Assembly (NCBI RefSeq): GCF_900243745.1
Contig: NZ_LT984798.1
Span: forward strand, 62,001 to 126,000
Source of the DNA: Desulfovibrio sp. G11
GTDB taxonomy: Bacteria > Desulfobacterota > Desulfovibrionia > Desulfovibrionales > Desulfovibrionaceae
DNA: 64,000 bases
Direction of reading: 5' to 3'
The stretch's first letter is position 1, and the number at the start of each line of letters is the position of its first letter. The notes under the pieces were generated by a model. It made no database searches. It was not told the DNA's origin and saw only the letters and a program-made list of their open reading frames with translations. A program made the position numbers and the translations under genes. Of this stretch, positions 1 to 64,000 are shown one piece after another.

Positions 1-770
1 GCTGTTCGAATGAAGCGCTCTGCCTTGCCGTTGGTTTGTGGTCTATAAGGCCGTGTGCGTTTATGCGTTATCCCAAACTCACGGCAAGCGTCTCGAAATT
101 TCCAAGACCTATAGCAAGCGCCATTGTCCGTCAGAATTCGTTCTACTTTGATGCCGTGCGAAGCATACCACGCGATGGCAAACCACAAAAACTCTATGGC
201 AGATTCCGCCGTTTCATCCGGCAGTACTGCCGTATACGCGGCCCTGGAAGCGTCATCCACACATACATGTAAATATTCCCAACCTGGTCGACGCCGACGG
301 ACTTGCCGTGTCCCCGTCTTCCTATGACCAACTCCATCAATCTTGCCGAGACGCTTGATGTCCAGATGAAGCATCTGCCCCGGCTTCGCCCATTGATAAC
401 GCTGTACCGGCTCTTTTTCTTCCAAAGAAGAAAGCCGGGAGCAGCCGAGTCTGCGCAAGGCACGAAACACAGTACTGCGACACAGGCCAAGGCGTAATGC
501 GATTGCGTCGCCAGTCTGTCGCTTTTTCCGCAACTCAAAAATTCTGGAAACGTCCAGCTCCGTCAGCCGATTTCTGCAATGTCGAGGCCGGGAAGAGGCG
601 TCTGCTAAAGAAGCAAGACCTCCTTCACGGTATCGCTTCATCCATTTTCTGGCGGTTCGCAGGCTTACTCCAAATCCTGCCGCCACCGTAGCGGCAGGAT
701 TGTCCCGCATCCGCTGTATCATTTCTTCTCGACCTCTTGCGGTCAGTTTGGCATTCTTATGGCTGTTCAC
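1..770 (-). CDS. IS481-family transposase, C-terminus outside the window
   Basis: Minus-strand reading from a GTG at 770 gives an uninterrupted frame to the window edge. It has an N-terminal helix-turn-helix segment (GVSLRTARKWMKRYREGG) and a second helix-rich part. An integrase-type catalytic core follows, with acidic residues visible in LHLDIKRLGK (first Asp), ILTDNGACYRS (second Asp) and TNGKAERFIR (Glu). This order and spacing is the usual IS481 DDE layout. The GTG start is chosen because an in-frame stop lies about eleven codons upstream; an ATG 16 codons further in is an alternative. Whether the copy is active cannot be told, because the C-terminus and left end are missing. Confidence 0.85.
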   Translation of the reverse strand, partial: MNSHKNAKLTARGREEMIQRMRDNPAATVAAGFGVSLRTARKWMKRYREGGLASLADASSRPRHCRNRLTELDVSRIFELRKKRQTGDAIALRLGLCRSTVFRALRRLGCSRLSSLEEKEPVQRYQWAKPGQMLHLDIKRLGKIDGVGHRKTGTRQVRRRRPGWEYLHVCVDDASRAAYTAVLPDETAESAIEFLWFAIAWYASHGIKVERILTDNGACYRSWKFRDACREFGITHKRTRPYRPQTNGKAERFIRT

Positions 771-856
771 CTTCTCCCTCGATCGGTTTGCTGTGGTCTG
801 TTAACTCCAGCTTTACCGACTTGGGGGAGGGTGAACAACCTATTGGAACACTACAC
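1..856 (-). mobile_element. IS481-family insertion sequence, cut off by the window start
   Basis: The element has one visible end at 856, where the terminal sequence GTGTAGTGTTCCAATAGG (read on the minus strand) meets the tetranucleotide CTAG at 857-860. The same terminal sequence recurs in the 112-bp mini-element at 7696-7807, which also sits between two CTAG copies. IS481 elements are known to favour CTAG-containing targets, so this fits the family. The other end lies outside the window. Confidence 0.85.
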
Positions 857-1028
857 CTAGTGAAAAGGCCGTGCCTTGGCGAGGCAGTGCGAATGTCGCA
901 CAAAGCCCTTGGGGTGATAGTACGTTCAGAGTAACGTATCGTAAGGAAGCGTTGCCCGGATGGATGGGGGGGCGGGATCTATGCCCCGCGGTATACGGTG
1001 GTACACAGCGGTATACAGATTGGAGACG

Positions 1029-1056
1029 AAAAAAGGGCCTGCATTTCTGCAAACCC
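1029..1056 (-). terminator. Rho-independent terminator of tRNA-Leu
   Basis: On the minus strand a nine-pair stem (GGGTTTGCA with TGCAGGCCC, two G-T pairs) closes a GAAA loop and is followed by six T. It begins about a dozen bases after the tRNA 3' end, so it should end that transcript. Confidence 0.8.
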
Positions 1057-1067
1057 TTTAACTTTTC

Positions 1068-1154
1068 TGGTACCGAGAGCGAGACTTGAACTCGCAAGGG
1101 GTTGCCCCCGGCGGATTTTGAGTCCGCTGCGTCTACCAATTCCACCATCCCGGC
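1068..1154 (-). tRNA. tRNA-Leu (anticodon CAA)
   Basis: Minus-strand cloverleaf of 87 nt. The acceptor arm GCCGGGA pairs with TCTCGGT, the discriminator and encoded CCA follow (ACCA), and the anticodon stem GCGGA/TCCGC closes a CTCAAAA loop that gives CAA. A variable arm (GCCGGGGGCAACCCC region) is long, as expected of a class II leucine tRNA. The T arm carries GTTCAAGTC. A promoter lies upstream at 1203-1231 and a terminator downstream at 1029-1056, so it looks like a single-gene transcript. Confidence 0.96.
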
Positions 1155-1202
1155 ACATTGGGGTTCCAGGGCGATACGCCTGTACCCGTGGTGCGAAAAG
1201 CT

Positions 1203-1231
1203 TTTTATCCCAATGAACAGGGGTAAGTCAA
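1203..1231 (-). promoter_or_regulatory. Sigma-70-type promoter of tRNA-Leu
   Basis: Minus-strand TTGACT (1226-1231), a 17-bp spacer and ATAAAA (1203-1208). The predicted start is about 40 bases before the mature tRNA 5' end. Confidence 0.65.
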
Positions 1232-1318
1232 GAACCTCTGCTGCCCTGAACAAAAACAGACAAAAGCCACAGGTTCATCATGCTGCTTGCAGCCGTCCTG
1301 CAAATTTTCTGTTCTGCC

Positions 1319-2815
1319 CTACTCCTCAAGCCAGTGCGCAGCTCTTTGCACCGCGCGATGCCACTGATACAGCAGCTCGTCTCTCCTGTCTCCGGGCATT
1401 GAGGGAGAAAAACAGCGATCAAGTTTCCACAAACTTGCCAGCTCTTCTTCATTTTCCCAAAAACCTGTGGCAAGTCCGGCAAGATAGGCAACCCCGAGGG
1501 CAGTCGTTTCTGTTACTGTGGGCCGCTCAACCAGAACCCCTGTGAGGTCCGCCTGAAACTGCATGAGCATGTTGTTGCGGCTGGCGCCGCCGTCCACCCG
1601 AAGCGCCGTAAGGGCAATACCCGTGTCTTTTTGCATGGCATCAATAATATCCAGTGTCTGCAACGCAATGGCTTCAGTTGCAGCTCGGGCGATATGTCCT
1701 CTGCCGGTTCCCCTGGTCAGGCCCACGATGGTCCCCCGGGCGTACTGATCCCAATAGGGTGCGCCAAGGCCCACAAAGGCAGGAACCATATAAACCCCGC
1801 CATTATCCGGCACAGTACCGGCCAGCCTTTCCATTTCTGAAGAATCTTTGATGATGCCCAACCCGTCACGCAACCACTGCACCACCGCACCGCCCACAAA
1901 AACACTGCCTTCGAGCGCGTAGGAATATCCCCCCGCAGTCTGCCACGCCACAGTGGTGAGCATATTGTTCAAGCTGGCGTGCGGACTATGCCCGGTGTTG
2001 AGCAACAGGAAACAGCCCGTGCCATAGGTATTTTTTGCCATCCCCAGGCTCATGCAGGCGTTGCCATAGGTGGCGGCCTGCTGATCACCGGCAATACCAG
2101 CGACAGGCACCGCCCGGCCAAAAAATTCAGGATGTACCTCGGCCAGATGACTGGATGAAGGGACGACCTCGGGCAGCATGGAGGGCGGCACCCCCACAAT
2201 CTCAAGCAGTTCGCTGTCCCACTGCCCCGTGTGGATATTGAACATCATCGTCCGGCTGGCATTGGACGGGTCCGTGACGTGGGTTCCCCGCTTGCTCAGG
2301 TTCCACACAATCCAGGAATCCACCGTGCCGAACAGTAATTCTCCGGCATCGGCCTTTGCCCTGGCTCCCGGTACATTATCCAGTATCCAGCGCACCTTGC
2401 TGCCGGAAAAATATGCATCCAGCACAAGCCCTGTCTTTTCCTGAATAATGTGCGCTTTGCCGTCAACCCGCAACTGATCACAAAAGGCCGCTGTACGCCG
2501 GTCCTGCCAGACAATGGCGTTATAAACAGGCGCCCCGGTAGACTTCTCCCACACGATGGTAGTTTCCCGTTGATTAGCTATACCTACGGCCGCAATTTCA
2601 TTGCCGCTCACTCGTGCGAGCCGCAGGCATTCATGCAGAACCTGCGCCTGCGAATCAAAAATTTCATTGGGCGAATGCTCGACCCACCCTGGCTCAGGAT
2701 ATATCTGGGTAAACTCTTTTTGCGCAACCTGCACTATGTTGGCATCACGATCAAAAAGGATCGCGCGTGAACTGGTTGTACCCTGGTCAAGGGCCAGTAT
2801 GTAGCGTGGGGCCAT
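1319..2815 (-). CDS. glpK: Glycerol kinase
   Basis: Catalyses ATP-dependent phosphorylation of glycerol to sn-glycerol 3-phosphate in the cytoplasm. The 498-residue protein has the usual length of the FGGY-type glycerol kinases. It opens with the phosphate-binding motif [14 protein letters not shown], has [12 protein letters not shown] in the N-terminal lobe, a second nucleotide-binding segment around [13 protein letters not shown], and the C-terminal [17 protein letters not shown] block. The start at MAPRY is chosen because GGAGGA lies five bases upstream; in-frame codons extend further but have no ribosome site. No glycerol facilitator or dehydrogenase gene is next to it here. The IS4-type element at 2997 sits about 180 bp upstream and may have separated it from an older regulatory region. 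Confidence 0.96.
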
Positions 2816-2921
2816 AGTATTCCTCCGCTCTTGCCGTGAGGCTCTGCCGTTTCGCTCTTGAGCGATGGTACACATCTCCGTCCTGTTTGAACAGAAGCAG
2901 GTCACATGGACAACATAAAAA

Positions 2922-2972
2922 CAGGCCGCCGGTTCGTCAGCGTTGCAACAGCAACCGGAACCGGACGGCCTG
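2922..2972. repeat. Long inverted repeat upstream of glpK
   Basis: CAGGCCG-CCGGTTC at 2922-2935 pairs with GAACCGG-A-CGGCCTG at 2958-2972: fourteen pairs with a one-base bulge and a 22-base loop. It lies between glpK and the IS4-type insertion, in the glpK leader or promoter region. On the plus strand a T-rich run follows after a gap, but no plus-strand gene ends here, so a terminator role is unclear. Confidence 0.5.
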
Positions 2973-2996
2973 TGCTACCGGTTTTTCTTTCGCGGT

Positions 2997-4256
2997 CATT
3001 GCTGTCCGGCTAAGGGGTAACAAAAAAGTCCAAAATCTCAGCAGTATGTGGTATAAGAAGTTACCACAACAACTTGCCACACAAGGAGATTTTGGACTTG
3101 AGCCATCATACTACACTCTTCTCTCAACTGCTATCCCTGATACCGGGACATGTTTTTGAAAAACTCGAACGCAAGCACAAAACTGGCCGCTCTTCACGCC
3201 AATTTGGATTCAAGGAGCAATTCACCGTCATGGCCTTTATCCAACTCGCTGCAAGGCGCTCTTTACGCGATGGGCTTCGCGCCTTGGAGGCGGCCAAGAG
3301 ACGGCTGTATCACCTCGGCTTGAAATCAGTAGCGCGTTCCACGGTTGCCGATGCCAACAATTCAAGGCCTGTGGAATTTTTCAAAGACCTGTTCGCTGAA
3401 ATGTATGGCCTGTGCCATCTTCGTGCGCCTCGTCACAAATTCCGCTTCAAGTGCAAGCTGTACAGCATGGACGCCACCACCATCAGCCTATGCCTGTCCA
3501 TCTTTCCCTGGGCGTCGTTCCGGCGGAACAAGGCTGGCGTGAAAGTAAATACCGTGCTTGACCACGATGGCTACATTCCCGCTTTTCTCGATATCAACAA
3601 TGCCAAAACCCACGAAAGCCGCATGGCCAAAAGTCTTTCATTGCCAAAGGGTTCCATCGTCACCTTCGATAAAGGCTATATCTGCTATTCCTGGTTTCGC
3701 ATGTTGACCGCGAAGGGCATTTTCTTCGTAACCCGACTGAAGAGCAATGCTGCCTATAAGCTCGTTGATCGCCGCGCCGTAGACCGGAAAACCGGGGTCA
3801 CGTCCGATCACATCATTGACGTGAGCAGCCGGGGAAAAACCACTCGTCTACGCAGAATCGGCTATCGCGATGCGAAAACCGGCAAACGGTACGAATTTTT
3901 GACCAACCATTTCCGCCTGTCCGCCAAGACAATTGCTGATATCTATAAAGAACGCTGGCAAATTGAAATATTCTTCCGCGAAGTCAAACAAAATCTGCAT
4001 ATTAAAAGCTTTGTCGGGCGCTCGGAGAATGCGGTGCACATCCAGATTTATACGGCCCTGACCGTGTATTTACTCCTGGCCTATCAGAAATTCCTGAGCA
4101 AGCTTGGGCTGTCGGTGCAACAACTCTTCGAGCTCATTTGCTTGAATCTGTTCGGCAAGGATTCTCTGGAAGAACTTCTGAATCCACGAAGACGAAAAAC
4201 TATAAACACCTATAGTTATAGCCTGTTAGCTATGGGTGCTTAACCGGACAACATTG
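2997..4256 (+). mobile_element. IS4-type insertion sequence, copy 1 (intact)
   Basis: A 1260-bp element bounded by related ends (CATTGCTGTCCGGCTAAG on the left, CAATGTTGTCCGGTTAAG on the right strand). It is flanked by a 9-bp target duplication TTTCGCGGT at 2988-2996 and 4257-4265. It landed between glpK and the DUF2333 gene without breaking a recognisable gene. Copies 2 and 4 in this window are almost identical to it; copy 3 is a diverged relative. Confidence 0.95.
3098..4243 (+). CDS. IS4-family transposase, copy 1
   Basis: A DDE transposase of 381 residues if it starts at the TTG at 3098, which has AAGGAG ten bases upstream; copy 3 has ATG at the same place, which supports this choice. 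An N-terminal DUF4372-like segment precedes the catalytic core. Acidic residues are visible in LYSMDATT (first Asp), VTFDKGY (second Asp) and the IS4 signature Y-x2-R-x3-E-x6-K (YKERWQIEIFFREVK) carrying the catalytic Glu. The frame is open from end to end, so this copy could be active. Confidence 0.93.
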   Translation: MSHHTTLFSQLLSLIPGHVFEKLERKHKTGRSSRQFGFKEQFTVMAFIQLAARRSLRDGLRALEAAKRRLYHLGLKSVARSTVADANNSRPVEFFKDLFAEMYGLCHLRAPRHKFRFKCKLYSMDATTISLCLSIFPWASFRRNKAGVKVNTVLDHDGYIPAFLDINNAKTHESRMAKSLSLPKGSIVTFDKGYICYSWFRMLTAKGIFFVTRLKSNAAYKLVDRRAVDRKTGVTSDHIIDVSSRGKTTRLRRIGYRDAKTGKRYEFLTNHFRLSAKTIADIYKERWQIEIFFREVKQNLHIKSFVGRSENAVHIQIYTALTVYLLLAYQKFLSKLGLSVQQLFELICLNLFGKDSLEELLNPRRRKTINTYSYSLLAMGA

Positions 4257-4311
4257 TTTCGCGGTAGCGCGAACCATTGTATTTCACCAGGCGCGATAGC
4301 GCCCTTCTGCC

Positions 4312-5232
4312 TTACATGCGAATGCTGTTACGTATATCTTCCAGACGAGCCTTGGCAAACAGCAAGTAGGACAGGACAAGTTCTCCGGAATTGAAAGACG
4401 ACGTGATATACAGCGGGTCATACTCACAAATACGGTTCAGATAAGACATGGCTGATGCCATGTTTCCTTCATTATTCTTGGCTTTGATCTCAGGGTACAG
4501 GACATAAAGAGTATTAATAAAGTCACGCAGAACCAAAACGATTCCCTGAACTTCATAAATACGGTTATCAAGAGTATAGAAAGACATGTTTTGCGCGTTT
4601 TGCAAAAGGCCAAGAGCATATCCGAGCAGATTTTCTCCTGTCACCGTCACAAAAGAAGCATACAGATCATCAGAACGGCAATTATACACACCAGTGCCGT
4701 TGTCTAATGATTTTTTATAGTCTTCAAGAAGCTTGAGGCCCTTTTTGTATGATCCTTCAGCAGAAGGAAACATGAAGCTGCGCGGATCAATGGCAAAGCT
4801 GTTAATACGGGCCTTATACAAAAACTCGCTTTCCCTGTCGCTGGTTCCCAGCTTGGCTATCTGACTGGAGTAAAGATCCAGCAGGAATCTGGTGGCGTGG
4901 TACACCCCATACTGGCGATACGCACGGTTATCCAGGATAAAGCGGTTGAAGACGATATCATTGATGCTCCAGCCAAAGGTGGAATTAAGCTCGCGCCGCA
5001 TCTGATGGGTGATGGCATCAAGCAGAATTTTACCTTTCTCGTTTTCCGGCAACGAGTCTGCAGCGGCAGGCAGAGCCATCGGCTCTGGAAAGGTCGTGGC
5101 GTCAATAAACGAATAAGCACGCTGCAACCCCCACACGGCGACCAGAATGCCCAGAAAAAGACATACTTGCACGGCCAGGGTTTTCAGCACAACTTGCAGC
5201 TTCAGAATGGGAGGAAGTGTCGGCAGTTTCAT
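4312..5232 (-). CDS. DUF2333 family membrane-anchored protein
   Basis: A 306-residue protein that I assign to the DUF2333 family (function unknown) from its overall sequence. One N-terminal membrane segment (about residues 15-38, VVLKTLAVQVCLFLGILVAV) is followed by a soluble helical part rich in aromatic residues; it probably faces the periplasm. The start MKLPTLPP is chosen because AAGGAT lies eight bases upstream; an ATG eight codons earlier lacks a site. It is in the same direction as the SLC13-type permease gene, but 230 bp separate them, so co-transcription is uncertain. Confidence 0.75.
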   Translation of the reverse strand: MKLPTLPPILKLQVVLKTLAVQVCLFLGILVAVWGLQRAYSFIDATTFPEPMALPAAADSLPENEKGKILLDAITHQMRRELNSTFGWSINDIVFNRFILDNRAYRQYGVYHATRFLLDLYSSQIAKLGTSDRESEFLYKARINSFAIDPRSFMFPSAEGSYKKGLKLLEDYKKSLDNGTGVYNCRSDDLYASFVTVTGENLLGYALGLLQNAQNMSFYTLDNRIYEVQGIVLVLRDFINTLYVLYPEIKAKNNEGNMASAMSYLNRICEYDPLYITSSFNSGELVLSYLLFAKARLEDIRNSIRM

Positions 5233-5465
5233 CTCTAGATCCTTGTATAAAATCAATCTTGATACGGCTTCGTACAGGAATAGATTCTATTCCCGCAAAG
5301 TGCAAACAGGGCGGAACAGTGCCGGGCTGAATTTGCCTGCTCGCCGGCCACCGCCGGAAAAGACGTTCGTGGCCGCCGGCACGTCGTCGTTATCCGTATC
5401 ATAAATGGCTGTGCAAACGGCGGCAAGCCCGGCCTGTATCAGATCATCAGAGAAAATCCAGAAAG

Positions 5466-7295
5466 TTAACGCAAATAAAGCACCCAGCAAAAAAACATTG
5501 TCGCCAGCAGCGCCAACAGCAGCAAGGGCGCACCGACCTTGGCGTAGTCCTTCAGGCTGTACCCGCCCGGCTCACGAACAAGCATATGTACTGCCGAACC
5601 AAGCGGAGAAATAAATACCGCAGAACAGGCAATGGCTACAGACATGGCACAGGCCTGGGGACTGATACCCATTTTCAGGCCCACATCTACCGCCATAGGG
5701 GCGATCAGCATGGCTACCGCCGTGCTGGAAAGGCAAAACCCCAGCAGGGCCGTAATCATAAACAACCCGGCCAGCACAGCAAAGGGGCCCGCCCCGGATA
5801 AAAGCTGAATGAAACCGTCGGAAACCAGAGAAATAATCCCCGACTTCTGGAGCGCAAGCACCAGCGGCAAAATTCCGGCGATCATGACAACGGTCTGCCA
5901 GTCTATCACCTCATAAATAGAGTTCAGCGGCACACAACGCATGAGCACCAGAGCGGCAGTGGCGGCGAGAATGGCCGTTACCGGCGGCAGCAGGCTGAAA
6001 GCCATGAGGACCACCATAGCAGCCATAATGATCAGTGTAATTTTTCCCTTCTGCCTCGCGGGAATCACTTCTTTATAGTCCTGGGGCAATGTAAGCAGAA
6101 GATACTGGCTTTTATTGCGCTCAAGCCGCAGGATATCTTCCCACGCGCCGCAGACCAGCAGAACGTCGCCGAACTTGAGAGGAATATCGGCCACATCTTC
6201 CGTCAGCGTTTCTCCCTTGCGGCGTATACCGAGCACCATGCTCTGAAAAGTGCTTTGAAAAAGAGTTTCTTTCAGCGACTTTCCGATAAGCGTTGACTCC
6301 GGATTGAGCATCACTTCTGCAAGGCCTACCACCTGAAAAAAATTTCTCCGCTTGGAGGCAGTAGCAGAAACCTGCTCCAGCGAAAACGTTTCTATAAAGG
6401 TATGCAGCTGATTGGACGAACCTATAACCATGAGAAGGTCCCCGGCCTGGAGCACTTTTTCGGGTTTTGCCGGTGTAATGGTTCGCCTTCTGCCATTGCC
6501 GTCACCTTCCACTGCCAGCAGGGTGATTCCATACCGGGCGCTGAGCTGCATGCGCGCCACAGTGCGGTCCACAAGATCTGAACCTTCAGGAATACGCAAC
6601 AAAAACTGCTGTTTGTCGATCTTGTGATGGCGCAGCAGATCATCGATGGAAAGGCTTTTTTTGCGTTCTATCCGCGAATCTTTGGGGGCCAGCATGTCTT
6701 GCCCGCAAAGCAGCATAAAAGCCATCGCCAGCAGCAATATGAGTATGCCAAAGGGCGTAAAACTGAAAAAACCCAAAGTTTCAAGGCCCCGTTCGCGCAA
6801 GATGCCATTGACAATAATGTTGGGCGTAGTCGCCACCAGAGTCATCATGCCGCTGATAAGCGCGGCGAGAGCCAGCGGCATGAGCAGCCGCCTGGGGTTG
6901 ATACGGGTTTTTTCCGCCACAGAAAGAGTAATGGGAATAAATATGGCAGCCGTAGCAGTGGAACTCATGAACGCTCCTACAGAGGCGGCTGCCCCCATAA
7001 TCATGAGCAGCAGCCTGCGCTCACTTCTGCCCCCGCGGCGAATGATCATCTCGCCCACCCGCTGGGCAATGCCCGTATGAATAATGGCCTTACCCACTAT
7101 AAACATACAGCTGATAATAAGCACCGTGGTGCTGGCAAATCCGGATATGGCCTCCTGCACGGGCAATACGCCGCTGAGCGTCAGAGCCAGTATAATAAGA
7201 ACGGCAACCACATCATTGCGCAGCGCGTTAGTTACAAGAAAAATAACAGCCACACCAAGCACTGCAAGGGTGACAGTCATATCATAAGTGAGCAT
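5466..7295 (-). CDS. SLC13/DASS-type permease with two TrkA-C (RCK_C) domains
   Basis: A 609-residue integral membrane protein. Five or six N-terminal membrane segments (residues about 5-190) carry the conserved STATAAIFIP and TTPNIIVNGIL hairpins of this family. Two cytoplasmic RCK_C-type domains follow (about 205-300 and 310-390), then a second membrane half with FCLSSTAVAMLIAPM and SPLGSAVHM. This is the layout of the divalent-anion sodium symporter relatives; the substrate (sulfate, dicarboxylate or other) cannot be told from sequence. The start MLTYDM is preferred over an ATG five codons earlier because GGAG lies nine bases before it and overlaps the earlier start. Confidence 0.85.
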   Translation of the reverse strand: MLTYDMTVTLAVLGVAVIFLVTNALRNDVVAVLIILALTLSGVLPVQEAISGFASTTVLIISCMFIVGKAIIHTGIAQRVGEMIIRRGGRSERRLLLMIMGAAASVGAFMSSTATAAIFIPITLSVAEKTRINPRRLLMPLALAALISGMMTLVATTPNIIVNGILRERGLETLGFFSFTPFGILILLLAMAFMLLCGQDMLAPKDSRIERKKSLSIDDLLRHHKIDKQQFLLRIPEGSDLVDRTVARMQLSARYGITLLAVEGDGNGRRRTITPAKPEKVLQAGDLLMVIGSSNQLHTFIETFSLEQVSATASKRRNFFQVVGLAEVMLNPESTLIGKSLKETLFQSTFQSMVLGIRRKGETLTEDVADIPLKFGDVLLVCGAWEDILRLERNKSQYLLLTLPQDYKEVIPARQKGKITLIIMAAMVVLMAFSLLPPVTAILAATAALVLMRCVPLNSIYEVIDWQTVVMIAGILPLVLALQKSGIISLVSDGFIQLLSGAGPFAVLAGLFMITALLGFCLSSTAVAMLIAPMAVDVGLKMGISPQACAMSVAIACSAVFISPLGSAVHMLVREPGGYSLKDYAKVGAPLLLLALLATMFFCWVLYLR

Positions 7296-7576
7296 AAAAA
7301 ACGTCTCCACAGAAAAATAGTACGTCCGGTGATTAACACCGGATCAAATTGCACATAAAATCAAATTGCATGAAAATGCTGACAGACAACCACCTTCATC
7401 TTGTGAGGCGGCGAGATGAACCCCGTTCAGAGATAAAAAAGACGCTATCCGGAATTTCTGTCTAAAAAAGACATTCCAGCAGCGCCTGATAATGACGGCG
7501 AACAGCGGCAAGGTCAATACGTCCGGCGGCCGGTGTGCCGCTTGAGCAATACCTGTGAACTACTTGGGGGGTATTG

Positions 7577-7694
7577 TAGAGCATTTCACACTTGAAATGC
7601 TCTACAAGGATTTGTCTCCAAATCCTTGTAGCCAAATGATTGTAGGGCGGCTTTGCCGACCGTTAAGCAATCATTTGAAACGCTCATTGCTCTA
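7577..7694. repeat. Three-hairpin dispersed repeat, copy 1
   Basis: About 118 bp holding three strong stem-loops in a row: TAGAGCATTTCA/TGAAATGCTCTA (12 pairs, loop CACT), CTACAAGGATTTG/CAAATCCTTGTAG (13 pairs, loop TCTC) and AAATGATTG/CAATCATTT around a GC-rich centre. Related copies lie at 36641-36746 and 51411-51528. Both ends read TAGAGCA, like short terminal inverted repeats. Confidence 0.85.
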
Positions 7695-7695
7695 G

Positions 7696-7807
7696 GTGTA
7701 GTGTTCCAATAGGTTGTTCACCCTCCCCCAAGTCGGTAAAGCTGGAGTTAACAGACCACAGCAAACCGAGTGAGGGAAAGGGTGAACAACGTGTTGACAC
7801 TCTACAC
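7696..7807. mobile_element. 112-bp non-autonomous derivative of the IS481-type element
   Basis: The 28-bp ends GTGTAG...GTTGTTCACCC are inverted and differ at only a few positions. CTAG flanks the element on both sides (7692-7695 and 7808-7811). The first 80 bases or so match the end of the IS481-type element at 856 and inward; no transposase is present. It looks like an internally deleted copy moved by the parent transposase. It landed exactly in the CTAG at the end of the three-hairpin repeat. Confidence 0.85.
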
Positions 7808-7991
7808 CTAGTGACAACGCAGCAGAAATGCGCCTTGCCCGGTCACAGGACTGCCGCATCTGCTCGGAATCTGTGGCCGTCAGGGCCTTGGCAAGCCCAT
7901 TGCGGTGCGGCACGGCTTTTTGCCAGCCGGGTTGCACCCAAGGGAGTCGCCTTGCCCATCCTGAAAAAACAGAACCAAGTGTTGAAGAATT

Positions 7992-9404
7992 CTAAACAGC
8001 GGCAACCCGAACCGAAGCCTCAAGTTCTTCAAGGCTGGACTTGCCCATGAGGCGGGCCAGGCAGGCGTAACGCTCCAGGGCCGTATTGCGTCCTGTCTGC
8101 CGGGCATGCCGCAGATCCCGGGCATACAGGGCAAGTGTGCCTGGCGAAAGGGTTTCAAGTTCGCAGCGGAGGTATTTTTTAAAAGCCCCCCGGTTGTCAG
8201 GCACGATCACATTGGGATATTTTGCAGAAGCGCCACGCATAAAAATTTCTTCCGCATCCGCAATTTCATCCAGCAAGGGGCTTACACTTAAAGGAGGCAG
8301 CCGGTCATCCATGCGGGCGTATTTTTCAATCATGAAGTTGCGCCCCGCCAGTTCGGCATTGCGCAGATCATCAAGATACGAGGCAAGCGTGTCGGTGTTC
8401 AGTGGTTCATGGGCCATACGCCTCATGACCCTGAAACTGTCTGGCCGCTGCTGGCAGATGGCTGTTCCGCCTTCATTAGGTGTTGCCAGAAACATGACAA
8501 GCTCCCGCTCGATAATTTCCGCCAACAGCGCTTCGCGCGCATCCTGCCCAAGAGATTGCGACCCCGAAACCGGCTGCGTCCCCAGCTCTGCCGAGGCCCT
8601 GCGGCACAGCTCAAGATTTTTTTTATAGCTTTCCGCTTCGGCGCTGCGGCCTTTACCCAGTTTTTCATAACAGGCTACCGCCTCTTCAAGGGTACGGGCG
8701 GCCTCGATCCACTGCCCATCAGAAGCCAGCGCCACGCCCAGATTACCCAGTGAAAAGGCAGTGTCCTCGTGCTCGCCGCAGACCTTCCGGCGCAGGGCAA
8801 CGGCCTGGCGATGCCAGTCTATGCCCGCAGCGAGCAGGCCGCGCTCTTCATATAGGCGTCCCAGATTGTTCAGGCAGGTTCCCAGTTGCTGGTCCGGCAG
8901 CGTCCCGGACGTGCGGGCATGCCCTTCCCATATGCCTCTGGCACGTTGCAGGCACTGTTCCGCCCGGTCCCACTCTTTTCGGCGGTAATACACTGCAGAA
9001 AGGTGAAGCAACGCGCTGGCCAAACGGGGAGAATGCGCGCCAAAGGCCGACTCACAAGCGGCAGCTGCTTCCAGTCCCAGCTCTTCGCTCTTGCTGTAGC
9101 TTCCCGTTTCCAGCCAGAGATGGGCCAGATTCTGCATCAGGTTCAAAGTTAAGGGAGAAGATGAACCATAGGCATTGCGCAAGAGAGCGAGACCTTCTTC
9201 CATAACAGACACAGCCTCGGCCCCCCGGCTCATAGCCAGCAGCACACGGGCCGTGGCCTCAAGGGTCGTGGCGCGGCACAACGGGGTATTGTCACATGTG
9301 CGTAACAGCGTACGCAGCCGCGCAAGGCTGTCTTCAGGGCACCCCTGAGCCAGAGGCTCCAGGGCAGCCTGCAAATCCCTGCCCCACTGTTCCTGACTCA
9401 CCAT
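7992..9404 (-). CDS. TPR protein with C-terminal DUF4125 domain
   Basis: A 470-residue cytoplasmic protein. Residues about 1-270 are tetratricopeptide repeats (for example NLMQNLAHLWLETGSYSKSEELGLEA and CLNNLGRLYEERG). The C-terminal 190 residues (from about EALLAEIIERELVMFLAT) match what I know as DUF4125, of unknown function. The start MVSQEQW has AAGGAGAG just upstream. Its gene starts about ten bases after the DUF4037 gene ends, so the two are one transcript. DUF4125 and DUF4037 proteins are known to occur together; a joint role is inferred, not shown. Confidence 0.8.
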   Translation of the reverse strand: MVSQEQWGRDLQAALEPLAQGCPEDSLARLRTLLRTCDNTPLCRATTLEATARVLLAMSRGAEAVSVMEEGLALLRNAYGSSSPLTLNLMQNLAHLWLETGSYSKSEELGLEAAAACESAFGAHSPRLASALLHLSAVYYRRKEWDRAEQCLQRARGIWEGHARTSGTLPDQQLGTCLNNLGRLYEERGLLAAGIDWHRQAVALRRKVCGEHEDTAFSLGNLGVALASDGQWIEAARTLEEAVACYEKLGKGRSAEAESYKKNLELCRRASAELGTQPVSGSQSLGQDAREALLAEIIERELVMFLATPNEGGTAICQQRPDSFRVMRRMAHEPLNTDTLASYLDDLRNAELAGRNFMIEKYARMDDRLPPLSVSPLLDEIADAEEIFMRGASAKYPNVIVPDNRGAFKKYLRCELETLSPGTLALYARDLRHARQTGRNTALERYACLARLMGKSSLEELEASVRVAAV

Positions 9405-9414
9405 ACTCTCTCCT

Positions 9415-10458
9415 TCAGCCTTGCAGCATGTCCATATGACGCAACTGAGGTTCCCGCACATGGCGCATGATCTGCGGGCCATGCGCCCAAAGCCAGTTAC
9501 CCGTATCTTGGCTCAGGCCCATATGACGCAAATGCCGTGCAACGGCTGCACAAAAATCTTCGGCCACGCGCGTAGCCTCCATATCTTCCGCCCCACGCAA
9601 GGGCATGGCCGCAAGCCTGTTCACGGTCTGCGTAACCTCGGCCCCCAGTATGGGCAGCGAGGACGCAAGGCGCGCGGCCCACTTGTAGAAAGGCATGTAG
9701 CGGGCATTGCACAGATATACCAGCGACAGTGCGGCCTCGGCAAAGCGAGTCACGCAGAACATGGCCGCAGGACCATCGCCCCGCTGCAGGCATCTGGGCA
9801 GATTGTACTGGCCCGCCTGCGCCATGATCATGCATCGCGCCGCCATCTTTTTCAGCCGCACATCATCCGGATAGCCAGCGAGCAATGCCCTGCGCCGCCG
9901 TGTGAATTCCCCTGCCCCGTCTTCAAAAACCTCGCCGTTGGTGCAGGCAGCCAACTGATATTCCGGAATAGCCAGCCATTCCTGCCAGGTAGCCGGAAGT
10001 TCCGACAAGCCGGTGAAAAAAGTGTAAAAATCCTCAACAGCCAACGGTCCCACCCGGCCAAGGCGTTTCGCAGGCGCAAGTCTGCTGTCAAAGCCGCCAA
10101 AGTGGGCGGGAAGGCGCCTCAGAGCCGCCTCAATACGTGGCGCATGGCGCTGTAGCTCGGCATGCGGCAGCCACAGGCAAAAGGCAGGACCGAAATCATG
10201 ATCACGAGAGGCCGTGTCATCGCAGCCAAAACACTCAGAACCTTCGCCTACCAGCCCAATTGCGGCACGAGCCATGATATCAGGAATTTCTTCCCACAAA
10301 ACAGGACGACAAGCGTGGTAAAATTCACGGGCCAGGGTCAATCCCTGCATGAGAGCCTCCGGCTCTGCGACGGGCGCGTCATAATTCAGGCCGTTATGGA
10401 ACTGTTGGCACTGCTGCGCCAGGCGTTCAGTCTGCCTTTGCCATAAGGCTGCGTACAT
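9415..10458 (-). CDS. DUF4037 protein, putative nucleotidyltransferase
   Basis: A 347-residue protein. Residues about 67-95 read GEGSECFGCDDTASRDHDFGP, a GS followed by an acidic D-x-D pair, which resembles the metal site of the nucleotidyltransferase superfamily (kanamycin/MNT type). The rest is helical and family-specific. The substrate is unknown. The gene start overlaps the last 32 bases of the merR-type gene, and the DUF4125 gene follows within ten bases, so the three form a tight operon with likely translational coupling. Possible roles are modification of a protein or small molecule tied to the signal sensed by the regulator, but nothing in the sequence fixes this. Confidence 0.7.
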   Translation of the reverse strand: MYAALWQRQTERLAQQCQQFHNGLNYDAPVAEPEALMQGLTLAREFYHACRPVLWEEIPDIMARAAIGLVGEGSECFGCDDTASRDHDFGPAFCLWLPHAELQRHAPRIEAALRRLPAHFGGFDSRLAPAKRLGRVGPLAVEDFYTFFTGLSELPATWQEWLAIPEYQLAACTNGEVFEDGAGEFTRRRRALLAGYPDDVRLKKMAARCMIMAQAGQYNLPRCLQRGDGPAAMFCVTRFAEAALSLVYLCNARYMPFYKWAARLASSLPILGAEVTQTVNRLAAMPLRGAEDMEATRVAEDFCAAVARHLRHMGLSQDTGNWLWAHGPQIMRHVREPQLRHMDMLQG

Positions 10459-11293
10459 TTCCGGGGCGGCTGACTTTCACAAGCACCTCGGTAACAAAAA
10501 GCTCTTCGTGATTAGTGGTCCAGAAGTCGGTCACGTAGCGCTCATACGAACCCTGATCGCAAATATAGTTGTTCGATGCGCACCAGCGCTGGATTTTCCT
10601 GTAGGTATCGCGGATAGCCCCGTGCTCCCCGATATGATAGCAGCATGCCGCGAGAAAGCCCCCGTACGGCTGCGTTTCTTCCGGCTGACAGGGGAGGATG
10701 GTCTTCTGCAGGATCTGTACGTTCTGAGGCTCATCCTTGATGCGGTCTTCAATGGAAGAAAAACGGATCATGACCGGTCCGGTGATGCTGTTGCTCACCG
10801 ACTCCACATAGTTGGTAAATTCAAGATTTATGATGGCAGATTTGATATCGGATGAAAAAGTCTGGTCATGAAAGAGCAGGTCGTCCGGCTGCACGTACTT
10901 TACCGATACACTGTGCAGACCATTCTCAAGCACCATCTCAGCCTCGTGCAGCAACTCAAGCCAGTCGTGCACCGAGGTGAGGCGAAGGTGCAGGGTTCTT
11001 TCTTCTTCCTGAAGCCCTTCGATCTTTTTCATAAAAATTTTGCGTAAGGCCGTAAGCGAGGTATTGCTGCCCAATTCGAAGGCTTCGCGGATTTCACCAA
11101 GGTGAAATCCCATCTGCTTGTAATATTTCAGCGGCGGCACTGCCAACAGGTCTTCCTGTGTATAATAGCGGTAATTGTTGGCTCCGTGCCGCTTGGATTC
11201 GATCAGGCCAAGATCATCGTAAAAGCGCAGGGCTTTCTTCGAGATATTGGAAATCTCGCTCATCTGGCTGATGGAATATCTTCGTTTTGTCAT
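10427..11293 (-). CDS. MerR-family regulator with GyrI-like ligand domain (BmrR type)
   Basis: A 288-residue transcription regulator. The N-terminal winged helix (residues about 7-70) contains YSISQMSEISNISKKALRFYD and the typical DDLGLIESKR turn. A dimer helix follows at about 85-120. The C-terminal half ends in GSYERYVTDF and LFVTEVLVKV, as in GyrI-like small-molecule binding domains of BmrR relatives. MerR proteins activate promoters whose -35/-10 spacing is 19-20 bp by untwisting the DNA. Two such promoters lie close by, at 13877-13908 (cut operon) and 13193-13223 (transporter), so it is the best candidate for choline-linked control. The start MTKRRYS fits the usual N-terminus; the ribosome site is weak. 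Confidence 0.85.
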   Translation of the reverse strand: MTKRRYSISQMSEISNISKKALRFYDDLGLIESKRHGANNYRYYTQEDLLAVPPLKYYKQMGFHLGEIREAFELGSNTSLTALRKIFMKKIEGLQEEERTLHLRLTSVHDWLELLHEAEMVLENGLHSVSVKYVQPDDLLFHDQTFSSDIKSAIINLEFTNYVESVSNSITGPVMIRFSSIEDRIKDEPQNVQILQKTILPCQPEETQPYGGFLAACCYHIGEHGAIRDTYRKIQRWCASNNYICDQGSYERYVTDFWTTNHEELFVTEVLVKVSRPGNVRSLMAKAD

Positions 11294-11738
11294 GACAGTA
11301 CCCGAAATCCTGTACAGAGGGGCAATAGGGGCGATGCCCGGCAGGATGACAGCCCGTGACCGTAATGGGTCGCAGACGTATCGCCCTAAAAGCTGCAACA
11401 CAGGCCCACTGTGCGGCGGCCGCCTTGCGTGGGGAAGCCTCTAACCTCTTCCCCGCGCAAGCGCCAGTGCGGTTTACCCGACTCTTCAATCAACGCTTGC
11501 ATTTTTCAAAGAACCGTCAGGCAAACAGCTTACGTCAATAACCGATGAATATTCATCATCTTTTGTAAACCCGTCAAACCGCCGTCTCTTTGCCCAGAGA
11601 TCAACACGGACTTTTTAACGGGTTTTATGAATCCAAGCCTTCTCGCTATCCACAAGCGGTTCCGCCGTCAATATCTGTAATGCCGGCAGAACCGCCCGTG
11701 AGGCATAAGGGCCGGACATCCGGCACCAACGCCAGGCG
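11294..11738. other. Intergenic region upstream of the MerR-type gene
   Basis: I see no gene here. It contains a strong inverted repeat at 11424-11461 and presumably the promoter of the merR/DUF4037/DUF4125 operon, which I could not place with confidence. Confidence 0.5.
11424..11461. repeat. 14-bp inverted repeat with 10-base loop
   Basis: CTTGCGTGGGGAAG (11424-11437) pairs with CTTCCCCGCGCAAG (11448-11461) with one T-G position. It has no T run after it on either strand. It lies about 130 bases upstream of the MerR-type start and could be a structured leader or a protein site. Confidence 0.55.
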
Positions 11739-12005
11739 TTAGTCCGGAATATAGCGGTTAATGGTAGCTGCGCCGTCCGCATCAGCGCTGAAGTACATGC
11801 GCACTTCGCCCTGATCATCAAGCTCAAAACGCGATTCCACCAGCAGACCGTTGGCGACCGCGGTCATGAGCGCAGTCAGCACGTCTTTTTTGTTAAAAGC
11901 ACGAAATGAAGCATAGGTTCCCTTCAGGGCACCCATAACATCTTCGGTGCAGGCCTCAGTCACGGTCGTCATATATTTAAGGATGGCATAGTTCAAAGGT
12001 TTCAT
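11739..12005 (-). CDS. Small conserved-type protein of unknown function, coupled to the transporter
   Basis: An 88-residue soluble protein with no membrane segment or recognised motif. The gene starts six bases after the transporter stop codon, with AAGGGG lying in the last codons of the transporter, so the pair is co-translated. An accessory role for the transporter or for the choline pathway is an inference from this spacing only. Confidence 0.6.
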   Translation of the reverse strand: MKPLNYAILKYMTTVTEACTEDVMGALKGTYASFRAFNKKDVLTALMTAVANGLLVESRFELDDQGEVRMYFSADADGAATINRYIPD

Positions 12006-12011
12006 GACGGA

Positions 12012-13109
12012 CTACCCCTTCTTCCTGAAGAAATCCAACGGATTGACAGCGATAATAAAGATACCGGCCACCATGATAACAGCGGCGATCCACACCAGGG
12101 GTGCCAGCGCGTAGCCGTCAATGCCAAACCACAGGCCGAGCACAAGCCAGCAGAAGAAGGGACCCCAGAACGAGAAGGCGCCGTTGCACGACATGCCAAG
12201 TCCGGTGCCGCACATGGCGTTGCCCTTGTACCAGAGCATGAAGGCAAAATACGCGCCAAAGCCGGCCACAAGGAACCAGGGCATGGCGGCGGTGTCGGTA
12301 AAGGCGGTCTTGATCATAAAAAAGGCACTGTCGCCACCGATGAGGGCGAAAAGGGGCACCAGAATGCAAAGGTTGGTCACAGCGGAAGTGACCTGGCGGA
12401 TGGTGATGCCGATTTCAGGATCAATCATGGAAGTGGCGTAACCGCCCACGCAGCCTTCAAGCCCCCAGCCGAAAGCGGCCAGAAAGCCAAAGGTCAGGCC
12501 AAGAAAAAGGTTCGGCGGCGCGTTCTCGGCAAGGCCGGTGCTGCCGATCATGGCGCTGGCAGAGAAGCAGATAAAAATACCCAGAGCCATGCGGGCAGAA
12601 ATCGCCTGCTTGAAAAGGATGCGGCTCAGAATGGTACCGATGGCCGGGCAAAGGGCGCTGATAGGCACAATAATAGACCCGGCGCTCTGCAGGCCAAGCA
12701 CATAGCAGGTGCTTGCCAGAGGCCCGCCAATAACAGCCACGCCGATAAGGATGGCACCGGGTTTGGTGCGCAGGCAGCGGAAAAAGTCACCCAGTTTGCC
12801 CTTGCCTATGGCAATAAGCACAGCCCAAAAAGCGCTGCAGGCGTCAGTAACGGCCGCGCCCAGCGCCCCCAGAAGAAACATGACGGAAAAATCCGAAAGC
12901 CCCGATCCCCCCCCATACCACACGCCCCACACGCCCATGGTCATGGCCAGGGTCATAAAGGCAGTATAGGTGCCGTAAGAAACCCCCGACATGGTTGCGG
13001 TGAATACGCCTCGCCGCCTGAAGCTGCTCGTCAGTTTTGTTTTGGCCTCAAGGGCCGCCTCGGATCCGCCCAGGCCGGAAACCCCAGAGGGTTGTACCGT
13101 GTGCTCCAT
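12012..13109 (-). CDS. DMT-superfamily (EamA/GRP-like) transporter, about ten membrane segments
   Basis: A 365-residue integral membrane protein. A soluble N-terminus of about 30 residues is followed by around ten hydrophobic helices, and the two halves resemble each other, as in drug/metabolite transporters. Glycine-rich helices such as AFGWGLEGCVGG and FGAYFAFMLWYKGNAMCG are typical. The substrate cannot be read from the sequence. Its position beside the choline operon, its divergent direction and its own long-spacer promoter suggest import of choline or export of trimethylamine. AAGGAG lies six bases before the ATG. Confidence 0.7.
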   Translation of the reverse strand: MEHTVQPSGVSGLGGSEAALEAKTKLTSSFRRRGVFTATMSGVSYGTYTAFMTLAMTMGVWGVWYGGGSGLSDFSVMFLLGALGAAVTDACSAFWAVLIAIGKGKLGDFFRCLRTKPGAILIGVAVIGGPLASTCYVLGLQSAGSIIVPISALCPAIGTILSRILFKQAISARMALGIFICFSASAMIGSTGLAENAPPNLFLGLTFGFLAAFGWGLEGCVGGYATSMIDPEIGITIRQVTSAVTNLCILVPLFALIGGDSAFFMIKTAFTDTAAMPWFLVAGFGAYFAFMLWYKGNAMCGTGLGMSCNGAFSFWGPFFCWLVLGLWFGIDGYALAPLVWIAAVIMVAGIFIIAVNPLDFFRKKG

Positions 13110-13192
13110 GACCTACTCCTTCTCTCACTGAATGGTGTGATATGGCGGAAAACGTCCTTGCCCCGGCAAAGCCGCTACGCCCAATTACTTCC

Positions 13193-13223
13193 ACCATAAG
13201 CTTACCCCAAGCAGGAAGGTCAA
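13193..13223 (-). promoter_or_regulatory. Long-spacer promoter of the transporter
   Basis: Minus-strand TTGACC (13218-13223), a 19-bp spacer and TATGGT (13193-13198), about 85 bases before the transporter ATG. The first bases of the spacer (TTGACCTT) and a GGGG...AAG block repeat parts of the cut promoter, but the dyad is imperfect. A 19-bp spacer is what MerR-type activators need. Confidence 0.5.
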
Positions 13224-13876
13224 TAGAGTTCATAAAATATGACGCATAAAATTCCACTTTTTCATTGATTGAGAAAAAATCTCAAAAGCCATGCCGTGCA
13301 ACGGTTGCGAACCACCTCGGAGTAAATGCATAACACAAGATATTTATTGAACATTATCCCAAACACAACCCGATTCCCCCCCCCCACACGGGCAAAGACG
13401 ACATCAAAAAGAGACAACTTGGACCACGCTGTTCAAAAATAGCGCTAACCCTTCTTTTTTCCTCTTATCCATCCCCTGCGCGGGAACTGAGCAAACCTTT
13501 TGTTTATGTGCCTGCCCAAGGTTCCCCAATGAAAATATTTTTCGTAACACACTGATAATACATTGCTTACATGTAAAAATCTAATCAGTACCACATAAAA
13601 ATACACATACAGCCAGACCATAAATGCGTTCCGTATCCTTGCAAAAACAATCACGCTTCCACAGAAACAACCTGAAAAACACCGCGCAATTAATCCCCGC
13701 AGCCACATGACAGGTTCCACACAGGTTTTCTTCGCCTGTAGCAAGGCGCCTTTGCCAAAAAAAATTCCCAATAATGCTATCTTCCTATAACTATGTGGTT
13801 TATTTACTAAATATAAAAACAATCCCCAAAAAGCCTATGAAACTGAATTTTTTATACCAAAAAATTCGAAAAGGCC

Positions 13877-13908
13877 TTGACCTTGCCCCATAGGGGAAAG
13901 GTTACAAA
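13877..13908 (+). promoter_or_regulatory. MerR-type promoter and operator of the cut operon
   Basis: TTGACC (13877-13882) is followed after 20 bp by TACAAA (13903-13908). The spacer is nearly filled by a dyad, ACCTTGCCCC-ATA-GGGGAAAGGT at 13880-13902, with one mismatched pair in ten. A dyad centred between -35 and -10 with a 19-20 bp spacer is the hallmark of MerR-family activation. The expected start is about 60 bases before the first shell gene. Confidence 0.75.
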
Positions 13909-13977
13909 GAAGATAAGAATCATTTTCACCGCCGCCAAGGTGGCTTGCGGCACAAATACGAAGCTCATGGAGCGTGT

Positions 13978-14574
13978 ATGCTGTATGCAGGTGAGGAGGC
14001 CCTCGGCCTCATTGAAACGCTGGGGATGGTGCCTGCCATTTATGGGGCGGACAACATGCTCAAAGCCGCAGATGTAGAACTGATCGCTTACGAAAACGTA
14101 GGTTCTACTCTTGTAACCATTATGGTAAAGGGCGATGTGGCAGCCGTGCAGGCCTCTGTGGCCGCCGGGGCCGCAGCTGCAGCCACCATAGGCAAGCTCA
14201 CGGCGCAAAATGTCATGCCGCGCCCGGTTCGCGGGGTTGGCGGCATCGCCATGGCCCACGTTGTGGACTCCATACCCGAGGGTGACCCCGGCCTACGTTC
14301 GCTGGGCATGATTGAAACCTTCGGGATCGTCTATCTTATGGAAGCGGCTGACGCCATGATAAAGACGGCCGATGTGGAGCTTATCGGCTATGAAAACGTG
14401 GCTTCTGGCTACTGTTCCGCCCTTGTTCAGGGCGACGTGGCGGCCTGCAAATCCGCAGTGGAGGCGGGCGTCAAGGCCGTAAAAAATATGGGTACAGACG
14501 TCTACAGTTCCTGCGTCATCCCCACCCCTCACCGGCATCTTGTAAAACTTGTACGGCGGTACACCCTGGCCTAG
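13978..14574 (+). CDS. cutA: Microcompartment shell protein with two BMC domains (BMC-T)
   Basis: A 198-residue protein with two BMC domains in a row, residues about 5-85 and 103-188, each starting with an LGxIET motif (ALGLIETLG, SLGMIETFG). Such tandem proteins form pseudohexameric trimers in the shell facets. It opens the choline operon directly after the MerR-type promoter. I take the ATG at 13978 with GGAG five bases ahead; a TTG eleven codons earlier is possible but has no site. The symbol follows gene order in published cut loci. Confidence 0.85.
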   Translation: MLYAGEEALGLIETLGMVPAIYGADNMLKAADVELIAYENVGSTLVTIMVKGDVAAVQASVAAGAAAAATIGKLTAQNVMPRPVRGVGGIAMAHVVDSIPEGDPGLRSLGMIETFGIVYLMEAADAMIKTADVELIGYENVASGYCSALVQGDVAACKSAVEAGVKAVKNMGTDVYSSCVIPTPHRHLVKLVRRYTLA

Positions 14575-14600
14575 CCGGGCACAGACCACGGAGCAGCATC

Positions 14601-16079
14601 ATGATCGGCGACAAGGACCTCATTTCTATACAGCAGGCGCGCATTCTGGCCGAAAATGCCATTGAAGCCGGCAAAAAACTGGCCGCCCTGCCACAAGAGA
14701 ATCTGGATAGCATTGTTGAAGCCATGGCAGACGCTGTGGAAACGCATGCGCAGTCCCTTGCCGTCATGTGTCATGAAGAAAGCGACTGTGGCCGCTGGCA
14801 GGACAAAATGGCCAAAAACCTTTTTGTCTGTCGCCGGGTCCGGCAGAGCCTGCGCGGCATGCGCTGCGTCGGCTATCTTGGCGGGCAGGAGCAGGAAGGC
14901 GTTTATGACGTTGGTGTGCCCCTGGGCGTCATTGTAGCCCTCTGCCCGGTGACCAGTCCTGTATCTACCGCCATCTATAACGTTCTGCTGGCCATCAAGT
15001 CCGGCAATGCCATAATTTTTTCCCTCCACCCCCGTGCTGTGGACAGCATGCGCCACGCCCTGGATATCATGATTGCCGCCGGTCAGGCCCACGGCCTGCC
15101 CGAAGGGGCCATATCCTATCTGGACATTGTGGCAAAAAGCGGCACGGAAGAACTCATGCGCCACCCCGGCGTGGCCCTGGTCATGGTTACGGGCGTGCTC
15201 GGCATGTTCGAGGCTGCCCGCGCCAGCGGCAAGCCCCTCATCTATGGCGGCACAGGTAACGGCCCGGTTTTCATCGAGCGCAGCGCCGACATTCCAGCCG
15301 CCGTGGAGCATATTATCGCCAGCAAAACCTTTGATAACGGGCTGGCGCCTTCAGCCGAGCAGTGCGTCATCGTGGATGGCTGTGTTGAGCGGCAGACCCG
15401 CCGGGCCTTTCAGGACAAAGGCGCATATTTCATGAGCGAGGCCGAGGCGCAGGCCCTGTCACGGGTGCTCTTTCATGAAGACGGACGCCGTCACCGCCAC
15501 ATGGTGGGCCAGTCTGCCGAGGCCCTTGCAACCAAGGCCGGCTTTTCCATTCCTGCCGATACAAAAGTGCTCATGGCTGAACGCAAGTACGTTACAGGCG
15601 AGGATCCCTATGTCAGGGAACTGCTCTCGCCCGTCCTCGGTTATTACGTGGAACCTGACTGGATGCACGCCTGCGAAAAGTGCGTGGAACTACTGCTTCA
15701 GGAGCGGCATGCGCAAACTCTGGCTATCCATAGCCGGGATGAAGAAGTCATCCGCCAGTTTGCCCTCAAAAAACCCGTGGCGCGCCTGCTGGTCAACACC
15801 GGCGCTGCTTTTGGCGGCATGGGGCTGACAACCAACCTTACCCCCGCCATGACGCAGGGCAGTGGCATTGCGGGCTACGGCATCACATCAGACAATATTT
15901 CACCCATGAATCTCATTTATCGCAGAAAGATAGGCTATGGCGTGCGTGATCTCGCCCAGCTGGCGGATTTCACCGCACCGTCCGCCCCCGGCGGGGGCGC
16001 GACCGGCAACGAGCAGAACTTTGACCTGCTCAGACGCGTACTGCGCGAGGCTCTGGGCGCTCTGCCCCAGGCTCGCTGA
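14601..16079 (+). CDS. cutB: Aldehyde dehydrogenase homologue lacking the catalytic cysteine
   Basis: A 492-residue member of the CoA-acylating aldehyde dehydrogenases (EutE/PduP group), which turn acetaldehyde, CoA and NAD+ into acetyl-CoA. NAD-binding segments (LCPVTSPVSTAIYN, SGNAIIFSLHPRA) are present. At the catalytic site the partner gene cutF reads [11 protein letters not shown]; here the aligned residues are FDNGLAPSAEQ, so proline stands where the nucleophilic cysteine belongs. A cysteine follows five residues on (EQC), but out of register. The protein may be structural, regulatory or inactive rather than an enzyme. It lies between the first shell gene and cutC. The N-terminal helix (LISIQQARILAENAIEAGKK) resembles shell-targeting peptides. 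Confidence 0.85.
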   Translation: MIGDKDLISIQQARILAENAIEAGKKLAALPQENLDSIVEAMADAVETHAQSLAVMCHEESDCGRWQDKMAKNLFVCRRVRQSLRGMRCVGYLGGQEQEGVYDVGVPLGVIVALCPVTSPVSTAIYNVLLAIKSGNAIIFSLHPRAVDSMRHALDIMIAAGQAHGLPEGAISYLDIVAKSGTEELMRHPGVALVMVTGVLGMFEAARASGKPLIYGGTGNGPVFIERSADIPAAVEHIIASKTFDNGLAPSAEQCVIVDGCVERQTRRAFQDKGAYFMSEAEAQALSRVLFHEDGRRHRHMVGQSAEALATKAGFSIPADTKVLMAERKYVTGEDPYVRELLSPVLGYYVEPDWMHACEKCVELLLQERHAQTLAIHSRDEEVIRQFALKKPVARLLVNTGAAFGGMGLTTNLTPAMTQGSGIAGYGITSDNISPMNLIYRRKIGYGVRDLAQLADFTAPSAPGGGATGNEQNFDLLRRVLREALGALPQAR

Positions 16080-16138
16080 CCCCGGGGCACACACCAAGCC
16101 CGCAGGCCCTTCTGACCGCAGAATACGGAGGATAGAAC

Positions 16139-18685
16139 GTGGATCTTCATGATTTTTCGAGCAAAATAGCGGAAGTTACCAAGAATCTTTCGCCTGAAGA
16201 GCGCGAGCAGTTGCGCAAGATTTTTGCCACTGTCACCCTGCCCGCCCAGTCGGCCCCTTCCGCAGCGGCACAGCCGTCTCCCGCTGCCCACTCTGGTCCC
16301 GGCGTACCTGAAGGGCCTACACAGCGCCATGTGCTGCTGAAAGAAAACTACCTCAAGCAGGTTCCGCGCATCACCATTCACCGCGCCCGCACAATCACCA
16401 AGATTGACAAAGAAAACCCCGGTATGCCGCGTATTCTGCTGCGCGCCACTGCTTTTCGCCATTGCTGCGAAAGCGCTCCGCTGATTATCCAGGACCATGA
16501 ACTCATTGTCGGCGCCCCCAACGGCGCGCCCCGCGCCGGTGCTTTTTCTCCCGAAATTTCCTGGCGCTGGCTCAGGGATGAGCTGGATACCATTGACAGT
16601 CGCGCCCAGGACCCTTTCCACCTTGCCGAAGAAGACAAAAAGATCCTGTGTGAGGAAATCTTCCCCTACTGGGCGGGCAAGTCTGTAGATGAATACTGTG
16701 AAGCACAGTACCGCGAAGCCGGTCTGTGGGAACTTTCGGGTGAATCCTATGTATCCGACTGCTCCTACCACGCCCTCAACGGCGGCGGCGACTCCAACCC
16801 CGGCTACGACGTCATTCTCATGAAGAAGGGCATGCTGGACATTCAGCGCGAAGCACGTGAACACCTGGAACAGCTGAGCTATGACCGGCCCGAGGATATC
16901 GACAAGATCTACTTCTACAAGTCGGTTATTGAAACCACCGAAGGCGTCATGATCTACGCCCGGCGCATGTCCAAATACGCAGCACAGCTGGCCGCTCGCG
17001 AAAACGACCCCAGGCGCAAGGCCGAGCTGCTCAAGATCGCCGAGGTCAACGCCCGCGTTCCCGCCCATGCCCCCACCACCTTCTGGGAAGCCATTCAGGC
17101 CGTGTGGACCGTGGAATCACTGCTGGTTGTGGAAGAAAACCAGACAGGCATGTCCATCGGCCGTGTCGACCAGTACATGTACCCCTTCTACAAGGCCGAT
17201 ATCGAAGCGGGCCGCATGACGCCTTATGAAGCCTTTGACCTCGCAGGCTGCATGCTCATCAAGATGTCTGAAATGATGTGGCTCACCAGCGAAGGCAGCT
17301 CCAAATTCTTTGCCGGCTACCAGCCCTTCGTTAACATGTGCGTTGGCGGCGTCAGCCGTGAAGGGCGCGACGCCACCAACGACCTGACCTATCTGCTCAT
17401 GGATGCGGTGCGTCATGTGCGCATCTACCAGCCCTCGCTGGCTACCCGCGTGCACAACACCTCGCCCCAGGAATACCTGAAAAAAATCGTGTCCGTCATC
17501 CGTTCGGGCATGGGTTTTCCGGCTGTGCACTTTGACGACACCCACATCAAGATGATGCTGGCCAAGGGCGTCGACATTGAAGACGCCCGCGACTACTGCC
17601 TCATGGGTTGCGTGGAACCGCAAAAATCCGGCCGCCTGTATCAGTGGACGTCCACGGCATACACCCAGTGGCCCATCTGCATCGAGCTTGTACTCAACCG
17701 CGGCGTGCCCCTCTGGTACGGCAAGCAGGTCTGCCCTGACCTCGGCGATCTGAGCCAGTTCGACACTTTTGAAAAGTTTGATGCCGCCGTCAAGGAACAG
17801 ATCAGGTACATCACCAAATGGTCAAGCGTGGCTACGGTTATCTCCCAGCGTGTCCACCGCGACCTGGCGCCCAAGCCGCTGATGTCCATCATGTACGAAG
17901 GCTGCATGGAAAAAGGCCGCGATGTAGCCGCCGGCGGTGCCATGTACAACTTCGGTCCCGGCGTGATCTGGAGCGGCCTTGCAACCTACGCCGACTCGAT
18001 GGCCGCTATCAAGAAGCTCGTGTATGACGACAGGAAGTACACCCTGCAGCAACTTAACGAGGCGCTCAAAGCCAACTTTGAAGGCTATGACGCCATTCTG
18101 GCCGACTGCCTGGCCGCGCCCAAATACGGCAACGATGATGACTATGCCGACGATATCGCCGCCGACCTCATCGCCTTTACCGAGCGTGAGCACCGCAAGT
18201 ACCGGACGCTCTACTCCATCCTGAGCCACGGTACACTGTCCATTTCCAACAACACGCCCTTTGGTCAGCTCCTGGGCGCTTCGGCCGGCGGCCGCAAGGC
18301 ATGGCAGCCGCTTTCCGACGGTATCAGCCCCACGCAGGGCGCGGACTACAAGGGTCCCACGGCCATCATCAAGAGCGTGTCCAAGATGTCCAACGACAAC
18401 ATGAACATCGGCATGGTGCATAACTTCAAGCTCATGCCCGGCCTGCTGGATACCCCCGAAGGCGAACAGGGCATTATCACCCTCATTCGCTCTGCCAGCA
18501 TACTTGGCAACGGTGAAATGCAGTTCAACTATCTGGACAACAAGACCATGCTTGAAGCCCAGCAGAACCCCAAAGACTATCGCGACCTTGTGGTCCGTGT
18601 GGCAGGCTATAGCGCCTTCTTTGTGGAACTTTGCAAGGACGTGCAGGACGAAATCATCAGCAGAACTGTGCTGCGCCACTTCTAG
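16139..18685 (+). CDS. cutC: Choline trimethylamine-lyase (glycyl radical enzyme)
   Basis: Splits choline into trimethylamine and acetaldehyde by radical chemistry in the microcompartment lumen. The 848-residue length fits type I CutC. The thiyl-radical cysteine and base glutamate are Cys491 and Glu493 in GCVEP; the radical glycine is Gly823 in RVAGYSAFF. The SYVSDCSYH and GDSNPGYD segments carry the Tyr and Asp of the known choline pocket. The first 30 residues form an amphipathic helix joined by an Ala/Pro linker (about 38-60), likely the encapsulation peptide. GTG at 16139 is the start, with GGAGG upstream. It is distinguished from diol dehydratases and pyruvate formate-lyase by GCVEP and its partner cutD. 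Confidence 0.97.
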
Positions 18686-18700
18686 ACCGGATGCGGCACG

Positions 18701-18738
18701 TGCCGCGCCCCCTTTTTTCTCGTGGAGGGGGCGCGGCA
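18701..18738 (+). promoter_or_regulatory. Perfect 12-bp hairpin between cutC and cutD
   Basis: TGCCGCGCCCCC (18701-18712) pairs exactly with GGGGGCGCGGCA (18727-18738) around a 14-base T-rich loop. The ribosome site GGAGGGGG of the short frame at 18741 lies in the right arm. The T run is in the loop, not after the stem, so it is not a normal terminator. It could stabilise the cutC message or limit cutD translation. Confidence 0.7.
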
Positions 18739-18740
18739 AA

Positions 18741-18800
18741 ATGAAAGATAACGACAGACAGCGCAGTGCTGCGCCTACAGCAGGGTTTTATCGTGATTGA
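18741..18800 (+). CDS. Possible 19-residue leader peptide before cutD
   Basis: An ATG at 18741 has a strong GGAGGGGG site inside the hairpin arm. The short frame ends in TGA at 18798-18800, overlapping the GTG of cutD at 18793. That geometry would couple cutD translation to the leader, and folding of the hairpin would reduce both. The peptide is charged and has no known family. Confidence 0.35.
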   Translation: MKDNDRQRSAAPTAGFYRD

Positions 18801-19725
18801 AAGAAAAGCCAGAGTTTTCAACATACAAAAATACAATATGTATGACGGACCGGGCATACGTACCCTGGTGTTTTTCAAAGGCTGCCCCCTGCGCTGCCAA
18901 TGGTGTTCCAACCCTGAAAGCCAGACCCGCCGCTTTGAGGTCCTGTTTAAAAAGGACATATGCGTTCACTGCGGCGCGTGCGTACCGGTCTGTCCCGTGG
19001 GCATCCACAGTATGACCAACGCGGGCAGCTGCCACGTGGTGGACAGGAGCAAAGACTGCATAAACTGCGGCAAGTGTGTGCACGCCTGTCCCGAAGCAGC
19101 CCTGGCTATTGCCGGAGAGCAGAAAGGCATTTCAGAACTGCTTGAAGTTATCGAGCAGGACTGGCTTTTTTACGAAAACTCCGGCGGGGGGCTGACCGTT
19201 GGCGGAGGTGAACCCATGGCGCAGCATGAGGCTGTAGCCAACCTGCTGCTGGCCAGCAGGCACAAGGGCATCCACACCGCCATGGAAACCTCGGGGTACG
19301 CAAAACCTGAAGTAGTACGCGCGCTGGCTGAAGTTTGCGACCTGTTTCTCTTTGACATCAAGCACATGGATGCCGACAAGCACTATGCGCTTACAGGCGT
19401 GCGCAACGAACTGATCCTGTCCAACCTGCAATGGCTGCTTGAAAACGGCTGTAATGTAAATATCCGTATGCCCCTGCTCAAGGGCTACAACGATGACGAT
19501 GCCGAAATACATGCCGTGGGCCGCTTTTTGACAGGGCATGGCAAAAGAAAAAATTTCAAGGGCGTGGATTTGCTGCCCTACCACAAAATGGGGGTAAGCA
19601 AGTACGCCCAGCTCGACATGGAGTATCCCATCAAGGACAACCCCGTGCTCGACGATGCCGACTTGCAGCACATTGAGTCCATCCTCAGAACCTACGGGCT
19701 GGACGTGAAGGTCATCAGGCACTAG
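18793..19725 (+). CDS. cutD: CutC-activating radical SAM enzyme
   Basis: Installs the glycyl radical on CutC using S-adenosylmethionine. The 310-residue protein has the radical SAM motif C-x3-C-x2-C (CPLRCQWC) near residue 30. A ferredoxin-like insert with two cysteine clusters follows (CVHCGACVPVCP and CINCGKCVHACP), as in glycyl-radical activating enzymes. GGGEPMAQ supplies the SAM-binding GGE-type motif. I start at the GTG at 18793, which gives the usual N-terminus before FNIQKYNMYDGPG; a GTG nine codons earlier is possible. The activator sits directly behind its target, separated by the hairpin and leader. Confidence 0.96.
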   Translation: MIERKARVFNIQKYNMYDGPGIRTLVFFKGCPLRCQWCSNPESQTRRFEVLFKKDICVHCGACVPVCPVGIHSMTNAGSCHVVDRSKDCINCGKCVHACPEAALAIAGEQKGISELLEVIEQDWLFYENSGGGLTVGGGEPMAQHEAVANLLLASRHKGIHTAMETSGYAKPEVVRALAEVCDLFLFDIKHMDADKHYALTGVRNELILSNLQWLLENGCNVNIRMPLLKGYNDDDAEIHAVGRFLTGHGKRKNFKGVDLLPYHKMGVSKYAQLDMEYPIKDNPVLDDADLQHIESILRTYGLDVKVIRH

Positions 19726-19754
19726 GGCATCTGCCAAAAACAGGAGAATACGCC

Positions 19755-20363
19755 ATGCTGGCACTGGGACTTATAGAAACAAAAGGGCTTGTAGGAGCCA
19801 TTGAAGCGGCGGACGCCATGCTCAAGGCGGCCAATGTGCGCCTGCTTGAAAAAACGCTGGCGACCGGCGGCCTTGTGACCATCACCGTGGCAGGCGAAGT
19901 TTCGGCCGTGCAGTCGGCTGTAGACGCGGCCCAGGACTCGCTGTCCAGGCTGGAAGGCGCGGTCTGTGTTTCCTGCCACGTAATCCCCCGCCCTGACGGC
20001 GAACTTGACCGCATACTGCTTCTGCAGCCCGGGCAATACACTATAGACCCGGACCCTGCAACCGCCGCGCCGAAAGCAGAAACAGCGAAAGTTGAAATAG
20101 TGGAACTTGTCGAGATTGTGGAAGAAATCCCGGCCCCCGCAGCCCCGAAAGGCGGCGCGAAGGCCGAGACCAGCGGGAAGGCCCCGGCCCCTGAGGCGCA
20201 GGAAGCCTATGATCCCGAAAAATGCAAAACCATGAGCATGAACAAACTTCGTCAGCTTGCCAAAGACATGAAGGTAGACCTCTCCCGTGAGCAGATCGCC
20301 TCGTCCAACAGGCAAACCCTGATGAACGCCATCGACCGGGCGGCACGGAAGGAAAAGGAGTAG
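19755..20363 (+). CDS. BMC shell protein with C-terminal extension
   Basis: A 202-residue protein. Residues 1-90 are a single BMC domain (ALGLIETKGLVGAIEAADAMLKAA) that would form hexamers. An acidic, Ala/Pro-rich linker follows (about 95-150). The last 45 residues are a small helical basic domain (MSMNKLRQLAKDMKVDLS), a layout seen in EutK/PduK relatives, whose tails may bind nucleic acid or cargo. The cutE position follows from gene order. It is separated from cutD by 29 bp and from cutF by 3 bp. Confidence 0.85.
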   Translation: MLALGLIETKGLVGAIEAADAMLKAANVRLLEKTLATGGLVTITVAGEVSAVQSAVDAAQDSLSRLEGAVCVSCHVIPRPDGELDRILLLQPGQYTIDPDPATAAPKAETAKVEIVELVEIVEEIPAPAAPKGGAKAETSGKAPAPEAQEAYDPEKCKTMSMNKLRQLAKDMKVDLSREQIASSNRQTLMNAIDRAARKEKE

Positions 20364-20366
20364 GAC

Positions 20367-21944
20367 ATGGTTGATAAGGATTTGCTTTCCATTCAAGAGG
20401 CCCGCGCCCTGGTTCGCGCAGCGCGCAAGGCCCAGCCCGAATTCGCGCAGTTGAGCCAGGAACGCGTGAATGACGTGGTCAGGGCCGTGGCCGAAGCCAC
20501 GGCAGCCCAGGCTGAAGTTCTGGCAAACATGGCCGTTGAAGAAACCGGCTTCGGCAGACCGCAGGACAAAAAAATCAAGAACCTGCTGGCCAGTGAAAAA
20601 GTTCATGCCTGCATCAAGGACATGAAAACCATTGGCGTGCTGTGTTCTGATCCGGTGACCAAGATCGTTGAAATTGCCGTGCCCGTTGGCGTGATTGCCG
20701 GTATCGTGCCGTCCACCAACCCTACGTCCACTGTTATTTACAAGGCGCTTATCTCGCTCAAGGCGGGTAACGCCATTGTGTTCACCCCGCATCCCAGTGC
20801 CCGCAGTTGCATCGCCAAAACCGTGGAAGTCATTCAGGGTGCCCTGCGCGCCTGCCACGTGTCGCCCGATCTGGTGAGCAGCATCAGTCTGCCCTCCATT
20901 GAAGGCACCAACGAGTTGATGAAGATGGCTGACCTTATCCTGGCGACAGGCGGCCCGGGCATGGTCAAGGCAGCGTACAGCTCCGGCACCCCTGCTCTGG
21001 GCGTCGGCGCGGGCAACGTGCCTGCCTACATTGAGCGCAGTGCCAATATTGAAGATGCCGTGACCAAGATCATGAGCAGCAAAACCTTTGATAACGGCAC
21101 AATCTGCGCTTCGGAGCAATCCATCGTTACCGAGTCATGCATTGCCGACAAGGTTCGTGCCGTTATGGAAGCTCAGGGCTGCTATTTTCTTGCCGGAGAA
21201 AAGCTTGAAAAAGTCAAGCGCGTCATGGAACGCGGCAATGGCAGCATGAACCCCGCCATTGTGGGCCGTGATGCCCTGAGCATCGCCCGCGTTGCCGGCA
21301 TTGAAGTGCCGCAGGGCACGCGCCTGCTGGTTTCCGACGAAAAAGGCGTGGGACCCAAGTACCCCTTCAGCAAAGAAAAACTCACCGCCCTGCTGGGCTT
21401 CTATGTGGTGGAAGACTGGCGCGAAGCCTGCGAACTGTGCACGGCCCTCCTGCACAACGGCGGTGTGGGCCATTCGCTGTCCATCCACTCGCAGAACGAA
21501 GAGGTCATTCGTGAGTTCGGCCTTAAAAAGCCTGTGTCGCGCATGCTGGTGAATACGCCCTCCACACAGGGAGCCGTGGGTCTTTCCACCGGCCTGTTCC
21601 CCTCCTTCACCCTGGGCTGCGGCGCAGTGGGCGGCAGTGCCACTTCCGACAACGTAACCCCCCTGAACCTGCTCAACGTGCGCCGCGTGGCCTACGATCT
21701 GCAGTCACAGGGCTGCTCCTGCGCTTCTTCCGCATCGTGCGGCGTTTCCACCATGGCGGGCGTTTCTGCTCCTGCGGCTTCCGCCGGGCACTACCCGCCC
21801 TCAGCCATGCTTTCGGGCTGCTGCCACCACGGGGCCAACCACGATGCCGTGGTCGCTCCCCAGGCGGCCGCAGCAGCCGCTGGCGGGCTGGATATCAATG
21901 CCGTTACGGAAATGATCGTGGCGGAACTGAAAAAAGTTTTGTAA
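20367..21944 (+). CDS. cutF: CoA-acylating acetaldehyde dehydrogenase with C-terminal targeting tail
   Basis: Oxidises acetaldehyde from CutC to acetyl-CoA with NAD+. The 525-residue protein keeps the catalytic cysteine in [11 protein letters not shown], unlike cutB. NAD-binding elements [12 protein letters not shown] and [12 protein letters not shown] are present. After the domain ends (about residue 445) there is a Cys/His-rich linker (CSCASSASC, then CCHHGANHD) and an Ala-rich stretch. A final amphipathic helix ([17 protein letters not shown]) looks like an encapsulation peptide placed at the C-terminus, as seen in some aldehyde dehydrogenases. The linker cysteines could bind a metal. Confidence 0.92.
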
Positions 21945-22025
21945 ACCGCGGCCCGGCCCTGCCGTTGTCGCATCAGATCAAAAACTATTTGAACACTATT
22001 GTTAAAAATCAAAGGAGATACCGCT

Positions 22026-22313
22026 ATGACCACTTCTTCCAACGCCCTGGGCATGATCGAAACCCGTGGCCTTGTCGGCGCAGTTGAAGCCGCCGACGCC
22101 ATGGTCAAGGCTGCCAACGTTACCCTTATCGGCCGCAGCCAGGTGGGTGGCGGCCTTGTGACCGTTATGGTGCGCGGTGACGTGGGCGCGGTGAAAGCCG
22201 CTACCGACGCTGGCGCAGCCGCCGCCAAAAAAGTGGGCGAGCTTGTAAGCGTGCACGTTATCCCCCGCCCGCACAGCGAAGTGGAGATGATCCTGCCCAA
22301 GCGCGAAGCCTAA
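22026..22313 (+). CDS. BMC-H hexameric shell protein
   Basis: A 95-residue single-domain shell protein of the PduA/EutM type ([37 protein letters not shown]). It would tile the shell facets, and its central pore should pass small polar substrates. AAGGAG stands seven bases before the ATG. It is nearly identical to the protein at 26078-26362, differing at a handful of positions, mostly at the ends. The cutG position follows from gene order. Confidence 0.93.
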
Positions 22314-22386
22314 CCCATACCCACGACACGAGTCCGGCGGCGATGCGGCATCCCTACCCCGCCCGCCGCCGGACAGTGGAGCCGAG

Positions 22387-23070
22387 ATGAATACTCAAGT
22401 GATGAACGAGCAAGCTCTTAAAGATCTTCTGGCTGGCGTGGTCCGCAAGGTGCTGACACAGGAATGCGGCGAATCTGCCGCTACCGCCATGAACGCCGGG
22501 CCTATTCCGGTGGAAATTTCAGCCCGTCACGCTCATTTGAGCGTGTCAGACGCGCTTACCCTCTTCGGCGAGGCTCTACGGCCCGACAGGCCGCTTTCCC
22601 AGCCGGGGCAGTTTCTGAGCACGGGGCGCGTGCGTCTTATCGGCCCCAAGGGCGTTATGGACAATGTGGCCGTACTCGGCCCCGCCCGCGATGTTTCCCA
22701 GGTAGAAATATCCCGGACGGACGCCCGCGCTCTGGGCATCAATCCGCCTGTTCGCCAAAGCGGCGACATTAAAGACACGCCGGGCATCATTCTGGCTTCG
22801 GCCACAGGGATTGTTGGTCTGGACTGCGGCGTCATCGTGGCTTCACGCCACATTCACATGCATACAGACGATGCCCGCCGCTTCGGACTCAAGGACAAGG
22901 ACATGGTCGACGTGCGGCTTGATACCGAACGCCCCATGATTCTGGAAAACGTGCTGGTGCGCGTCAGCGACAACTTCAAGCTGGCTATGCACATCGATGC
23001 CGACGAAGGCAACAGCGCGGGCTGGAAGCCCGGCGCCACCGGCATGATCATCGGACTGAGCAGAGGTTAG
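22387..23070 (+). CDS. pduL: PduL-type phosphate acyltransferase
   Basis: Exchanges CoA for phosphate on acetyl-CoA, giving acetyl-phosphate and recycling CoA inside the shell. The 227-residue protein has the two PduL beta-barrel halves, with zinc-binding histidines in EISARHAHLS and VASRHIHMH. The N-terminal ALKDLLAGVVRKVL helix is a typical encapsulation peptide, followed by a short linker. The gene abuts eutJ (two bases apart). An acetate kinase to use the product is not in this window. Confidence 0.93.
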   Translation: MNTQVMNEQALKDLLAGVVRKVLTQECGESAATAMNAGPIPVEISARHAHLSVSDALTLFGEALRPDRPLSQPGQFLSTGRVRLIGPKGVMDNVAVLGPARDVSQVEISRTDARALGINPPVRQSGDIKDTPGIILASATGIVGLDCGVIVASRHIHMHTDDARRFGLKDKDMVDVRLDTERPMILENVLVRVSDNFKLAMHIDADEGNSAGWKPGATGMIIGLSRG

Positions 23071-23072
23071 CA

Positions 23073-23894
23073 ATGGACTTTACCGCCGCTGACAAGCTTA
23101 TGGACACCCTGGAAAAATGCCGCAAAAAGCCCCGCAAGGTCACTGCCACGGAGCCGCTCTATGTGGGCGTGGACCTGGGCACAGCCTATATTGTTGTTGT
23201 GGCGGTCAATGCAAAAAAGCAGCCTGTGGCCTGCGCCATGCGCTTTGCCCAGGTGGTCAAGGACGGCCTTATCGTCGACTACACGGGCGGGCTGCGCATT
23301 GTACGTGATCTTACGCAGGAACTTGAAGAAAAGCTGGGCCGCAAGCTTGAAAAGGCGGCCATAGCCGTCCCCCCCGGGACCAGTGAACGCGACTGCGCCA
23401 CCCATCGCCATGTGGCGGAGGGCGCGGGCTATCAGGTCACCTCTGTGCTGGATGAACCCACAGCGGCCAACAGCGTGCTTGGCGTACGCGACGGGGCCAT
23501 CGTGGATATCGGCGGCGGCACCACAGGCATCGCCGTACTGGAAGACGGCAAGGTCGTCTATGTTGCCGACGAACCCACAGGCGGCACTCACGTGAGCTTG
23601 GTGCTGGCCGGCAACTACGACATCAGTTTTGAAGAAGCCGAAGACCTGAAAAAAGACAAGGCCCGTCAGAAAGAAATCTTGCCTGTGGTGCGACCTGTCA
23701 TTGAAAAAATGGGATCCATCATTCACCGGCATGTGCAGGGGCGTAATGTTTCGGCCCTGTATCTCGTGGGCGGCACCTGCTGCTTGCAGGATATGGAAAA
23801 GGTTATCCAGAAATATACCGGCTTGCCGACCTACAAGCCCGCCAATCCTTTTCTGGTAACACCCCTGGGCATAGCCCTCAATTGCACTGACTAG
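23073..23894 (+). CDS. eutJ: EutJ-type chaperone-like protein
   Basis: A 273-residue member of the actin/Hsp70 ATPase fold. Phosphate-binding motifs are YVGVDLGTAYIVVV (phosphate 1) and VDIGGGTTGIAVLEDG (phosphate 2), with DEPTAAN between them as in DnaK relatives; the DnaK substrate-binding domain is absent. EutJ proteins are thought to help assemble microcompartment enzymes, though their role is not settled. An adenine-binding LVGGTCCLQDME segment is near the C-terminus. Confidence 0.9.
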   Translation: MDFTAADKLMDTLEKCRKKPRKVTATEPLYVGVDLGTAYIVVVAVNAKKQPVACAMRFAQVVKDGLIVDYTGGLRIVRDLTQELEEKLGRKLEKAAIAVPPGTSERDCATHRHVAEGAGYQVTSVLDEPTAANSVLGVRDGAIVDIGGGTTGIAVLEDGKVVYVADEPTGGTHVSLVLAGNYDISFEEAEDLKKDKARQKEILPVVRPVIEKMGSIIHRHVQGRNVSALYLVGGTCCLQDMEKVIQKYTGLPTYKPANPFLVTPLGIALNCTD

Positions 23895-24019
23895 AATATT
23901 GTGACGTTGAAGTGCCGCTGCCGGTAAAAAATCTACCTGCGGGCAGCCCGCAGTGCGGATGTAAACACCCTGTAAAGGCAGCCAAAGGTTTTCAACATCA
24001 AACAGCCTTGATCATAAAT

Positions 24020-24658
24020 ATGGAAATGCAGAAGAATGCGGCCATGAATGCGGATACGCAGGCCCTCATAAATACCGTGGTACAGCGCGTTCTGGCCAAA
24101 CTCGGCGACATACTGCCGGAGCAGCCCAGTCAGGCTTCCGGGCCACTGGTGGAGATTCTGGCTCCCGCCGATGACAGGCTTGCCGGTCAGGTAAAAGACC
24201 GTTTGCCGGAAGCCCGGATACGCTTTGAAGGTGCCGGACAACCCGACAGCGCACAAGTCTACGTTCTGCCGGAACTCGGCTGTTCCGACATGGCGGACCT
24301 GGCCCTGGGCAGGGCTTCAAGCCTCGCTCTTCGCAAGGTGCTTGACCTGCTGCTTGAAGGCAAGGAAGTGCGTACGCTGGGCTTCGCCTATCGCACTCAC
24401 GCCCAGACGGCTCCCTTTGCTCTTCTGAAACTGTATGAAGGCTACGAGGCTGCACTGGCCGGTTTTGGACTGACGGAGCTTGCAGCGCCTGCTCCGGATT
24501 CCGCCCGACTGAGCCAGAGTCTCGTAACGGCGGACCATGTGACAGAGGCCGCCCGCACTGGTGCGCAGACCCTTCGCGTGCCACGCCGGGCTGTGGTGAC
24601 GCCCCTGGCCCAGGAGGCCGCGGCGAACAACCATATGACCATTTTGAAAAATCTGTAG
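24020..24658 (+). CDS. PduM-like microcompartment protein
   Basis: About 212 residues. The N-terminus (ALINTVVQRVLAKL) is an amphipathic helix of the encapsulation type. The C-terminus carries AVVTPLAQEAA, a TPxA-type motif shared by PduM and EutQ relatives. I place it with PduM, a structural protein of unknown mechanism, at moderate confidence. No start has a clear ribosome site; the ATG at 24020 or the one at 24044 is likely. Confidence 0.65.
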   Translation: MEMQKNAAMNADTQALINTVVQRVLAKLGDILPEQPSQASGPLVEILAPADDRLAGQVKDRLPEARIRFEGAGQPDSAQVYVLPELGCSDMADLALGRASSLALRKVLDLLLEGKEVRTLGFAYRTHAQTAPFALLKLYEGYEAALAGFGLTELAAPAPDSARLSQSLVTADHVTEAARTGAQTLRVPRRAVVTPLAQEAAANNHMTILKNL

Positions 24659-24665
24659 GTGTCAC

Positions 24666-24953
24666 ATGCTTATAGGCATTGTTGTCGGCAATGTTTGGGC
24701 CACCCGCAAAGAAGATTCCCTCAACGGGCTGAAGCTCATGGTGGTGCAACGGCTTGACCTCGCCCACAACAAGCTGGCTGAAAGCTTTGTGGCCGTGGAC
24801 TGTGTGGGAGCTGGCATTGGCGAGCGGGTGCTTATCACCACCGGCAGTTCCGCCCGCAAGGCTCTGTATAATCAGGAAGCGCCCGTTGATGCCGCCATTG
24901 TGGGCATTCTCGATCAGGAAGAAATGATGGGCAAAAAACCGGAGAGCACATAA
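24666..24953 (+). CDS. eutN: BMC-P pentameric vertex protein (EutN/CcmL family)
   Basis: A 95-residue protein of the EutN/CcmL family that caps the twelve vertices of the shell. It opens with LIGIVVGNVWATRK and carries VDCVGAGIGERVLITTGSSA, the conserved core of the family. It lies seven bases after the PduM-like gene and three before the next shell gene, so all three are co-translated. It is the only vertex gene in the locus. Confidence 0.93.
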   Translation: MLIGIVVGNVWATRKEDSLNGLKLMVVQRLDLAHNKLAESFVAVDCVGAGIGERVLITTGSSARKALYNQEAPVDAAIVGILDQEEMMGKKPEST

Positions 24954-24956
24954 GCC

Positions 24957-25505
24957 ATGGATACTCTGGGCATTGTGGACAGCCGCAGCATAGCGGCCGG
25001 TGCTGAAATCACCGATGCCATGCTCAAGGCCGCGCCTGTTACTCTGGTGCGGGCGTCGGTCATATGCGCCGGACGCCTGCTCATCCTGGTCGAAGGCGAC
25101 CGCGAAGCTGTGGAAACTGCTCTTCGCGCCGCTGAAGGTACTGGTTTTCATCTGGCCGGAAAATATGCCATCTCGCCCGTGTCGCAGCAGGTACAGGCAG
25201 CCCTGCGCCGCCAGCCCTCCCCTATGGGCGGCCGGGCCATGGCCGTTATTGAATGCCGCAATGCCGCCGACGGTATCATGGCGGCGGATACGGCCGTAAA
25301 AAAAGCCGATGTGAGCCTTATGCGGCTGGTTATGGGGCAGGGCATCGGCGGCAAATCCTACTTTGTGCTTACAGGCGATGTGGCCGCCGTGCGTGAAGCC
25401 GCACAGGCCGCAGCCGATGCGCTGGGCAAGAGCCTTCAGCAAATGGTGGTCATTCCCCAGCCCGATGCGGAACTTGTAAAGGCATTTACAGGAGCGGCCC
25501 TGTAA
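24957..25505 (+). CDS. BMC-T shell protein with a pore-position cysteine
   Basis: A 182-residue protein with two BMC domains (residues about 1-85 and 93-178). The first domain carries Cys at VICAGR, the place where PduT has TICPGK and binds a [4Fe-4S] cluster on its three-fold axis. Position suggests the cluster could form here too, but the neighbouring Pro is replaced by Ala. It would be the second such protein in the locus, besides 29182-29733. The cutL position follows from gene order. Confidence 0.85.
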   Translation: MDTLGIVDSRSIAAGAEITDAMLKAAPVTLVRASVICAGRLLILVEGDREAVETALRAAEGTGFHLAGKYAISPVSQQVQAALRRQPSPMGGRAMAVIECRNAADGIMAADTAVKKADVSLMRLVMGQGIGGKSYFVLTGDVAAVREAAQAAADALGKSLQQMVVIPQPDAELVKAFTGAAL

Positions 25506-25549
25506 GGCGCCGCCCGGAAACCCGCCTCGCGCGGTCCCGAGAGGTAATT

Positions 25550-25885
25550 ATGAGCAAGACATTGATCACCGTGGACAATCTGCAGGATTTCATCAGCGGC
25601 GGCCGCCTGCAGATGGATGGATCCAAAATCCTCACCGCAGGTGCGCGCGACGAACTGACCAGACGCGGCATTGAGGTAGCCTGGAGCGACGCTCCGGCGG
25701 CGTGCTGCGGCTGCGGCGGGCAGCATGCCGAAACCGCTGCGCCCTGCCATACCCCCGAACAGGAAGACCTGCTTATCGGTGTGGCGGCCATTATCAAGCA
25801 GCACTACAATATTACCGATCCCGAAGAGTTGAAAAAAATCACTCTGGAAACTGTGACGGCTATCGGCAAGGGACTCGATAACTAG
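25550..25885 (+). CDS. Small cysteine-rich microcompartment-locus protein
   Basis: A 111-residue protein of unknown function, at the cutM position. The N-terminal half has ILTAGARDELTRRGIEV, which resembles the TPxAR-x-(L/Y)-x3-G-I motif of EutQ and PduM proteins. The middle carries a dense cysteine cluster (CCGCGGQHAETAAPCH) that might bind a metal. The C-terminal part is a helix pair (LLIGVAAIIKQHY, LKKITLETVTAIGKGL) that looks like an encapsulation peptide. The RBS is GAGAGG. Confidence 0.75.
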   Translation: MSKTLITVDNLQDFISGGRLQMDGSKILTAGARDELTRRGIEVAWSDAPAACCGCGGQHAETAAPCHTPEQEDLLIGVAAIIKQHYNITDPEELKKITLETVTAIGKGLDN

Positions 25886-26077
25886 GCTTTTGGGCTGTAT
25901 CGCTTGCCTGACGGGTTCCGGCCTGCACCGCAACATACAGCACGGCGGATATATAAAAATCCGCACCGGGCATTTCGGCTGTTGCAGGCTGAATGCCCGC
26001 CAGCAGACAATTACGGCGTGACCGCCAACAAACTTTCGGGCCATGCCCGAAGAACAACCTGAGGTAAGGAGTAAACA

Positions 26078-26362
26078 ATGGCGACGATGACTGACGCTTT
26101 GGGTATGATTGAAACCCGTGGGCTTGTGGGTGCTGTAGAGGCTGCTGACGCCATGGTGAAAGCTGCCAACGTAACCCTGATCGGCCGTGAGCAGGTGGGT
26201 TCAGGCCTTGTGACTGTGATGGTTCGTGGCGATGTGGGCGCTGTAAAGGCTGCCACCGATGCCGGTGCCGCCGCCGCTTCGCGCGTGGGCGACCTGGTGA
26301 GCGTACACGTGATTCCCCGTCCCCATGAAGAAGTGGAAATGATTCTGCCCAAATGCAAGTAA
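26078..26362 (+). CDS. BMC-H hexameric shell protein, near-duplicate
   Basis: A 94-residue shell hexamer of the PduA/EutM type, almost the same as the protein at 22026-22313. The two differ at the termini, in GREQVGSG versus GRSQVGGG and in the DLVSV/ELVSV segment. AAGGAG lies eight bases upstream. A spacer of about 190 bp without a gene precedes it. The cutN position follows from gene order. Confidence 0.93.
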
Positions 26363-26446
26363 GGCCGGGCAAGGCTTTACTGACCAGACCACACGACGGT
26401 AACGCGGGGGCTTTCTTCCGCCCCCGCGTACGCCTCGGAGGATAAC

Positions 26447-27553
26447 GTGACCCAGTTCTACGGAAAGACGAAAATCTGCTACGGCCCTTACGCGCTGGAA
26501 ACCCTTGAAAGTTTCCCCGCCAGTCACGCCTTTGTGGTAACTGACCCCTTTATGGTCAAAAGCGGCTTTGCCGACCAGGCTGTAAGCCACTTGAAACGTA
26601 AAGGGATAGGCTTCAGCATTTTTTCAGGTGTGGAGCCGGACCCCACACTGCAGGCCGTGGTAGAAGCCACGGGACATTTTCTGCGCAGCAAGGCAGACAT
26701 GATTCTTGCTCTCGGCGGCGGCTCGGCCATTGACATGGCCAAAGCCATCTCCTACTTCGGGCACAAAGCCGCCCGCGACCGCAAGGCCATGCTGGTGGCC
26801 ATTCCCACTACCAGTGGCACCGGGTCAGAAGTAACCTCCATCGCCGTCATCACCGACAAGGTCAATGCGGTCAAGATTCCTCTTAATGACGAGTTGCTCA
26901 TTCCGGACGCGGCCATCCTTGACGCCCGCTTCACACGCACCGTACCGCCGCATGTGACCGCCTCCACCGGAATGGACGTGCTCACTCACGCTGTGGAGGC
27001 CTACACCTCGCGCCACAGCAACGTTTTTACGGCCATATATGCCGAACGGGCCATACGCAACGTCTTTACCTACCTGCACCGCGCCTACGAGCAGGGTGAC
27101 GACATGGTAGCCAGAGACAACATGCTCATAGGTTCCTGCATGGCCGGTCTGGCCTTCACCAACAGCGGGCTTGGCATTACGCACAGCATGGCCCACAGCC
27201 TTGGCGGCCAGTTCCACATTCCTCACGGCCTGGCTAACGCGGTGCTGCTGCCCATTGTCATTGACTTCAACAGCTTTGATGCGGGCGTGAAATATCGCGA
27301 AATCGCCGAAATGGCAGGCTTGCCCGCCGCCACCGTGGAAGAAGGAACCCGCAATCTGGTGGCAGCCGTGCGCGACCTCAACGCTTCGCTGGGCATTCCC
27401 GCTCGCGTGAGGGAACTCAAGGTTGATGAAGGCGAGTACCGCCGCAATCTTGACGCCATGGCCACCAATGCCCTTGAGGACATCTGCACGCAAAGCAATC
27501 CGCGCATGCCCTCGCACGATGATATTGTGAGCCTGTTCGAGCGCGTCTGGTAA
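26447..27553 (+). CDS. cutO: Iron-type alcohol dehydrogenase
   Basis: Reduces acetaldehyde to ethanol with NADH and so regenerates NAD+ for CutF. The 368-residue protein belongs to the group III iron-dependent dehydrogenases. NAD contacts are GGGSAIDMAKAISY and TTSGTGSE; metal ligands fall in GMDVLTHAVEAY (Asp and His), HSMAHSLGG and HIPHGLAN. The start is GTG at 26447 with GGAGG nearby. No encapsulation tail is obvious. The name follows gene order and the published alcohol dehydrogenase name. Confidence 0.94.
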   Translation: MTQFYGKTKICYGPYALETLESFPASHAFVVTDPFMVKSGFADQAVSHLKRKGIGFSIFSGVEPDPTLQAVVEATGHFLRSKADMILALGGGSAIDMAKAISYFGHKAARDRKAMLVAIPTTSGTGSEVTSIAVITDKVNAVKIPLNDELLIPDAAILDARFTRTVPPHVTASTGMDVLTHAVEAYTSRHSNVFTAIYAERAIRNVFTYLHRAYEQGDDMVARDNMLIGSCMAGLAFTNSGLGITHSMAHSLGGQFHIPHGLANAVLLPIVIDFNSFDAGVKYREIAEMAGLPAATVEEGTRNLVAAVRDLNASLGIPARVRELKVDEGEYRRNLDAMATNALEDICTQSNPRMPSHDDIVSLFERVW

Positions 27554-27631
27554 ATACAGGCCGAAAACCCACAGGATAAAAGCCATCGCCTGCGCGCGCC
27601 AGACGCATGCGCAGAAACGGCCCGGATTTCA

Positions 27632-27657
27632 GACCGGAGAAACCTGTTTCTCCGGTC
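27632..27657. repeat. 11-bp perfect hairpin between cutO and the RnfC-like gene
   Basis: GACCGGAGAAA pairs exactly with TTTCTCCGGTC around a CCTG loop. GC-rich bases, not T, follow on the plus strand, so it is not a clear terminator. It sits in a gene-free gap of about 290 bp and could protect or process the message, or mark the end of one transcript. Confidence 0.6.
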
Positions 27658-27844
27658 GGGCAGAAAACTGCCGCACAGGATTGAACTGCAGAGTATTTTG
27701 CGATCAAGGTTGTCTTCAGCAGCGGTAAAGACTGCGCGGGCGGCCTTATCCCGCCTTGCTGCGCGGGGCTTCGCACCGTCAGGCACTGCGCCTTGCACGG
27801 AATTTTCAATGATGAAATGCTCTAAAATCACCCGAGAGGAAACC

Positions 27845-29170
27845 ATGGGAAAAGCAATTGTAGACGCCATACGCCAGGCTGGCGTTGTAGGCGCTGGCGG
27901 GGCGGGACTGCCCACCCATGTAAAGGCTGACGCCACGGCGCAAACTGTGCTGGTCAACGGCGCCAGCTGCGAACCCCTGCTCATGAGCGACCCCTACCTT
28001 ATGGAAGAGCAGGTAGACGTCATGCTGCGCGGCCTTGAGGCCATGATGGACTGTACCGGCGCGAACCGTGGTGTTGTCTGCCTTAAGGGCAAACACGCCG
28101 CCGCCATGAAGAGTGTACGCGAAGCCGTGGCCCGACGCGGGCAAGGCCGCCTTGAAGCGTTTGAAATGGGCGACTTCTACCCTGCCGGCGACGAACAGGT
28201 TATGGTTTACGAAGTGCTGGGCGGCATTGTACCCGAGCGCGGTATACCGCTGCAGATCGGCGCTGTGGTCAGCAACGTGGAAAGCCTTTTCAATATTGCT
28301 CACGCGCTGGACGGCAAGCCTGTCACCCACCGTTACCTTACGGTCGGTTGTGAAGTGGTCCGGCCCATGGTGGTGCGGGTACCTGTAGGAACCCGTGTGG
28401 CCGAAGTGCTCAATTTTGCCGGTGGAACCACCATCAGCGAATACCGCGTGGTGGACGGCGGTCCCATGATGGGCCGTGTGCTGCCCGATGCGGACCAGCC
28501 GGTTACAAAAACCACCAGCGGTCTGCTGGTACTGCCGCCGGACCATAATGTGGTGAACCGCAAGGTAATGGACCCGCATGTGGTCAAGCGCCTCACAAAC
28601 ACCGTATGCTGTCAATGCTCTCAATGCACGGACCTCTGCCCCCGCAACCTGCTCGGGCACAAGTTGCACCCGCACAAGCTCATGCGTGTTCTCGACGGGC
28701 AGACCATCAGCAATCCTGTGGCGAAAGAGGCCCTGCTCTGCTCCGAATGCGGCATTTGTGAAAAGTTCGCCTGCCCTATGGGTCTTTCACCTCGTGAAGT
28801 CAATGCCATGCTCAAGCAGGAGCTTATGAAGGCAGGCATCAAATGGGAATATGACGGACGTCCCCTTGCCACATCCCGCTTTCGCGAGGAACGCCGCATC
28901 CCCACAAGCCGCCTTGTGAGCCGTCTCGGCCTGGCGGATTACGAGGCCCATCCCCCATTTGCCGGGGACTTTGAGCCGACAGAGGTACGTATTCCGCTGA
29001 AGCAGCATATCGGCGCTCCCGCCCTGTCTGTGGTTTCTGTGGGCCAGAGCGTCAATGTGGGCGATCTTATCGGCGAAATCCCCGAAGGGGCTATGGGCGC
29101 ACGCGTACATGCCAGTATCAAAGGTACGGTCAGCGCGGTTGAAAACGGCATCATCACCATCAAGGCCTGA
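27845..29170 (+). CDS. RnfC/PduS-like iron-sulfur flavoprotein
   Basis: A 441-residue protein of the RnfC/NuoF group, close to PduS, which oxidises NADH and passes electrons to cobalamin or a shell protein. The N-terminal nucleotide/FMN domain contains VVGAGGAGLPTHVK and VNGASCEP. Two ferredoxin clusters follow: CCQCSQCTDLCPRN and CSECGICEKFACPMG. The C-terminal barrel ends at INGTV-like GTVSAVENGIITIKA. No cobalamin enzyme is present here, so it may pass electrons across the shell with the PduT-like protein behind it. I start at MGKAIV, with GAGAGGA upstream; an upstream extension has no site. Confidence 0.88.
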   Translation: MGKAIVDAIRQAGVVGAGGAGLPTHVKADATAQTVLVNGASCEPLLMSDPYLMEEQVDVMLRGLEAMMDCTGANRGVVCLKGKHAAAMKSVREAVARRGQGRLEAFEMGDFYPAGDEQVMVYEVLGGIVPERGIPLQIGAVVSNVESLFNIAHALDGKPVTHRYLTVGCEVVRPMVVRVPVGTRVAEVLNFAGGTTISEYRVVDGGPMMGRVLPDADQPVTKTTSGLLVLPPDHNVVNRKVMDPHVVKRLTNTVCCQCSQCTDLCPRNLLGHKLHPHKLMRVLDGQTISNPVAKEALLCSECGICEKFACPMGLSPREVNAMLKQELMKAGIKWEYDGRPLATSRFREERRIPTSRLVSRLGLADYEAHPPFAGDFEPTEVRIPLKQHIGAPALSVVSVGQSVNVGDLIGEIPEGAMGARVHASIKGTVSAVENGIITIKA

Positions 29171-29181
29171 GGGGGAAGGGC

Positions 29182-29733
29182 ATGAAATTACGTACTATCG
29201 GCTGCGTTGAGCTGAGCAGCATCGGCATGGGCATTCAAACGGCTGACGAAATGGTCAAGGCCGCCAATGTGGAACTGGTCATGGCCCGCCCCACCTGCCC
29301 CGGCAGGTATCTTGTGATCATCACCGGTGACACGGGCGCGGTGACAAGCTCTGTGCAGACCGGCCTCACACTGGGTGCGGACCTTGTTGTGGACAGCTTC
29401 ATCATTCCCAATGTGCATGAAGATGTTATTCCCGCCATGAACGGTACAGCCATTCAGGGGCGTATCAACGCCCTTGGCGTGATTGAAACCTACACGGCGG
29501 CCTCCTGTGTTCTGGCAGCTGATGCCGCCGCAAAGGCTGGTGATATACGCCTGCTGGAACTGCGCCTCTCTGCCGGACTTGGCGGCAAGGCTTTTGTAAT
29601 CATGACCGGAGAAGTCAGTGCCGTGCAGTCCTCGGTGGATGCTGGCGTTGCCAACGTGACCGAGGGCGGTCCCGTGGTCAGCAAGATTGTCATCCCCTCC
29701 CCCAGTGAGGATCTGAAAAAACAGTTGCTGTAG
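29182..29733 (+). CDS. PduT-like BMC-T shell protein
   Basis: A 183-residue shell protein with two BMC domains. Cys38 in PTCPGRY matches the PduT cysteine that holds a [4Fe-4S] cluster at the three-fold axis. It lies 11 bp behind the RnfC-like gene, which is the usual pairing for a PduS/PduT electron route through the shell. I infer the same role here. Confidence 0.88.
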   Translation: MKLRTIGCVELSSIGMGIQTADEMVKAANVELVMARPTCPGRYLVIITGDTGAVTSSVQTGLTLGADLVVDSFIIPNVHEDVIPAMNGTAIQGRINALGVIETYTAASCVLAADAAAKAGDIRLLELRLSAGLGGKAFVIMTGEVSAVQSSVDAGVANVTEGGPVVSKIVIPSPSEDLKKQLL

Positions 29734-29779
29734 GCCCTACCAGGCCCTGCGGCAACAAGCACGCGACGATGAGGCAAAG

Positions 29780-30127
29780 ATGGAAGAGACCAAACAGCGC
29801 ATCATACAGGAGTATGTGCCGGGCAGACAGATTACCCTGGCGCATCTCATTGCCAGCCCGCAAAAAGGCATCTATCTCAAACTCGGGCTGGATGATGAAT
29901 GCGCTACAGCCATCGGCATTCTGACCATCACTCCCTGCGAAGGCGTGATCGTCGCCGCGGATATAGCCACCAAGGCCGCCAGTGTTGACATCGGCTTTCT
30001 TGACCGCTTCGGCGGCTCCCTGCTGATCACGGGCGATGTGGCCAGCGTGGAGGCAGCCCTGCGCGAAGTATTACAGTATTTCGGCAGTGTACTGCGTTAC
30101 GACCTTACCGACATGACCAGATCCTGA
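29780..30127 (+). CDS. eutS: EutS/PduU-type permuted BMC shell protein
   Basis: A 115-residue shell protein of the circularly permuted EutS/PduU group. It starts with RIIQEYVPGRQITLAHLIASP, the N-terminal strand that forms a beta-barrel over the pore in this group, and continues with AIGILTITPCEGVIVAADIATKA. Its pore may be closed or gated. The gene follows the PduT-like gene after 46 bp and precedes the EutP-like gene by seven bases. Confidence 0.88.
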   Translation: MEETKQRIIQEYVPGRQITLAHLIASPQKGIYLKLGLDDECATAIGILTITPCEGVIVAADIATKAASVDIGFLDRFGGSLLITGDVASVEAALREVLQYFGSVLRYDLTDMTRS

Positions 30128-30134
30128 GGCCCCG

Positions 30135-30569
30135 ATGCGGCGAATCATGATTATGGGCGAACGGGGCGCGGGCAGGCGCAGTCTTGCCCGCGCCCTGGGT
30201 CAGGCCCCTGTGTTCATGCCGCAGCCGCTGGCTGTGGAATACGCGGGGCGCTTTATCATCCCGCCGCCGGAATTTCTTGAAAACAGACGCTTTTACCGTG
30301 CGCTCATCACGACTGCGGCAGATTGTGACAGCCTGCTTTTTATTCAGGACGCCGCACGCAGAACATCCGCGTTTCCTCCCGGGCTTGCCCGTATATTCAA
30401 CCGGCATGTCATAGGCATCATTACTAAAACAGACTTGCCGGACGCTTCTCTGGACCGCGCCGCGCGCTTTCTGCATAATGCCGGTCTGCAAAAAACATAT
30501 GCCCTCAGCGTTGTGAGCGGCGAAGGCATGGACACGCTGAGGCACAACGAACCGGCCCTGTTCGCCTGA
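30135..30569 (+). CDS. eutP: EutP/PduV-like small GTPase-fold protein with altered P-loop
   Basis: A 144-residue protein of the EutP/PduV group, Ras-like in fold; PduV is linked to microcompartment positioning. The P-loop reads GERGAGRRS, so arginine replaces the invariant lysine of GxxxxGK(S/T). The TKTDL nucleotide motif is intact, and YAGRFIIPPPEFLENRRFY follows the usual EutP pattern. Nucleotide binding may be weak or lost. It ends the plus-strand choline operon; no terminator is evident in the 286 bp that follow. Confidence 0.8.
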   Translation: MRRIMIMGERGAGRRSLARALGQAPVFMPQPLAVEYAGRFIIPPPEFLENRRFYRALITTAADCDSLLFIQDAARRTSAFPPGLARIFNRHVIGIITKTDLPDASLDRAARFLHNAGLQKTYALSVVSGEGMDTLRHNEPALFA

Positions 30570-31086
30570 ACCGCAAAGCCGCTTCATCGAGTCAATACCC
30601 AGCGCTGCCGGCTGGCACTCGCGGATTCATTCGTGGCTGCGGTATCTGGTGTGCGTCATCCCACACAGCCTGAATCCGGATAAGTATCTGACGAGTCGCA
30701 ACACGTGCGCTCAGAATGCAGCAGACTGAGACCGCCTATCGGTTGCAATTACTGCCGGTATTTTATATTCCTGTTCCACGCTGATAATTCCCGCCTCTCT
30801 CCTTCCAGCCAGCCTTTCAACCCGTCTCAATTTCCTTTTTGCTCAGGAGTCTGCAATGGATCAAGCTCTCTGGCAGTCAGTCCAGCTATACGGAAACATT
30901 GCCGTCAAACTTGCCGTGGGCCTTGCCACCTTTATATTTGTCTTTCGCACCACAAACCGCTGCCAGCTCACGCAAATGACGCCGGTTGACCTTATAGGCA
31001 ACTTTGTTATGGGCGGGATTTTGGGCGGCGTAATTTACAATCTGGATATCGGCATTACAAAGTTCATTCTTGTTCTTGCCATCTGG

Positions 31087-32346
31087 CATTGCTGTCCGGC
31101 TAAGGGGTAACAAAAAAGTCCAAAATCTCAGCAGTATGTGGTATAAGAAGTTACCACAACAACTTGCCACACAAGGAGATTTTGGACTTGAGCCATCATA
31201 CTACACTCTTCTCTCAACTGCTATCCCTGATACCGGGACATGTTTTTGAAAAACTCGAACGCAAGCACAAAACTGGCCGCTCTTCACGCCAATTTTGATT
31301 CAAGGAGCAATTCACCGTCATGGCCTTTATCCAACTCGCTGCAAGGCGCTCTTTACGCGATGGGCTTCGCGCCTTGGAGGCGGCCAAGAGACGGCTGTAT
31401 CACCTCGGCTTGAAATCAGTAGCGCGTTCCACGGTTGCCGATGCCAACAATTCAAGGCCTGTGGAATTTTTCAAAGACCTGTTCGCTGAAATGTATGGCC
31501 TGTGCCATCTTCGTGCGCCTCGTCACAAATTCCGCTTCAAGTGCAAGCTGTACAGCATGGACGCCACCACCATCAGCCTATGCCTGTCCATCTTTCCCTG
31601 GGCGTCGTTCCGGCGGAACAAGGCTGGCGTGAAAGTAAATACCGTGCTTGACCACGATGGCTACATTCCCGCTTTTCTCGATATCAACAATGCCAAAACC
31701 CACGAAAGCCGCATGGCCAAAAGTCTTTCATTGCCAAAGGGTTCCATCGTCACCTTCGATAAAGGCTATATCTGCTATTCCTGGTTTCGCATGTTGACCG
31801 CGAAGGGCATTTTCTTCGTAACCCGACTGAAGAGCAATGCTGCCTATAAGCTCGTTGATCGCCGCGCCGTAGACCGGAAAACCGGGGTCACGTCCGATCA
31901 CATCATTGACGTGAGCAGCCGGGGAAAAACCACTCGTCTACGCAGAATCGGCTATCGCGATGCGAAAACCGGCAAACGGTACGAATTTTTGACCAACCAT
32001 TTCCGCCTGTCCGCCAAGACAATTGCTGATATCTATAAAGAACGCTGGCAAATTGAAATATTCTTCCGCGAAGTCAAACAAAATCTGCATATTAAAAGCT
32101 TTGTCGGGCGCTCGGAGAATGCGGTGCACATCCAGATTTATACGGCCCTGACCGTGTATTTACTCCTGGCCTATCAGAAATTCCTGAGCAAGCTTGGGCT
32201 GTCGGTGCAACAACTCTCCGAGCTCATTTGCTTGAATCTGTTCGGCAAGGATTCTCTGGAAGAACTTCTGAATCCACGAAGACGAAAAACTATAAACACC
32301 TATAGTTATAGCCTGTTAGCTATGGGGGCTTAACCGGACAACATTG
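31087..32346 (+). mobile_element. IS4-type insertion sequence, copy 2
   Basis: A 1260-bp element with the same ends as copy 1 and a 9-bp target duplication GCCATCTGG at 31078-31086 and 32347-32355. It differs from copy 1 at only a few bases. Confidence 0.95.
31188..32333 (+). pseudogene. IS4-family transposase, copy 2, with premature stop
   Basis: The frame matches copy 1 except that GGA in the RQFGFKEQF segment is TGA here (31296-31298, one G-to-T change). The protein would stop after about 36 residues. An internal ATG at 31320 would allow a 337-residue C-terminal product that still has all three catalytic acids, but no ribosome site is evident. One further change replaces Phe by Ser in QQLSELI. 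Confidence 0.9.
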
Positions 32347-33211
32347 GCCATCTGGCAAGTGCTGATCGTGTCGGTAAATTTTTTACGCATGCGTACAGAA
32401 TCCGGCCGGAAAATGATCGTCGGCTCACCAAGACCTGTTGTTATCAAAGGGAAATTTCTTCAGGAAAAATTTGTTGAAGCAGGCCTTGATATAGGCGATT
32501 TTGCAACACTCATACGAATGCAGGGCATTCACTCCATGAAAGAAATATGGAATGCCCAGATAGAACCCAACGGCCAGCTTACAGTACAAAAAAAAGAAGA
32601 CCCGCATATCTCCAATGTTGTGCTCAACAATGGCGCCATGGTTGAAGCCGCTCTTGAGGTGATCGACAAGGATGAGGACTGGCTGAAAGCCGAGCTGCAA
32701 AAACAGGGTTACGATTCATACGAAAACATCTTTTTTGCGGAATGGAATGAACACCGTGACGATGTCGGCAAACTTGCCGGAAACCTGTATGTTGTTGAGC
32801 TGGATAACAAAAAAGAAAGTAAAAACAACAATGCGCCCATTCCGCCCCAGCAAAGCGGGCAACCAGTCTGACACGCGCGGCCCCTGATATTGACGTAAGG
32901 ACCATCCGTTCATATGGCTCTTCAGGCCAGCCCAACAACCAGGTCGCCCCGCGGCGGGCTGTAACAAAAACAACATAAAATAGAGGGCGGTATGGGTATA
33001 ATCTCGTGGATAATTTTCGGAGTAGTGGCAGGTGCCATAGCCAAGTTCATCATGCCCGGGCGAATGGAAAACGGATTTGTCATGACATCCCTGCTTGGCA
33101 TTGTTGGAGCCTGTGTCGGCGGTTTTATAGGTACATCATTGGGCTTTGGAAAAGTTACCGGCTTCAACCTGCCCAGTTTTTTTATTGCCGTGCTCGGGGC
33201 CATGATTGTTT

Positions 33212-34293
33212 CGCGGTTTCAAGTTCAAAGTGCAACACCCAGTCCTTGGGTATTGGCGTCTTCTAAAAAAACTTCATAGGGTGTCTTAAACCCAAGGCAT
33301 TTTCTAGGCCGCCAGTTCAAGCGGCACATTGCCGCTATGATCTCATCTTGCGTGACCGATGCCAAGCTTACCCCCTTGGGGAAGTATTGGCGTAGAAGGC
33401 CATTGGAGTTCTCGTTCAAGCCACGCTCCCACGAATGGTAGGGGTGCGCAAAAAATCCCTGAGCCTCGAGTGTAGCTGACACATCGGCATGGTAGCTGAA
33501 CTCCTTGCCGTTATCATAGGTAATAGTCTGAACAAAGTCCTTAATGGGTGTCAAGAGTCCTTCAATGACCCGCCTTACTTCGCTGGCGCTTTTGTTGGGA
33601 GCCTTGCCAAACAGGAAAAGACGACTTTTACGCTCTGCAAGTGTCACCAAAACGGGGCCTCCTTTACTGCCTTCAACGGTATCAGCCTCCCAATCACCAA
33701 GGCGTGAGCGCTCGGCAACAATGGACGGGCGTATGTCTATGCTGATACGCCCCTTGATTTGACCTCGTCTGTCGGGTTTGCCATATCGTCGTTTGCGTTT
33801 GCGCTGGCAGCGCAAATGGCTGTGCAGCGTTCCTCCTCGTTTTTTGTCCGCCAGAATGTACTGGTAAATCCATTCATGACTGAGGGCAAAACCTTTGCGT
33901 TTGAGAACTCCAGAGATTTGCTCCGGACTGAAGTCCTGGTGCAGACACTGTTCAACATACGTCCATACCTCAAGGCCAATGCGCTTCTTCCCTTTACTGG
34001 TCTGCCTTTTCTGACTGCGCTTGTGTGCCTGCCTGTAGCGGTAGCCACGCGCCCCGGTATTTCGCGCAAGTTCGCGGCTTACAGTTGAGACGCTACGGCC
34101 TATCGCTTTGGCTATGGCCCTCAGTGACGTTCCACTTTTCACTGCCTGGCAGATGTAGTACCGTTCTTCCCTGGCAAGGTGTGCATAGCCCATACGCCCC
34201 TCAATCTTTGGTTGGATGGAGAGGCTAAAGTGCTATACCACCTTGCCTTTTCATTCAACCTTGAGGGTGTTGCACTTGCAAGTTGAATCCGCC
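33212..34293 (-). mobile_element. IS30-family insertion sequence, copy A (intact)
   Basis: A 1082-bp element with ends CGCGGTTTCAAG...GTGCAACACCC and GGCGGATTCAAC...GTGCAACACCC, in inverted orientation. The duplicated target is TTT (33209-33211 and 34294-34296). It sits inside a GlsB-type gene. Copy B at 37313 is nearly identical and in the same orientation. Confidence 0.93.
33225..34193 (-). CDS. IS30-family transposase, copy A
   Basis: A 322-residue DDE transposase. The N-terminal helix-turn-helix reads SLRAIAKAIGRSVSTVSREL. The catalytic acids are in GDWEADTVEG (first Asp), ITYDNGKEF (second Asp) and GLNENSNGLLRQYFPKG (Glu), the standard IS30 signature. The frame is open throughout, so the copy may be functional and could also mobilise copy B. 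Confidence 0.95.
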   Translation of the reverse strand: MGYAHLAREERYYICQAVKSGTSLRAIAKAIGRSVSTVSRELARNTGARGYRYRQAHKRSQKRQTSKGKKRIGLEVWTYVEQCLHQDFSPEQISGVLKRKGFALSHEWIYQYILADKKRGGTLHSHLRCQRKRKRRYGKPDRRGQIKGRISIDIRPSIVAERSRLGDWEADTVEGSKGGPVLVTLAERKSRLFLFGKAPNKSASEVRRVIEGLLTPIKDFVQTITYDNGKEFSYHADVSATLEAQGFFAHPYHSWERGLNENSNGLLRQYFPKGVSLASVTQDEIIAAMCRLNWRPRKCLGFKTPYEVFLEDANTQGLGVAL

Positions 34294-34831
34294 TTTTGAT
34301 TATTTACGGCAAACTTAAAAGCAAATAACCGTTGCAGCATACGAACCATTTATAGCGCGGCTGCCGTGCAGAGCTTGCCACCTCAAGGCCCGTGCGATAC
34401 CAAAGAGCACCCGAGCTTGCCTTGGCGCATACGCATGCTCCCCGCTGACGGCGGTATATTGAGGTCAGCCCTCGCCCGCCCACATGTTAAACGGCTCTGC
34501 TGCATGGCGCCCGGCCGGATAAAAACAGGGGGAAACTGTGGCTGAAAATGCAAACCGTCCGGTAACCGGAACTGAATCTGAAAACCGCCTCCTGCGCGGC
34601 CCTGCCCCCTCAAGGTACGGCCATCCACACGAAAAAGAGATCTTTTCCGACCGGGTAACGTGGTCGCTATTCCTGAGGGCCGCTCTTCTGGTACTGGGTA
34701 TCTGGTCTGCTTCAGCTTTTGGACTGTATGCTTTTACGGAAGATTACAGCAAATCCGGCACATTCGGCGACTCGTTCGGCGTGTTGAACACACTTTTTTC
34801 CGGCCTTGCCTTTGCAGGAATTATCGTTTCC

Positions 34832-36094
34832 CATTGCTGTCCGGCTAAGGGTTAAGAAAAAAGTCCAAAATCTCAATGCGATGTGGTATAAAGAGTTTGC
34901 GAAAAACTTTGCCACACAAGGAGATTTTGGACATGAGTCACCATAATACACTTTTCTCCCAGATGCTATCTCTGATTCCCAGACATGTTTTTCAAAAGCT
35001 CGAACACCGGCACAAAGTAGGGCGGGCCTCACGCAAATTCGGCTTCAAGGAGCAGTTCACCGCCATGGCCTTTATTCAGCTTGCCGCGAGGCGTTCCATG
35101 CGTGACGGGCTCCGGTGTCTGGCTGCCGCCGGAAACCGCCTGTACCATTGGGGCCTGAAAAACGTGCCCCGCTCGACTTTCGCCGACGCCAACAATTCAA
35201 GGCCCGTGGGCTTTTTCAAGGACTTGTTCGCTGAAATGTACGGACTTTGCCAGCCGCATGCGCCTCGTCACAAATTTCGCTTCAAGTGCAAACTGTACAG
35301 CATGGACGCTACCACCATCAGCCTTTGCCTGTCCGTCTTCCCCTGGGCATCGTTCCGGCGGAACAAAGCCGGGGTGAAGGTAAATACCGTGCTTGATCAC
35401 GATGGCTACATCCCTGCCTTCGTCGATATCAGCAATGCCAAAACCCACGAAAGCCGCATGGCCAAAAGCCTTTCGCTGCCAAAAGGCTCCATTGTGACCT
35501 TTGACAAAGGCTATATAGCCTATTCCTGGTTTCAGCTTTTGGCGACAAAGGGCATCTTCTTCGTCACGCGCCTCAAAGATAACGCCGTATTCAAGCTGCT
35601 GGAACGCCGTCCTGTCAATCGTAAAACAGGCGTCACCTCTGACCATATTATCGAAGTGAAAAACAGTCGGGGAAAAACCTTGCGCTTACGCCGAATAGGC
35701 TACAGGGATGCCAAAACCGGGAAGCGTTACGAGTTCTTGACCAACCACTTTCGCCTGTCAGCGAAAACCATTGCCGACATTTACAAAGAGCGCTGGCAAA
35801 TCGAAATATTCTTCCGTGAAGTCAAACAAAATCTGCACATCAAAAGCTTTGTCGGGCGCTCTGAGAACGCTGTGCTCATCCAAATTTACACGGCCCTGAC
35901 AGTGTATTTGCTCATGGCGTACCAAAAAATCCTGAGCAAACTTAAGCTGTCGGTGCAGCAATTATTCGAGCTCATTTGCGTGAATTTGTTCGGCAAAGAC
36001 TCCCTGGAAGAACTCCTGAAACCGCGAAGATCAAAAACTCAAAACTCTTACAGTCTCAGCCTATTAGCTATGGTTGCTTAGCCGGACAGCATTG
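34832..36094 (+). mobile_element. IS4-type insertion sequence, copy 3 (diverged relative)
   Basis: A 1263-bp element whose ends (CATTGCTGTCCGGCTAAG and CAATGCTGTCCGGCTAAG) match those of the other copies. The 9-bp target duplication is ATCGTTTCC (34823-34831 and 36095-36103). The interior differs from copies 1, 2 and 4 at many silent and some coding positions, so it is a separate isoform. Confidence 0.95.
34933..36081 (+). CDS. IS4-family transposase, copy 3
   Basis: A 382-residue DDE transposase with the same motifs as copy 1 (LYSMDATT, VTFDKGY, YKERWQIEIFFREVK). It begins at an ATG at 34933 with AAGGAG ten bases before it. It has one extra residue relative to copy 1 (EVKNSRGK against DVSSRGK) and scattered substitutions, mostly conservative. 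The frame is complete, so this copy could move on its own. Confidence 0.93.
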   Translation: MSHHNTLFSQMLSLIPRHVFQKLEHRHKVGRASRKFGFKEQFTAMAFIQLAARRSMRDGLRCLAAAGNRLYHWGLKNVPRSTFADANNSRPVGFFKDLFAEMYGLCQPHAPRHKFRFKCKLYSMDATTISLCLSVFPWASFRRNKAGVKVNTVLDHDGYIPAFVDISNAKTHESRMAKSLSLPKGSIVTFDKGYIAYSWFQLLATKGIFFVTRLKDNAVFKLLERRPVNRKTGVTSDHIIEVKNSRGKTLRLRRIGYRDAKTGKRYEFLTNHFRLSAKTIADIYKERWQIEIFFREVKQNLHIKSFVGRSENAVLIQIYTALTVYLLMAYQKILSKLKLSVQQLFELICVNLFGKDSLEELLKPRRSKTQNSYSLSLLAMVA

Positions 36095-36640
36095 ATCGTT
36101 TCCATAAAAATGCAGAACGATGAAATGCGCGAACAGCGCAAAGAATTGCAAAAACAGAAAAAAATCGCCCTGCTTTACCACAGGGAAAGAATGTTCCTGC
36201 TGCTTATGGATGAATTTAAAAAATCCCGCGAACGCCGGTTTACCAGCGCTGATGTGCGGGTGATCATCCATGAATGTCTGGACTGCCAGATGCCAGATAA
36301 GGTCGCTGCCGTCACTGTGGCCGCTCTGGTGGCCGAAGTGGAGGGCCTGCTCACGGGAACACCGAAAGAAACTCCACTGCTGCAAACCTTGAACCGTAGA
36401 ATCTTCCGCCATGAACTGTGCGAAGTTTTTATAAAAACTTTCCGACAGGCTGCCGACAGCGTCAAAAAATTCGATCCTGCCAGCCGGGGAGAGTATTATG
36501 ACATCCTGTGCAACAGCATGTCTGATGCGGAAGAGGCACTGCTGTTTTTGTGCTATGTCGCCCGTTACGGTGCTCAAACGACAGACAATCCGCAGGCCAT
36601 GAAGCTGCGCGAAAGTTTTGATGAAATCAAAGCCAGGCTT

Positions 36641-36746
36641 TAGAGCACTTCACACTTGAAATGCTCTACAAGGATTTGTCTCCAAATCCTTGTAGCCCAA
36701 TGATTGTAGAGCGGCTTTGCCGACCGTTAAGCAATCATTTGAAACG
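36641..36746. repeat. Three-hairpin dispersed repeat, copy 2
   Basis: The same three stem-loops as copy 1, with one change in the first (GAGCACTTCA) and the right end missing after the third stem. Its first bases TAG form the stop codon of the PutAbiC-like gene, so it lies directly behind that gene. Confidence 0.8.
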
Positions 36747-36866
36747 GCAACAGGCCCTAAGGGACGAACCAGGACGGCTTTTGAGGGGGATCCCCTGAAC
36801 GCAAAAACATGGCCGCTCTTACAGGCGTAATCCCCATGTGGTGGAGAAAAAACCTGTTGCTCCCGT

Positions 36867-36897
36867 AAAAAAGGGAAAGCCCCGGTGGCGCCGGGGC
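36867..36897 (-). terminator. Rho-independent terminator of the candidate small RNA
   Basis: On the minus strand GCCCCGG pairs with CCGGGGC around CGCCA and is followed by TTTCCCTTTTTT. Confidence 0.7.
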
Positions 36898-36921
36898 AAT
36901 CAGGGATGTGTAAGCAGTTGC
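36867..36921 (-). ncRNA. Candidate small RNA of about 55 nt
   Basis: A promoter at 36928-36956 would start transcription near 36921, and the strong terminator ends it near 36867. The short product has no open frame with a ribosome site. Nothing downstream on this strand needs a leader, so a free-standing small RNA is more likely than an attenuator. It has no known family that I recognise. Confidence 0.4.
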
Positions 36922-36927
36922 CAAGAG

Positions 36928-36956
36928 ACTATGCCCCAACACGGCATCGCTGTCAA
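36928..36956 (-). promoter_or_regulatory. Sigma-70-type promoter of the candidate small RNA
   Basis: Minus-strand TTGACA (36951-36956), a 17-bp spacer and CATAGT (36928-36933). The -35 is the consensus hexamer. Confidence 0.55.
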
Positions 36957-37134
36957 CATAGTACACCAGTTGTTGTTTTATTTTAAAATCATTATACTAA
37001 TTTTCCCGATGCGCGGTAAGGTATACGCAAAGTATTCACGACGCTTGCGACCGTCCTGAACAGGGCGCCACCAACATGCTCATTCGGGTTGAACCGGCAA
37101 TACGCAAGATGATTTTTAACACCCTGTATCCAGA

Positions 37135-37171
37135 CAAAAAAAGGAGCTACAGGGTTTACCTGTAACTCCTT
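37135..37171 (-). terminator. Rho-independent terminator of tRNA-Pro
   Basis: Minus-strand stem AAGGAGTTACAGG/CCTGTAGCTCCTT with one G-T pair, a short loop and a run of eight T. It begins eight bases past the tRNA 3' end. Confidence 0.85.
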
Positions 37172-37179
37172 GATTTTTT

Positions 37180-37257
37180 TGGTCGGGATGGCGCGATTTG
37201 AACGCGCGGCCTCAGCGTCCCGAACGCTGCGCTCTAGCCAAGCTGAGCCACATCCCG
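37180..37257 (-). tRNA. tRNA-Pro (anticodon CGG)
   Basis: Minus-strand cloverleaf of 78 nt. CGGGATG pairs with CATCCCG; the anticodon stem CAGCG/CGCTG closes TTCGGGA, giving CGG. The T arm has GTTCAAATC, and ACCA is encoded at the 3' end. IS30-B lies only about 55 bp upstream of the gene. Confidence 0.96.
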
Positions 37258-37268
37258 TCGAGAAAGGC

Positions 37269-37297
37269 AAGATATGCGAGACACGTAATTTTTGCAA
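37269..37297 (-). promoter_or_regulatory. Promoter of tRNA-Pro, just downstream of an IS30 end
   Basis: Minus-strand TTGCAA (37292-37297), a 17-bp spacer and TATCTT (37269-37274). IS30-B ends at 37313, 15 bp upstream of the -35 element, so native upstream sequence, including any UP element, has been displaced. Confidence 0.55.
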
Positions 37298-37970
37298 GCC
37301 ATTTTTTATTTGCGCGGTTTCAAGTTCAAAGTGCAACACCCAGTCCTTGGGTATTGGCGTCTTCTAAAAAAACTTCATAGGGTGTCTTAAACCCAAGGCA
37401 TTTTCTAGGCCGCCAGTTCAAGCGGCACATTGCCGCTATGATCTCATCTTGCGTGACCGATGCCAAGCTTACCCCCTTGGGGAAGTATTGGCGTAGAAGG
37501 CCATTGGAGTTCTCGTTCAAGCCACGCTCCCACGAATGGTAGGGGTGCGCAAAAAATCCCTGAGCCTCGAGTGTAGCTGACACATCGGCATGGTAGCTGA
37601 ACTCCTTGCCGTTATCATAGGTAATAGTCTGAACAAAGTCCTTAATGGGTGTCAAGAGTCCTTCAATGACCCGCCTTACTTCGCTGGCGCTTTTGTTGGG
37701 AGCCTTGCCAAACAGGAAAAGACGACTTTTACGCTCTGCAAGTGTCACCAAAACGGGGCCTCCTTTACTGCCTTCAACGGTATCAGCCTCCCAATCACCA
37801 AGGCGTGAGCGCTCGGCAACAATGGACGGGCGTATGTCTATGCTGATACGCCCCTTGATTTGACCTCGTCTGTCGGGTTTGCCATATCGTCGTTTGCGTT
37901 TGCGCTGGCAGCGCAAATGGCTGTGCAGCGTTCCTCCTCGTTTTTTGTCCGCCAGAATGTACTGGTAAAT

Positions 37971-39230
37971 CAATGTTGTCCGGTTAAGCACCCATAGCTA
38001 ACAGGCTATAACTATAGGTGTTTATAGTTTTTCGTCTTCGCGGATTCAGAAGTTCTTCCAGAGAATCCTTGCCGAACAGATTCAAGCAAATGAGCTCGAA
38101 GAGTTGTTGCACCGACAGCCCAAGCTTGCTCAGGAATTTCTGATAGGCCAGGAGTAAATACACGGTCAGGGCCGTATAAATCTGGATGTGCACCGCATTC
38201 TCCGAGCGCCCGACAAAGCTTTTAATATGCAGATTTTGTTTGACTTCGCGGAAGAATATTTCAATTTGCCAGCGTTCTTTATAGATATCAGCAATTGTCT
38301 TGGCGGACAGGCGGAAATGGTTGGTCAAAAATTCGTACCGTTTGCCGGTTTTCGCATCGCGATAGCCGATTCTGCGTAGACGAGTGGTTTTTCCCCGGCT
38401 GCTCACGTCAATGATGTGATCGGACGTGACCCCGGTTTTCCGGTCTACGGCGCGGCGATCAACGAGCTTATAGGCAGCATTGCTCTTCAGTCGGGTTACG
38501 AAGAAAATGCCCTTCGCGGTCAACATGCGAAACCAGGAATAGCAGATATAGCCTTTATCGAAGGTGACGATGGAACCCTTTGGCAATGAAAGACTTTTGG
38601 CCATGCGGCTTTCGTGGGTTTTGGCATTGTTGATATCGAGAAAAGCGGGAATGTAGCCATCGTGGTCAAGCACGGTATTTACTTTCACGCCAGCCTTGTT
38701 CCGCCGGAACGACGCCCAGGGAAAGATGGACAGGCATAGGCTGATGGTGGTGGCGTCCATGCTGTACAGCTTGCACTTGAAGCGGAATTTGTGACGAGGC
38801 GCACGAAGATGGCACAGGCCATACATTTCAGCGAACAGGTCTTTGAAAAATTCCACAGGCCTTGAATTGTTGGCATCGGCAACCGTGGAACGCGCTACTG
38901 ATTTCAAGCCGAGGTGATACAGCCGTCTCTTGGCCGCCTCCAAGGCGCGAAGCCCATCGCGTAAAGAGCGCCTTGCAGCGAGTTGGATAAAGGCCATGAC
39001 GGTGAATTGCTCCTTGAATCCAAATTGGCGTGAAGAGCGGCCAGTTTTGTGCTTGCGTTCGAGTTTTTCAAAAACATGTCCCGGTATCAGGGATAGCAGT
39101 TGAGAGAAGAGTGTAGTATGATGGCTCAAGTCCAAAATCTCCTTGTGTGGCAAGTTGTTGTGGTAACTTCTTATACCACATACTGCTGAGATTTTGGACT
39201 TTTTTGTTACCCCTTAGCCGGACAGCAATG
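37971..39230 (-). mobile_element. IS4-type insertion sequence, copy 4, nested in IS30-B
   Basis: A 1260-bp element with the usual ends and a 9-bp target duplication CTGGTAAAT at 37962-37970 and 39231-39239. It is almost identical to copy 1 and lies in the opposite orientation to it. It must have arrived after IS30-B. Confidence 0.95.
37984..39129 (-). CDS. IS4-family transposase, copy 4
   Basis: A 381-residue DDE transposase identical in protein sequence to copy 1 as far as I can see; the one base change I noticed (CCG for CCA near the end) is silent. The start is a TTG at 39129 with AAGGAG ten bases upstream. The frame is intact. Confidence 0.93.
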   Translation of the reverse strand: MSHHTTLFSQLLSLIPGHVFEKLERKHKTGRSSRQFGFKEQFTVMAFIQLAARRSLRDGLRALEAAKRRLYHLGLKSVARSTVADANNSRPVEFFKDLFAEMYGLCHLRAPRHKFRFKCKLYSMDATTISLCLSIFPWASFRRNKAGVKVNTVLDHDGYIPAFLDINNAKTHESRMAKSLSLPKGSIVTFDKGYICYSWFRMLTAKGIFFVTRLKSNAAYKLVDRRAVDRKTGVTSDHIIDVSSRGKTTRLRRIGYRDAKTGKRYEFLTNHFRLSAKTIADIYKERWQIEIFFREVKQNLHIKSFVGRSENAVHIQIYTALTVYLLLAYQKFLSKLGLSVQQLFELICLNLFGKDSLEELLNPRRRKTINTYSYSLLAMGA

Positions 39231-39740
39231 CTGGTAAATCCATTCATGACTGAGGGCAAAACCTTTGCGTTTGAGAACTCCAGAGATTTGCTCCGGACTG
39301 AAGTCCTGGTGCAGACACTGTTCAACATACGTCCATACCTCAAGGCTAATGCGCTTCTTCCCTTTACTGGTCTGCCTTTTCTGACTGCGCTTGTGTGCCT
39401 GCCTGTAGCGGTAGCCACGCGCCCCGGTATTTCGCGCAAGTTCGCGGCTTACAGTTGAGACGCTACGGCCTATCGCTTTGGCTATGGCCCTCAGTGACGT
39501 TCCACTTTTCACTGCCTGGCAGATGTAGTACCGTTCTTCCCTGGCAAGGTGTGCATAGCCCATACGCCCCTCAATCTTTGGTTGGATGGAGAGGCTAAAG
39601 GGCTATACCACCTTGCCTTTTCATTCAACCTTGAGGGTGTTGCACTTGCAAGTTGAATCCGCCTTGTAAAAAAATAAGGCCTGACGTAGCATGACGTTGG
39701 CCTTTGGAGGCATAAAATCTTTGCGGAGCGAGCAGCCTGT

Positions 39741-40811
39741 ATGATCCGTGTTCTTGTAGTCGACGATTCCACTTTTATGCGAAATGCCATTACCGCCCTG
39801 CTGGAACAGGATCCAGAAATCAAGGTTGCCGGTACTGCCAAAGATGGATTGGAAGCCCTGAAAAAAGCCGAAGAACTAGATGCGGACGTCATGACCCTGG
39901 ATGTGGAAATGCCGCGTCTTGACGGCCTGGGGACCCTCCAGCGGCTTATGAAGGCCACCCCCATGCCGGTACTCATGATCAGCTCTCTGACCGAAAGTGG
40001 CGCAGAAAGCACCTTAAAAGCTATGGAGTACGGCGCACTGGACTTTATTCCCAAAAATATGAGCAATGATCGTGATGCCTTCGGCGCGGAACTGCGGCGC
40101 AAGGTCACGGCTCTGGCACGCCGCAAAACGATTATCCGTCTCAAGTACCGCCGTATCAACAATATCCCCATGCCGGCCGCCACGCCGCGCACACAGCCGC
40201 AGCAGCCCGCCGATTATGTGCAGACTCCCTGCCCCGGGCCGCGCGATCTGGTAGTTATCGGCGTGTCCACCGGGGGGCCGCCGGTGGTGCAAAAAATACT
40301 TTCTGCCCTGCCTCCGGACATTCCGGCCTGCTTCCTGATTGCACAGCATATGCCCGCAGCCTTTACCGGCCCTTTTGCCAAAAGGCTCGACAGCGTATGC
40401 CGCATAGACGTCACTGAAGCGCAGGACGGCGATCGTTTGAAGAACGGACACGCCTACGTCTGTCCCGGCGGCAGGCACATAAGCGTCCGCATGCGCGGTC
40501 CCCTGCCCGAAGTGGCTGTGACCGAAGAGCCGCGCGACGCCCTTTACAAGCCCACGGTCAACCTGCTTATGGAAAGTGCGGGCAAGCTTATGGGGCGCCG
40601 CACCCTGGGCGTCATGCTCACGGGCATGGGTTCGGACGGATGTGAGGGCGCAAGGGTTTTGAGAGAAAAAGGCGGCTGCCTCATTGCCCAGAATGAAGCC
40701 TCTTGTGTAGTGTACGGCATGCCCAAGGCAGTAGTGGACGCCAAGCTTGCAAACCAGATTCTCGACGCCGACGACATAGCCCAGGCCATCATGACGATAA
40801 TCAGAGGCTGA
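39741..40811 (+). CDS. cheB: Chemoreceptor methylesterase CheB
   Basis: Removes methyl groups from (or deamidates) chemoreceptors when phosphorylated. The 356-residue protein has an N-terminal receiver domain (VVDDSTFMRN, phospho-site Asp in MTLDVEMPRLDG) and a C-terminal methylesterase domain from about residue 165. The catalytic Ser is in GVSTGGPP, the His in AQHMP and the Asp in LTGMGSDG. It starts the chemotaxis operon. IS30-B ends 77 bp upstream, so its native promoter may be displaced. No chemoreceptor gene lies in the window. Confidence 0.95.
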   Translation: MIRVLVVDDSTFMRNAITALLEQDPEIKVAGTAKDGLEALKKAEELDADVMTLDVEMPRLDGLGTLQRLMKATPMPVLMISSLTESGAESTLKAMEYGALDFIPKNMSNDRDAFGAELRRKVTALARRKTIIRLKYRRINNIPMPAATPRTQPQQPADYVQTPCPGPRDLVVIGVSTGGPPVVQKILSALPPDIPACFLIAQHMPAAFTGPFAKRLDSVCRIDVTEAQDGDRLKNGHAYVCPGGRHISVRMRGPLPEVAVTEEPRDALYKPTVNLLMESAGKLMGRRTLGVMLTGMGSDGCEGARVLREKGGCLIAQNEASCVVYGMPKAVVDAKLANQILDADDIAQAIMTIIRG

Positions 40812-40837
40812 CCAGCAGCGCAGCAGGAAACGACACT

Positions 40838-42769
40838 ATGGAACATACGCTCAATACGTCTTCGCCCATTCTGGAAGCATTGCAGTCCAACGACAGCACG
40901 ACTATCCGCAATGCCGCCTTCAGTGCTGGCGACATGGTTTTGCAAGATGCCGTCCCCCTGCTTTGCGAGCATATCAAAAGCAGCAATATCGGCGTGCAGG
41001 AAGCGGCGGAATACGCCCTGCGCAAAATCCGCGGCCCGCACGTTGTCGCAGCCCTGCTGCCCCTGCTGCGCAGTGACGAAGCCCCGGTACGCAACGTAGC
41101 CATGGATATCTTGCGCGAAATCGGCAGCGACAGTATCGAGAGCATGCAGCCCTATCTGCAGGACGACGATCCCGACCTGCGCATCTTCATAGCCGACATT
41201 CTCGGGTACTGTCTCACGCATCAGGCGGCCATCCTGCTCGGCAAGGCGCTGCTGAAAGACCCGGAGGTCAACGTACGCTACCAGGCCGCTGTCAGCCTGG
41301 GCAATCAGGCTTTTCCCGAAGCTGTGGCTCCCCTGTGCCAAGCCATGCACGATGAGGAATGGGTGCAGTTTGCCGTGGTGGAAGCCCTTGCGAAAATCAA
41401 GGACCCCTCCGCCGCCAACGGCCTTGTAAAGCTGTTGCCCCAGGCCTCTCCCCTTGTAAGCTCGGCGATCGTTGACGCCCTGGGCGGCATGGGTGATGTA
41501 AAGGCCATTCCCCTGCTTTTCAGCTCTCTTGAAAATGTCAGTGTGCCCCTGCGCCACAAGATCGTCAAAGCCATCGTGCAGATTTTGAGCGGCCGGTCCC
41601 TGTCGCTTTTGTCCGCCAAATCGCAGGAACGTCTGCGTACATACCTGCTTGAAGCCCTCACGGACAATGATGACGACATCCTGCTGGCGGCCTTGCAAGG
41701 CCTGAGCGCCATAGGCCGCGAAGATGCCACCTCGGCCATTATCGACATGGCCCTGACACTGGATGTGGAGCGGCAGCCCGAGCTTTACGAAACTGCAATC
41801 CAGTCGCTTGCCTCCGTTGGCTACAACAATGTGCTGCGCGATGCCCTGCGCAGCCACGATGAACGCCGCGTTGCCATCGCTATGGAAGCCTGCCGCCTGC
41901 TTGATGACCACAGTCCTGTAGAAGATCTGAAAAATATCTACTGGCGGGTCAGTCCGGACCTGCGCCGTGCCGCAGCGGCCGAAGCGGCCCTGTTGGGCGA
42001 CTGTACCGATGCTCCGTTTTTCTTCTCTGTGGTTGAAGAGTCCGACGATGCAGAGGTTCTTAAAAGTGCCCTGGTTTTCTTTGGCAATCAGCACACCTGC
42101 CCTGAAGTGGAAGATGTGGTTTTTGCCCAGATTGACCACCGCTATGTGGACGTAAAGGAAATGGCGCTTGAAGCGTGCATCAACCTTCACAGCCCCAAGC
42201 TCAACGCCCGCTTCAAGGAAAGAGTGCTCAGCGACGACCCCATGCAGCGCATGATGGCCGTCTACGCTCTTGGGCGGTACAGTGTGACCGAGAATCTGGA
42301 AGAAATAACCAGAGCACTTGAAGATCCGTCGCCACGTGTCAGGCAGGTGGCGGTTGAGGCTTTTCAAAACATCGGCCCGCAGGCCGAAGCCTACCTGCCA
42401 AGCCTGATGACCCGCCTGATTGACGAAGATAAAGACGTGCGGGTGGCCCTGGTGGACCTGCTCGGGCAGATCGGCACTCCGGCTGTTATGCCGCATATCA
42501 TCTCTGCACTGGCTGACGACAATGACTGGGTAAGAATCCGGGCTATCGAGGCTTTGGGCGTACACAAAATTGCCGAAGCAGTCCCCACCCTGGCCCAGAT
42601 GCTGGAAAACGCCAGCCCCATGGTGACATTCAAGATTATAGAAGCCCTGGGCATGATCGGCGGCAATGTGGCTTTCACTGTGCTTCTGGGCATGATGGAT
42701 AATGAAGATCAAGAAATTCAGCATGCTGCGGCAGAAGCGGTGGCAGCCATACAGGCCGAACAGGAGTAG
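40838..42769 (+). CDS. HEAT-repeat protein of the chemotaxis operon
   Basis: A 643-residue protein made almost entirely of HEAT-like helical repeats of about 31 residues, for example VQEAAEYALRKIRGPHVV, DEEWVQFAVVEALAKIKDP and ASPMVTFKIIEALGMIGGN. There is no catalytic motif. Such scaffolds hold partner proteins; lying 26 bases behind cheB and two bases before cheR, it probably serves the local signalling complex. The start MEHTLN is chosen because AGGAA lies nine bases upstream. Confidence 0.85.
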   Translation: MEHTLNTSSPILEALQSNDSTTIRNAAFSAGDMVLQDAVPLLCEHIKSSNIGVQEAAEYALRKIRGPHVVAALLPLLRSDEAPVRNVAMDILREIGSDSIESMQPYLQDDDPDLRIFIADILGYCLTHQAAILLGKALLKDPEVNVRYQAAVSLGNQAFPEAVAPLCQAMHDEEWVQFAVVEALAKIKDPSAANGLVKLLPQASPLVSSAIVDALGGMGDVKAIPLLFSSLENVSVPLRHKIVKAIVQILSGRSLSLLSAKSQERLRTYLLEALTDNDDDILLAALQGLSAIGREDATSAIIDMALTLDVERQPELYETAIQSLASVGYNNVLRDALRSHDERRVAIAMEACRLLDDHSPVEDLKNIYWRVSPDLRRAAAAEAALLGDCTDAPFFFSVVEESDDAEVLKSALVFFGNQHTCPEVEDVVFAQIDHRYVDVKEMALEACINLHSPKLNARFKERVLSDDPMQRMMAVYALGRYSVTENLEEITRALEDPSPRVRQVAVEAFQNIGPQAEAYLPSLMTRLIDEDKDVRVALVDLLGQIGTPAVMPHIISALADDNDWVRIRAIEALGVHKIAEAVPTLAQMLENASPMVTFKIIEALGMIGGNVAFTVLLGMMDNEDQEIQHAAAEAVAAIQAEQE

Positions 42770-42771
42770 CC

Positions 42772-44433
42772 ATGTCACAGCCTCCTAACATGTTTCCCTA
42801 TAGCGCGCCGAACAAAAGCGCCGATGAAACAGAGAAAAAAGGGGCCACCGGTTCCGCCGCACCAGCGGCAGGCATCAGGGATACCACCCAGCCTTCTCCT
42901 TTTTCACGCCCGGCCGTTCCTCAGGAACAGCGCCCGGCTTCCGCCACGACACCATCACAGCCCGCGTCACCGGTCAGGCCCGAACCTTTCAGCCAGCGCC
43001 CCTTCACGCCTGCTGCGCCTGCGTCATTCGGCCAGACCGCCCCGGGCATGCGCCCGCTGCAAACAGCACCCGCCTCCAGCCCTCTTGCCGCACAAACGGC
43101 CAACACCGGGACCGGATACGGCGCAGCGAACCAGAGCGCACTGGGGCAGACAGGTGCGGGGCGTCCCTACCTCGGGCAAACCGGCCAGGGGCAACCCAAT
43201 CTGGGGCAGTCCAACTGGAATTCGCCGTTGCGCCAAAGCACACCGGCAACAGCCGGCACTTCCGGCCTGCCCTCCACCACGCCTCCGTCTTCCGGCCTGT
43301 TCACCAACAGGACCGTACGCCCCGGCAGTGGCACACTGCCCGGCGCAACATCCCCCTCAGGCGGCGCAGGGGCGCTGCGCTCGGGCGGCCTGCCCCCAGG
43401 CGCAAACACAGGCTCGGGCGTATTTCAGTCCGGAGCGGGAGCGGCCGCGCAAGGAAGCCTGCCGCCCCGGCCGTCTCTTTTTCGCAGCACACAGCCGGGT
43501 GAGGCCCTGCGCCAGCCCCTGTCGCCCACCGCGGCATTTCGCGCACCTGCAACAGCCCCTGCAAGCGCCAGGGCGACCTCGCCTTTTCGCAAGGACCTGC
43601 AGATAACAGATGAAGAATTTTTGCAACTGCGTGACTTCATCTATCAGCAATGCGGCATTTTTATTGCTGAAAACCGCAAATACCTCGTGGAGAACCGTCT
43701 CTCCAACCGCATCAAGGACCTGAACCTCAAAAGCTACAGCGAATATTACAATTATCTTCGCTTCGATGCCAGCCGCAGAACGGAACTGAACAAGCTTTTT
43801 GAGGTGATGACCACCAACGAAACCAGCTTTTTCCGCAATCCTCCCCAGCTGGAAGTGTTTCAAAAGCAGGTGCTCCCGGGAATACTTGATCTGTGCCGCC
43901 AGAAGGGCTCAAAAAAACTGCGCATCTGGTCGGCCGGCTGTTCCACGGGCGAAGAACCGTACACTCTTGCCATCATTCTGCATGAAGTGCTCAAAAGCGA
44001 AATACATAGCTGGGATATCAAAATAACGGCCAATGATCTTTCAGAGGCGGTACTCTCAGCCGCGAGGCAGGGAATCTACAGTGAATACGCCCTGCGCACC
44101 ACCCCAAAGGAAATAGTTGATGCCTACTTCATCAAAGACGGCAGTCTTTACAGGATCAAGCCGGAACTGAAGAACATTGTTTCCTTCGGACAGATAAACC
44201 TCAGCGACAGGGAGCAGTTAAAGCGGGTCGAAAGATCGCAGATTGTATTCTGCCGCAACGTCATCATCTATTTTGACGACGAAATGAAGCGCAAGGTAAT
44301 AAACGCCTTCTATGACAACCTTGAAATCAACGGTGCGCTGCTCATTGGCCATTCAGAATCGCTGCATAATATCAGCCGCGCATTCCAGCTTGAGCATTTC
44401 AAGGGGACCATAGTCTACCGCAAGCTGGCGTAG
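42772..44433 (+). CDS. cheR: Chemoreceptor methyltransferase CheR with long N-terminal extension
   Basis: Methylates glutamates of chemoreceptors using S-adenosylmethionine. The catalytic part begins near residue 275 (LQITDEEFLQLRDFIYQQCG) and has the SAM motif WSAGCSTGEEPYT plus the CRNVIIYFDD block. The first 270 residues are low-complexity Pro/Ala/Gly/Gln repeats (such as LGQTGAG and GQTGQGQP), unusual for this family, which normally has about 280 residues in total. The extension may act as a tether to a polar or receptor complex. Confidence 0.92.
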   Translation: MSQPPNMFPYSAPNKSADETEKKGATGSAAPAAGIRDTTQPSPFSRPAVPQEQRPASATTPSQPASPVRPEPFSQRPFTPAAPASFGQTAPGMRPLQTAPASSPLAAQTANTGTGYGAANQSALGQTGAGRPYLGQTGQGQPNLGQSNWNSPLRQSTPATAGTSGLPSTTPPSSGLFTNRTVRPGSGTLPGATSPSGGAGALRSGGLPPGANTGSGVFQSGAGAAAQGSLPPRPSLFRSTQPGEALRQPLSPTAAFRAPATAPASARATSPFRKDLQITDEEFLQLRDFIYQQCGIFIAENRKYLVENRLSNRIKDLNLKSYSEYYNYLRFDASRRTELNKLFEVMTTNETSFFRNPPQLEVFQKQVLPGILDLCRQKGSKKLRIWSAGCSTGEEPYTLAIILHEVLKSEIHSWDIKITANDLSEAVLSAARQGIYSEYALRTTPKEIVDAYFIKDGSLYRIKPELKNIVSFGQINLSDREQLKRVERSQIVFCRNVIIYFDDEMKRKVINAFYDNLEINGALLIGHSESLHNISRAFQLEHFKGTIVYRKLA

Positions 44434-44439
44434 GGCGGC

Positions 44440-45216
44440 ATGCGCGCCAAGGTTCTTGCCATAGCCAATCAAAAAGGCGGCGTGGGAAAAACCACCACTG
44501 CGGTAACCCTGGGCAGCGCGTTGGCGCGCGCGGGCAAAAAGGTTCTGCTGCTGGACCTTGATCCGCACGCCTGTGCAACCCTGCATGCCAGGATTTATCC
44601 GGAGGATGTACAGTACAGCCTGCATGATCTTTTTCTGGCCGATGAAGCCCGGTGGCCCGCCCTGTGGCCGCACATGGTGCGTGCGCAGGCCTTGCACGGC
44701 ATGGACGTGGTTCCGGGCAGCATACGCCTTTCAGAGCTTGAAGTGGACTTCAAGGAGCGCAGCGCCAAGGGCAGCGTACTGACCAAAAGCCTTGTTCACG
44801 TAGGGGACGGCTATGATTTTGTGGTACTGGACTGTCCGCCGCATGTGGGCATTTTACTGGTCAACGCCCTGGTTGCGGCAGACCTGCTCATAATTCCCAT
44901 TCAAACAGACTTTCTGGCTCTGCACGGGCTGAAGTTGCTGTTTGATACACTGCACACGCTGAACAAGGCCCTTGGCAGGCCGGTGCTCTACAGGGCGCTG
45001 CCCACCATGTATGACAGGCGGGCCAAAGCCTGCACCAGGGTGCTTGAACTTTTGCAGCATAAAATGGGGCACGCCATGTTTTCTTCCGTAGTCGGGGTGG
45101 ATACGCGCTTCAGGGAAGCAAGTGCACAGGGATGCACAATCTACGATCTTGACAAAAACTCCAGGGGGGCGCGCTGTTATGAATCTCTGGCACAGGAAGT
45201 GTTGCACCTATGGTAA
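44440..45216 (+). CDS. ParA/MinD-like ATPase of the chemotaxis operon
   Basis: A 258-residue deviant-Walker ATPase. It opens with ANQKGGVGKTTTAVTLG (Walker A with the signature lysine), has VLLLDLDPHA and VVLDCPPHVG, the Walker A' and B motifs. Relatives in other bacteria (ParC, PpfA) place chemotaxis clusters in the cell. Six bases separate it from cheR, and its stop overlaps the cheW start by seven bases, which ties it to the local cluster. No ParB partner is present. Confidence 0.88.
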   Translation: MRAKVLAIANQKGGVGKTTTAVTLGSALARAGKKVLLLDLDPHACATLHARIYPEDVQYSLHDLFLADEARWPALWPHMVRAQALHGMDVVPGSIRLSELEVDFKERSAKGSVLTKSLVHVGDGYDFVVLDCPPHVGILLVNALVAADLLIIPIQTDFLALHGLKLLFDTLHTLNKALGRPVLYRALPTMYDRRAKACTRVLELLQHKMGHAMFSSVVGVDTRFREASAQGCTIYDLDKNSRGARCYESLAQEVLHLW

Positions 45217-45947
45217 AAACGCCTGAAGAGTATTTCACGGACCTGTGCTTTGCGCCGCCCGAGCAGGGAGCGGCCGCATCCCTCAGTGATGCGGAGCGGG
45301 CCTTTGTGCAGAAATATCTTGGCGGCGAAACGGTTGCCGCCCTGCCTGTGCAATCCCCTCCGGCGGCCATGCCCTGCACGGGTACGGAGCCGTTTCGTGC
45401 ACCCGCAGAAATGCCTTCTGCCGCCGCAGCCGCCACAGCCGGGCAATACCGGGATCACGCAACCGAAGTCCCCAAAGCAGCCGTACCGCTAAAACTGCGG
45501 TTGTCAGCACAAGACAAAGTGCAGATGGTGTCATTTTATGTGCGCGAGCAGATTTTTCTTTTGCCGGTTTGCGTTATTGTTGAGGTCTTGCGGCATATGC
45601 CTCTTACACGTCTGCCCATGGCTCCGCCTTTTGTGGCCGGAGTTGTCAACCTGAGGGGAAGGGTCACCCCGCTGCTGCACCTTGACGCCCTGCTCACGCT
45701 GGAACAGCAATACCGCTATGCGCCGGGAAACTTCATTGTGGTATGCAACGGAAAAGACATGCAGCTTGGCTTTATTGTCGACAAAATCCATACCATGTAC
45801 ATGGTTGATCAGCAGAAAATAAACTGGAATGCTGAAAACCAGCTTGGGGCCAGCGCTGATTTTCTTTGTGGGCTGGCAGAAGTCGGTGAGCACCTGCACG
45901 GCATCATCGACCCGGAAATCATTGTAGAAAAACTGCTGGGCATCTAG
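45210..45947 (+). CDS. cheW: CheW coupling protein with N-terminal extension
   Basis: Links chemoreceptors to CheA. The 245-residue protein has a CheW domain from about residue 105 (FYVREQIFLLPVCVIVEVL, ACVV-like FVAGVVNLRGRVTPLLHL). The first 100 residues are Ala/Pro-rich and not part of the domain. A standard CheW has 150-170 residues. The start ATG overlaps the stop of the ParA-like gene. Confidence 0.92.
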   Translation: MVKTPEEYFTDLCFAPPEQGAAASLSDAERAFVQKYLGGETVAALPVQSPPAAMPCTGTEPFRAPAEMPSAAAAATAGQYRDHATEVPKAAVPLKLRLSAQDKVQMVSFYVREQIFLLPVCVIVEVLRHMPLTRLPMAPPFVAGVVNLRGRVTPLLHLDALLTLEQQYRYAPGNFIVVCNGKDMQLGFIVDKIHTMYMVDQQKINWNAENQLGASADFLCGLAEVGEHLHGIIDPEIIVEKLLGI

Positions 45948-46209
45948 ACATCCACGACCACTGGCAAGCGCTTGCCCTTGCAAATAATGTAAATAACATC
46001 TACGATATTTTGAAATTTTTTCTAAATTGCACTTTTGTGCCGACGCGGATCAATGCCTCAGATGCCAGCCACATGGGCCGCACGAACAGCCGCACCGCAC
46101 TCTGGTTTTCAGGTGGCTGTCTGCAGCAACGCTGAAAACCGGCAGAAAAATCCATGCTGCACTGCCCCGCAAGGCGGCAGTCAACATTTGACGGACAGGG
46201 ACAGATATT

Positions 46210-46578
46210 ATGAAAAAACATATCATGGTCGTCGATGACTCCAAAACCATCCGCAACCTGGTGGCCTTTGTGCTGAAAGGGGAAGGCTTCAAGGTCAGCA
46301 CCGCCGAAGATGGCCTTGACGCCATTGAAAAGCTGTACAGCCTCGACCCGGTGGACTTGATCGTCTCTGATGTCAACATGCCGCGCATGGACGGTTTCAC
46401 TTTTATCAAGACCATCCGCGCCCAGGATGCTTACAAAGACATCCCGATCATCGTGCTTTCCACCGAAGGGCAGGAAAAAGACATACAAACCGGTATGAGC
46501 CTTGGGGCCAACCTTTATATGGTCAAACCAGCGCAGCCGGAAAAAATGGTTCGCAATATAAAGATGCTCCTGGGCTAG
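46210..46578 (+). CDS. cheY: CheY-type single-domain response regulator
   Basis: A 122-residue receiver domain. The acidic pair is in MVVDDSKTIR, the phospho-site is Asp54 (LIVSDVNMPRMDG), and the conserved Lys lies in YMVKPAQP. No output domain follows, so it should act by protein contact, for example on the flagellar motor. It lies between cheW and cheA in the same direction, 260 bp behind cheW, so it may have its own promoter. Confidence 0.94.
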   Translation: MKKHIMVVDDSKTIRNLVAFVLKGEGFKVSTAEDGLDAIEKLYSLDPVDLIVSDVNMPRMDGFTFIKTIRAQDAYKDIPIIVLSTEGQEKDIQTGMSLGANLYMVKPAQPEKMVRNIKMLLG

Positions 46579-46642
46579 CCGATAAGAAAGACAGTATTAC
46601 CCAAAAGGGTACAGCGCTTTCAGCCAAGCAAGGGTATGGGGT

Positions 46643-49600
46643 ATGAGCCAGGATTTTTTTGACCCGGAATTATTTGCTGACTTCATTGCAGAAGCCAAAG
46701 AGCACCTCGAAACTATCGAGCCCAATCTTCTTGAGCTTGAAAAAGCTCCGGGGAATTTGGCGCTGCTCAATGACATCTTCCGCCCCATGCACTCGCTCAA
46801 GGGCGCTTCGGGTTTTCTTGGCCTGAACCGCATCAATCAGCTCGCCCACAAGTCTGAAAACATTCTGGATGAGCTGCGCAAAGGCAGTATGGTCGTCACG
46901 CCGGAAATTATGGACGTTATTCTGGCTTCCACAGACGCCCTGCGCCAGATGATTGATAACCTTGAGAGCAGCAATAGCGAAGGCGAAGTGGAAACCGGGC
47001 ATATCATGGCCCAGATTGACGCCATCATGGCCGGCGAAAGCCCTGTGCCGGCACAGCCCGGGCAAGCTGCTCCGGCGTCCCCGGCTTTTCCGGCAGAAGA
47101 GGTCACACCTGCTGCCGCCGCAGGCCTGTCCGAAGCAGAGAGCCTTTCGGCGGTGGGAGACATGCCTGATGTCCCGCTTTTTGGTCCGTCATCCGCGACG
47201 CAATCTCAGGATAGCGCGACCGTCAATGCAGATGGTATGAGCGGCAAGGAATGGGTCGCAACCCTGCCTGCGCTGCCGTCCTATGCCCTTACAGCCTTCG
47301 GTGAAAGTCATCTCAAAGATTTCATCGATGAATCAATTGAAATAATTGAAAATCTTACAAACGGCCTGCTTGAGCTTGAAGAAAATCCCACAGGCCAGGG
47401 CGAACTCGTCAACGATCTCTTCCGCTTTTTCCACAATATGAAGGGCAATAGCGGCATTATCGGCTATAGCGACCTTAATGCCCTCACCCACGAAGCAGAA
47501 ACACTGCTCAATAACGTGCGTCAGGGCAAAATCACCCCCACGCACGAGCTTATTGACCTGTTGCTGCTTGTTGTGGACGTGATGGAAGCGCTCGTACATA
47601 ATATTGACGTTGCCTCCGGTCAGGCATCGCCATTTGAAACAGATTCCGTTGTCAAGCAGTTGCAAAACGCTCTTGCCGGCGGTCCCATTGCCCTGCCGGC
47701 GGAACTGCTGACCGCCCAGGGCCGCGAACAGGCAGACTCCGGCAATCCGGAGCATGCACATGATGCTGCCGATGTTGCGGATGCGCCCGTGGAAGTGGTG
47801 ACTCCTACCATTATTCCCGTAGGTTCTGAAGGAGATGATGCCGAAGCTTTTCGCGTCACCGTGCAACAGCAGATCGAAATTATCCATGCGGCCCTGGAAA
47901 CCCTGAAAAAAGACGGCAGCCACAAGGATTCCATTGATGCCCTGTACCGCTGCCTGCTGGCCATAAAAAATGCCTGCGGCTTTATGGGGCTGGCGGATAT
48001 CAAGACCTACGCCGAACGCACGGCCGGTATTGTGGATCAGGGGCGCAGCAGCGGTATAGACTTCGACCTTATGGTGGACCTTCTGGATCAGGAAGTAAGC
48101 ATCATTCAGGACATGGTGCGCCAGGCCCTGAACGATGGCAAGGTTCCTACTGACGCCAGTTCCGCCACCACGAAACCCGCTTCTGATGAAGATGTAGGCA
48201 GTGCCCCGATCATCGCAGATAAACCTGAAGCTACGCCGACCACAACCAGCGCTCCCATCGCGCCGGCTCCGGCACAGGCTGAAGTTCAGGGCGCCGCGCC
48301 AGCAGATGCAAAAACGACAGTTCCCACGGCTACGGCAGTTCCGGCATCCGGCGAACAAAGCACCGAAGCAGCCTCGCGCCCCGCTCAGCCCAAGCCTGCG
48401 CCCCCGATGACGCAAGCTGCCCCCGCACGCGCCGCGGCCCCGCAGGCGAAAGGCGCGGCTTCCGCCGCTGAGGGACACAAAAGTTCTTCTACCATCCGGG
48501 TTGACCACGAACGCCTTGATCACCTCATGAACCTCATCGGCGAACTGATCATCAACCGTAACCGTTACACGCTTATTGCCCGTTCGCTTGAAGACAGCGG
48601 CGACAACGTGGATATTTCGCATGTGGCGCAAAGCCTTTCTGAAACGACCTATGCCATGGCGCGCATTTCTGACGACCTGCAAGACACCATCATGAAGGTG
48701 CGCATGGTTCCTGTTTCATCAGTATTCTCCCGCTTTCCCCGTCTGGTGCGCGACCTTTCGCGCAAAAGCGGCAAAGAGGTAGACCTGGTCATGGAAGGAG
48801 AAGAAACGGAACTGGACAAGAGTGTGGTAGAGGTCATCGGCGACCCCCTTGTTCACCTTATCCGCAACTCCGTTGACCACGGCATAGAATCGGAAGACGT
48901 GCGCCTTGCCGCAGGCAAACCCGCCAAGGGAAAAGTGACGCTGCGGGCTTTTCACAAGGGCAACTCCGTCGCTATTGAAATCGAAGACGACGGCAAGGGC
49001 ATTGACCCGGCCAAGATGCGCGAAACAGCCATCCGTAAAGGCGTTATCACCCCCGAAGAGGCCGCGCAACTGGATGACCGCGAAGCCGTAGAGCTGATCT
49101 TTGCCCCCGGTTTTTCCTCTGCCGACCAGATTACCGACATTTCCGGACGTGGTGTGGGCATGGACGTGGTCCGTACCAACATCAAGAATCTCAAAGGCAG
49201 CGTCAGCACCTACTCTGAAGTGGGCAAAGGCACACGGTTTACTCTGAGTCTGCCCCTGACGCTGGCTATCATTGATGCACTTATGGTGAATGTTTCCGGC
49301 CAGATGTACGCCATCCCCCTGGATGCCGTGTCGGAAACCACCAAGATTGAGGCTCACCGCCTCACCGATGTGAAGGGCCGCAAGGCTGTCACCCTGCGCG
49401 GCGAAGTACTTGGCGTAGTGGAAATGGCCGAAATGCTCGGCCTGCCCCGCACAGATCCCCTGCCGGACGTGCTTTCGGTGGTGGTCATACACGATAATGA
49501 CCGCCGATTGGGCCTTGTGGTGGACCGCCTGCTTGAACGCCAGGAAATAGTCATCAAACCCTTGGGTGCCTATCTTGGCGATCTCAAAGGCATCTCTGGC

Positions 49601-49738
49601 GCCACAATTATGGGCGACGGCTCTGTAATTCTTATTCTTGATCCGCATGAAATCTACCTGATGGCCACTTCAAAGGCCGTATCCGTGGTTCCTGCGGGAG
49701 AAGGCAAACCGGTGGCCACGCCTGCGGGCAGAATCTGA
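46643..49738 (+). CDS. cheA: CheA histidine kinase with three Hpt-type domains
   Basis: The central kinase of the cluster, 1031 residues. Hpt 1 (residues about 5-120) has His50 in PMHSLKGASGFLGL. Hpt 2 (about 220-335) has His264 in FHNMKGNSGIIGY. A third Hpt-like stretch (about 415-505) reads LLAIKNACGFMGL, without a histidine. An Ala/Pro-rich linker (about 510-610) precedes the P3 dimer helices (DHERLDHLMNLIGELI), the ATPase (HLIRNSVDHGIE, DDGKGID, GRGVGMDVV) and the C-terminal CheW-like domain. There is no classic P2 domain. Typical CheA proteins have about 650 residues. Confidence 0.94.
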   Translation: MSQDFFDPELFADFIAEAKEHLETIEPNLLELEKAPGNLALLNDIFRPMHSLKGASGFLGLNRINQLAHKSENILDELRKGSMVVTPEIMDVILASTDALRQMIDNLESSNSEGEVETGHIMAQIDAIMAGESPVPAQPGQAAPASPAFPAEEVTPAAAAGLSEAESLSAVGDMPDVPLFGPSSATQSQDSATVNADGMSGKEWVATLPALPSYALTAFGESHLKDFIDESIEIIENLTNGLLELEENPTGQGELVNDLFRFFHNMKGNSGIIGYSDLNALTHEAETLLNNVRQGKITPTHELIDLLLLVVDVMEALVHNIDVASGQASPFETDSVVKQLQNALAGGPIALPAELLTAQGREQADSGNPEHAHDAADVADAPVEVVTPTIIPVGSEGDDAEAFRVTVQQQIEIIHAALETLKKDGSHKDSIDALYRCLLAIKNACGFMGLADIKTYAERTAGIVDQGRSSGIDFDLMVDLLDQEVSIIQDMVRQALNDGKVPTDASSATTKPASDEDVGSAPIIADKPEATPTTTSAPIAPAPAQAEVQGAAPADAKTTVPTATAVPASGEQSTEAASRPAQPKPAPPMTQAAPARAAAPQAKGAASAAEGHKSSSTIRVDHERLDHLMNLIGELIINRNRYTLIARSLEDSGDNVDISHVAQSLSETTYAMARISDDLQDTIMKVRMVPVSSVFSRFPRLVRDLSRKSGKEVDLVMEGEETELDKSVVEVIGDPLVHLIRNSVDHGIESEDVRLAAGKPAKGKVTLRAFHKGNSVAIEIEDDGKGIDPAKMRETAIRKGVITPEEAAQLDDREAVELIFAPGFSSADQITDISGRGVGMDVVRTNIKNLKGSVSTYSEVGKGTRFTLSLPLTLAIIDALMVNVSGQMYAIPLDAVSETTKIEAHRLTDVKGRKAVTLRGEVLGVVEMAEMLGLPRTDPLPDVLSVVVIHDNDRRLGLVVDRLLERQEIVIKPLGAYLGDLKGISGATIMGDGSVILILDPHEIYLMATSKAVSVVPAGEGKPVATPAGRI

Positions 49739-49744
49739 TTTTTT

Positions 49745-49794
49745 ACAGGCGTCAGCCCGCCTGGCCTGATGCGGGTTGACGTCTGTTTTGTTTT
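49745..49794 (+). terminator. Rho-independent terminator of the chemotaxis operon
   Basis: A 16-pair stem (ACAGGCGTCAGCCCGC with GCGGGTTGACGTCTGT, two G-T pairs) with a ten-base loop and TTTTGTTTT after it, seven bases past the cheA stop. Confidence 0.88.
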
Positions 49795-49805
49795 GAGAAA
49801 AAATC

Positions 49806-49834
49806 TTGCCTTTTGATGCTGCATCAGCTATAGG
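49806..49834 (+). promoter_or_regulatory. Possible promoter of rpmB
   Basis: TTGCCT (49806-49811), a 17-bp spacer and TATAGG (49829-49834), leaving a leader of about 105 bases before the rpmB start. Confidence 0.5.
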
Positions 49835-49943
49835 ACTTCTTCGCGCGGTTACGCCCTCATCATACGCTGTACATCTTCCGGCGCTGGGCTTTATTTTTGC
49901 CGCATGTGAAGTGAACTGTTTTTTTGCATATACGGAGGATAGT

Positions 49944-50153
49944 ATGAGCAAGGAATGCATTTTCTGCGGCAAAAAGCCCCAGGTTGGTAACCTCGTCAGC
50001 CATTCCAATATCAAGACCAAGCGTCGCTTCAACCCCAACCTCCAGCGTGTGCGCCACCAGTTTGCCGACGGCAGTGTGCGGACTCTTACTGTGTGCACCC
50101 GCTGCCTGCGCTCTGGTGTTGTGACCAAACCCCTGGTGCGTAAGCAGGGTTAA
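49944..50153 (+). CDS. rpmB: 50S ribosomal protein L28, zinc-ribbon form
   Basis: A 69-residue ribosomal protein. It starts [16 protein letters not shown]; the CIFC and CTRC pairs form the zinc ribbon present in one of the two L28 classes. GGAGG lies a few bases before the ATG. A strong terminator follows at 50174, so it is transcribed alone. Confidence 0.96.
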
Positions 50154-50173
50154 TCAGCAGCCGCTTTGAGCTC

Positions 50174-50205
50174 AAGGCCCCGCAGTCTCTGTTGGGGCCT
50201 TTTTT
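50174..50205 (+). terminator. Rho-independent terminator of rpmB
   Basis: AAGGCCCC (50174-50181) pairs with GGGGCCTT (50194-50201) across a 12-base loop; six T close it. Confidence 0.88.
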
Positions 50206-50210
50206 ACTAT

Positions 50211-51188
50211 ATGCGCTCTCCCTACAGCAGCAATCCGCCCGTCACCAACGGGCGCTGGCTTATCCGCAGAAGGCCCAACAGCCTGTCACGGTACTGGCGA
50301 AATATCAGCCGGGCCGGCGGGGCGGACAGCTATACGCGTTTTCGCGACAGCCTCCTGGTACTTAATGCCAGAAATATCCCACACAAAACCATTTCCCTGT
50401 CCGGCAGGGAGCATATTTACGTGCCTCCGCTGCTGGAAGGCATAGCCCTGGCAGAGCTGGCAGAGTTTTCTGCCGAGAGCCATAAGGCTGTTCCTGCCCC
50501 TACCCCGCTGCGCGTGTATCGTCACAGCGCCCTGGCCGCCCTTTTCCTACTGCCCCTGCTCGTCTGGCATGGCTGGCGTGCTGGCTGGTGGCCGGCCCCG
50601 CTCTTTCTGCCCCCACCGGACACCTGGGCCCCCGCAGGCATGCTGGACAATGTGCTGGTGCGCATTTATGACCAATATTACAGGCTGGCCACAGCGCTTA
50701 CCCTGCATGTAAGCCTGGCGCATGTGTGGGGCAACGTGGCCTTTGGCGCACTCTTTCTTTCCCTGCTTGCCAGGCTCACCGGTATAGGCAGAGCACTATG
50801 GCTCACTGTGGCAGGAGGAATCGCAGGCAATGCCCTTACCGTAGTGTTGCGCCCCCGGGCTGTCACCAGTATGGGATTTTCCACAGCTCTCTTCGCCGCA
50901 GTGGGTGCGCTGGCAGGCTTTATGGCCATGCATTCCGGCCAGCGCCGTAAGGCGGCCTTGCCTGTGGCCGCAGGTGTCGCCATCTTGGCAATGCTTGGCA
51001 CTGAAGGCGAAAATACTGACTATGCCGCTCATATAGCCGGGCTGTGCGGTGGCCTTGTACTAGGGGCCTGGGAAGCGTGGCGGACGCAAAAACGCTGGCC
51101 GGCTCTGCCCCAGCTACCGGCAGGCGCTCTGGCCGCTGCTCTGCTTGTTGGTGCATGGTACTGGGCTTTTGTGGTATTGCCTGTATGA
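50211..51188 (+). CDS. Rhomboid-family intramembrane serine protease
   Basis: A 325-residue protein with a soluble N-terminus (about 110 residues) and six or more membrane helices. The conserved Asn/His segment is LAHVWGNVAFG, the catalytic serine is in MGFSTALFAAVG and the catalytic histidine in DYAAHIAGLCGG. The glycine usually found after the serine (GxSG) is threonine here (GFST), so activity is not certain. The start is the ATG at 50211; an earlier frame overlaps the rpmB terminator. The ribosome site is weak. Confidence 0.82.
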   Translation: MRSPYSSNPPVTNGRWLIRRRPNSLSRYWRNISRAGGADSYTRFRDSLLVLNARNIPHKTISLSGREHIYVPPLLEGIALAELAEFSAESHKAVPAPTPLRVYRHSALAALFLLPLLVWHGWRAGWWPAPLFLPPPDTWAPAGMLDNVLVRIYDQYYRLATALTLHVSLAHVWGNVAFGALFLSLLARLTGIGRALWLTVAGGIAGNALTVVLRPRAVTSMGFSTALFAAVGALAGFMAMHSGQRRKAALPVAAGVAILAMLGTEGENTDYAAHIAGLCGGLVLGAWEAWRTQKRWPALPQLPAGALAAALLVGAWYWAFVVLPV

Positions 51189-51410
51189 CAAGTCCCATGA
51201 CACGTGATGCGCTTTTTTATGCGGCGCGCCCCCAGGATACATCCGCCTTGAAAACTTGCGAGCAGCAAAGTATCTCCGTTGCCTTCACCCGGTATCTCCT
51301 TCATCGCAACGGCTGAAGCTGGTTTGCCGTACGTATTTTGTGCACTGTTTTTACAAAACTATGCAGTGCGATAAACATTTTCAATAAATATCCGCTCTAC
51401 CCGCAGTCTT

Positions 51411-51528
51411 TAGAGCATTTCACACTTGAAATGCTCTACAATGAGTTGGAGACAAATCCTTGCCGTCAAATGATTGTAAGGAGGCTTTGCCAACCGTTAA
51501 GCAATCATTTGAAGCGGTAATTACTCTA
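51411..51528. repeat. Three-hairpin dispersed repeat, copy 3
   Basis: The first and third stem-loops match copy 1. The middle one is degenerate (ACAATGAGTTGGAGACAAATCC). It lies in the gene-free stretch between the rhomboid gene and the rubredoxin terminator. Its ends again read TAGAGC/CTCTA. Confidence 0.8.
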
Positions 51529-51584
51529 GCGGCAAACGGAGCGCACCCCGTAAAGGATATTTCATACGCGCCCTGTAACAACGA

Positions 51585-51630
51585 AAGTAAATAACAAAGC
51601 CCCGGCCTTTTGGCCGGGGCTTTGTTATTT
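51585..51630. terminator. Bidirectional terminator with a near-perfect 21-pair stem
   Basis: GTAAATAACAAAGCCCCGGCC pairs with its exact complement around TTTT, and two further bases pair outside it. Oriented for the minus strand it lies 35 bases past the rubredoxin stop; A/T-rich flanks give a T-rich tail on both strands. Confidence 0.85.
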
Positions 51631-51664
51631 ACTTATTGTCTTCGCCCGGTACGCATGAAGCTGC

Positions 51665-51853
51665 TTATGCTTCATCGCTCAGGCGGCGAAAACTTTTTTT
51701 ACCCGCGCCACAGACCGGACAACGCCAGTCTTCGGGCAGATCTTCGAACTTGGTTCCCGCAGGAACCTTGCGGCGCTTGTCGCCACGGTCGGGATCATAC
51801 ACATAGCCACAGTTTACCATCTGGCAACGCCACATGTCTTGCGGTTCAGCCAT
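51665..51853 (-). CDS. Rubredoxin with C-x4-C loop (rubredoxin-2 type)
   Basis: A 62-residue one-iron electron carrier. The second iron-binding pair is normal (CPVCGAGK), but the first reads [13 protein letters not shown], with four residues instead of two between the cysteines. This unusual spacing is known from rubredoxin-2 of D. desulfuricans, which is reported to reduce bacterioferritin. GGGAGG precedes the ATG. It lies 26 bp behind the bacterioferritin gene, which fits that partnership. Confidence 0.95.
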
Positions 51854-51879
51854 GATGCCTCCCTATTGTTTTCCGGTAG

Positions 51880-52419
51880 CTATTCAGCAGCCGGAGTAGC
51901 GGTAACAAAGCCCTTGCTGGCAGTTCCTGTGGACGATGGCGTACCGGCAATCTTTGCCAGATACGTGTCGCCCAGATTTTTGATATGGCTGCCGATATTT
52001 TCGTAATATGTCAGATGGGCCTGTTCTTCTTCAATAATGCGCTCGAAAAGACGGGCAGTGACGATATCGCCCTGTTCCTTACAGACCTTGAGAAATTGAC
52101 TGTACGCCTCGATGGTGGCGTCTTCCTGGTCCGCATCGCTTTCGTAGATAACGGGCACAGCCTGTCCGGTAACCACCTTGCCTTCTTTCTGGGTGGTAGG
52201 TTCGCCGCCCAGTTCTTTGATACGCTCGGCGAAGTTTTCCGCATGGCGCATCTCGTCGATGGCAATAAGCTTCATGTTGGCGGCAAGCTCACCATAGTCC
52301 ATGTCATCCAGGCTATAGTGCTGGTTCATGTATTGGTGGATGGCGTGCAGCTCCATGGCGCGAGCCTTGTTGAGAACCTCGATGACCTTGGCCTTGCGGT
52401 CTTCTCTATTTCCAGCCAT
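51880..52419 (-). CDS. bfr: Bacterioferritin
   Basis: Stores iron and protects against oxygen. The 179-residue protein has the four-helix di-iron core: Glu in ARAMELHAIHQYMNQHY, DEMRHAENFAERI with E and H ligands, and IIEEEQAHLTYYENIG. The Met of the haem-binding helix is in ELAANMKLIAIDEMRH. In D. desulfuricans the cofactor is reported to be iron-coproporphyrin III; sequence alone does not show it. The start MAGNRED has AAGGAG nearby. A C-terminal tail of about 20 residues (TPSSTGTASKG) is loose in sequence. Confidence 0.94.
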   Translation of the reverse strand: MAGNREDRKAKVIEVLNKARAMELHAIHQYMNQHYSLDDMDYGELAANMKLIAIDEMRHAENFAERIKELGGEPTTQKEGKVVTGQAVPVIYESDADQEDATIEAYSQFLKVCKEQGDIVTARLFERIIEEEQAHLTYYENIGSHIKNLGDTYLAKIAGTPSSTGTASKGFVTATPAAE

Positions 52420-52452
52420 TCTGAAACTCCTTGTGTTATAGAGTACCAGAGA

Positions 52453-52481
52453 TTTATAAACGTATTTGCGCAAACACTCAA
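52453..52481 (-). promoter_or_regulatory. Promoter of the bfr-rubredoxin operon
   Basis: Minus-strand TTGAGT (52476-52481), a 17-bp spacer and TATAAA (52453-52458), about 35 bases before the bacterioferritin ATG. AT-rich bases just after it (TATAAA, TATAAC) may be part of a regulator site, but I see no clear PerR box. Confidence 0.6.
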
Positions 52482-52672
52482 GCTTGGGCATGTCGGCAAT
52501 ATCCGGACAAAGGCGCTCAAAAAGCGCGTTGCGTGGTCTGCCGCAAAAACTCCCGGCAGAATACGCCCGTGATTCCCTCGCGCGCAAGGCAGCCTGTCCT
52601 TGCGGCAAATGGACACAACAGCTCCAGAGTTTCCCAGGGGCCCCCAGTGCTGCTAGCGCGGAAAAGGCCGAT

Positions 52673-53083
52673 CTACTGAATGTCGCCTCGCACACGTCCG
52701 GCACAGGCACTGCAAATGCCGTCGTACTCGATACGTGAGCTCAGCACAGAAGAAAAACCTTCCACGTTCATGCCTTCCACGGAAGGAGCCTCATGCATGT
52801 CCATCACATCGCCAATGCGGCCGCACTGGATGCAGCGCACATGCTGGTGACGCGAGATATCGCCGTCAAACCGCTTGGTCGATCCGGCAGCCTCAAGACG
52901 GCGAATTTCGCCGCTATCGGCCAGAAAGTCCAGATTACGATAAACGGTGCCAAGGCTGATGCGGGGCAGGCGTTCGCGCACAATGCTGTAAAGCTCATCC
53001 GCAGTGGGATGGGTCTTGGTCTTGCGCAACTCTTCCAAAATTACCGCGCGTTGGCGGGTCATTCTTGTTTGAACTTGGGCCAT
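52673..53083 (-). CDS. perR: PerR-like Fur-family regulator
   Basis: A 136-residue metalloregulator. The DNA-binding part holds MTRQRAVILEELRKTKTHPTADELY and GTVYRNLDFLADSGEIRRL. Two CxxC pairs (CIQCGR, CSACAG) form the structural zinc site. In the regulatory metal site the residue after CxxCGRIG is Asp, which marks PerR-type peroxide sensors rather than Glu-containing Fur. HQH gives the histidine ligands. I start at MAQVQT with GGAG six bases ahead. It sits upstream of bfr and rubredoxin in the same direction, with about 250 bp between, so control of that operon is likely. Confidence 0.82.
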   Translation of the reverse strand: MAQVQTRMTRQRAVILEELRKTKTHPTADELYSIVRERLPRISLGTVYRNLDFLADSGEIRRLEAAGSTKRFDGDISRHQHVRCIQCGRIGDVMDMHEAPSVEGMNVEGFSSVLSSRIEYDGICSACAGRVRGDIQ

Positions 53084-54224
53084 ATCAGTCTCCATATGAT
53101 AGTAAAAATTACTGTTACCGAAGGATGCTGTCAAGCCCAAATCCAACCAGGAGGCTAAAATATATGCTGCCTGGGGCTTATGCCAGCAGGATGGCCGGAT
53201 CGGGGTTCACCGGGTAGTGCCGGTGTTTACTCCTGATCATCAAACGGCATTGCTGCTATTCCAAACCGGGAAACATGAAGCTTTGGCTGGCGTTCAGACA
53301 CACAGCCAGAAGGTCTTGCCTCCACAATGCAGCAGCCCAGTCCGAGTTTTCGTATCGGATAAGGGCTGCTGTCGGAATATCTCCAAATTCAGCACTGCTG
53401 CCGCAAGGGCCGCTTTCGATTGCGGGCGTCCTTCATTTACCGCAAATGATCACTATTTTCCTTCGGTCCAAAAACCGGCAGTTTTTGGACAGGGCGCAGT
53501 GTTGCCGCACGCGCCCTGCTTCCGTCACCAGATCTGCACCTTGAGCCTGGCCTCACCCGACAACCGGATCCATCGCACGGCCGGCTTTCACCGGCTTGCG
53601 CGGCGGCGTGGGCTGCGGCTTCAAGGGCCTGCCGACTGGTGGCTATCAGAAATTTTTTACACGCCATCAAAACAGTCGCGCATATGCCCGGCGGCCCTGA
53701 CCTTTCATGCGGCGGAAAACGCGCAGGGGCGCTCCAGACAAAATACTCAAACTGCCTGCACAAACAGTGCACAACCGTTCACAGGGCTACCCCCCACGGC
53801 AACGGCAACTCCGTTACGCGCAGCCGGATGGACTGCATGCCGTAGAGGAAAAAACTTCAGCCCGGCAAATCGCGCACAGACCAGCTAGCACATTTCACCC
53901 AAGCAAACCTGCAAAGCCGCCACGCCTTATGTCGCACCACGGTCACGCCATGAACGGATAACCAAAGCACGGCATCAAGCATAAGCCGCAAAACCTGGCC
54001 TTGCCGCTTCACTTGCATCTGCACTACTGCCTACGTATCGAAGGAATTTACTAAGTTATAAAACTTACTAAAAGAGGTCAAGCCGTAAACCTCCAACAAA
54101 CACTAGTATTCGTAGGGTTACAAGCAATGACCCGCTTTTCTTGAAAAATTTTCTTCGACCTCTTCTGAACATCAAAAACAGACGCTGGAACATATATACG
54201 TACCTGCAACAGGCGCACAGCTGT
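53084..54224. other. Gene-free 1.1-kb region
   Basis: I see no supported gene on either strand. Several open frames exist, including one of about 220 codons on plus, but they are Arg/Pro/Cys-rich, lack ribosome sites and overlap each other. A hairpin TCCAAAAAC/GTTTTTGGA lies near 53470. The region could hold a decayed gene or regulatory RNA. Confidence 0.45.
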
Positions 54225-55256
54225 CTACATGCATTCACTGTCCTGCAGTAATGCCGCCCCGGCATACGCACCTCCCCAAAGGCCGCTGTCGGTATCTGTT
54301 ACAAGGCGCACAGGCACACACTGCAGCAGGGACATGACATCCCCCGAATCAGCATACAGAGCTTCTGAAAAAGACTGACAACTTACGCAAAGAGGATTGG
54401 CGGCCGCCACACCCCCGGCAATCCACAACCCTTCACGACAAAGGGTAGACAATATCCATCCCCGACAAAACCGCCCCAGAAAACGCGCATACCAATGCAA
54501 AGTGGGCGTATCACGCGAAAGCGCACTATCGCCCACCTGAGAAGGATGCAGCATCCGGCCTGTCAGATAGTAATGCAGCGTGGAAAGCCCCTGTCCGCAA
54601 AGCACGTTTTCAGCACTGGCAAAAGGCCGCTCCAGCCCTTTGCACAAAGCCCGTCCGTAATCCTGCTCTTCTTTGCCAAGAAAGGCGAAAGCAGCGTGTC
54701 CGGCTTCACTGGGAACAGCCACCGGTCTTCCCTGCTCGGAAAGCAGCAGACTGGCGGCTCCAAGACCTGTCCCGGCACCGATGACAGCGTGGATATTTCC
54801 GGAGTGTACGCCCTTTATCAAGCCGCCCTCTTCTTCACCAGAAGAAACGGCATCGGCGCTTCCATCATTTTTTTGTGCAGGCCCAGCCACATGTAGAGCC
54901 TGAACGCCAGGAGGGGTCAGGGTGGCATACGCCTGAAGGATAAAGTCATTCAGCAGCAGGCAGCGCCCGGCAGCCGGCAGCGGAGAGATATCTGCAAGGT
55001 CAACGCGCAGCCGCCCATTGGTCAGGCTTCCCTTCTGCCCGTCCACAGGCCCGGCCAGCCCGATGACCACGGCTCCGGCCTGTTCCGGCGACAGCCGCAG
55101 GCCTTCGGCCAGAGCGAAAAACAGGTCCTGCCCGTTTTCCAGCCCCGAAGAACTGATCCGCGCAGAGCATTCCAGCGTAAGCGAGGTTCCCTCCAGCCTG
55201 AAGCTGCCCATCCGGCAGTTGGTTCCCCCCACATCGGCCACAAGAATTCGCTGCAT
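54225..55256 (-). CDS. glk: Glucokinase
   Basis: Phosphorylates glucose with ATP. The 343-residue protein fits the Glk family (non-ROK). ATP motif ADVGGTNCRMG is at the N-terminus; AVIGAGTGLGAASL, SEAGHAAFAFLG and IAGGVAA follow in family order. It is the last gene of a minus-strand transcript starting with the permease at 59998 and lies ten bases behind hldE. Its pairing with hldE hints at supply of hexose phosphates for envelope sugars, but this is inference. Confidence 0.88.
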   Translation of the reverse strand: MQRILVADVGGTNCRMGSFRLEGTSLTLECSARISSSGLENGQDLFFALAEGLRLSPEQAGAVVIGLAGPVDGQKGSLTNGRLRVDLADISPLPAAGRCLLLNDFILQAYATLTPPGVQALHVAGPAQKNDGSADAVSSGEEEGGLIKGVHSGNIHAVIGAGTGLGAASLLLSEQGRPVAVPSEAGHAAFAFLGKEEQDYGRALCKGLERPFASAENVLCGQGLSTLHYYLTGRMLHPSQVGDSALSRDTPTLHWYARFLGRFCRGWILSTLCREGLWIAGGVAAANPLCVSCQSFSEALYADSGDVMSLLQCVPVRLVTDTDSGLWGGAYAGAALLQDSECM

Positions 55257-55266
55257 GACAAGTCAC

Positions 55267-56733
55267 TCAACGTGAGGAGCTGTTCCCGCCGGAAGCGTCA
55301 ATTTTGCGCACAATCCCGGTGGTACTGCACCCCTGCACAAGATCGGCCAGATAGACGCGGCCGCCCGAAGCCAGCACCACATCCGCCCCCACTACGGTTT
55401 CCACCGTATAGTCACTGCCTTTGACGAGTACATCAGGACGCAGGGCGGTGACAAGATTCAGCGGTGTGTCTTCGTCAAAAAACACGACTGCGTCCACTCC
55501 GTGCAGAGCGGACAAAAGCAACGCGCGGCTTTGCTCGTTTTGTACCGGGCGGCTTGGCCCCTTGAGACGGCGTACCGAGGCATCGGAATTAAGCCCCACC
55601 ACAAGGTGGGTTCCCTGAGCGGCACTTTGGCGTAAAAGAGAAATATGACCCGGATGCAGCAAGTCAAAACATCCGTTGGTGAAGACTATGCTTTCATTTT
55701 TTCGCCGCCAGTCTTCCACCTTTTCAAGAAGCTCTGGCAAGGCATAAAGCTTGGGATTATCCGCGCCCTGACGCAGCGCCTGACGCAATTCGGTAATACT
55801 TACAGGAGCCGTACCCATTTTTCCCACAGCAACGCCGGCCGCGGCATTGGCCGCATCCATGCTTTCTTCCCAGGACAAGCCGCTGCCGATGCAGGCCCCC
55901 AGAGTGGCAATCACAGTATCGCCCGCTCCGGAAACATCCGCAACTTCGCGCATGGCGGCTCGTATATAACGTGGAGGTGCATCCGGGCCGAACAGGGCCA
56001 TTCCCTTGGCCCCACGGGTCAGCAGCACTCTTTCAATGGCATGACGTTTCCGCAGCCGGTCTGCCAGTTCTGCCCTCAGCGCCCTGTCCAGCGGCACATG
56101 TTCGTCCCTGCCACAGGCCAGAGCAAATTCCTGCCTGTTGGGCGTTACGCAATGCGCACCCGCATAGCGGCCCCACTGCGTTCCCTTGGGATCCACAAGC
56201 ACGGCAATACCCAGGCGGCGGGCTTCGTCGATAATAGCGCGGCACAGGCTTTCACCCTGCTCGTTTTCCAGCAAAACACCCTTGCCGTAATCAGAAAGGA
56301 TCACTGCACGGCAATCAGGCAGCGTATCAAACACCGCCTGGCGCAAGGCATCAAGCTCATCCGCGTCCGGGTGCATGCAGCGCTCTTCATCCAGCCGCAG
56401 CAACTGCTGCCCCTGGGCGAGCACTCTGGTCTTGCATGTGGTGCTGCGCGCTCCGGAAGATATCAGGCGGTGCTCAATGCCGGCCTGCTCCAGGCTCCGA
56501 CACAGATCGTCGCCGGCTTCATCAATGCCGGAAAGGCCCACAAGGGTGGCCTGCGCTCCAAGGTTCACCAGATTGCGGGCCACATTGGCCGCGCCGCCCG
56601 GCGCGAACCATCGTTTGTTCACGCCAAGTACAGGCACCGGGGCTTCAGGCGATATGCGCCCCACACTCCCGGCAATGTAGCGGTCAAGCATTACGTCGCC
56701 CACTACCAGCACATGCACCGTATCAAAATTCAT
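55267..56733 (-). CDS. hldE: Bifunctional heptose-7-phosphate kinase / heptose-1-phosphate adenylyltransferase
   Basis: Makes ADP-heptose for the lipopolysaccharide core in two steps. The 488-residue protein has a ribokinase-fold N-terminal domain (VGDVMLDRYIAG, GGAANVARNLVNLGA, DVSGAGDTVIATL). A nucleotidyltransferase domain follows from about residue 350 (FTNGCFDLLHPGHISLLRQ, GLNSDASVRRLKGPSRPV). Both active sites look complete. It has the usual length for HldE of about 475-490 residues. Confidence 0.96.
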   Translation of the reverse strand: MNFDTVHVLVVGDVMLDRYIAGSVGRISPEAPVPVLGVNKRWFAPGGAANVARNLVNLGAQATLVGLSGIDEAGDDLCRSLEQAGIEHRLISSGARSTTCKTRVLAQGQQLLRLDEERCMHPDADELDALRQAVFDTLPDCRAVILSDYGKGVLLENEQGESLCRAIIDEARRLGIAVLVDPKGTQWGRYAGAHCVTPNRQEFALACGRDEHVPLDRALRAELADRLRKRHAIERVLLTRGAKGMALFGPDAPPRYIRAAMREVADVSGAGDTVIATLGACIGSGLSWEESMDAANAAAGVAVGKMGTAPVSITELRQALRQGADNPKLYALPELLEKVEDWRRKNESIVFTNGCFDLLHPGHISLLRQSAAQGTHLVVGLNSDASVRRLKGPSRPVQNEQSRALLLSALHGVDAVVFFDEDTPLNLVTALRPDVLVKGSDYTVETVVGADVVLASGGRVYLADLVQGCSTTGIVRKIDASGGNSSSR

Positions 56734-56775
56734 GACATTTCCGTTTCAGGATGCGGACTCACAAGATGTTGTTGC

Positions 56776-58740
56776 TCACAGCTTGCGGCACGCCTTTTTA
56801 AAAAACGTGCTCATATGGGCCTCAACGCCCTCTTCGTCCAGAAATGCAGGCAGATCCCGGCGTGCTGCATCGCCCAGCCGCCGCCGCTCTGCAGGATTTG
56901 AGGCCAACTCTTCAAGCACCCCGGCCAGAACATCCACATTGTTCTGCGCTACAACGCGTCCATTGCAGCCGTCAGTCACGGCCTCAGTCTGCCCTGGCAA
57001 GTCACTGACAACTACGGCCAGTCCAAAAGCCAGGGCCTCCACGAGCGCCGAGGGCAGCCCGTCCATATCTCCTTGCCGCGTTTTGCGGCCTGGCGCTACG
57101 AATACATGGGCCTTACTGTAAAAATCCGGCATGTTTTCATGGGGGACCCGCCCCGGAAAAAGCACGTTGCCCCGCAAACCAAGCCGCCAGGCCAGCCAGC
57201 GCAGACGCAGACGCTCCGGTCCATGTCCCACGATTCTGAGCGTGAAGTCGATACCCTTGCTTTTCAGTACCGCGCAGGCGCGCAAAAGAGTGTCATAGCC
57301 CTTGCGGCGGCTGATCGTGCCCACAGCCAGAATATTCAGTTCGACGGCAGCGTCGTTGCCCGCAGGAGCCTGTTCGGCATCCTCATCCGGGGGGGTCAAC
57401 GTAAGCGGGTCACGCAGCACCACAAACTTGTGTTCCGGCACGTCAGGCATAAGCTCACGCATGGCCTGACGGGAAGCTTCTGTATCGCAGCGTACAAAAA
57501 CTGCATCGTTGACTTTTGCTGCCCAGTTAAGGCCGGGGTTGGCAAGGTCGTGCGAGCGTACGGCAAAAGCATACGGCACATCAAGCAGACGCGAGGCCAC
57601 CCATGAAGCTGTGGCCGGGCCGTGCGCTCCGGCGGCATAAAAAATCTCAATATTTTCTTCCAGGCCCCAGCGGGCCAGCAGAGCGCCGGAACCAAAAGAA
57701 CGCAGATGGTCCCACAACCAGTGTCCCCAGCGGCCTCGCCCGGGCAATGTGCGCCAGAGACTCCAGAGATTGGCTGAAGCGCCGCGCATATGACGGAACA
57801 TGGCAAGGTAGGCGCCAAACGTGCGCCAGCCACCGATACGGCGCACAGCCAGGGGCAGGGCGTAGCCCTCGGGACTACCCAGAAGACCGTTGTCACGAAT
57901 GGCGTAAATGCGTGAAAGCAGCCCGGAAGCGTGCATGTGGTGTGCTTCGGTCATAAGACATTGCCCGGAAGCCTCGGGAAAACGCTCTGCCACCAACGCG
58001 CCGCGCACCACCGGCTTGGCACCGGACAGCAGGTTATATGTTTCCTGAACGGAAATACGCGGCACCTCACGCTTGCGGCAATGCAGAATGCCGTCTTCAA
58101 GCGTATACACACTGTCGCAAAACTCCGCCATCTTGGGGTCGTGGGTCACCATAACCATGGCTACGCCGCCCGTATGGCAAAGATTGCGGAAGTTATCCAT
58201 GATAAGACGGCTGGTCTTGGCGTCCAGGGCGCCCGTAGGCTCGTCGGCAAGCAGTATGCGGGGGCTGTTCACCATGGCGCGCGCAATGGCCACACGCTGC
58301 TGCTCACCGCCGGAAAGGCGATTACTGCGGTAGTGCACCCTGGCCGAAAGCCGTACCAGTTCCAGAGCACGGATGACCCTTTCCCACCGTTCTTGCGGAG
58401 GAATGCGCTCATAAATAAGTGGAAATTCAACATTTTCAAACACTGTGGAGTGGTCGAAAAGGTTGCTCGACTGCATGACAAAGCCCATGGTTCCACGCCT
58501 GAAGGCTGCGGTCTGCTCTCTGTCCAGATGCAACACGTCTTTCCCGAGAATTTCCAGAAAACCGGAATCAGGCGCATGCAGCATGCCGAGCACATGCAGC
58601 ATTGTGGATTTGCCACACCCTGACGGTCCCATAATGGCAACCATCTCGCCCGGCTCCACTTCAATATTCACGCCACGCAACACCGGCGAGAAGCCAGCGT
58701 AGCACTTGTACAAATCTTTGGCGACAATAACAGGAGCCAT
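56776..58740 (-). CDS. ABC transporter ATPase fused to a family-4-type glycosyltransferase
   Basis: A 654-residue fusion. Residues 1-230 are a MacB/LolD-type ATPase with Walker A GPSGCGKST, signature LSGGEQQRVAIARA, Walker B ILLADEPTGALD and the His switch VTHD. From about residue 285 the protein is a glycosyltransferase of the GT4 fold: a first Rossmann half (AVRSHDLANPGLNWAAK), then NILAVGTISRRKGYDTLLRA, LRIVGHGPERLRL and the EALAFGLAVVVSDLPG acidic motif. The frame is open across the junction. The partner permease gene is 67 bp upstream. The arrangement suggests sugar transfer coupled to export of a lipid or glycan; this is inference. Confidence 0.88.
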   Translation of the reverse strand: MAPVIVAKDLYKCYAGFSPVLRGVNIEVEPGEMVAIMGPSGCGKSTMLHVLGMLHAPDSGFLEILGKDVLHLDREQTAAFRRGTMGFVMQSSNLFDHSTVFENVEFPLIYERIPPQERWERVIRALELVRLSARVHYRSNRLSGGEQQRVAIARAMVNSPRILLADEPTGALDAKTSRLIMDNFRNLCHTGGVAMVMVTHDPKMAEFCDSVYTLEDGILHCRKREVPRISVQETYNLLSGAKPVVRGALVAERFPEASGQCLMTEAHHMHASGLLSRIYAIRDNGLLGSPEGYALPLAVRRIGGWRTFGAYLAMFRHMRGASANLWSLWRTLPGRGRWGHWLWDHLRSFGSGALLARWGLEENIEIFYAAGAHGPATASWVASRLLDVPYAFAVRSHDLANPGLNWAAKVNDAVFVRCDTEASRQAMRELMPDVPEHKFVVLRDPLTLTPPDEDAEQAPAGNDAAVELNILAVGTISRRKGYDTLLRACAVLKSKGIDFTLRIVGHGPERLRLRWLAWRLGLRGNVLFPGRVPHENMPDFYSKAHVFVAPGRKTRQGDMDGLPSALVEALAFGLAVVVSDLPGQTEAVTDGCNGRVVAQNNVDVLAGVLEELASNPAERRRLGDAARRDLPAFLDEEGVEAHMSTFFKKACRKL

Positions 58741-58807
58741 GAATCACCCTGTCCATAAACGGCCCGGGCCGCCGCAGCAGCGGTCAGGGCTGGGCCGCCA
58801 TCTGTTT

Positions 58808-59998
58808 TTACTCAAAGCGCAGAGCCGTGACCACGTCCATGCGGCTGGCCTGGATGGCCGGATACAGGCCCCCCGCCACGCCGATGACTGCGGAAAAAAC
58901 AATGCTGCCCAGGCTGCTGGCTAAAAGCAGGGAATAAGAGATACCCGTACCCAACGACCAGGAGCCCCCTTCCACCAGCGCAATGCCTACGGCAATACCC
59001 AAAACACCGCCAGCCACAGACTTGCACAAGGCCTCAGCAAGAAACTGGGCCAGAATGTCCGTATCGGAACCGCCCATGGCCTTCTTCAGCCCCACCTCGC
59101 GGGTGCGGGCGCGTACTGCGGCAAACGTACCGTACCATATGCCGAAGCCGCCAAGCATGAGCGACGCGGCAATACCGAGCCAAAGCAGCACTTCAACCCA
59201 TAAAAAAGTATCCTGGATACGCGCCAGCTGATCATCCTGCGTATGCACTACAAGGTAGGGCGCAGTCTGATATTCCTGAACAACTTCAGGAATTTTCTTG
59301 ACCAGGGGCGGCACATCCTGCCAGCCGATGGCGCGTACAAAAAGCCGCGTAACCTTGTCACCGGCCCAGTTCCTGTCAATCATTGTGGTATAGGGCAAAA
59401 AGCCCCCTTGCGACCAACTGCCAAGCATGACCCCGCTGACCACTCCCACCACTTCAAAAACATCCTGCTGTAAAAAAAGCAGCTTGCCCACAGCCGCATC
59501 TGCATCTCCGTACAGATCCTGGGCGGCTTCGCGGCCGAGCATGCAGACACGCTTGTGGCCGGTCACATCGTCAGCATCCATGAGCCGCCCGGCGACCAGA
59601 GTCAGAGAGAAAACGTCTGAAAAATACTGGTCAATGCCGATAAAGCCTACATTGAGAACACGCTCGCCGGCGCCGCGCAGAGAAAAGCCTTTTCCTTCGC
59701 GTATGTTCTGGCTCACCATATAGACCCCGGGCAGATGGCTCAGGGCGTCTACGGTTTCAGGATAAAAACCGCGCATGGGCTGGCCGGGGTACTGGGCATC
59801 ATCCATATAGACGCGGATGACGTTAACCCCGCCCATAAGTACCATATCTTGTCCGACTTTATAGCGTATTTCACGCCCAAGCACGGCCAGAACAATAAAG
59901 GCCGTGATGCCCAGGGCGATGGACAATATCACCCCGAAGCCGCGCTGGCGTACAACCTGACGCAGGCTGACGCGGAAAAGGTCGGACATGGCAATCAT
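58808..59998 (-). CDS. MacB/FtsX-type ABC permease
   Basis: A 396-residue membrane protein with one N-terminal helix (FGVILSIALGITAFIVLAVLG), a large extracytoplasmic domain (about residues 50-270) and three C-terminal helices. The end shows EVGLKKAMGGSDTDILAQF and LYPAIQASRMDVVTALR, typical of MacB-type permeases. It pairs with the ATPase-glycosyltransferase fusion directly behind it. The start is one of two ATGs nine bases apart; neither has a clear ribosome site. The operon promoter lies at 60143-60172. Confidence 0.87.
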   Translation of the reverse strand: MIAMSDLFRVSLRQVVRQRGFGVILSIALGITAFIVLAVLGREIRYKVGQDMVLMGGVNVIRVYMDDAQYPGQPMRGFYPETVDALSHLPGVYMVSQNIREGKGFSLRGAGERVLNVGFIGIDQYFSDVFSLTLVAGRLMDADDVTGHKRVCMLGREAAQDLYGDADAAVGKLLFLQQDVFEVVGVVSGVMLGSWSQGGFLPYTTMIDRNWAGDKVTRLFVRAIGWQDVPPLVKKIPEVVQEYQTAPYLVVHTQDDQLARIQDTFLWVEVLLWLGIAASLMLGGFGIWYGTFAAVRARTREVGLKKAMGGSDTDILAQFLAEALCKSVAGGVLGIAVGIALVEGGSWSLGTGISYSLLLASSLGSIVFSAVIGVAGGLYPAIQASRMDVVTALRFE

Positions 59999-60142
59999 GG
60001 CAAAACCACTGTAAGAATATCCCTGTACAATTGCACCGGACACGGCATGACAAACCGCGCCGACACCGCCTCATGCGAACTGTTGTGCGCTTTCGTCCCC
60101 TATGGGAATGCGCCAGCCCTCTTACCCAAAAACGGGCGAATT

Positions 60143-60172
60143 ATTATATAGGGCGAAACCGGCGTATGTCAA
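60143..60172 (-). promoter_or_regulatory. Consensus promoter of the permease-fusion-hldE-glk operon
   Basis: Minus-strand TTGACA (60167-60172), an 18-bp spacer and TATAAT (60143-60148): both hexamers are the sigma-70 consensus. It stands about 140 bases upstream of the permease start. Confidence 0.8.
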
Positions 60173-60262
60173 AGACATATTCCCAATCACAAACCTGCAA
60201 CACCCTGCGGTCCAAGCCATCAACGCCAGGCAAACGCCCGAGCTGCACAGGCCGGGACCAGC

Positions 60263-61441
60263 CTAAAAAAGCCGTTCCACCCGCCGCACAGTGCCGCCCC
60301 GCCCCACAACGTAGCGCAGGCCATGCCACACAATGCTTCGTGCAGGCAGACTGCGAAAGTAGACCAGAACAAACATGGCTACAGCATCAAAGAAGCTCAG
60401 GAACCAGCGGACAAATGAAATGGAATGCCGCAGCAGGCCTCGCCACAAGTGCAGGATCACAGACAGCATGACTATCCACAAAAGCGCCAGCATCACAGCC
60501 AGGCCGCTGCTCACATGTAACAGTCCTCCCAAAAGAATGAAGGCGGCGACCAGGGGCGGCACGGCCATGACAAAGCCCATAAAGCCCAGAAGCACCCACT
60601 GTATGGGCATGCAAAACTTGAGGAAGAGCACTTGCCGGTCCATCCAGGCCCGCCAGACATGGCGCTCATGCCTGCCGGCCTCGGTATGCAGGAGCGCGCC
60701 GGGGCAAAGCCGCACCGGAATTCCCAGTTTTTGCAGACGGGCCGAAAGCGAACAGTCGTCCACCACGTTGCGCGCCCACAAGTCTTCCACTGCGTATCTG
60801 CCGAATGCCTCGCGGGTCATGGCCATGGCCCCGCCCCAAAGCTGGGTGAAAGACGAAACAGCCTGCAAAAGGCGCATAAGCAGAACACACAGGGCATACG
60901 CCAGGGTCACGGGGCGGTGGTCAGTGGGATTCACCACATGATAGCCTGTAGAAAATTCGGCCTCGCCAGTGGCAAGCGGCCCCACCAGATGCCGCATGAA
61001 ATCCGGCCGGGCCATATGGGTGCTGTCGCAGAAAACAAAGACATCGGCCTTGTTTTTGACTGCAGCAACCCCGCAAAGGCTGTTGTGGTTTTTCTGTCCG
61101 CAGTTACGGGCCGGTCCGGCCACCACATGCCGCGCGTGAGGATAGTCCCGCTGGATCTGCCGCACAAGGTCCGCAGCCGGTTCATCAGCAGTGGCAGTGA
61201 CCAGCACGGGCAAATAGCGGGGATAGTTCTGAAGGAGCAGGCTGCGCACAGCGGCGGACATACGCTTGTCAGCACCGGCCATGGGCACGATCATGCCGAC
61301 CAAGGGCCAGCGGTCGTCGGGCAAGGCACGGTTGGCCGCCTCATCCAGCCGCGCCCGGCGCGGCAGGGCCTGACCTGTCCGGGCCAGAACATAGAGTAAC
61401 AAGCATTTTAAAGCTGCCAGCGCAAACCAGAGCCAGAACAT
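60263..61441 (-). CDS. Membrane-bound glycosyltransferase of the GT2/GT21 type
   Basis: A 392-residue protein, similar in plan to ceramide glucosyltransferase/HpnI relatives. One N-terminal helix is followed by a GT-A domain with GMIVPMAGADK, KNHNSLCGV, VFCDSTHM (metal-binding D-x-D-like), and VDDCSLSARLQKLG. RAWMDRQVLF is the (R/Q)xxRW-like block. Three or four C-terminal membrane helices complete it. It probably adds a sugar to a lipid acceptor at the inner membrane. It is in line with the next genes but 265 bp and a strong promoter separate it from the permease gene. Confidence 0.82.
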   Translation of the reverse strand: MFWLWFALAALKCLLLYVLARTGQALPRRARLDEAANRALPDDRWPLVGMIVPMAGADKRMSAAVRSLLLQNYPRYLPVLVTATADEPAADLVRQIQRDYPHARHVVAGPARNCGQKNHNSLCGVAAVKNKADVFVFCDSTHMARPDFMRHLVGPLATGEAEFSTGYHVVNPTDHRPVTLAYALCVLLMRLLQAVSSFTQLWGGAMAMTREAFGRYAVEDLWARNVVDDCSLSARLQKLGIPVRLCPGALLHTEAGRHERHVWRAWMDRQVLFLKFCMPIQWVLLGFMGFVMAVPPLVAAFILLGGLLHVSSGLAVMLALLWIVMLSVILHLWRGLLRHSISFVRWFLSFFDAVAMFVLVYFRSLPARSIVWHGLRYVVGRGGTVRRVERLF

Positions 61442-61511
61442 AGTTTCTCCTTCACGTTAAACAGGCGGCCCGGAGCCTCACAGGCCGCGTGCGCTCTTGC
61501 CGCGCCGATGC

Positions 61512-62189
61512 CTATTGCGGCAGGGGCGCGCAGTTCTCGGGGGCAAGGGGAACATCGTGGGTGCGGGTGCCTTCAAGGCGTACTTTCATGCCGTTTTTCA
61601 GCTTGATGACGCCTTCCACCTTGCTGGCCGAAACCAGCCGCCCTTTAAAAGTATGACCTGAAGAATGGCGCGCCTGTATTTCGTTATTCTGGACGCTGCC
61701 CACAATGTGGTACACGTCTACCTTGCCGTTGTACAGACGCAAATGTACCACGCCGCGCACTTTGCCGTCGGCGGAAAAGCACAGGCCCACCTTATAGGTG
61801 GATGAATAGAGTGAACCTGTCCACAGTTCCCTCACTTCCACAGGGCCTTCAGCAAGCTCCGGCGGCAGGGCTTCGGGCGGCTCCTGAACGGAAGATTTAC
61901 GGCTGGCTTCTACACCTGGGGCTGCGCCGGCGGCCACAGGCTGCTGCACTTCCTGACCATGAGCCGCTGCCGGGATTCCGGGGCCGAGCAACACTGTGCA
62001 AACCAGCAGCGTACAAAGCCACAGGCCCGCCACAGGCCGTACCGCTGCGCCGGTTCCAGCAGGTGCACCCTCCACAACATTGCAGAGGGAAGACGTGTTG
62101 TCACCTGCCGCAACGGCGCGCCTGCGGCCCACAAGGCCCGCTTGAGGCAAGGGTACGCAGGGCGACCATATATTTCCACTATTCCACAT
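61512..62189 (-). CDS. Exported protein of unknown function
   Basis: A 225-residue protein. About residues 52-78 form a hydrophobic segment (VAGLWLCTLLVCTVLLGPG) ending in AAAHG, like a signal peptide or anchor preceded by a long cytoplasmic leader. An acidic/proline-rich spacer follows, then a beta-rich C-terminal domain of about 110 residues (WTGSLYSSTYKVGLCFSADG, GHTFKGRLVSASKVEGVIKL). I do not recognise the family. The ATG at 62189 has AGGA eight bases upstream; a GTG nearer the hydrophobic part is possible. It precedes the GT2-type gene by 70 bp. Confidence 0.6.
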   Translation of the reverse strand: MWNSGNIWSPCVPLPQAGLVGRRRAVAAGDNTSSLCNVVEGAPAGTGAAVRPVAGLWLCTLLVCTVLLGPGIPAAAHGQEVQQPVAAGAAPGVEASRKSSVQEPPEALPPELAEGPVEVRELWTGSLYSSTYKVGLCFSADGKVRGVVHLRLYNGKVDVYHIVGSVQNNEIQARHSSGHTFKGRLVSASKVEGVIKLKNGMKVRLEGTRTHDVPLAPENCAPLPQ

Positions 62190-62351
62190 AGGCAATTTCC
62201 TGGATTGGTGTGCTGCCGCGAGAATACGACCAGCTTCCCGGGCAGAACCCGGATTCCTTGCAACGAGTCGTTTTTCTGATGCTCGCCCACAAGGCAGACA
62301 GGGGGCACGCCGGAAAGCACGAGTTTTCGCGCAGGTCCTGGCCGCCGATGC

Positions 62352-63452
62352 CTAAGCCCTTAGATTCAGACGGCTGAAAACTTCCTCATGGGCGTCCACC
62401 ATGGCCGTAAATGAAAAGTCCCGCTCAGCCCGCTGCCTTCCGGCCAGACCCATGCTATCGCACAAAGCACTGTCATCAAGCAAACGGCAGCAGTGTCGGG
62501 CCATGCTTTCCGCATCTGCCGCAGGCGAAAGCAGACCGCTGATTTCCTGCTCCACAAGGCGGGGGATACCCCCGACGGCAGTAGCAGCTACAGGCAGGCC
62601 ACAGGCCATGGCCTCAAGGATGACATTGGGTTGCCCTTCCCGCACGGAAGACAAGGCAAAAATACGCGCCGCCGCATAATGCTCCCGCATATCAAGACCA
62701 CCTGGAACGAAATCTACATTGCTGCCCGCCGCATGCGCCGCAGCCCACTGCTTCAGCACAGCCTCTTCCGGCCCGTCACCCACAAGCCGCAGACGGGCTG
62801 CGGGATAGGTTTTCAATACCAGTTCAAAGGCCCGCAGAAGCGTTACATGATCCTTGTCTCCAGCCAGACGGGCCACACAGAGAATAATCGGCTCCCGCTG
62901 CGACGGGGCGGGATTTGACGGCGAAAAAAAGTTCGTATCCACACCATTGGGAATATAGCTGAGCCGTGCCTTCGGCACACCAAAATCAAGTAAAATATTT
63001 TGCAATGCCTCAGAGTTGCAGACCATATGATCCGTAAGCCGCCAGAGCCATTTTTCGTGTTGCCGGGCCGGACCGCCGCCGCCGCGGCAGGTGCCGACCA
63101 CCAGAGGGATTGCGCCCCTTCCGCTCCATAAACGTAAAAAACGGCCCCAGATGCGGCCCCAGATGTTTGGCAGGGCCGTGCAGGGCACAATAATGCCGGG
63201 CCTGAGCCTGTGCAGGGTTGTAGCCAGTTGCAGAAAAAAAACGGGCGACACGCGGCGTCCGCAGCCCAGATGATGCAATTCGATTCCAGCCTCGCGGGCA
63301 GCTGCGTCCAGGTCAGTGGGACCGGTCAGGGTAAGCATGACCGGAGTGAATTTTTGCCTGTCCAGACGGCGGGCCAGCTCCAGAGTCTGGCGCTGTGTGC
63401 CACCGTAGCAAAGATCCTCCATCAGAAAAAGAACACGCAAAGGTGTGGACAT
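62352..63452 (-). CDS. Family-4-type glycosyltransferase
   Basis: A 366-residue GT-B enzyme. The N-terminal half opens LRVLFLMEDLCYGGTQRQTLELA, with a glycine-rich donor or acceptor loop. The C-terminal half has ILCVARLAGDKDHVTLLRA, LRLVGDGPEE and the acidic EAMACGLPVAATAVGGIPR motif that marks GT4. It likely acts in surface glycan assembly; donor and acceptor are unknown. AAGGAG lies six bases before the ATG at 63452. Confidence 0.88.
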   Translation of the reverse strand: MSTPLRVLFLMEDLCYGGTQRQTLELARRLDRQKFTPVMLTLTGPTDLDAAAREAGIELHHLGCGRRVSPVFFLQLATTLHRLRPGIIVPCTALPNIWGRIWGRFLRLWSGRGAIPLVVGTCRGGGGPARQHEKWLWRLTDHMVCNSEALQNILLDFGVPKARLSYIPNGVDTNFFSPSNPAPSQREPIILCVARLAGDKDHVTLLRAFELVLKTYPAARLRLVGDGPEEAVLKQWAAAHAAGSNVDFVPGGLDMREHYAAARIFALSSVREGQPNVILEAMACGLPVAATAVGGIPRLVEQEISGLLSPAADAESMARHCCRLLDDSALCDSMGLAGRQRAERDFSFTAMVDAHEEVFSRLNLRA

Positions 63453-63900
63453 GATTCTCCTTATACCGGCGCTGTGTGGCGGGCAACCCCGCCTCGTCAC
63501 CACATTGCGCCCGGCAGGGAAACGGGCTGTGCCGCCCCCATGTACGGCTGGACAATCTTATGCATTCCAACGCCATTTGCAAGAGCACACCTTTCGGGAC
63601 GTCTCCGCAGAAAATTCCATCATGCGGACACGTCACTTCGCCGGACGCTCTCACGGCAGACCTGCTGCGCCGCATCTCGTGCCCCCTCCGGAACATCCCC
63701 TGTCCGGTAAAAAATACAATGCAGCCTTATTGCCTTCACAGCGGGAAAGCAGAGGCAAATTTTCCGCGCTCGCACAGCCCTGCCGATAAAAGCCGCACTG
63801 GGCTTGTCCCGCAATTCGCGACAATGCGCGGCAGGTCGCGCCGGGCAGATCGGCTTCGTCATACGTTGCCTTGCGCCGCGCTTGCGCTTACTATGGGGCG
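63453..63900. other. Divergent intergenic region
   Basis: About 450 bp between the GT4-type gene (minus) and the gene starting at 63901 (plus). I see no gene or strong repeat. It should contain promoters for both directions. Confidence 0.5.
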
Positions 63901-64000
63901 ATGACCAATACGCCAGCCACACAGCCTGATACCGGGCGTGACCTTTATGTCATTGTTAGCCTTGATGTGGAAGAAGAGGGCCTGTTTTCAGGCAGTTATG
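63901..64000 (+). CDS. Start of a possible polysaccharide-deacetylase-like protein (cut off)
   Basis: An ATG at 63901 opens a frame that runs off the window after 33 codons. The segment LYVIVSLDVEEEGLFSG resembles the start of polysaccharide deacetylase-type proteins, which carry an early (S/T)-x-D-V-E-E motif. The ribosome site (GGGG near the ATG) is weak. The identity is tentative because so little is visible. Its neighbourhood of glycosyltransferase genes fits a glycan role. Confidence 0.45.
   Translation, partial: MTNTPATQPDTGRDLYVIVSLDVEEEGLFSGSY

Follow-up and report, generated by a model that had tools for sequence, protein, structure and literature searches.

Why would a choline-utilization locus that encodes a catalytically equipped acylating aldehyde dehydrogenase (AldDH), CutF, also keep a second homologue, CutB, that has proline in place of the nucleophilic cysteine? 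The question is posed here by the window, a stretch of 64,000 nucleotides from Desulfovibrio sp. G11. A dead CutB and the idea of a scaffold were already published in 2014: Axen et al. (PMC4207490) found that wherever a GRM1 locus has two AldDHs, one of them has Ser or Pro for Cys, and they suggested that it serves as a scaffold or a regulator. Sutter et al. (2021) described a putatively inactive second AldDH copy in GRM1A and GRM1B. What, then, is such a protein kept for, and where does it come from?

The choline locus of the window

The features of the locus, all on the forward strand and numbered from the first letter of the window, are as follows.

13945..14574, +, BMC-T shell protein gene in the cutA position, directly 5' of cutB, with two BMC domains at about 13999-14529 (the TTG start is the mechanical one)
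14601..16079, +, cutB, homologue of acylating AldDHs, 492 aa, open frame with ATG start, catalytic residues lost (from the open reading frame, family search, alignment and predicted model)
14955..14957, +, CutB S119, at the place of the conserved Asn (CutF N118; alignment)
15195..15197, +, CutB V199, opposite the second Gly of the GG in the nucleotide site (CutF G196; alignment)
15348..15350, +, CutB P250, at the place of the nucleophilic Cys (CutF C247; alignment)
15714..15716, +, CutB Q372, opposite the conserved His of the active site (CutF H369; alignment)
16011..16058, +, CutB residues 471-486, a C-terminal helix that follows a linker of low confidence and makes an encapsulation-peptide-like tail
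16139..18685, +, cutC, choline trimethylamine-lyase of the short (type I) form, slightly extended at its N-terminus (TIGR04394)
18766..19725, +, cutD, the radical SAM enzyme that activates CutC (TIGR04395)
19755..20363, +, BMC-H shell protein with a C-terminal extension (family search)
20367..21944, +, cutF, acylating AldDH, 525 aa, catalytic residues present (TIGR02518, alignment)
21105..21107, +, CutF C247, the nucleophilic Cys (alignment)
22043..22270, +, BMC-H domain in a 106-aa frame (domain search)
22387..23070, +, cutH, PduL-type phosphotransacylase (family search)
23073..23894, +, a context marker that we take to be an EutJ-like protein
24666..24953, +, a context marker, 'cutN', presumably an EutN/CcmL-like pentamer gene
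24957..25505, +, PduT-like BMC-T shell protein (family search)
26078..26362, +, BMC-H shell protein (domain search)
26447..27553, +, cutO, iron alcohol dehydrogenase (family search)
27698..29170, +, PduS/RnfC-like protein (family search)

Type I choline utilization (GRM1) is encoded here in full. CutC and CutD are present together with BMC shell genes, an AldDH, an alcohol dehydrogenase and a phosphotransacylase, and CutC (TIGR04394, 1668.3 bits, cut-off 1050), CutD (TIGR04395, 566.6 bits, cut-off 360) and CutF (TIGR02518, 652.9 bits, cut-off 620.1) all score above the cut-offs of their families. At 848 aa, against 1128 aa for the type II protein of E. coli, CutC lacks the N-terminal duplication of about 350 aa, and the second AldDH without a catalytic cysteine that Axen et al. 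(2014) described for GRM1 loci is found in CutB with its P250. A search of the whole genome (3.42 Mb, one contig) with CutB as query at E ≤ 0.001 returned no homologue beyond CutB itself and CutF. Just 3' of the locus, at 31320-32333, lies a frame that has the look of a transposase.

The nucleophilic cysteine is lost throughout the CutB family

The survey sampled cutC genes with their surroundings, at most about 22 kb per region. One genome-contig scan supplied 80 loci, of which 33 stood at ≥58% identity and the remainder were other glycyl radical enzymes. A further 138 regions (9 + 40 + 89) were found by searching with TIGR04394 in the window's phylum (395 genomes), its family (199) and four other groups (397, 206, 246 and 246); some genomes were present twice in the survey. 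A cutC match above 700 bits was found in 169 loci. AldDH frames of at least 420 aa gave 280 proteins, 269 of them distinct, with 138 nearest to CutB and 131 nearest to CutF; identical proteins are counted once in these numbers and near-identical ones remain, and 4 of the 131 CutF-type rows are from loci without CutB. The CutB sample spans loci of Thermodesulfobacteriota, Bacillota and Actinomycetota.

The initial annotation, made from the window alone, had placed a proline of CutB opposite the nucleophilic cysteine of CutF, and this placement holds. In a MAFFT alignment of the 269 distinct AldDHs, P250 stands opposite CutF C247 without a gap, within the stretch FDNGLAPSAEQ (CutB residues 244-254; [11 protein letters not shown] in CutF), and a phmmer alignment of CutB with PDB 3k9d, which has a cysteine at this place, is likewise ungapped through the P250 stretch. 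The annotation had also allowed that most CutB orthologues might keep the cysteine. None does: the nucleophile column is Cys in 131/131 distinct CutF-type proteins and in 0/138 CutB-type proteins, which have Pro (75), Ser (56), Ala (6) or Thr (1) instead. A split like this lies well beyond chance. The same Pro is found in five congeneric loci (L033-L037), so the missing cysteine of the window is not a local sequencing error. Loss of the cysteine is a fixed trait of the CutB family and not a recent mutation.

Further active-site positions are affected to different degrees. The second Gly of the GG pair, which we take to be the nucleotide site, is present in all 131 CutF-type proteins and absent from all 138 CutBs, and the conserved Asn, presumably the oxyanion Asn, is present in 131/131 CutFs and 28/138 CutBs. 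The active-site His (131/131 against 115/138) and Glu (131/131 against 111/138) are retained more often. Roles of the Cys, His and Glu in acylating AldDHs are described in PMC5311937. The Asn, His and Glu occur all together in 19/138 CutBs, and 12/138 have none of the four catalytic residues. The window CutB has lost the Cys, the Asn (S119), the second Gly (V199) and the His (Q372); its His-to-Gln change is recent and is found in 9/138 CutBs, namely the window protein and its near relatives.

The codons at the nucleophile place all have C as their middle base (TCN, CCN, GCN or ACN in 138/138 CutBs), as would be expected from a single step from Cys (TGY) to Ser (TCY) followed by changes of the first base. 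The CutB tree requires a minimum of 11 exchanges among Pro, Ser, Ala and Thr. Of the 56 Ser codons, 32 lie a single step from Cys, a residue that none of the sampled CutBs has. A cysteine lost once in CutB, with no reversal seen, at a position that had been freed from catalysis would look like this.

CutB is under constraint, and its tail resembles an encapsulation peptide

The second claim of the initial annotation, that the gene is complete and kept by selection, is borne out by the 492-aa open frame and by the rates of codon change. Across 182 locus pairs whose cutC genes are close, and which are not mutually independent, the Nei-Gojobori dN/dS has a median of 0.125 in cutB, 0.130 in cutF and 0.103 in cutC (173, 177 and 177 usable pairs, respectively). 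For the same pair of loci the amino-acid identity of CutB is often below that of CutF, and the CutBs of Actinomycetota are highly divergent, at 30-35% identity to the window CutB. The dN/dS values indicate that CutB is kept intact by selection despite its dead active site. Both marks of a pseudoenzyme are thus found in it, catalytic residues lost and fixed across the family (0/138 with Cys) and a gene that selection maintains. Since all the relatives examined have lost the active site and selection nevertheless keeps them intact, the job of CutB would be non-catalytic and is probably structural.

The AF2 model of CutB (mean pLDDT 90.8) predicts the AldDH fold that is expected of an EutE-type enzyme, and its best match in the PDB is 3k9d, with a TM-score of 0.96 by target and 0.89 by query, 1.7 Å and 45% identity. 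Behind this fold, 130/138 CutBs have a C-terminal linker and amphipathic helix (a tail of at least 18 residues), with a median best helical moment of 0.61, compared with 0.52 for the CutF tail. A linker followed by an amphipathic terminal helix is the mark of microcompartment cargo, and the tail of CutB can be described as encapsulation-peptide-like. Eight of the 138 are without it, Streptococcus CutBs among them. The tail of the window CutB resembles that of GRM2 CutF, a likeness that EUT tails share.

CutB groups with the live dehydrogenase of type II loci

If CutB is not CutF with a broken site, where does it come from? In a tree of 39 AldDHs, CutB groups with the live type II CutFs of E. 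coli and Proteus (support 100/99), apart from GRM1 CutF and the EUT-type enzymes; the type II CutFs in this tree are two only, and the grouping had been seen in an earlier tree before it was tested. That early, broader tree contained two long rows (L070 and a PduP-like outgroup), and the later one was drawn without them. CutB forms one side of a branch in three trees. A clade of CutB with GRM1 CutF is rejected (p-AU 0.0017), and the tree and this AU test together rule out CutB as a within-locus duplicate of CutF. Mean identities agree: 15 CutBs share 48.0% with the two type II CutFs and 39.0% with 12 GRM1 CutFs, and the top matches of the window CutB in a plasmid collection that holds chromosome-sized records are the type II AldDHs of Klebsiella (50.0%) and Proteus (47.7%).

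Individual residues and gene order give the same picture. A113, G216 and G427 are common to the 15 CutBs compared (G427 in 14/15) and to both type II CutFs; they occur in 0/12 GRM1 CutFs, and among nine EUT-type rows A113 occurs in one and the other two in none. In the wider set A113 is found in 99/138 CutBs, G216 in 122/138 and G427 in 124/138. P344, E351, V393 and R442 were considered as a signature specific to CutB and dropped: both type II CutFs and most EUT-type rows have them, so these residues are inherited and not new. The deepest CutB branch is L066, with L063 and L238 nearby, and all three loci have the order cutB-cutO-cutC-cutD. The type II locus of E. coli is ordered AldDH-EutN-AlcDH-cutC-cutD, and a Klebsiella record has the same order with its AldDH gene unannotated. 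Given the grouping with type II CutF, the shared residues and the type II-like gene order, the simplest reading would make CutB the first AldDH that the choline operon had and type I CutF a later, EUT-like replacement.

CutB follows the organelle more closely than the lyase

Among rows whose CutC stands at ≥60% identity, CutB is present in 144/147 with local shell genes and in 1/9 without them, the exception being a 7-kb contig (L059). Of the three shell-gene rows without CutB, L068 is a contig that starts inside cutC, L209 is taken up below, and L165 (with L260, both from genome G670) is a reduced BMC-T-cutC-cutD remnant in a genome without CutB or a close CutF, whose single AldDH match (212.7 bits) is 34% identical to CutF. 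Other BMC genes of G670 lie on other contigs, one cluster of them with a distant AldDH.

Whole-genome searches of ten genomes that have a CutB-less cutC locus show CutB to be absent from G014, G561, G1679, G670, G1677 and G1182. G014 has no match to CutB, G561 and G1679 have only long AdhE-sized or weak matches, and the close AldDH matches of G670, G1677 and G1182 are Cys-bearing or distant. The Enterococcus-type genomes G1559, G1567, G1589 and G1678 each have one further AldDH-like stretch with internal stops. In view of the 144/147 with shell genes, the 1/9 without and these cutC genomes lacking CutB, CutB tracks the organelle more than the lyase as such.

Two groups of lyase genes met in the survey are described here for their own sake. 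The cutC-cutD pairs of Enterococcus type (L065, L241, L242, L243) encode orphan CutCs with an N-terminal extension of about 60 aa that resembles an encapsulation helix; G1678 and G1589 gave no BMC-domain match, and in G1567 and G1559 BMC genes lie elsewhere in the genome. A second group of CutC-like glycyl radical enzymes (L070, L088, L159, L160, L161, L210, L211, L246, L247, L248, L249) is 56-59% identical to the window CutC, and those members that were scored pass the TIGR04394 cut-off. They have no adjacent cutD or cutB, some of their genomes also hold a full GRM1 locus, and some copies contain stops.

Within CutB loci, cutB lies immediately 5' of cutC on the same strand in 140/145. In four loci (L063, L066, L238 and L059) cutO stands between the two genes, and in L034 the open frames of cutB and cutC overlap. 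CutF is found within the sampled stretch of 130/145 CutB loci. The other 15 loci belong to 12 genomes, ten of which were searched with a CutF alignment: seven have a match above 650 bits elsewhere, and in G461, G467 and G493 the search found no evident CutF, only CutB and weaker AldDH matches (≤437 bits). The CutB loci of these three genomes (L043/L156, L132 and L130, respectively) are GRM1-like. The idea that CutB occurs only ever together with CutF was therefore dropped, and CutF is probably not an obligatory partner in every lineage.

The two loci read with a dead CutC domain are without CutB

In the GRM2 system, the N-terminal duplication of CutC, about 340 residues long, is essential for co-migration of CutF with the particles, and CutF then cross-links the core (Kalnins et al. 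2020, PMC6971018). A long CutC is found in 0/145 CutB loci, where the longest CutC frame is 937 aa. Conversely, the two loci read that do have a dead N-terminal CutC domain of about 350 aa are both without CutB, one in E. coli (L251) and one in the Clostridium family group (L209/L259, genome G1182). A place covering at least 80% of the cutC query is present in 321/5426 E. coli genomes, one of which was read. The CutC of L209/L259 has an extension of 352 aa that is homologous to that of E. coli (36% over 332 aa); the AldDH of this locus is EUT-like, not type II-like, and the two free-standing close AldDHs of the genome are both Cys-bearing. Judged from these two loci, CutB would seem to be excluded where CutC carries the dead domain. 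Axen et al. (2014) placed GRM2 only in Gammaproteobacteria, and G1182 has a CutC with the dead N-terminal domain outside that range.

What does CutB do?

What the comparison of genes and genomes brings together is a lost active site in a protein under constraint, an encapsulation-peptide-like tail, a grouping with type II CutF and an occurrence beside shell genes and a short CutC, in most cases with CutF as well. This comparative evidence favours an assembly role for CutB. We lean, with moderate confidence, towards the reading that CutB is a pseudoenzyme, a GRM1 cargo with a dead AldDH fold, which would be the operon's original AldDH, replaced in catalysis by an EUT-like CutF and kept to build the core. 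An EUT-like second AldDH, today's CutF, would have taken over catalysis in the choline operon, and one change from Cys to Ser followed by drift would have killed the older copy. The dead CutB would have been retained as a builder of the core, where AldDH contacts now independent of catalysis would most likely let it link CutC to CutF, to the shell or to both. Since the dead CutC domain recruits CutF in GRM2, type I CutC is without it and the loci that bear it are without CutB, we propose that CutB may be its GRM1 equivalent and may tie the AldDH to CutC and the shell. A strict form of this model, with CutB as the recruiter of CutF, does not fit G461, G467 and G493.

An alternative that we consider unlikely is that CutB is a regulatory subunit, which would form mixed oligomers with CutF and tune its activity, for instance through a degenerate pocket that senses CoA, NAD or acetaldehyde. 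In its favour, the predicted model has the full AldDH fold, GRM2 CutF is described as tetrameric (PMC6971018), and CutF is found within the sampled stretch of most CutB loci. The His and Glu are moreover retained together in 100/138 CutBs, so that some ligand binding by CutB may persist. However, every CutB lacks the nucleotide-site Gly and 113/138 have Tyr in place of Gly at CutB position 215, both of which speak against NAD binding; the CutF with which CutB would pair is not its sister; and three of the ten genomes searched have CutB without an evident CutF.

The adjacency of cutB and cutC, together with the persistence of CutB in those same three genomes, could instead point to a partner or chaperone that CutC requires for its activity or activation, a role that the initial annotation had named in calling CutB a possible CutC partner. 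That the lyase depends on CutB in this way is improbable: G014, G561 and G1679 have cutC and cutD and no CutB-like protein, cutO separates cutB from cutC in four loci, and CutC and CutD of D. alaskensis alone suffice to make trimethylamine (TMA) in E. coli (PMC6325248). Even less probable is a changed catalysis, such as a Ser-based acyl transfer or hydrolysis, or a function as an aldehyde-binding buffer. The 56 CutBs with Ser at the nucleophile place and the 115 with the active-site His would suit it, but the other 82 have Pro, Ala or Thr there, the window CutB is without Cys, Asn and His together, and the repeated exchanges on the tree (at least 11) argue that no particular side chain is required. 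Recent mutation, sequencing error and pseudogene decay are all refuted as causes of the missing cysteine by its absence from all CutBs across loci of three phyla, by the open frames and by the dN/dS of 0.125.

Of the four roles that the initial annotation suggested for CutB, namely scaffold, CutC partner, shell organiser and subunit of a mixed dehydrogenase, those of a scaffold or organiser and of a mixed oligomer with CutF stay as candidates. The preferred reading, a retired dehydrogenase kept for assembly, can be taken one step further. Both kinds of choline microcompartment might keep a dead copy of a core enzyme as a core builder, drawn from opposite ends of the pathway: in type II a dead lyase half fused to CutC, and in type I the original AldDH, retired as CutB after an EUT-like CutF had taken over catalysis, with CutB and the CutC domain as interchangeable recruiters of CutF. 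We regard this extension as tentative and rather doubtful.

How metabolosomes bring their enzymes together within the shell is still an open matter; Kalnins et al. (PMC6971018) state that metabolosomes lack specific adaptor proteins of an additional kind. As a dead enzyme found in 144/147 GRM1-type rows that have shell genes, CutB makes a strong adaptor candidate. The product of choline microcompartments is trimethylamine, which in the gut is a metabolite with links to disease. In C. ljungdahlii the AldDH gene CLJU_RS19625 beside the choline lyase, which is CutB by position only, is induced by choline (PMC12016505). In a 2026 review (PMC13258700) CutB is still given as a predicted CoA-acylating aldehyde oxidoreductase; with its active site lost, pathway accounts that have two live dehydrogenases in these loci are probably wrong.

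Comparison with known systems

The CutB described here is the same gene as the inactive second AldDH of GRM1, GRM1A and GRM1B (Axen et al. 2014; Sutter et al. 2021), with no difference in kind. To those accounts the present analysis adds the Ala and Thr variants, the further losses in the active site, the constraint, the grouping with type II CutF and the link to short CutC. In the published text searched we found neither this grouping nor the either/or relation with the CutC N-terminal domain, and we claim no priority; trees in the figures or supplements of Ravcheev (2019) and Sutter et al. (2021) could show the relation of CutB to type II enzymes that is absent from the text searched.

Compared with EutE-type acetylating AldDHs (TIGR02518; 3k9d), CutB has the same fold and length but lacks the nucleophile, and it scores 490.8 bits where the TIGR02518 cut-off is 620.1. 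Its nearest live relative, the type II (GRM2) CutF, shares A113, G216 and G427 with it and, unlike CutB, has the Cys, Asn, His and GG; the E. coli record shows no other AldDH in the type II locus. A parallel in function may be the N-terminal domain of GRM2 CutC: both are non-catalytic duplicates of a core enzyme in a choline microcompartment, the CutC domain being needed for CutF recruitment, and by analogy the two may share this function. They differ in origin and form, in that the CutC domain derives from a glycyl radical enzyme and is fused, whereas CutB derives from an AldDH and is free-standing.
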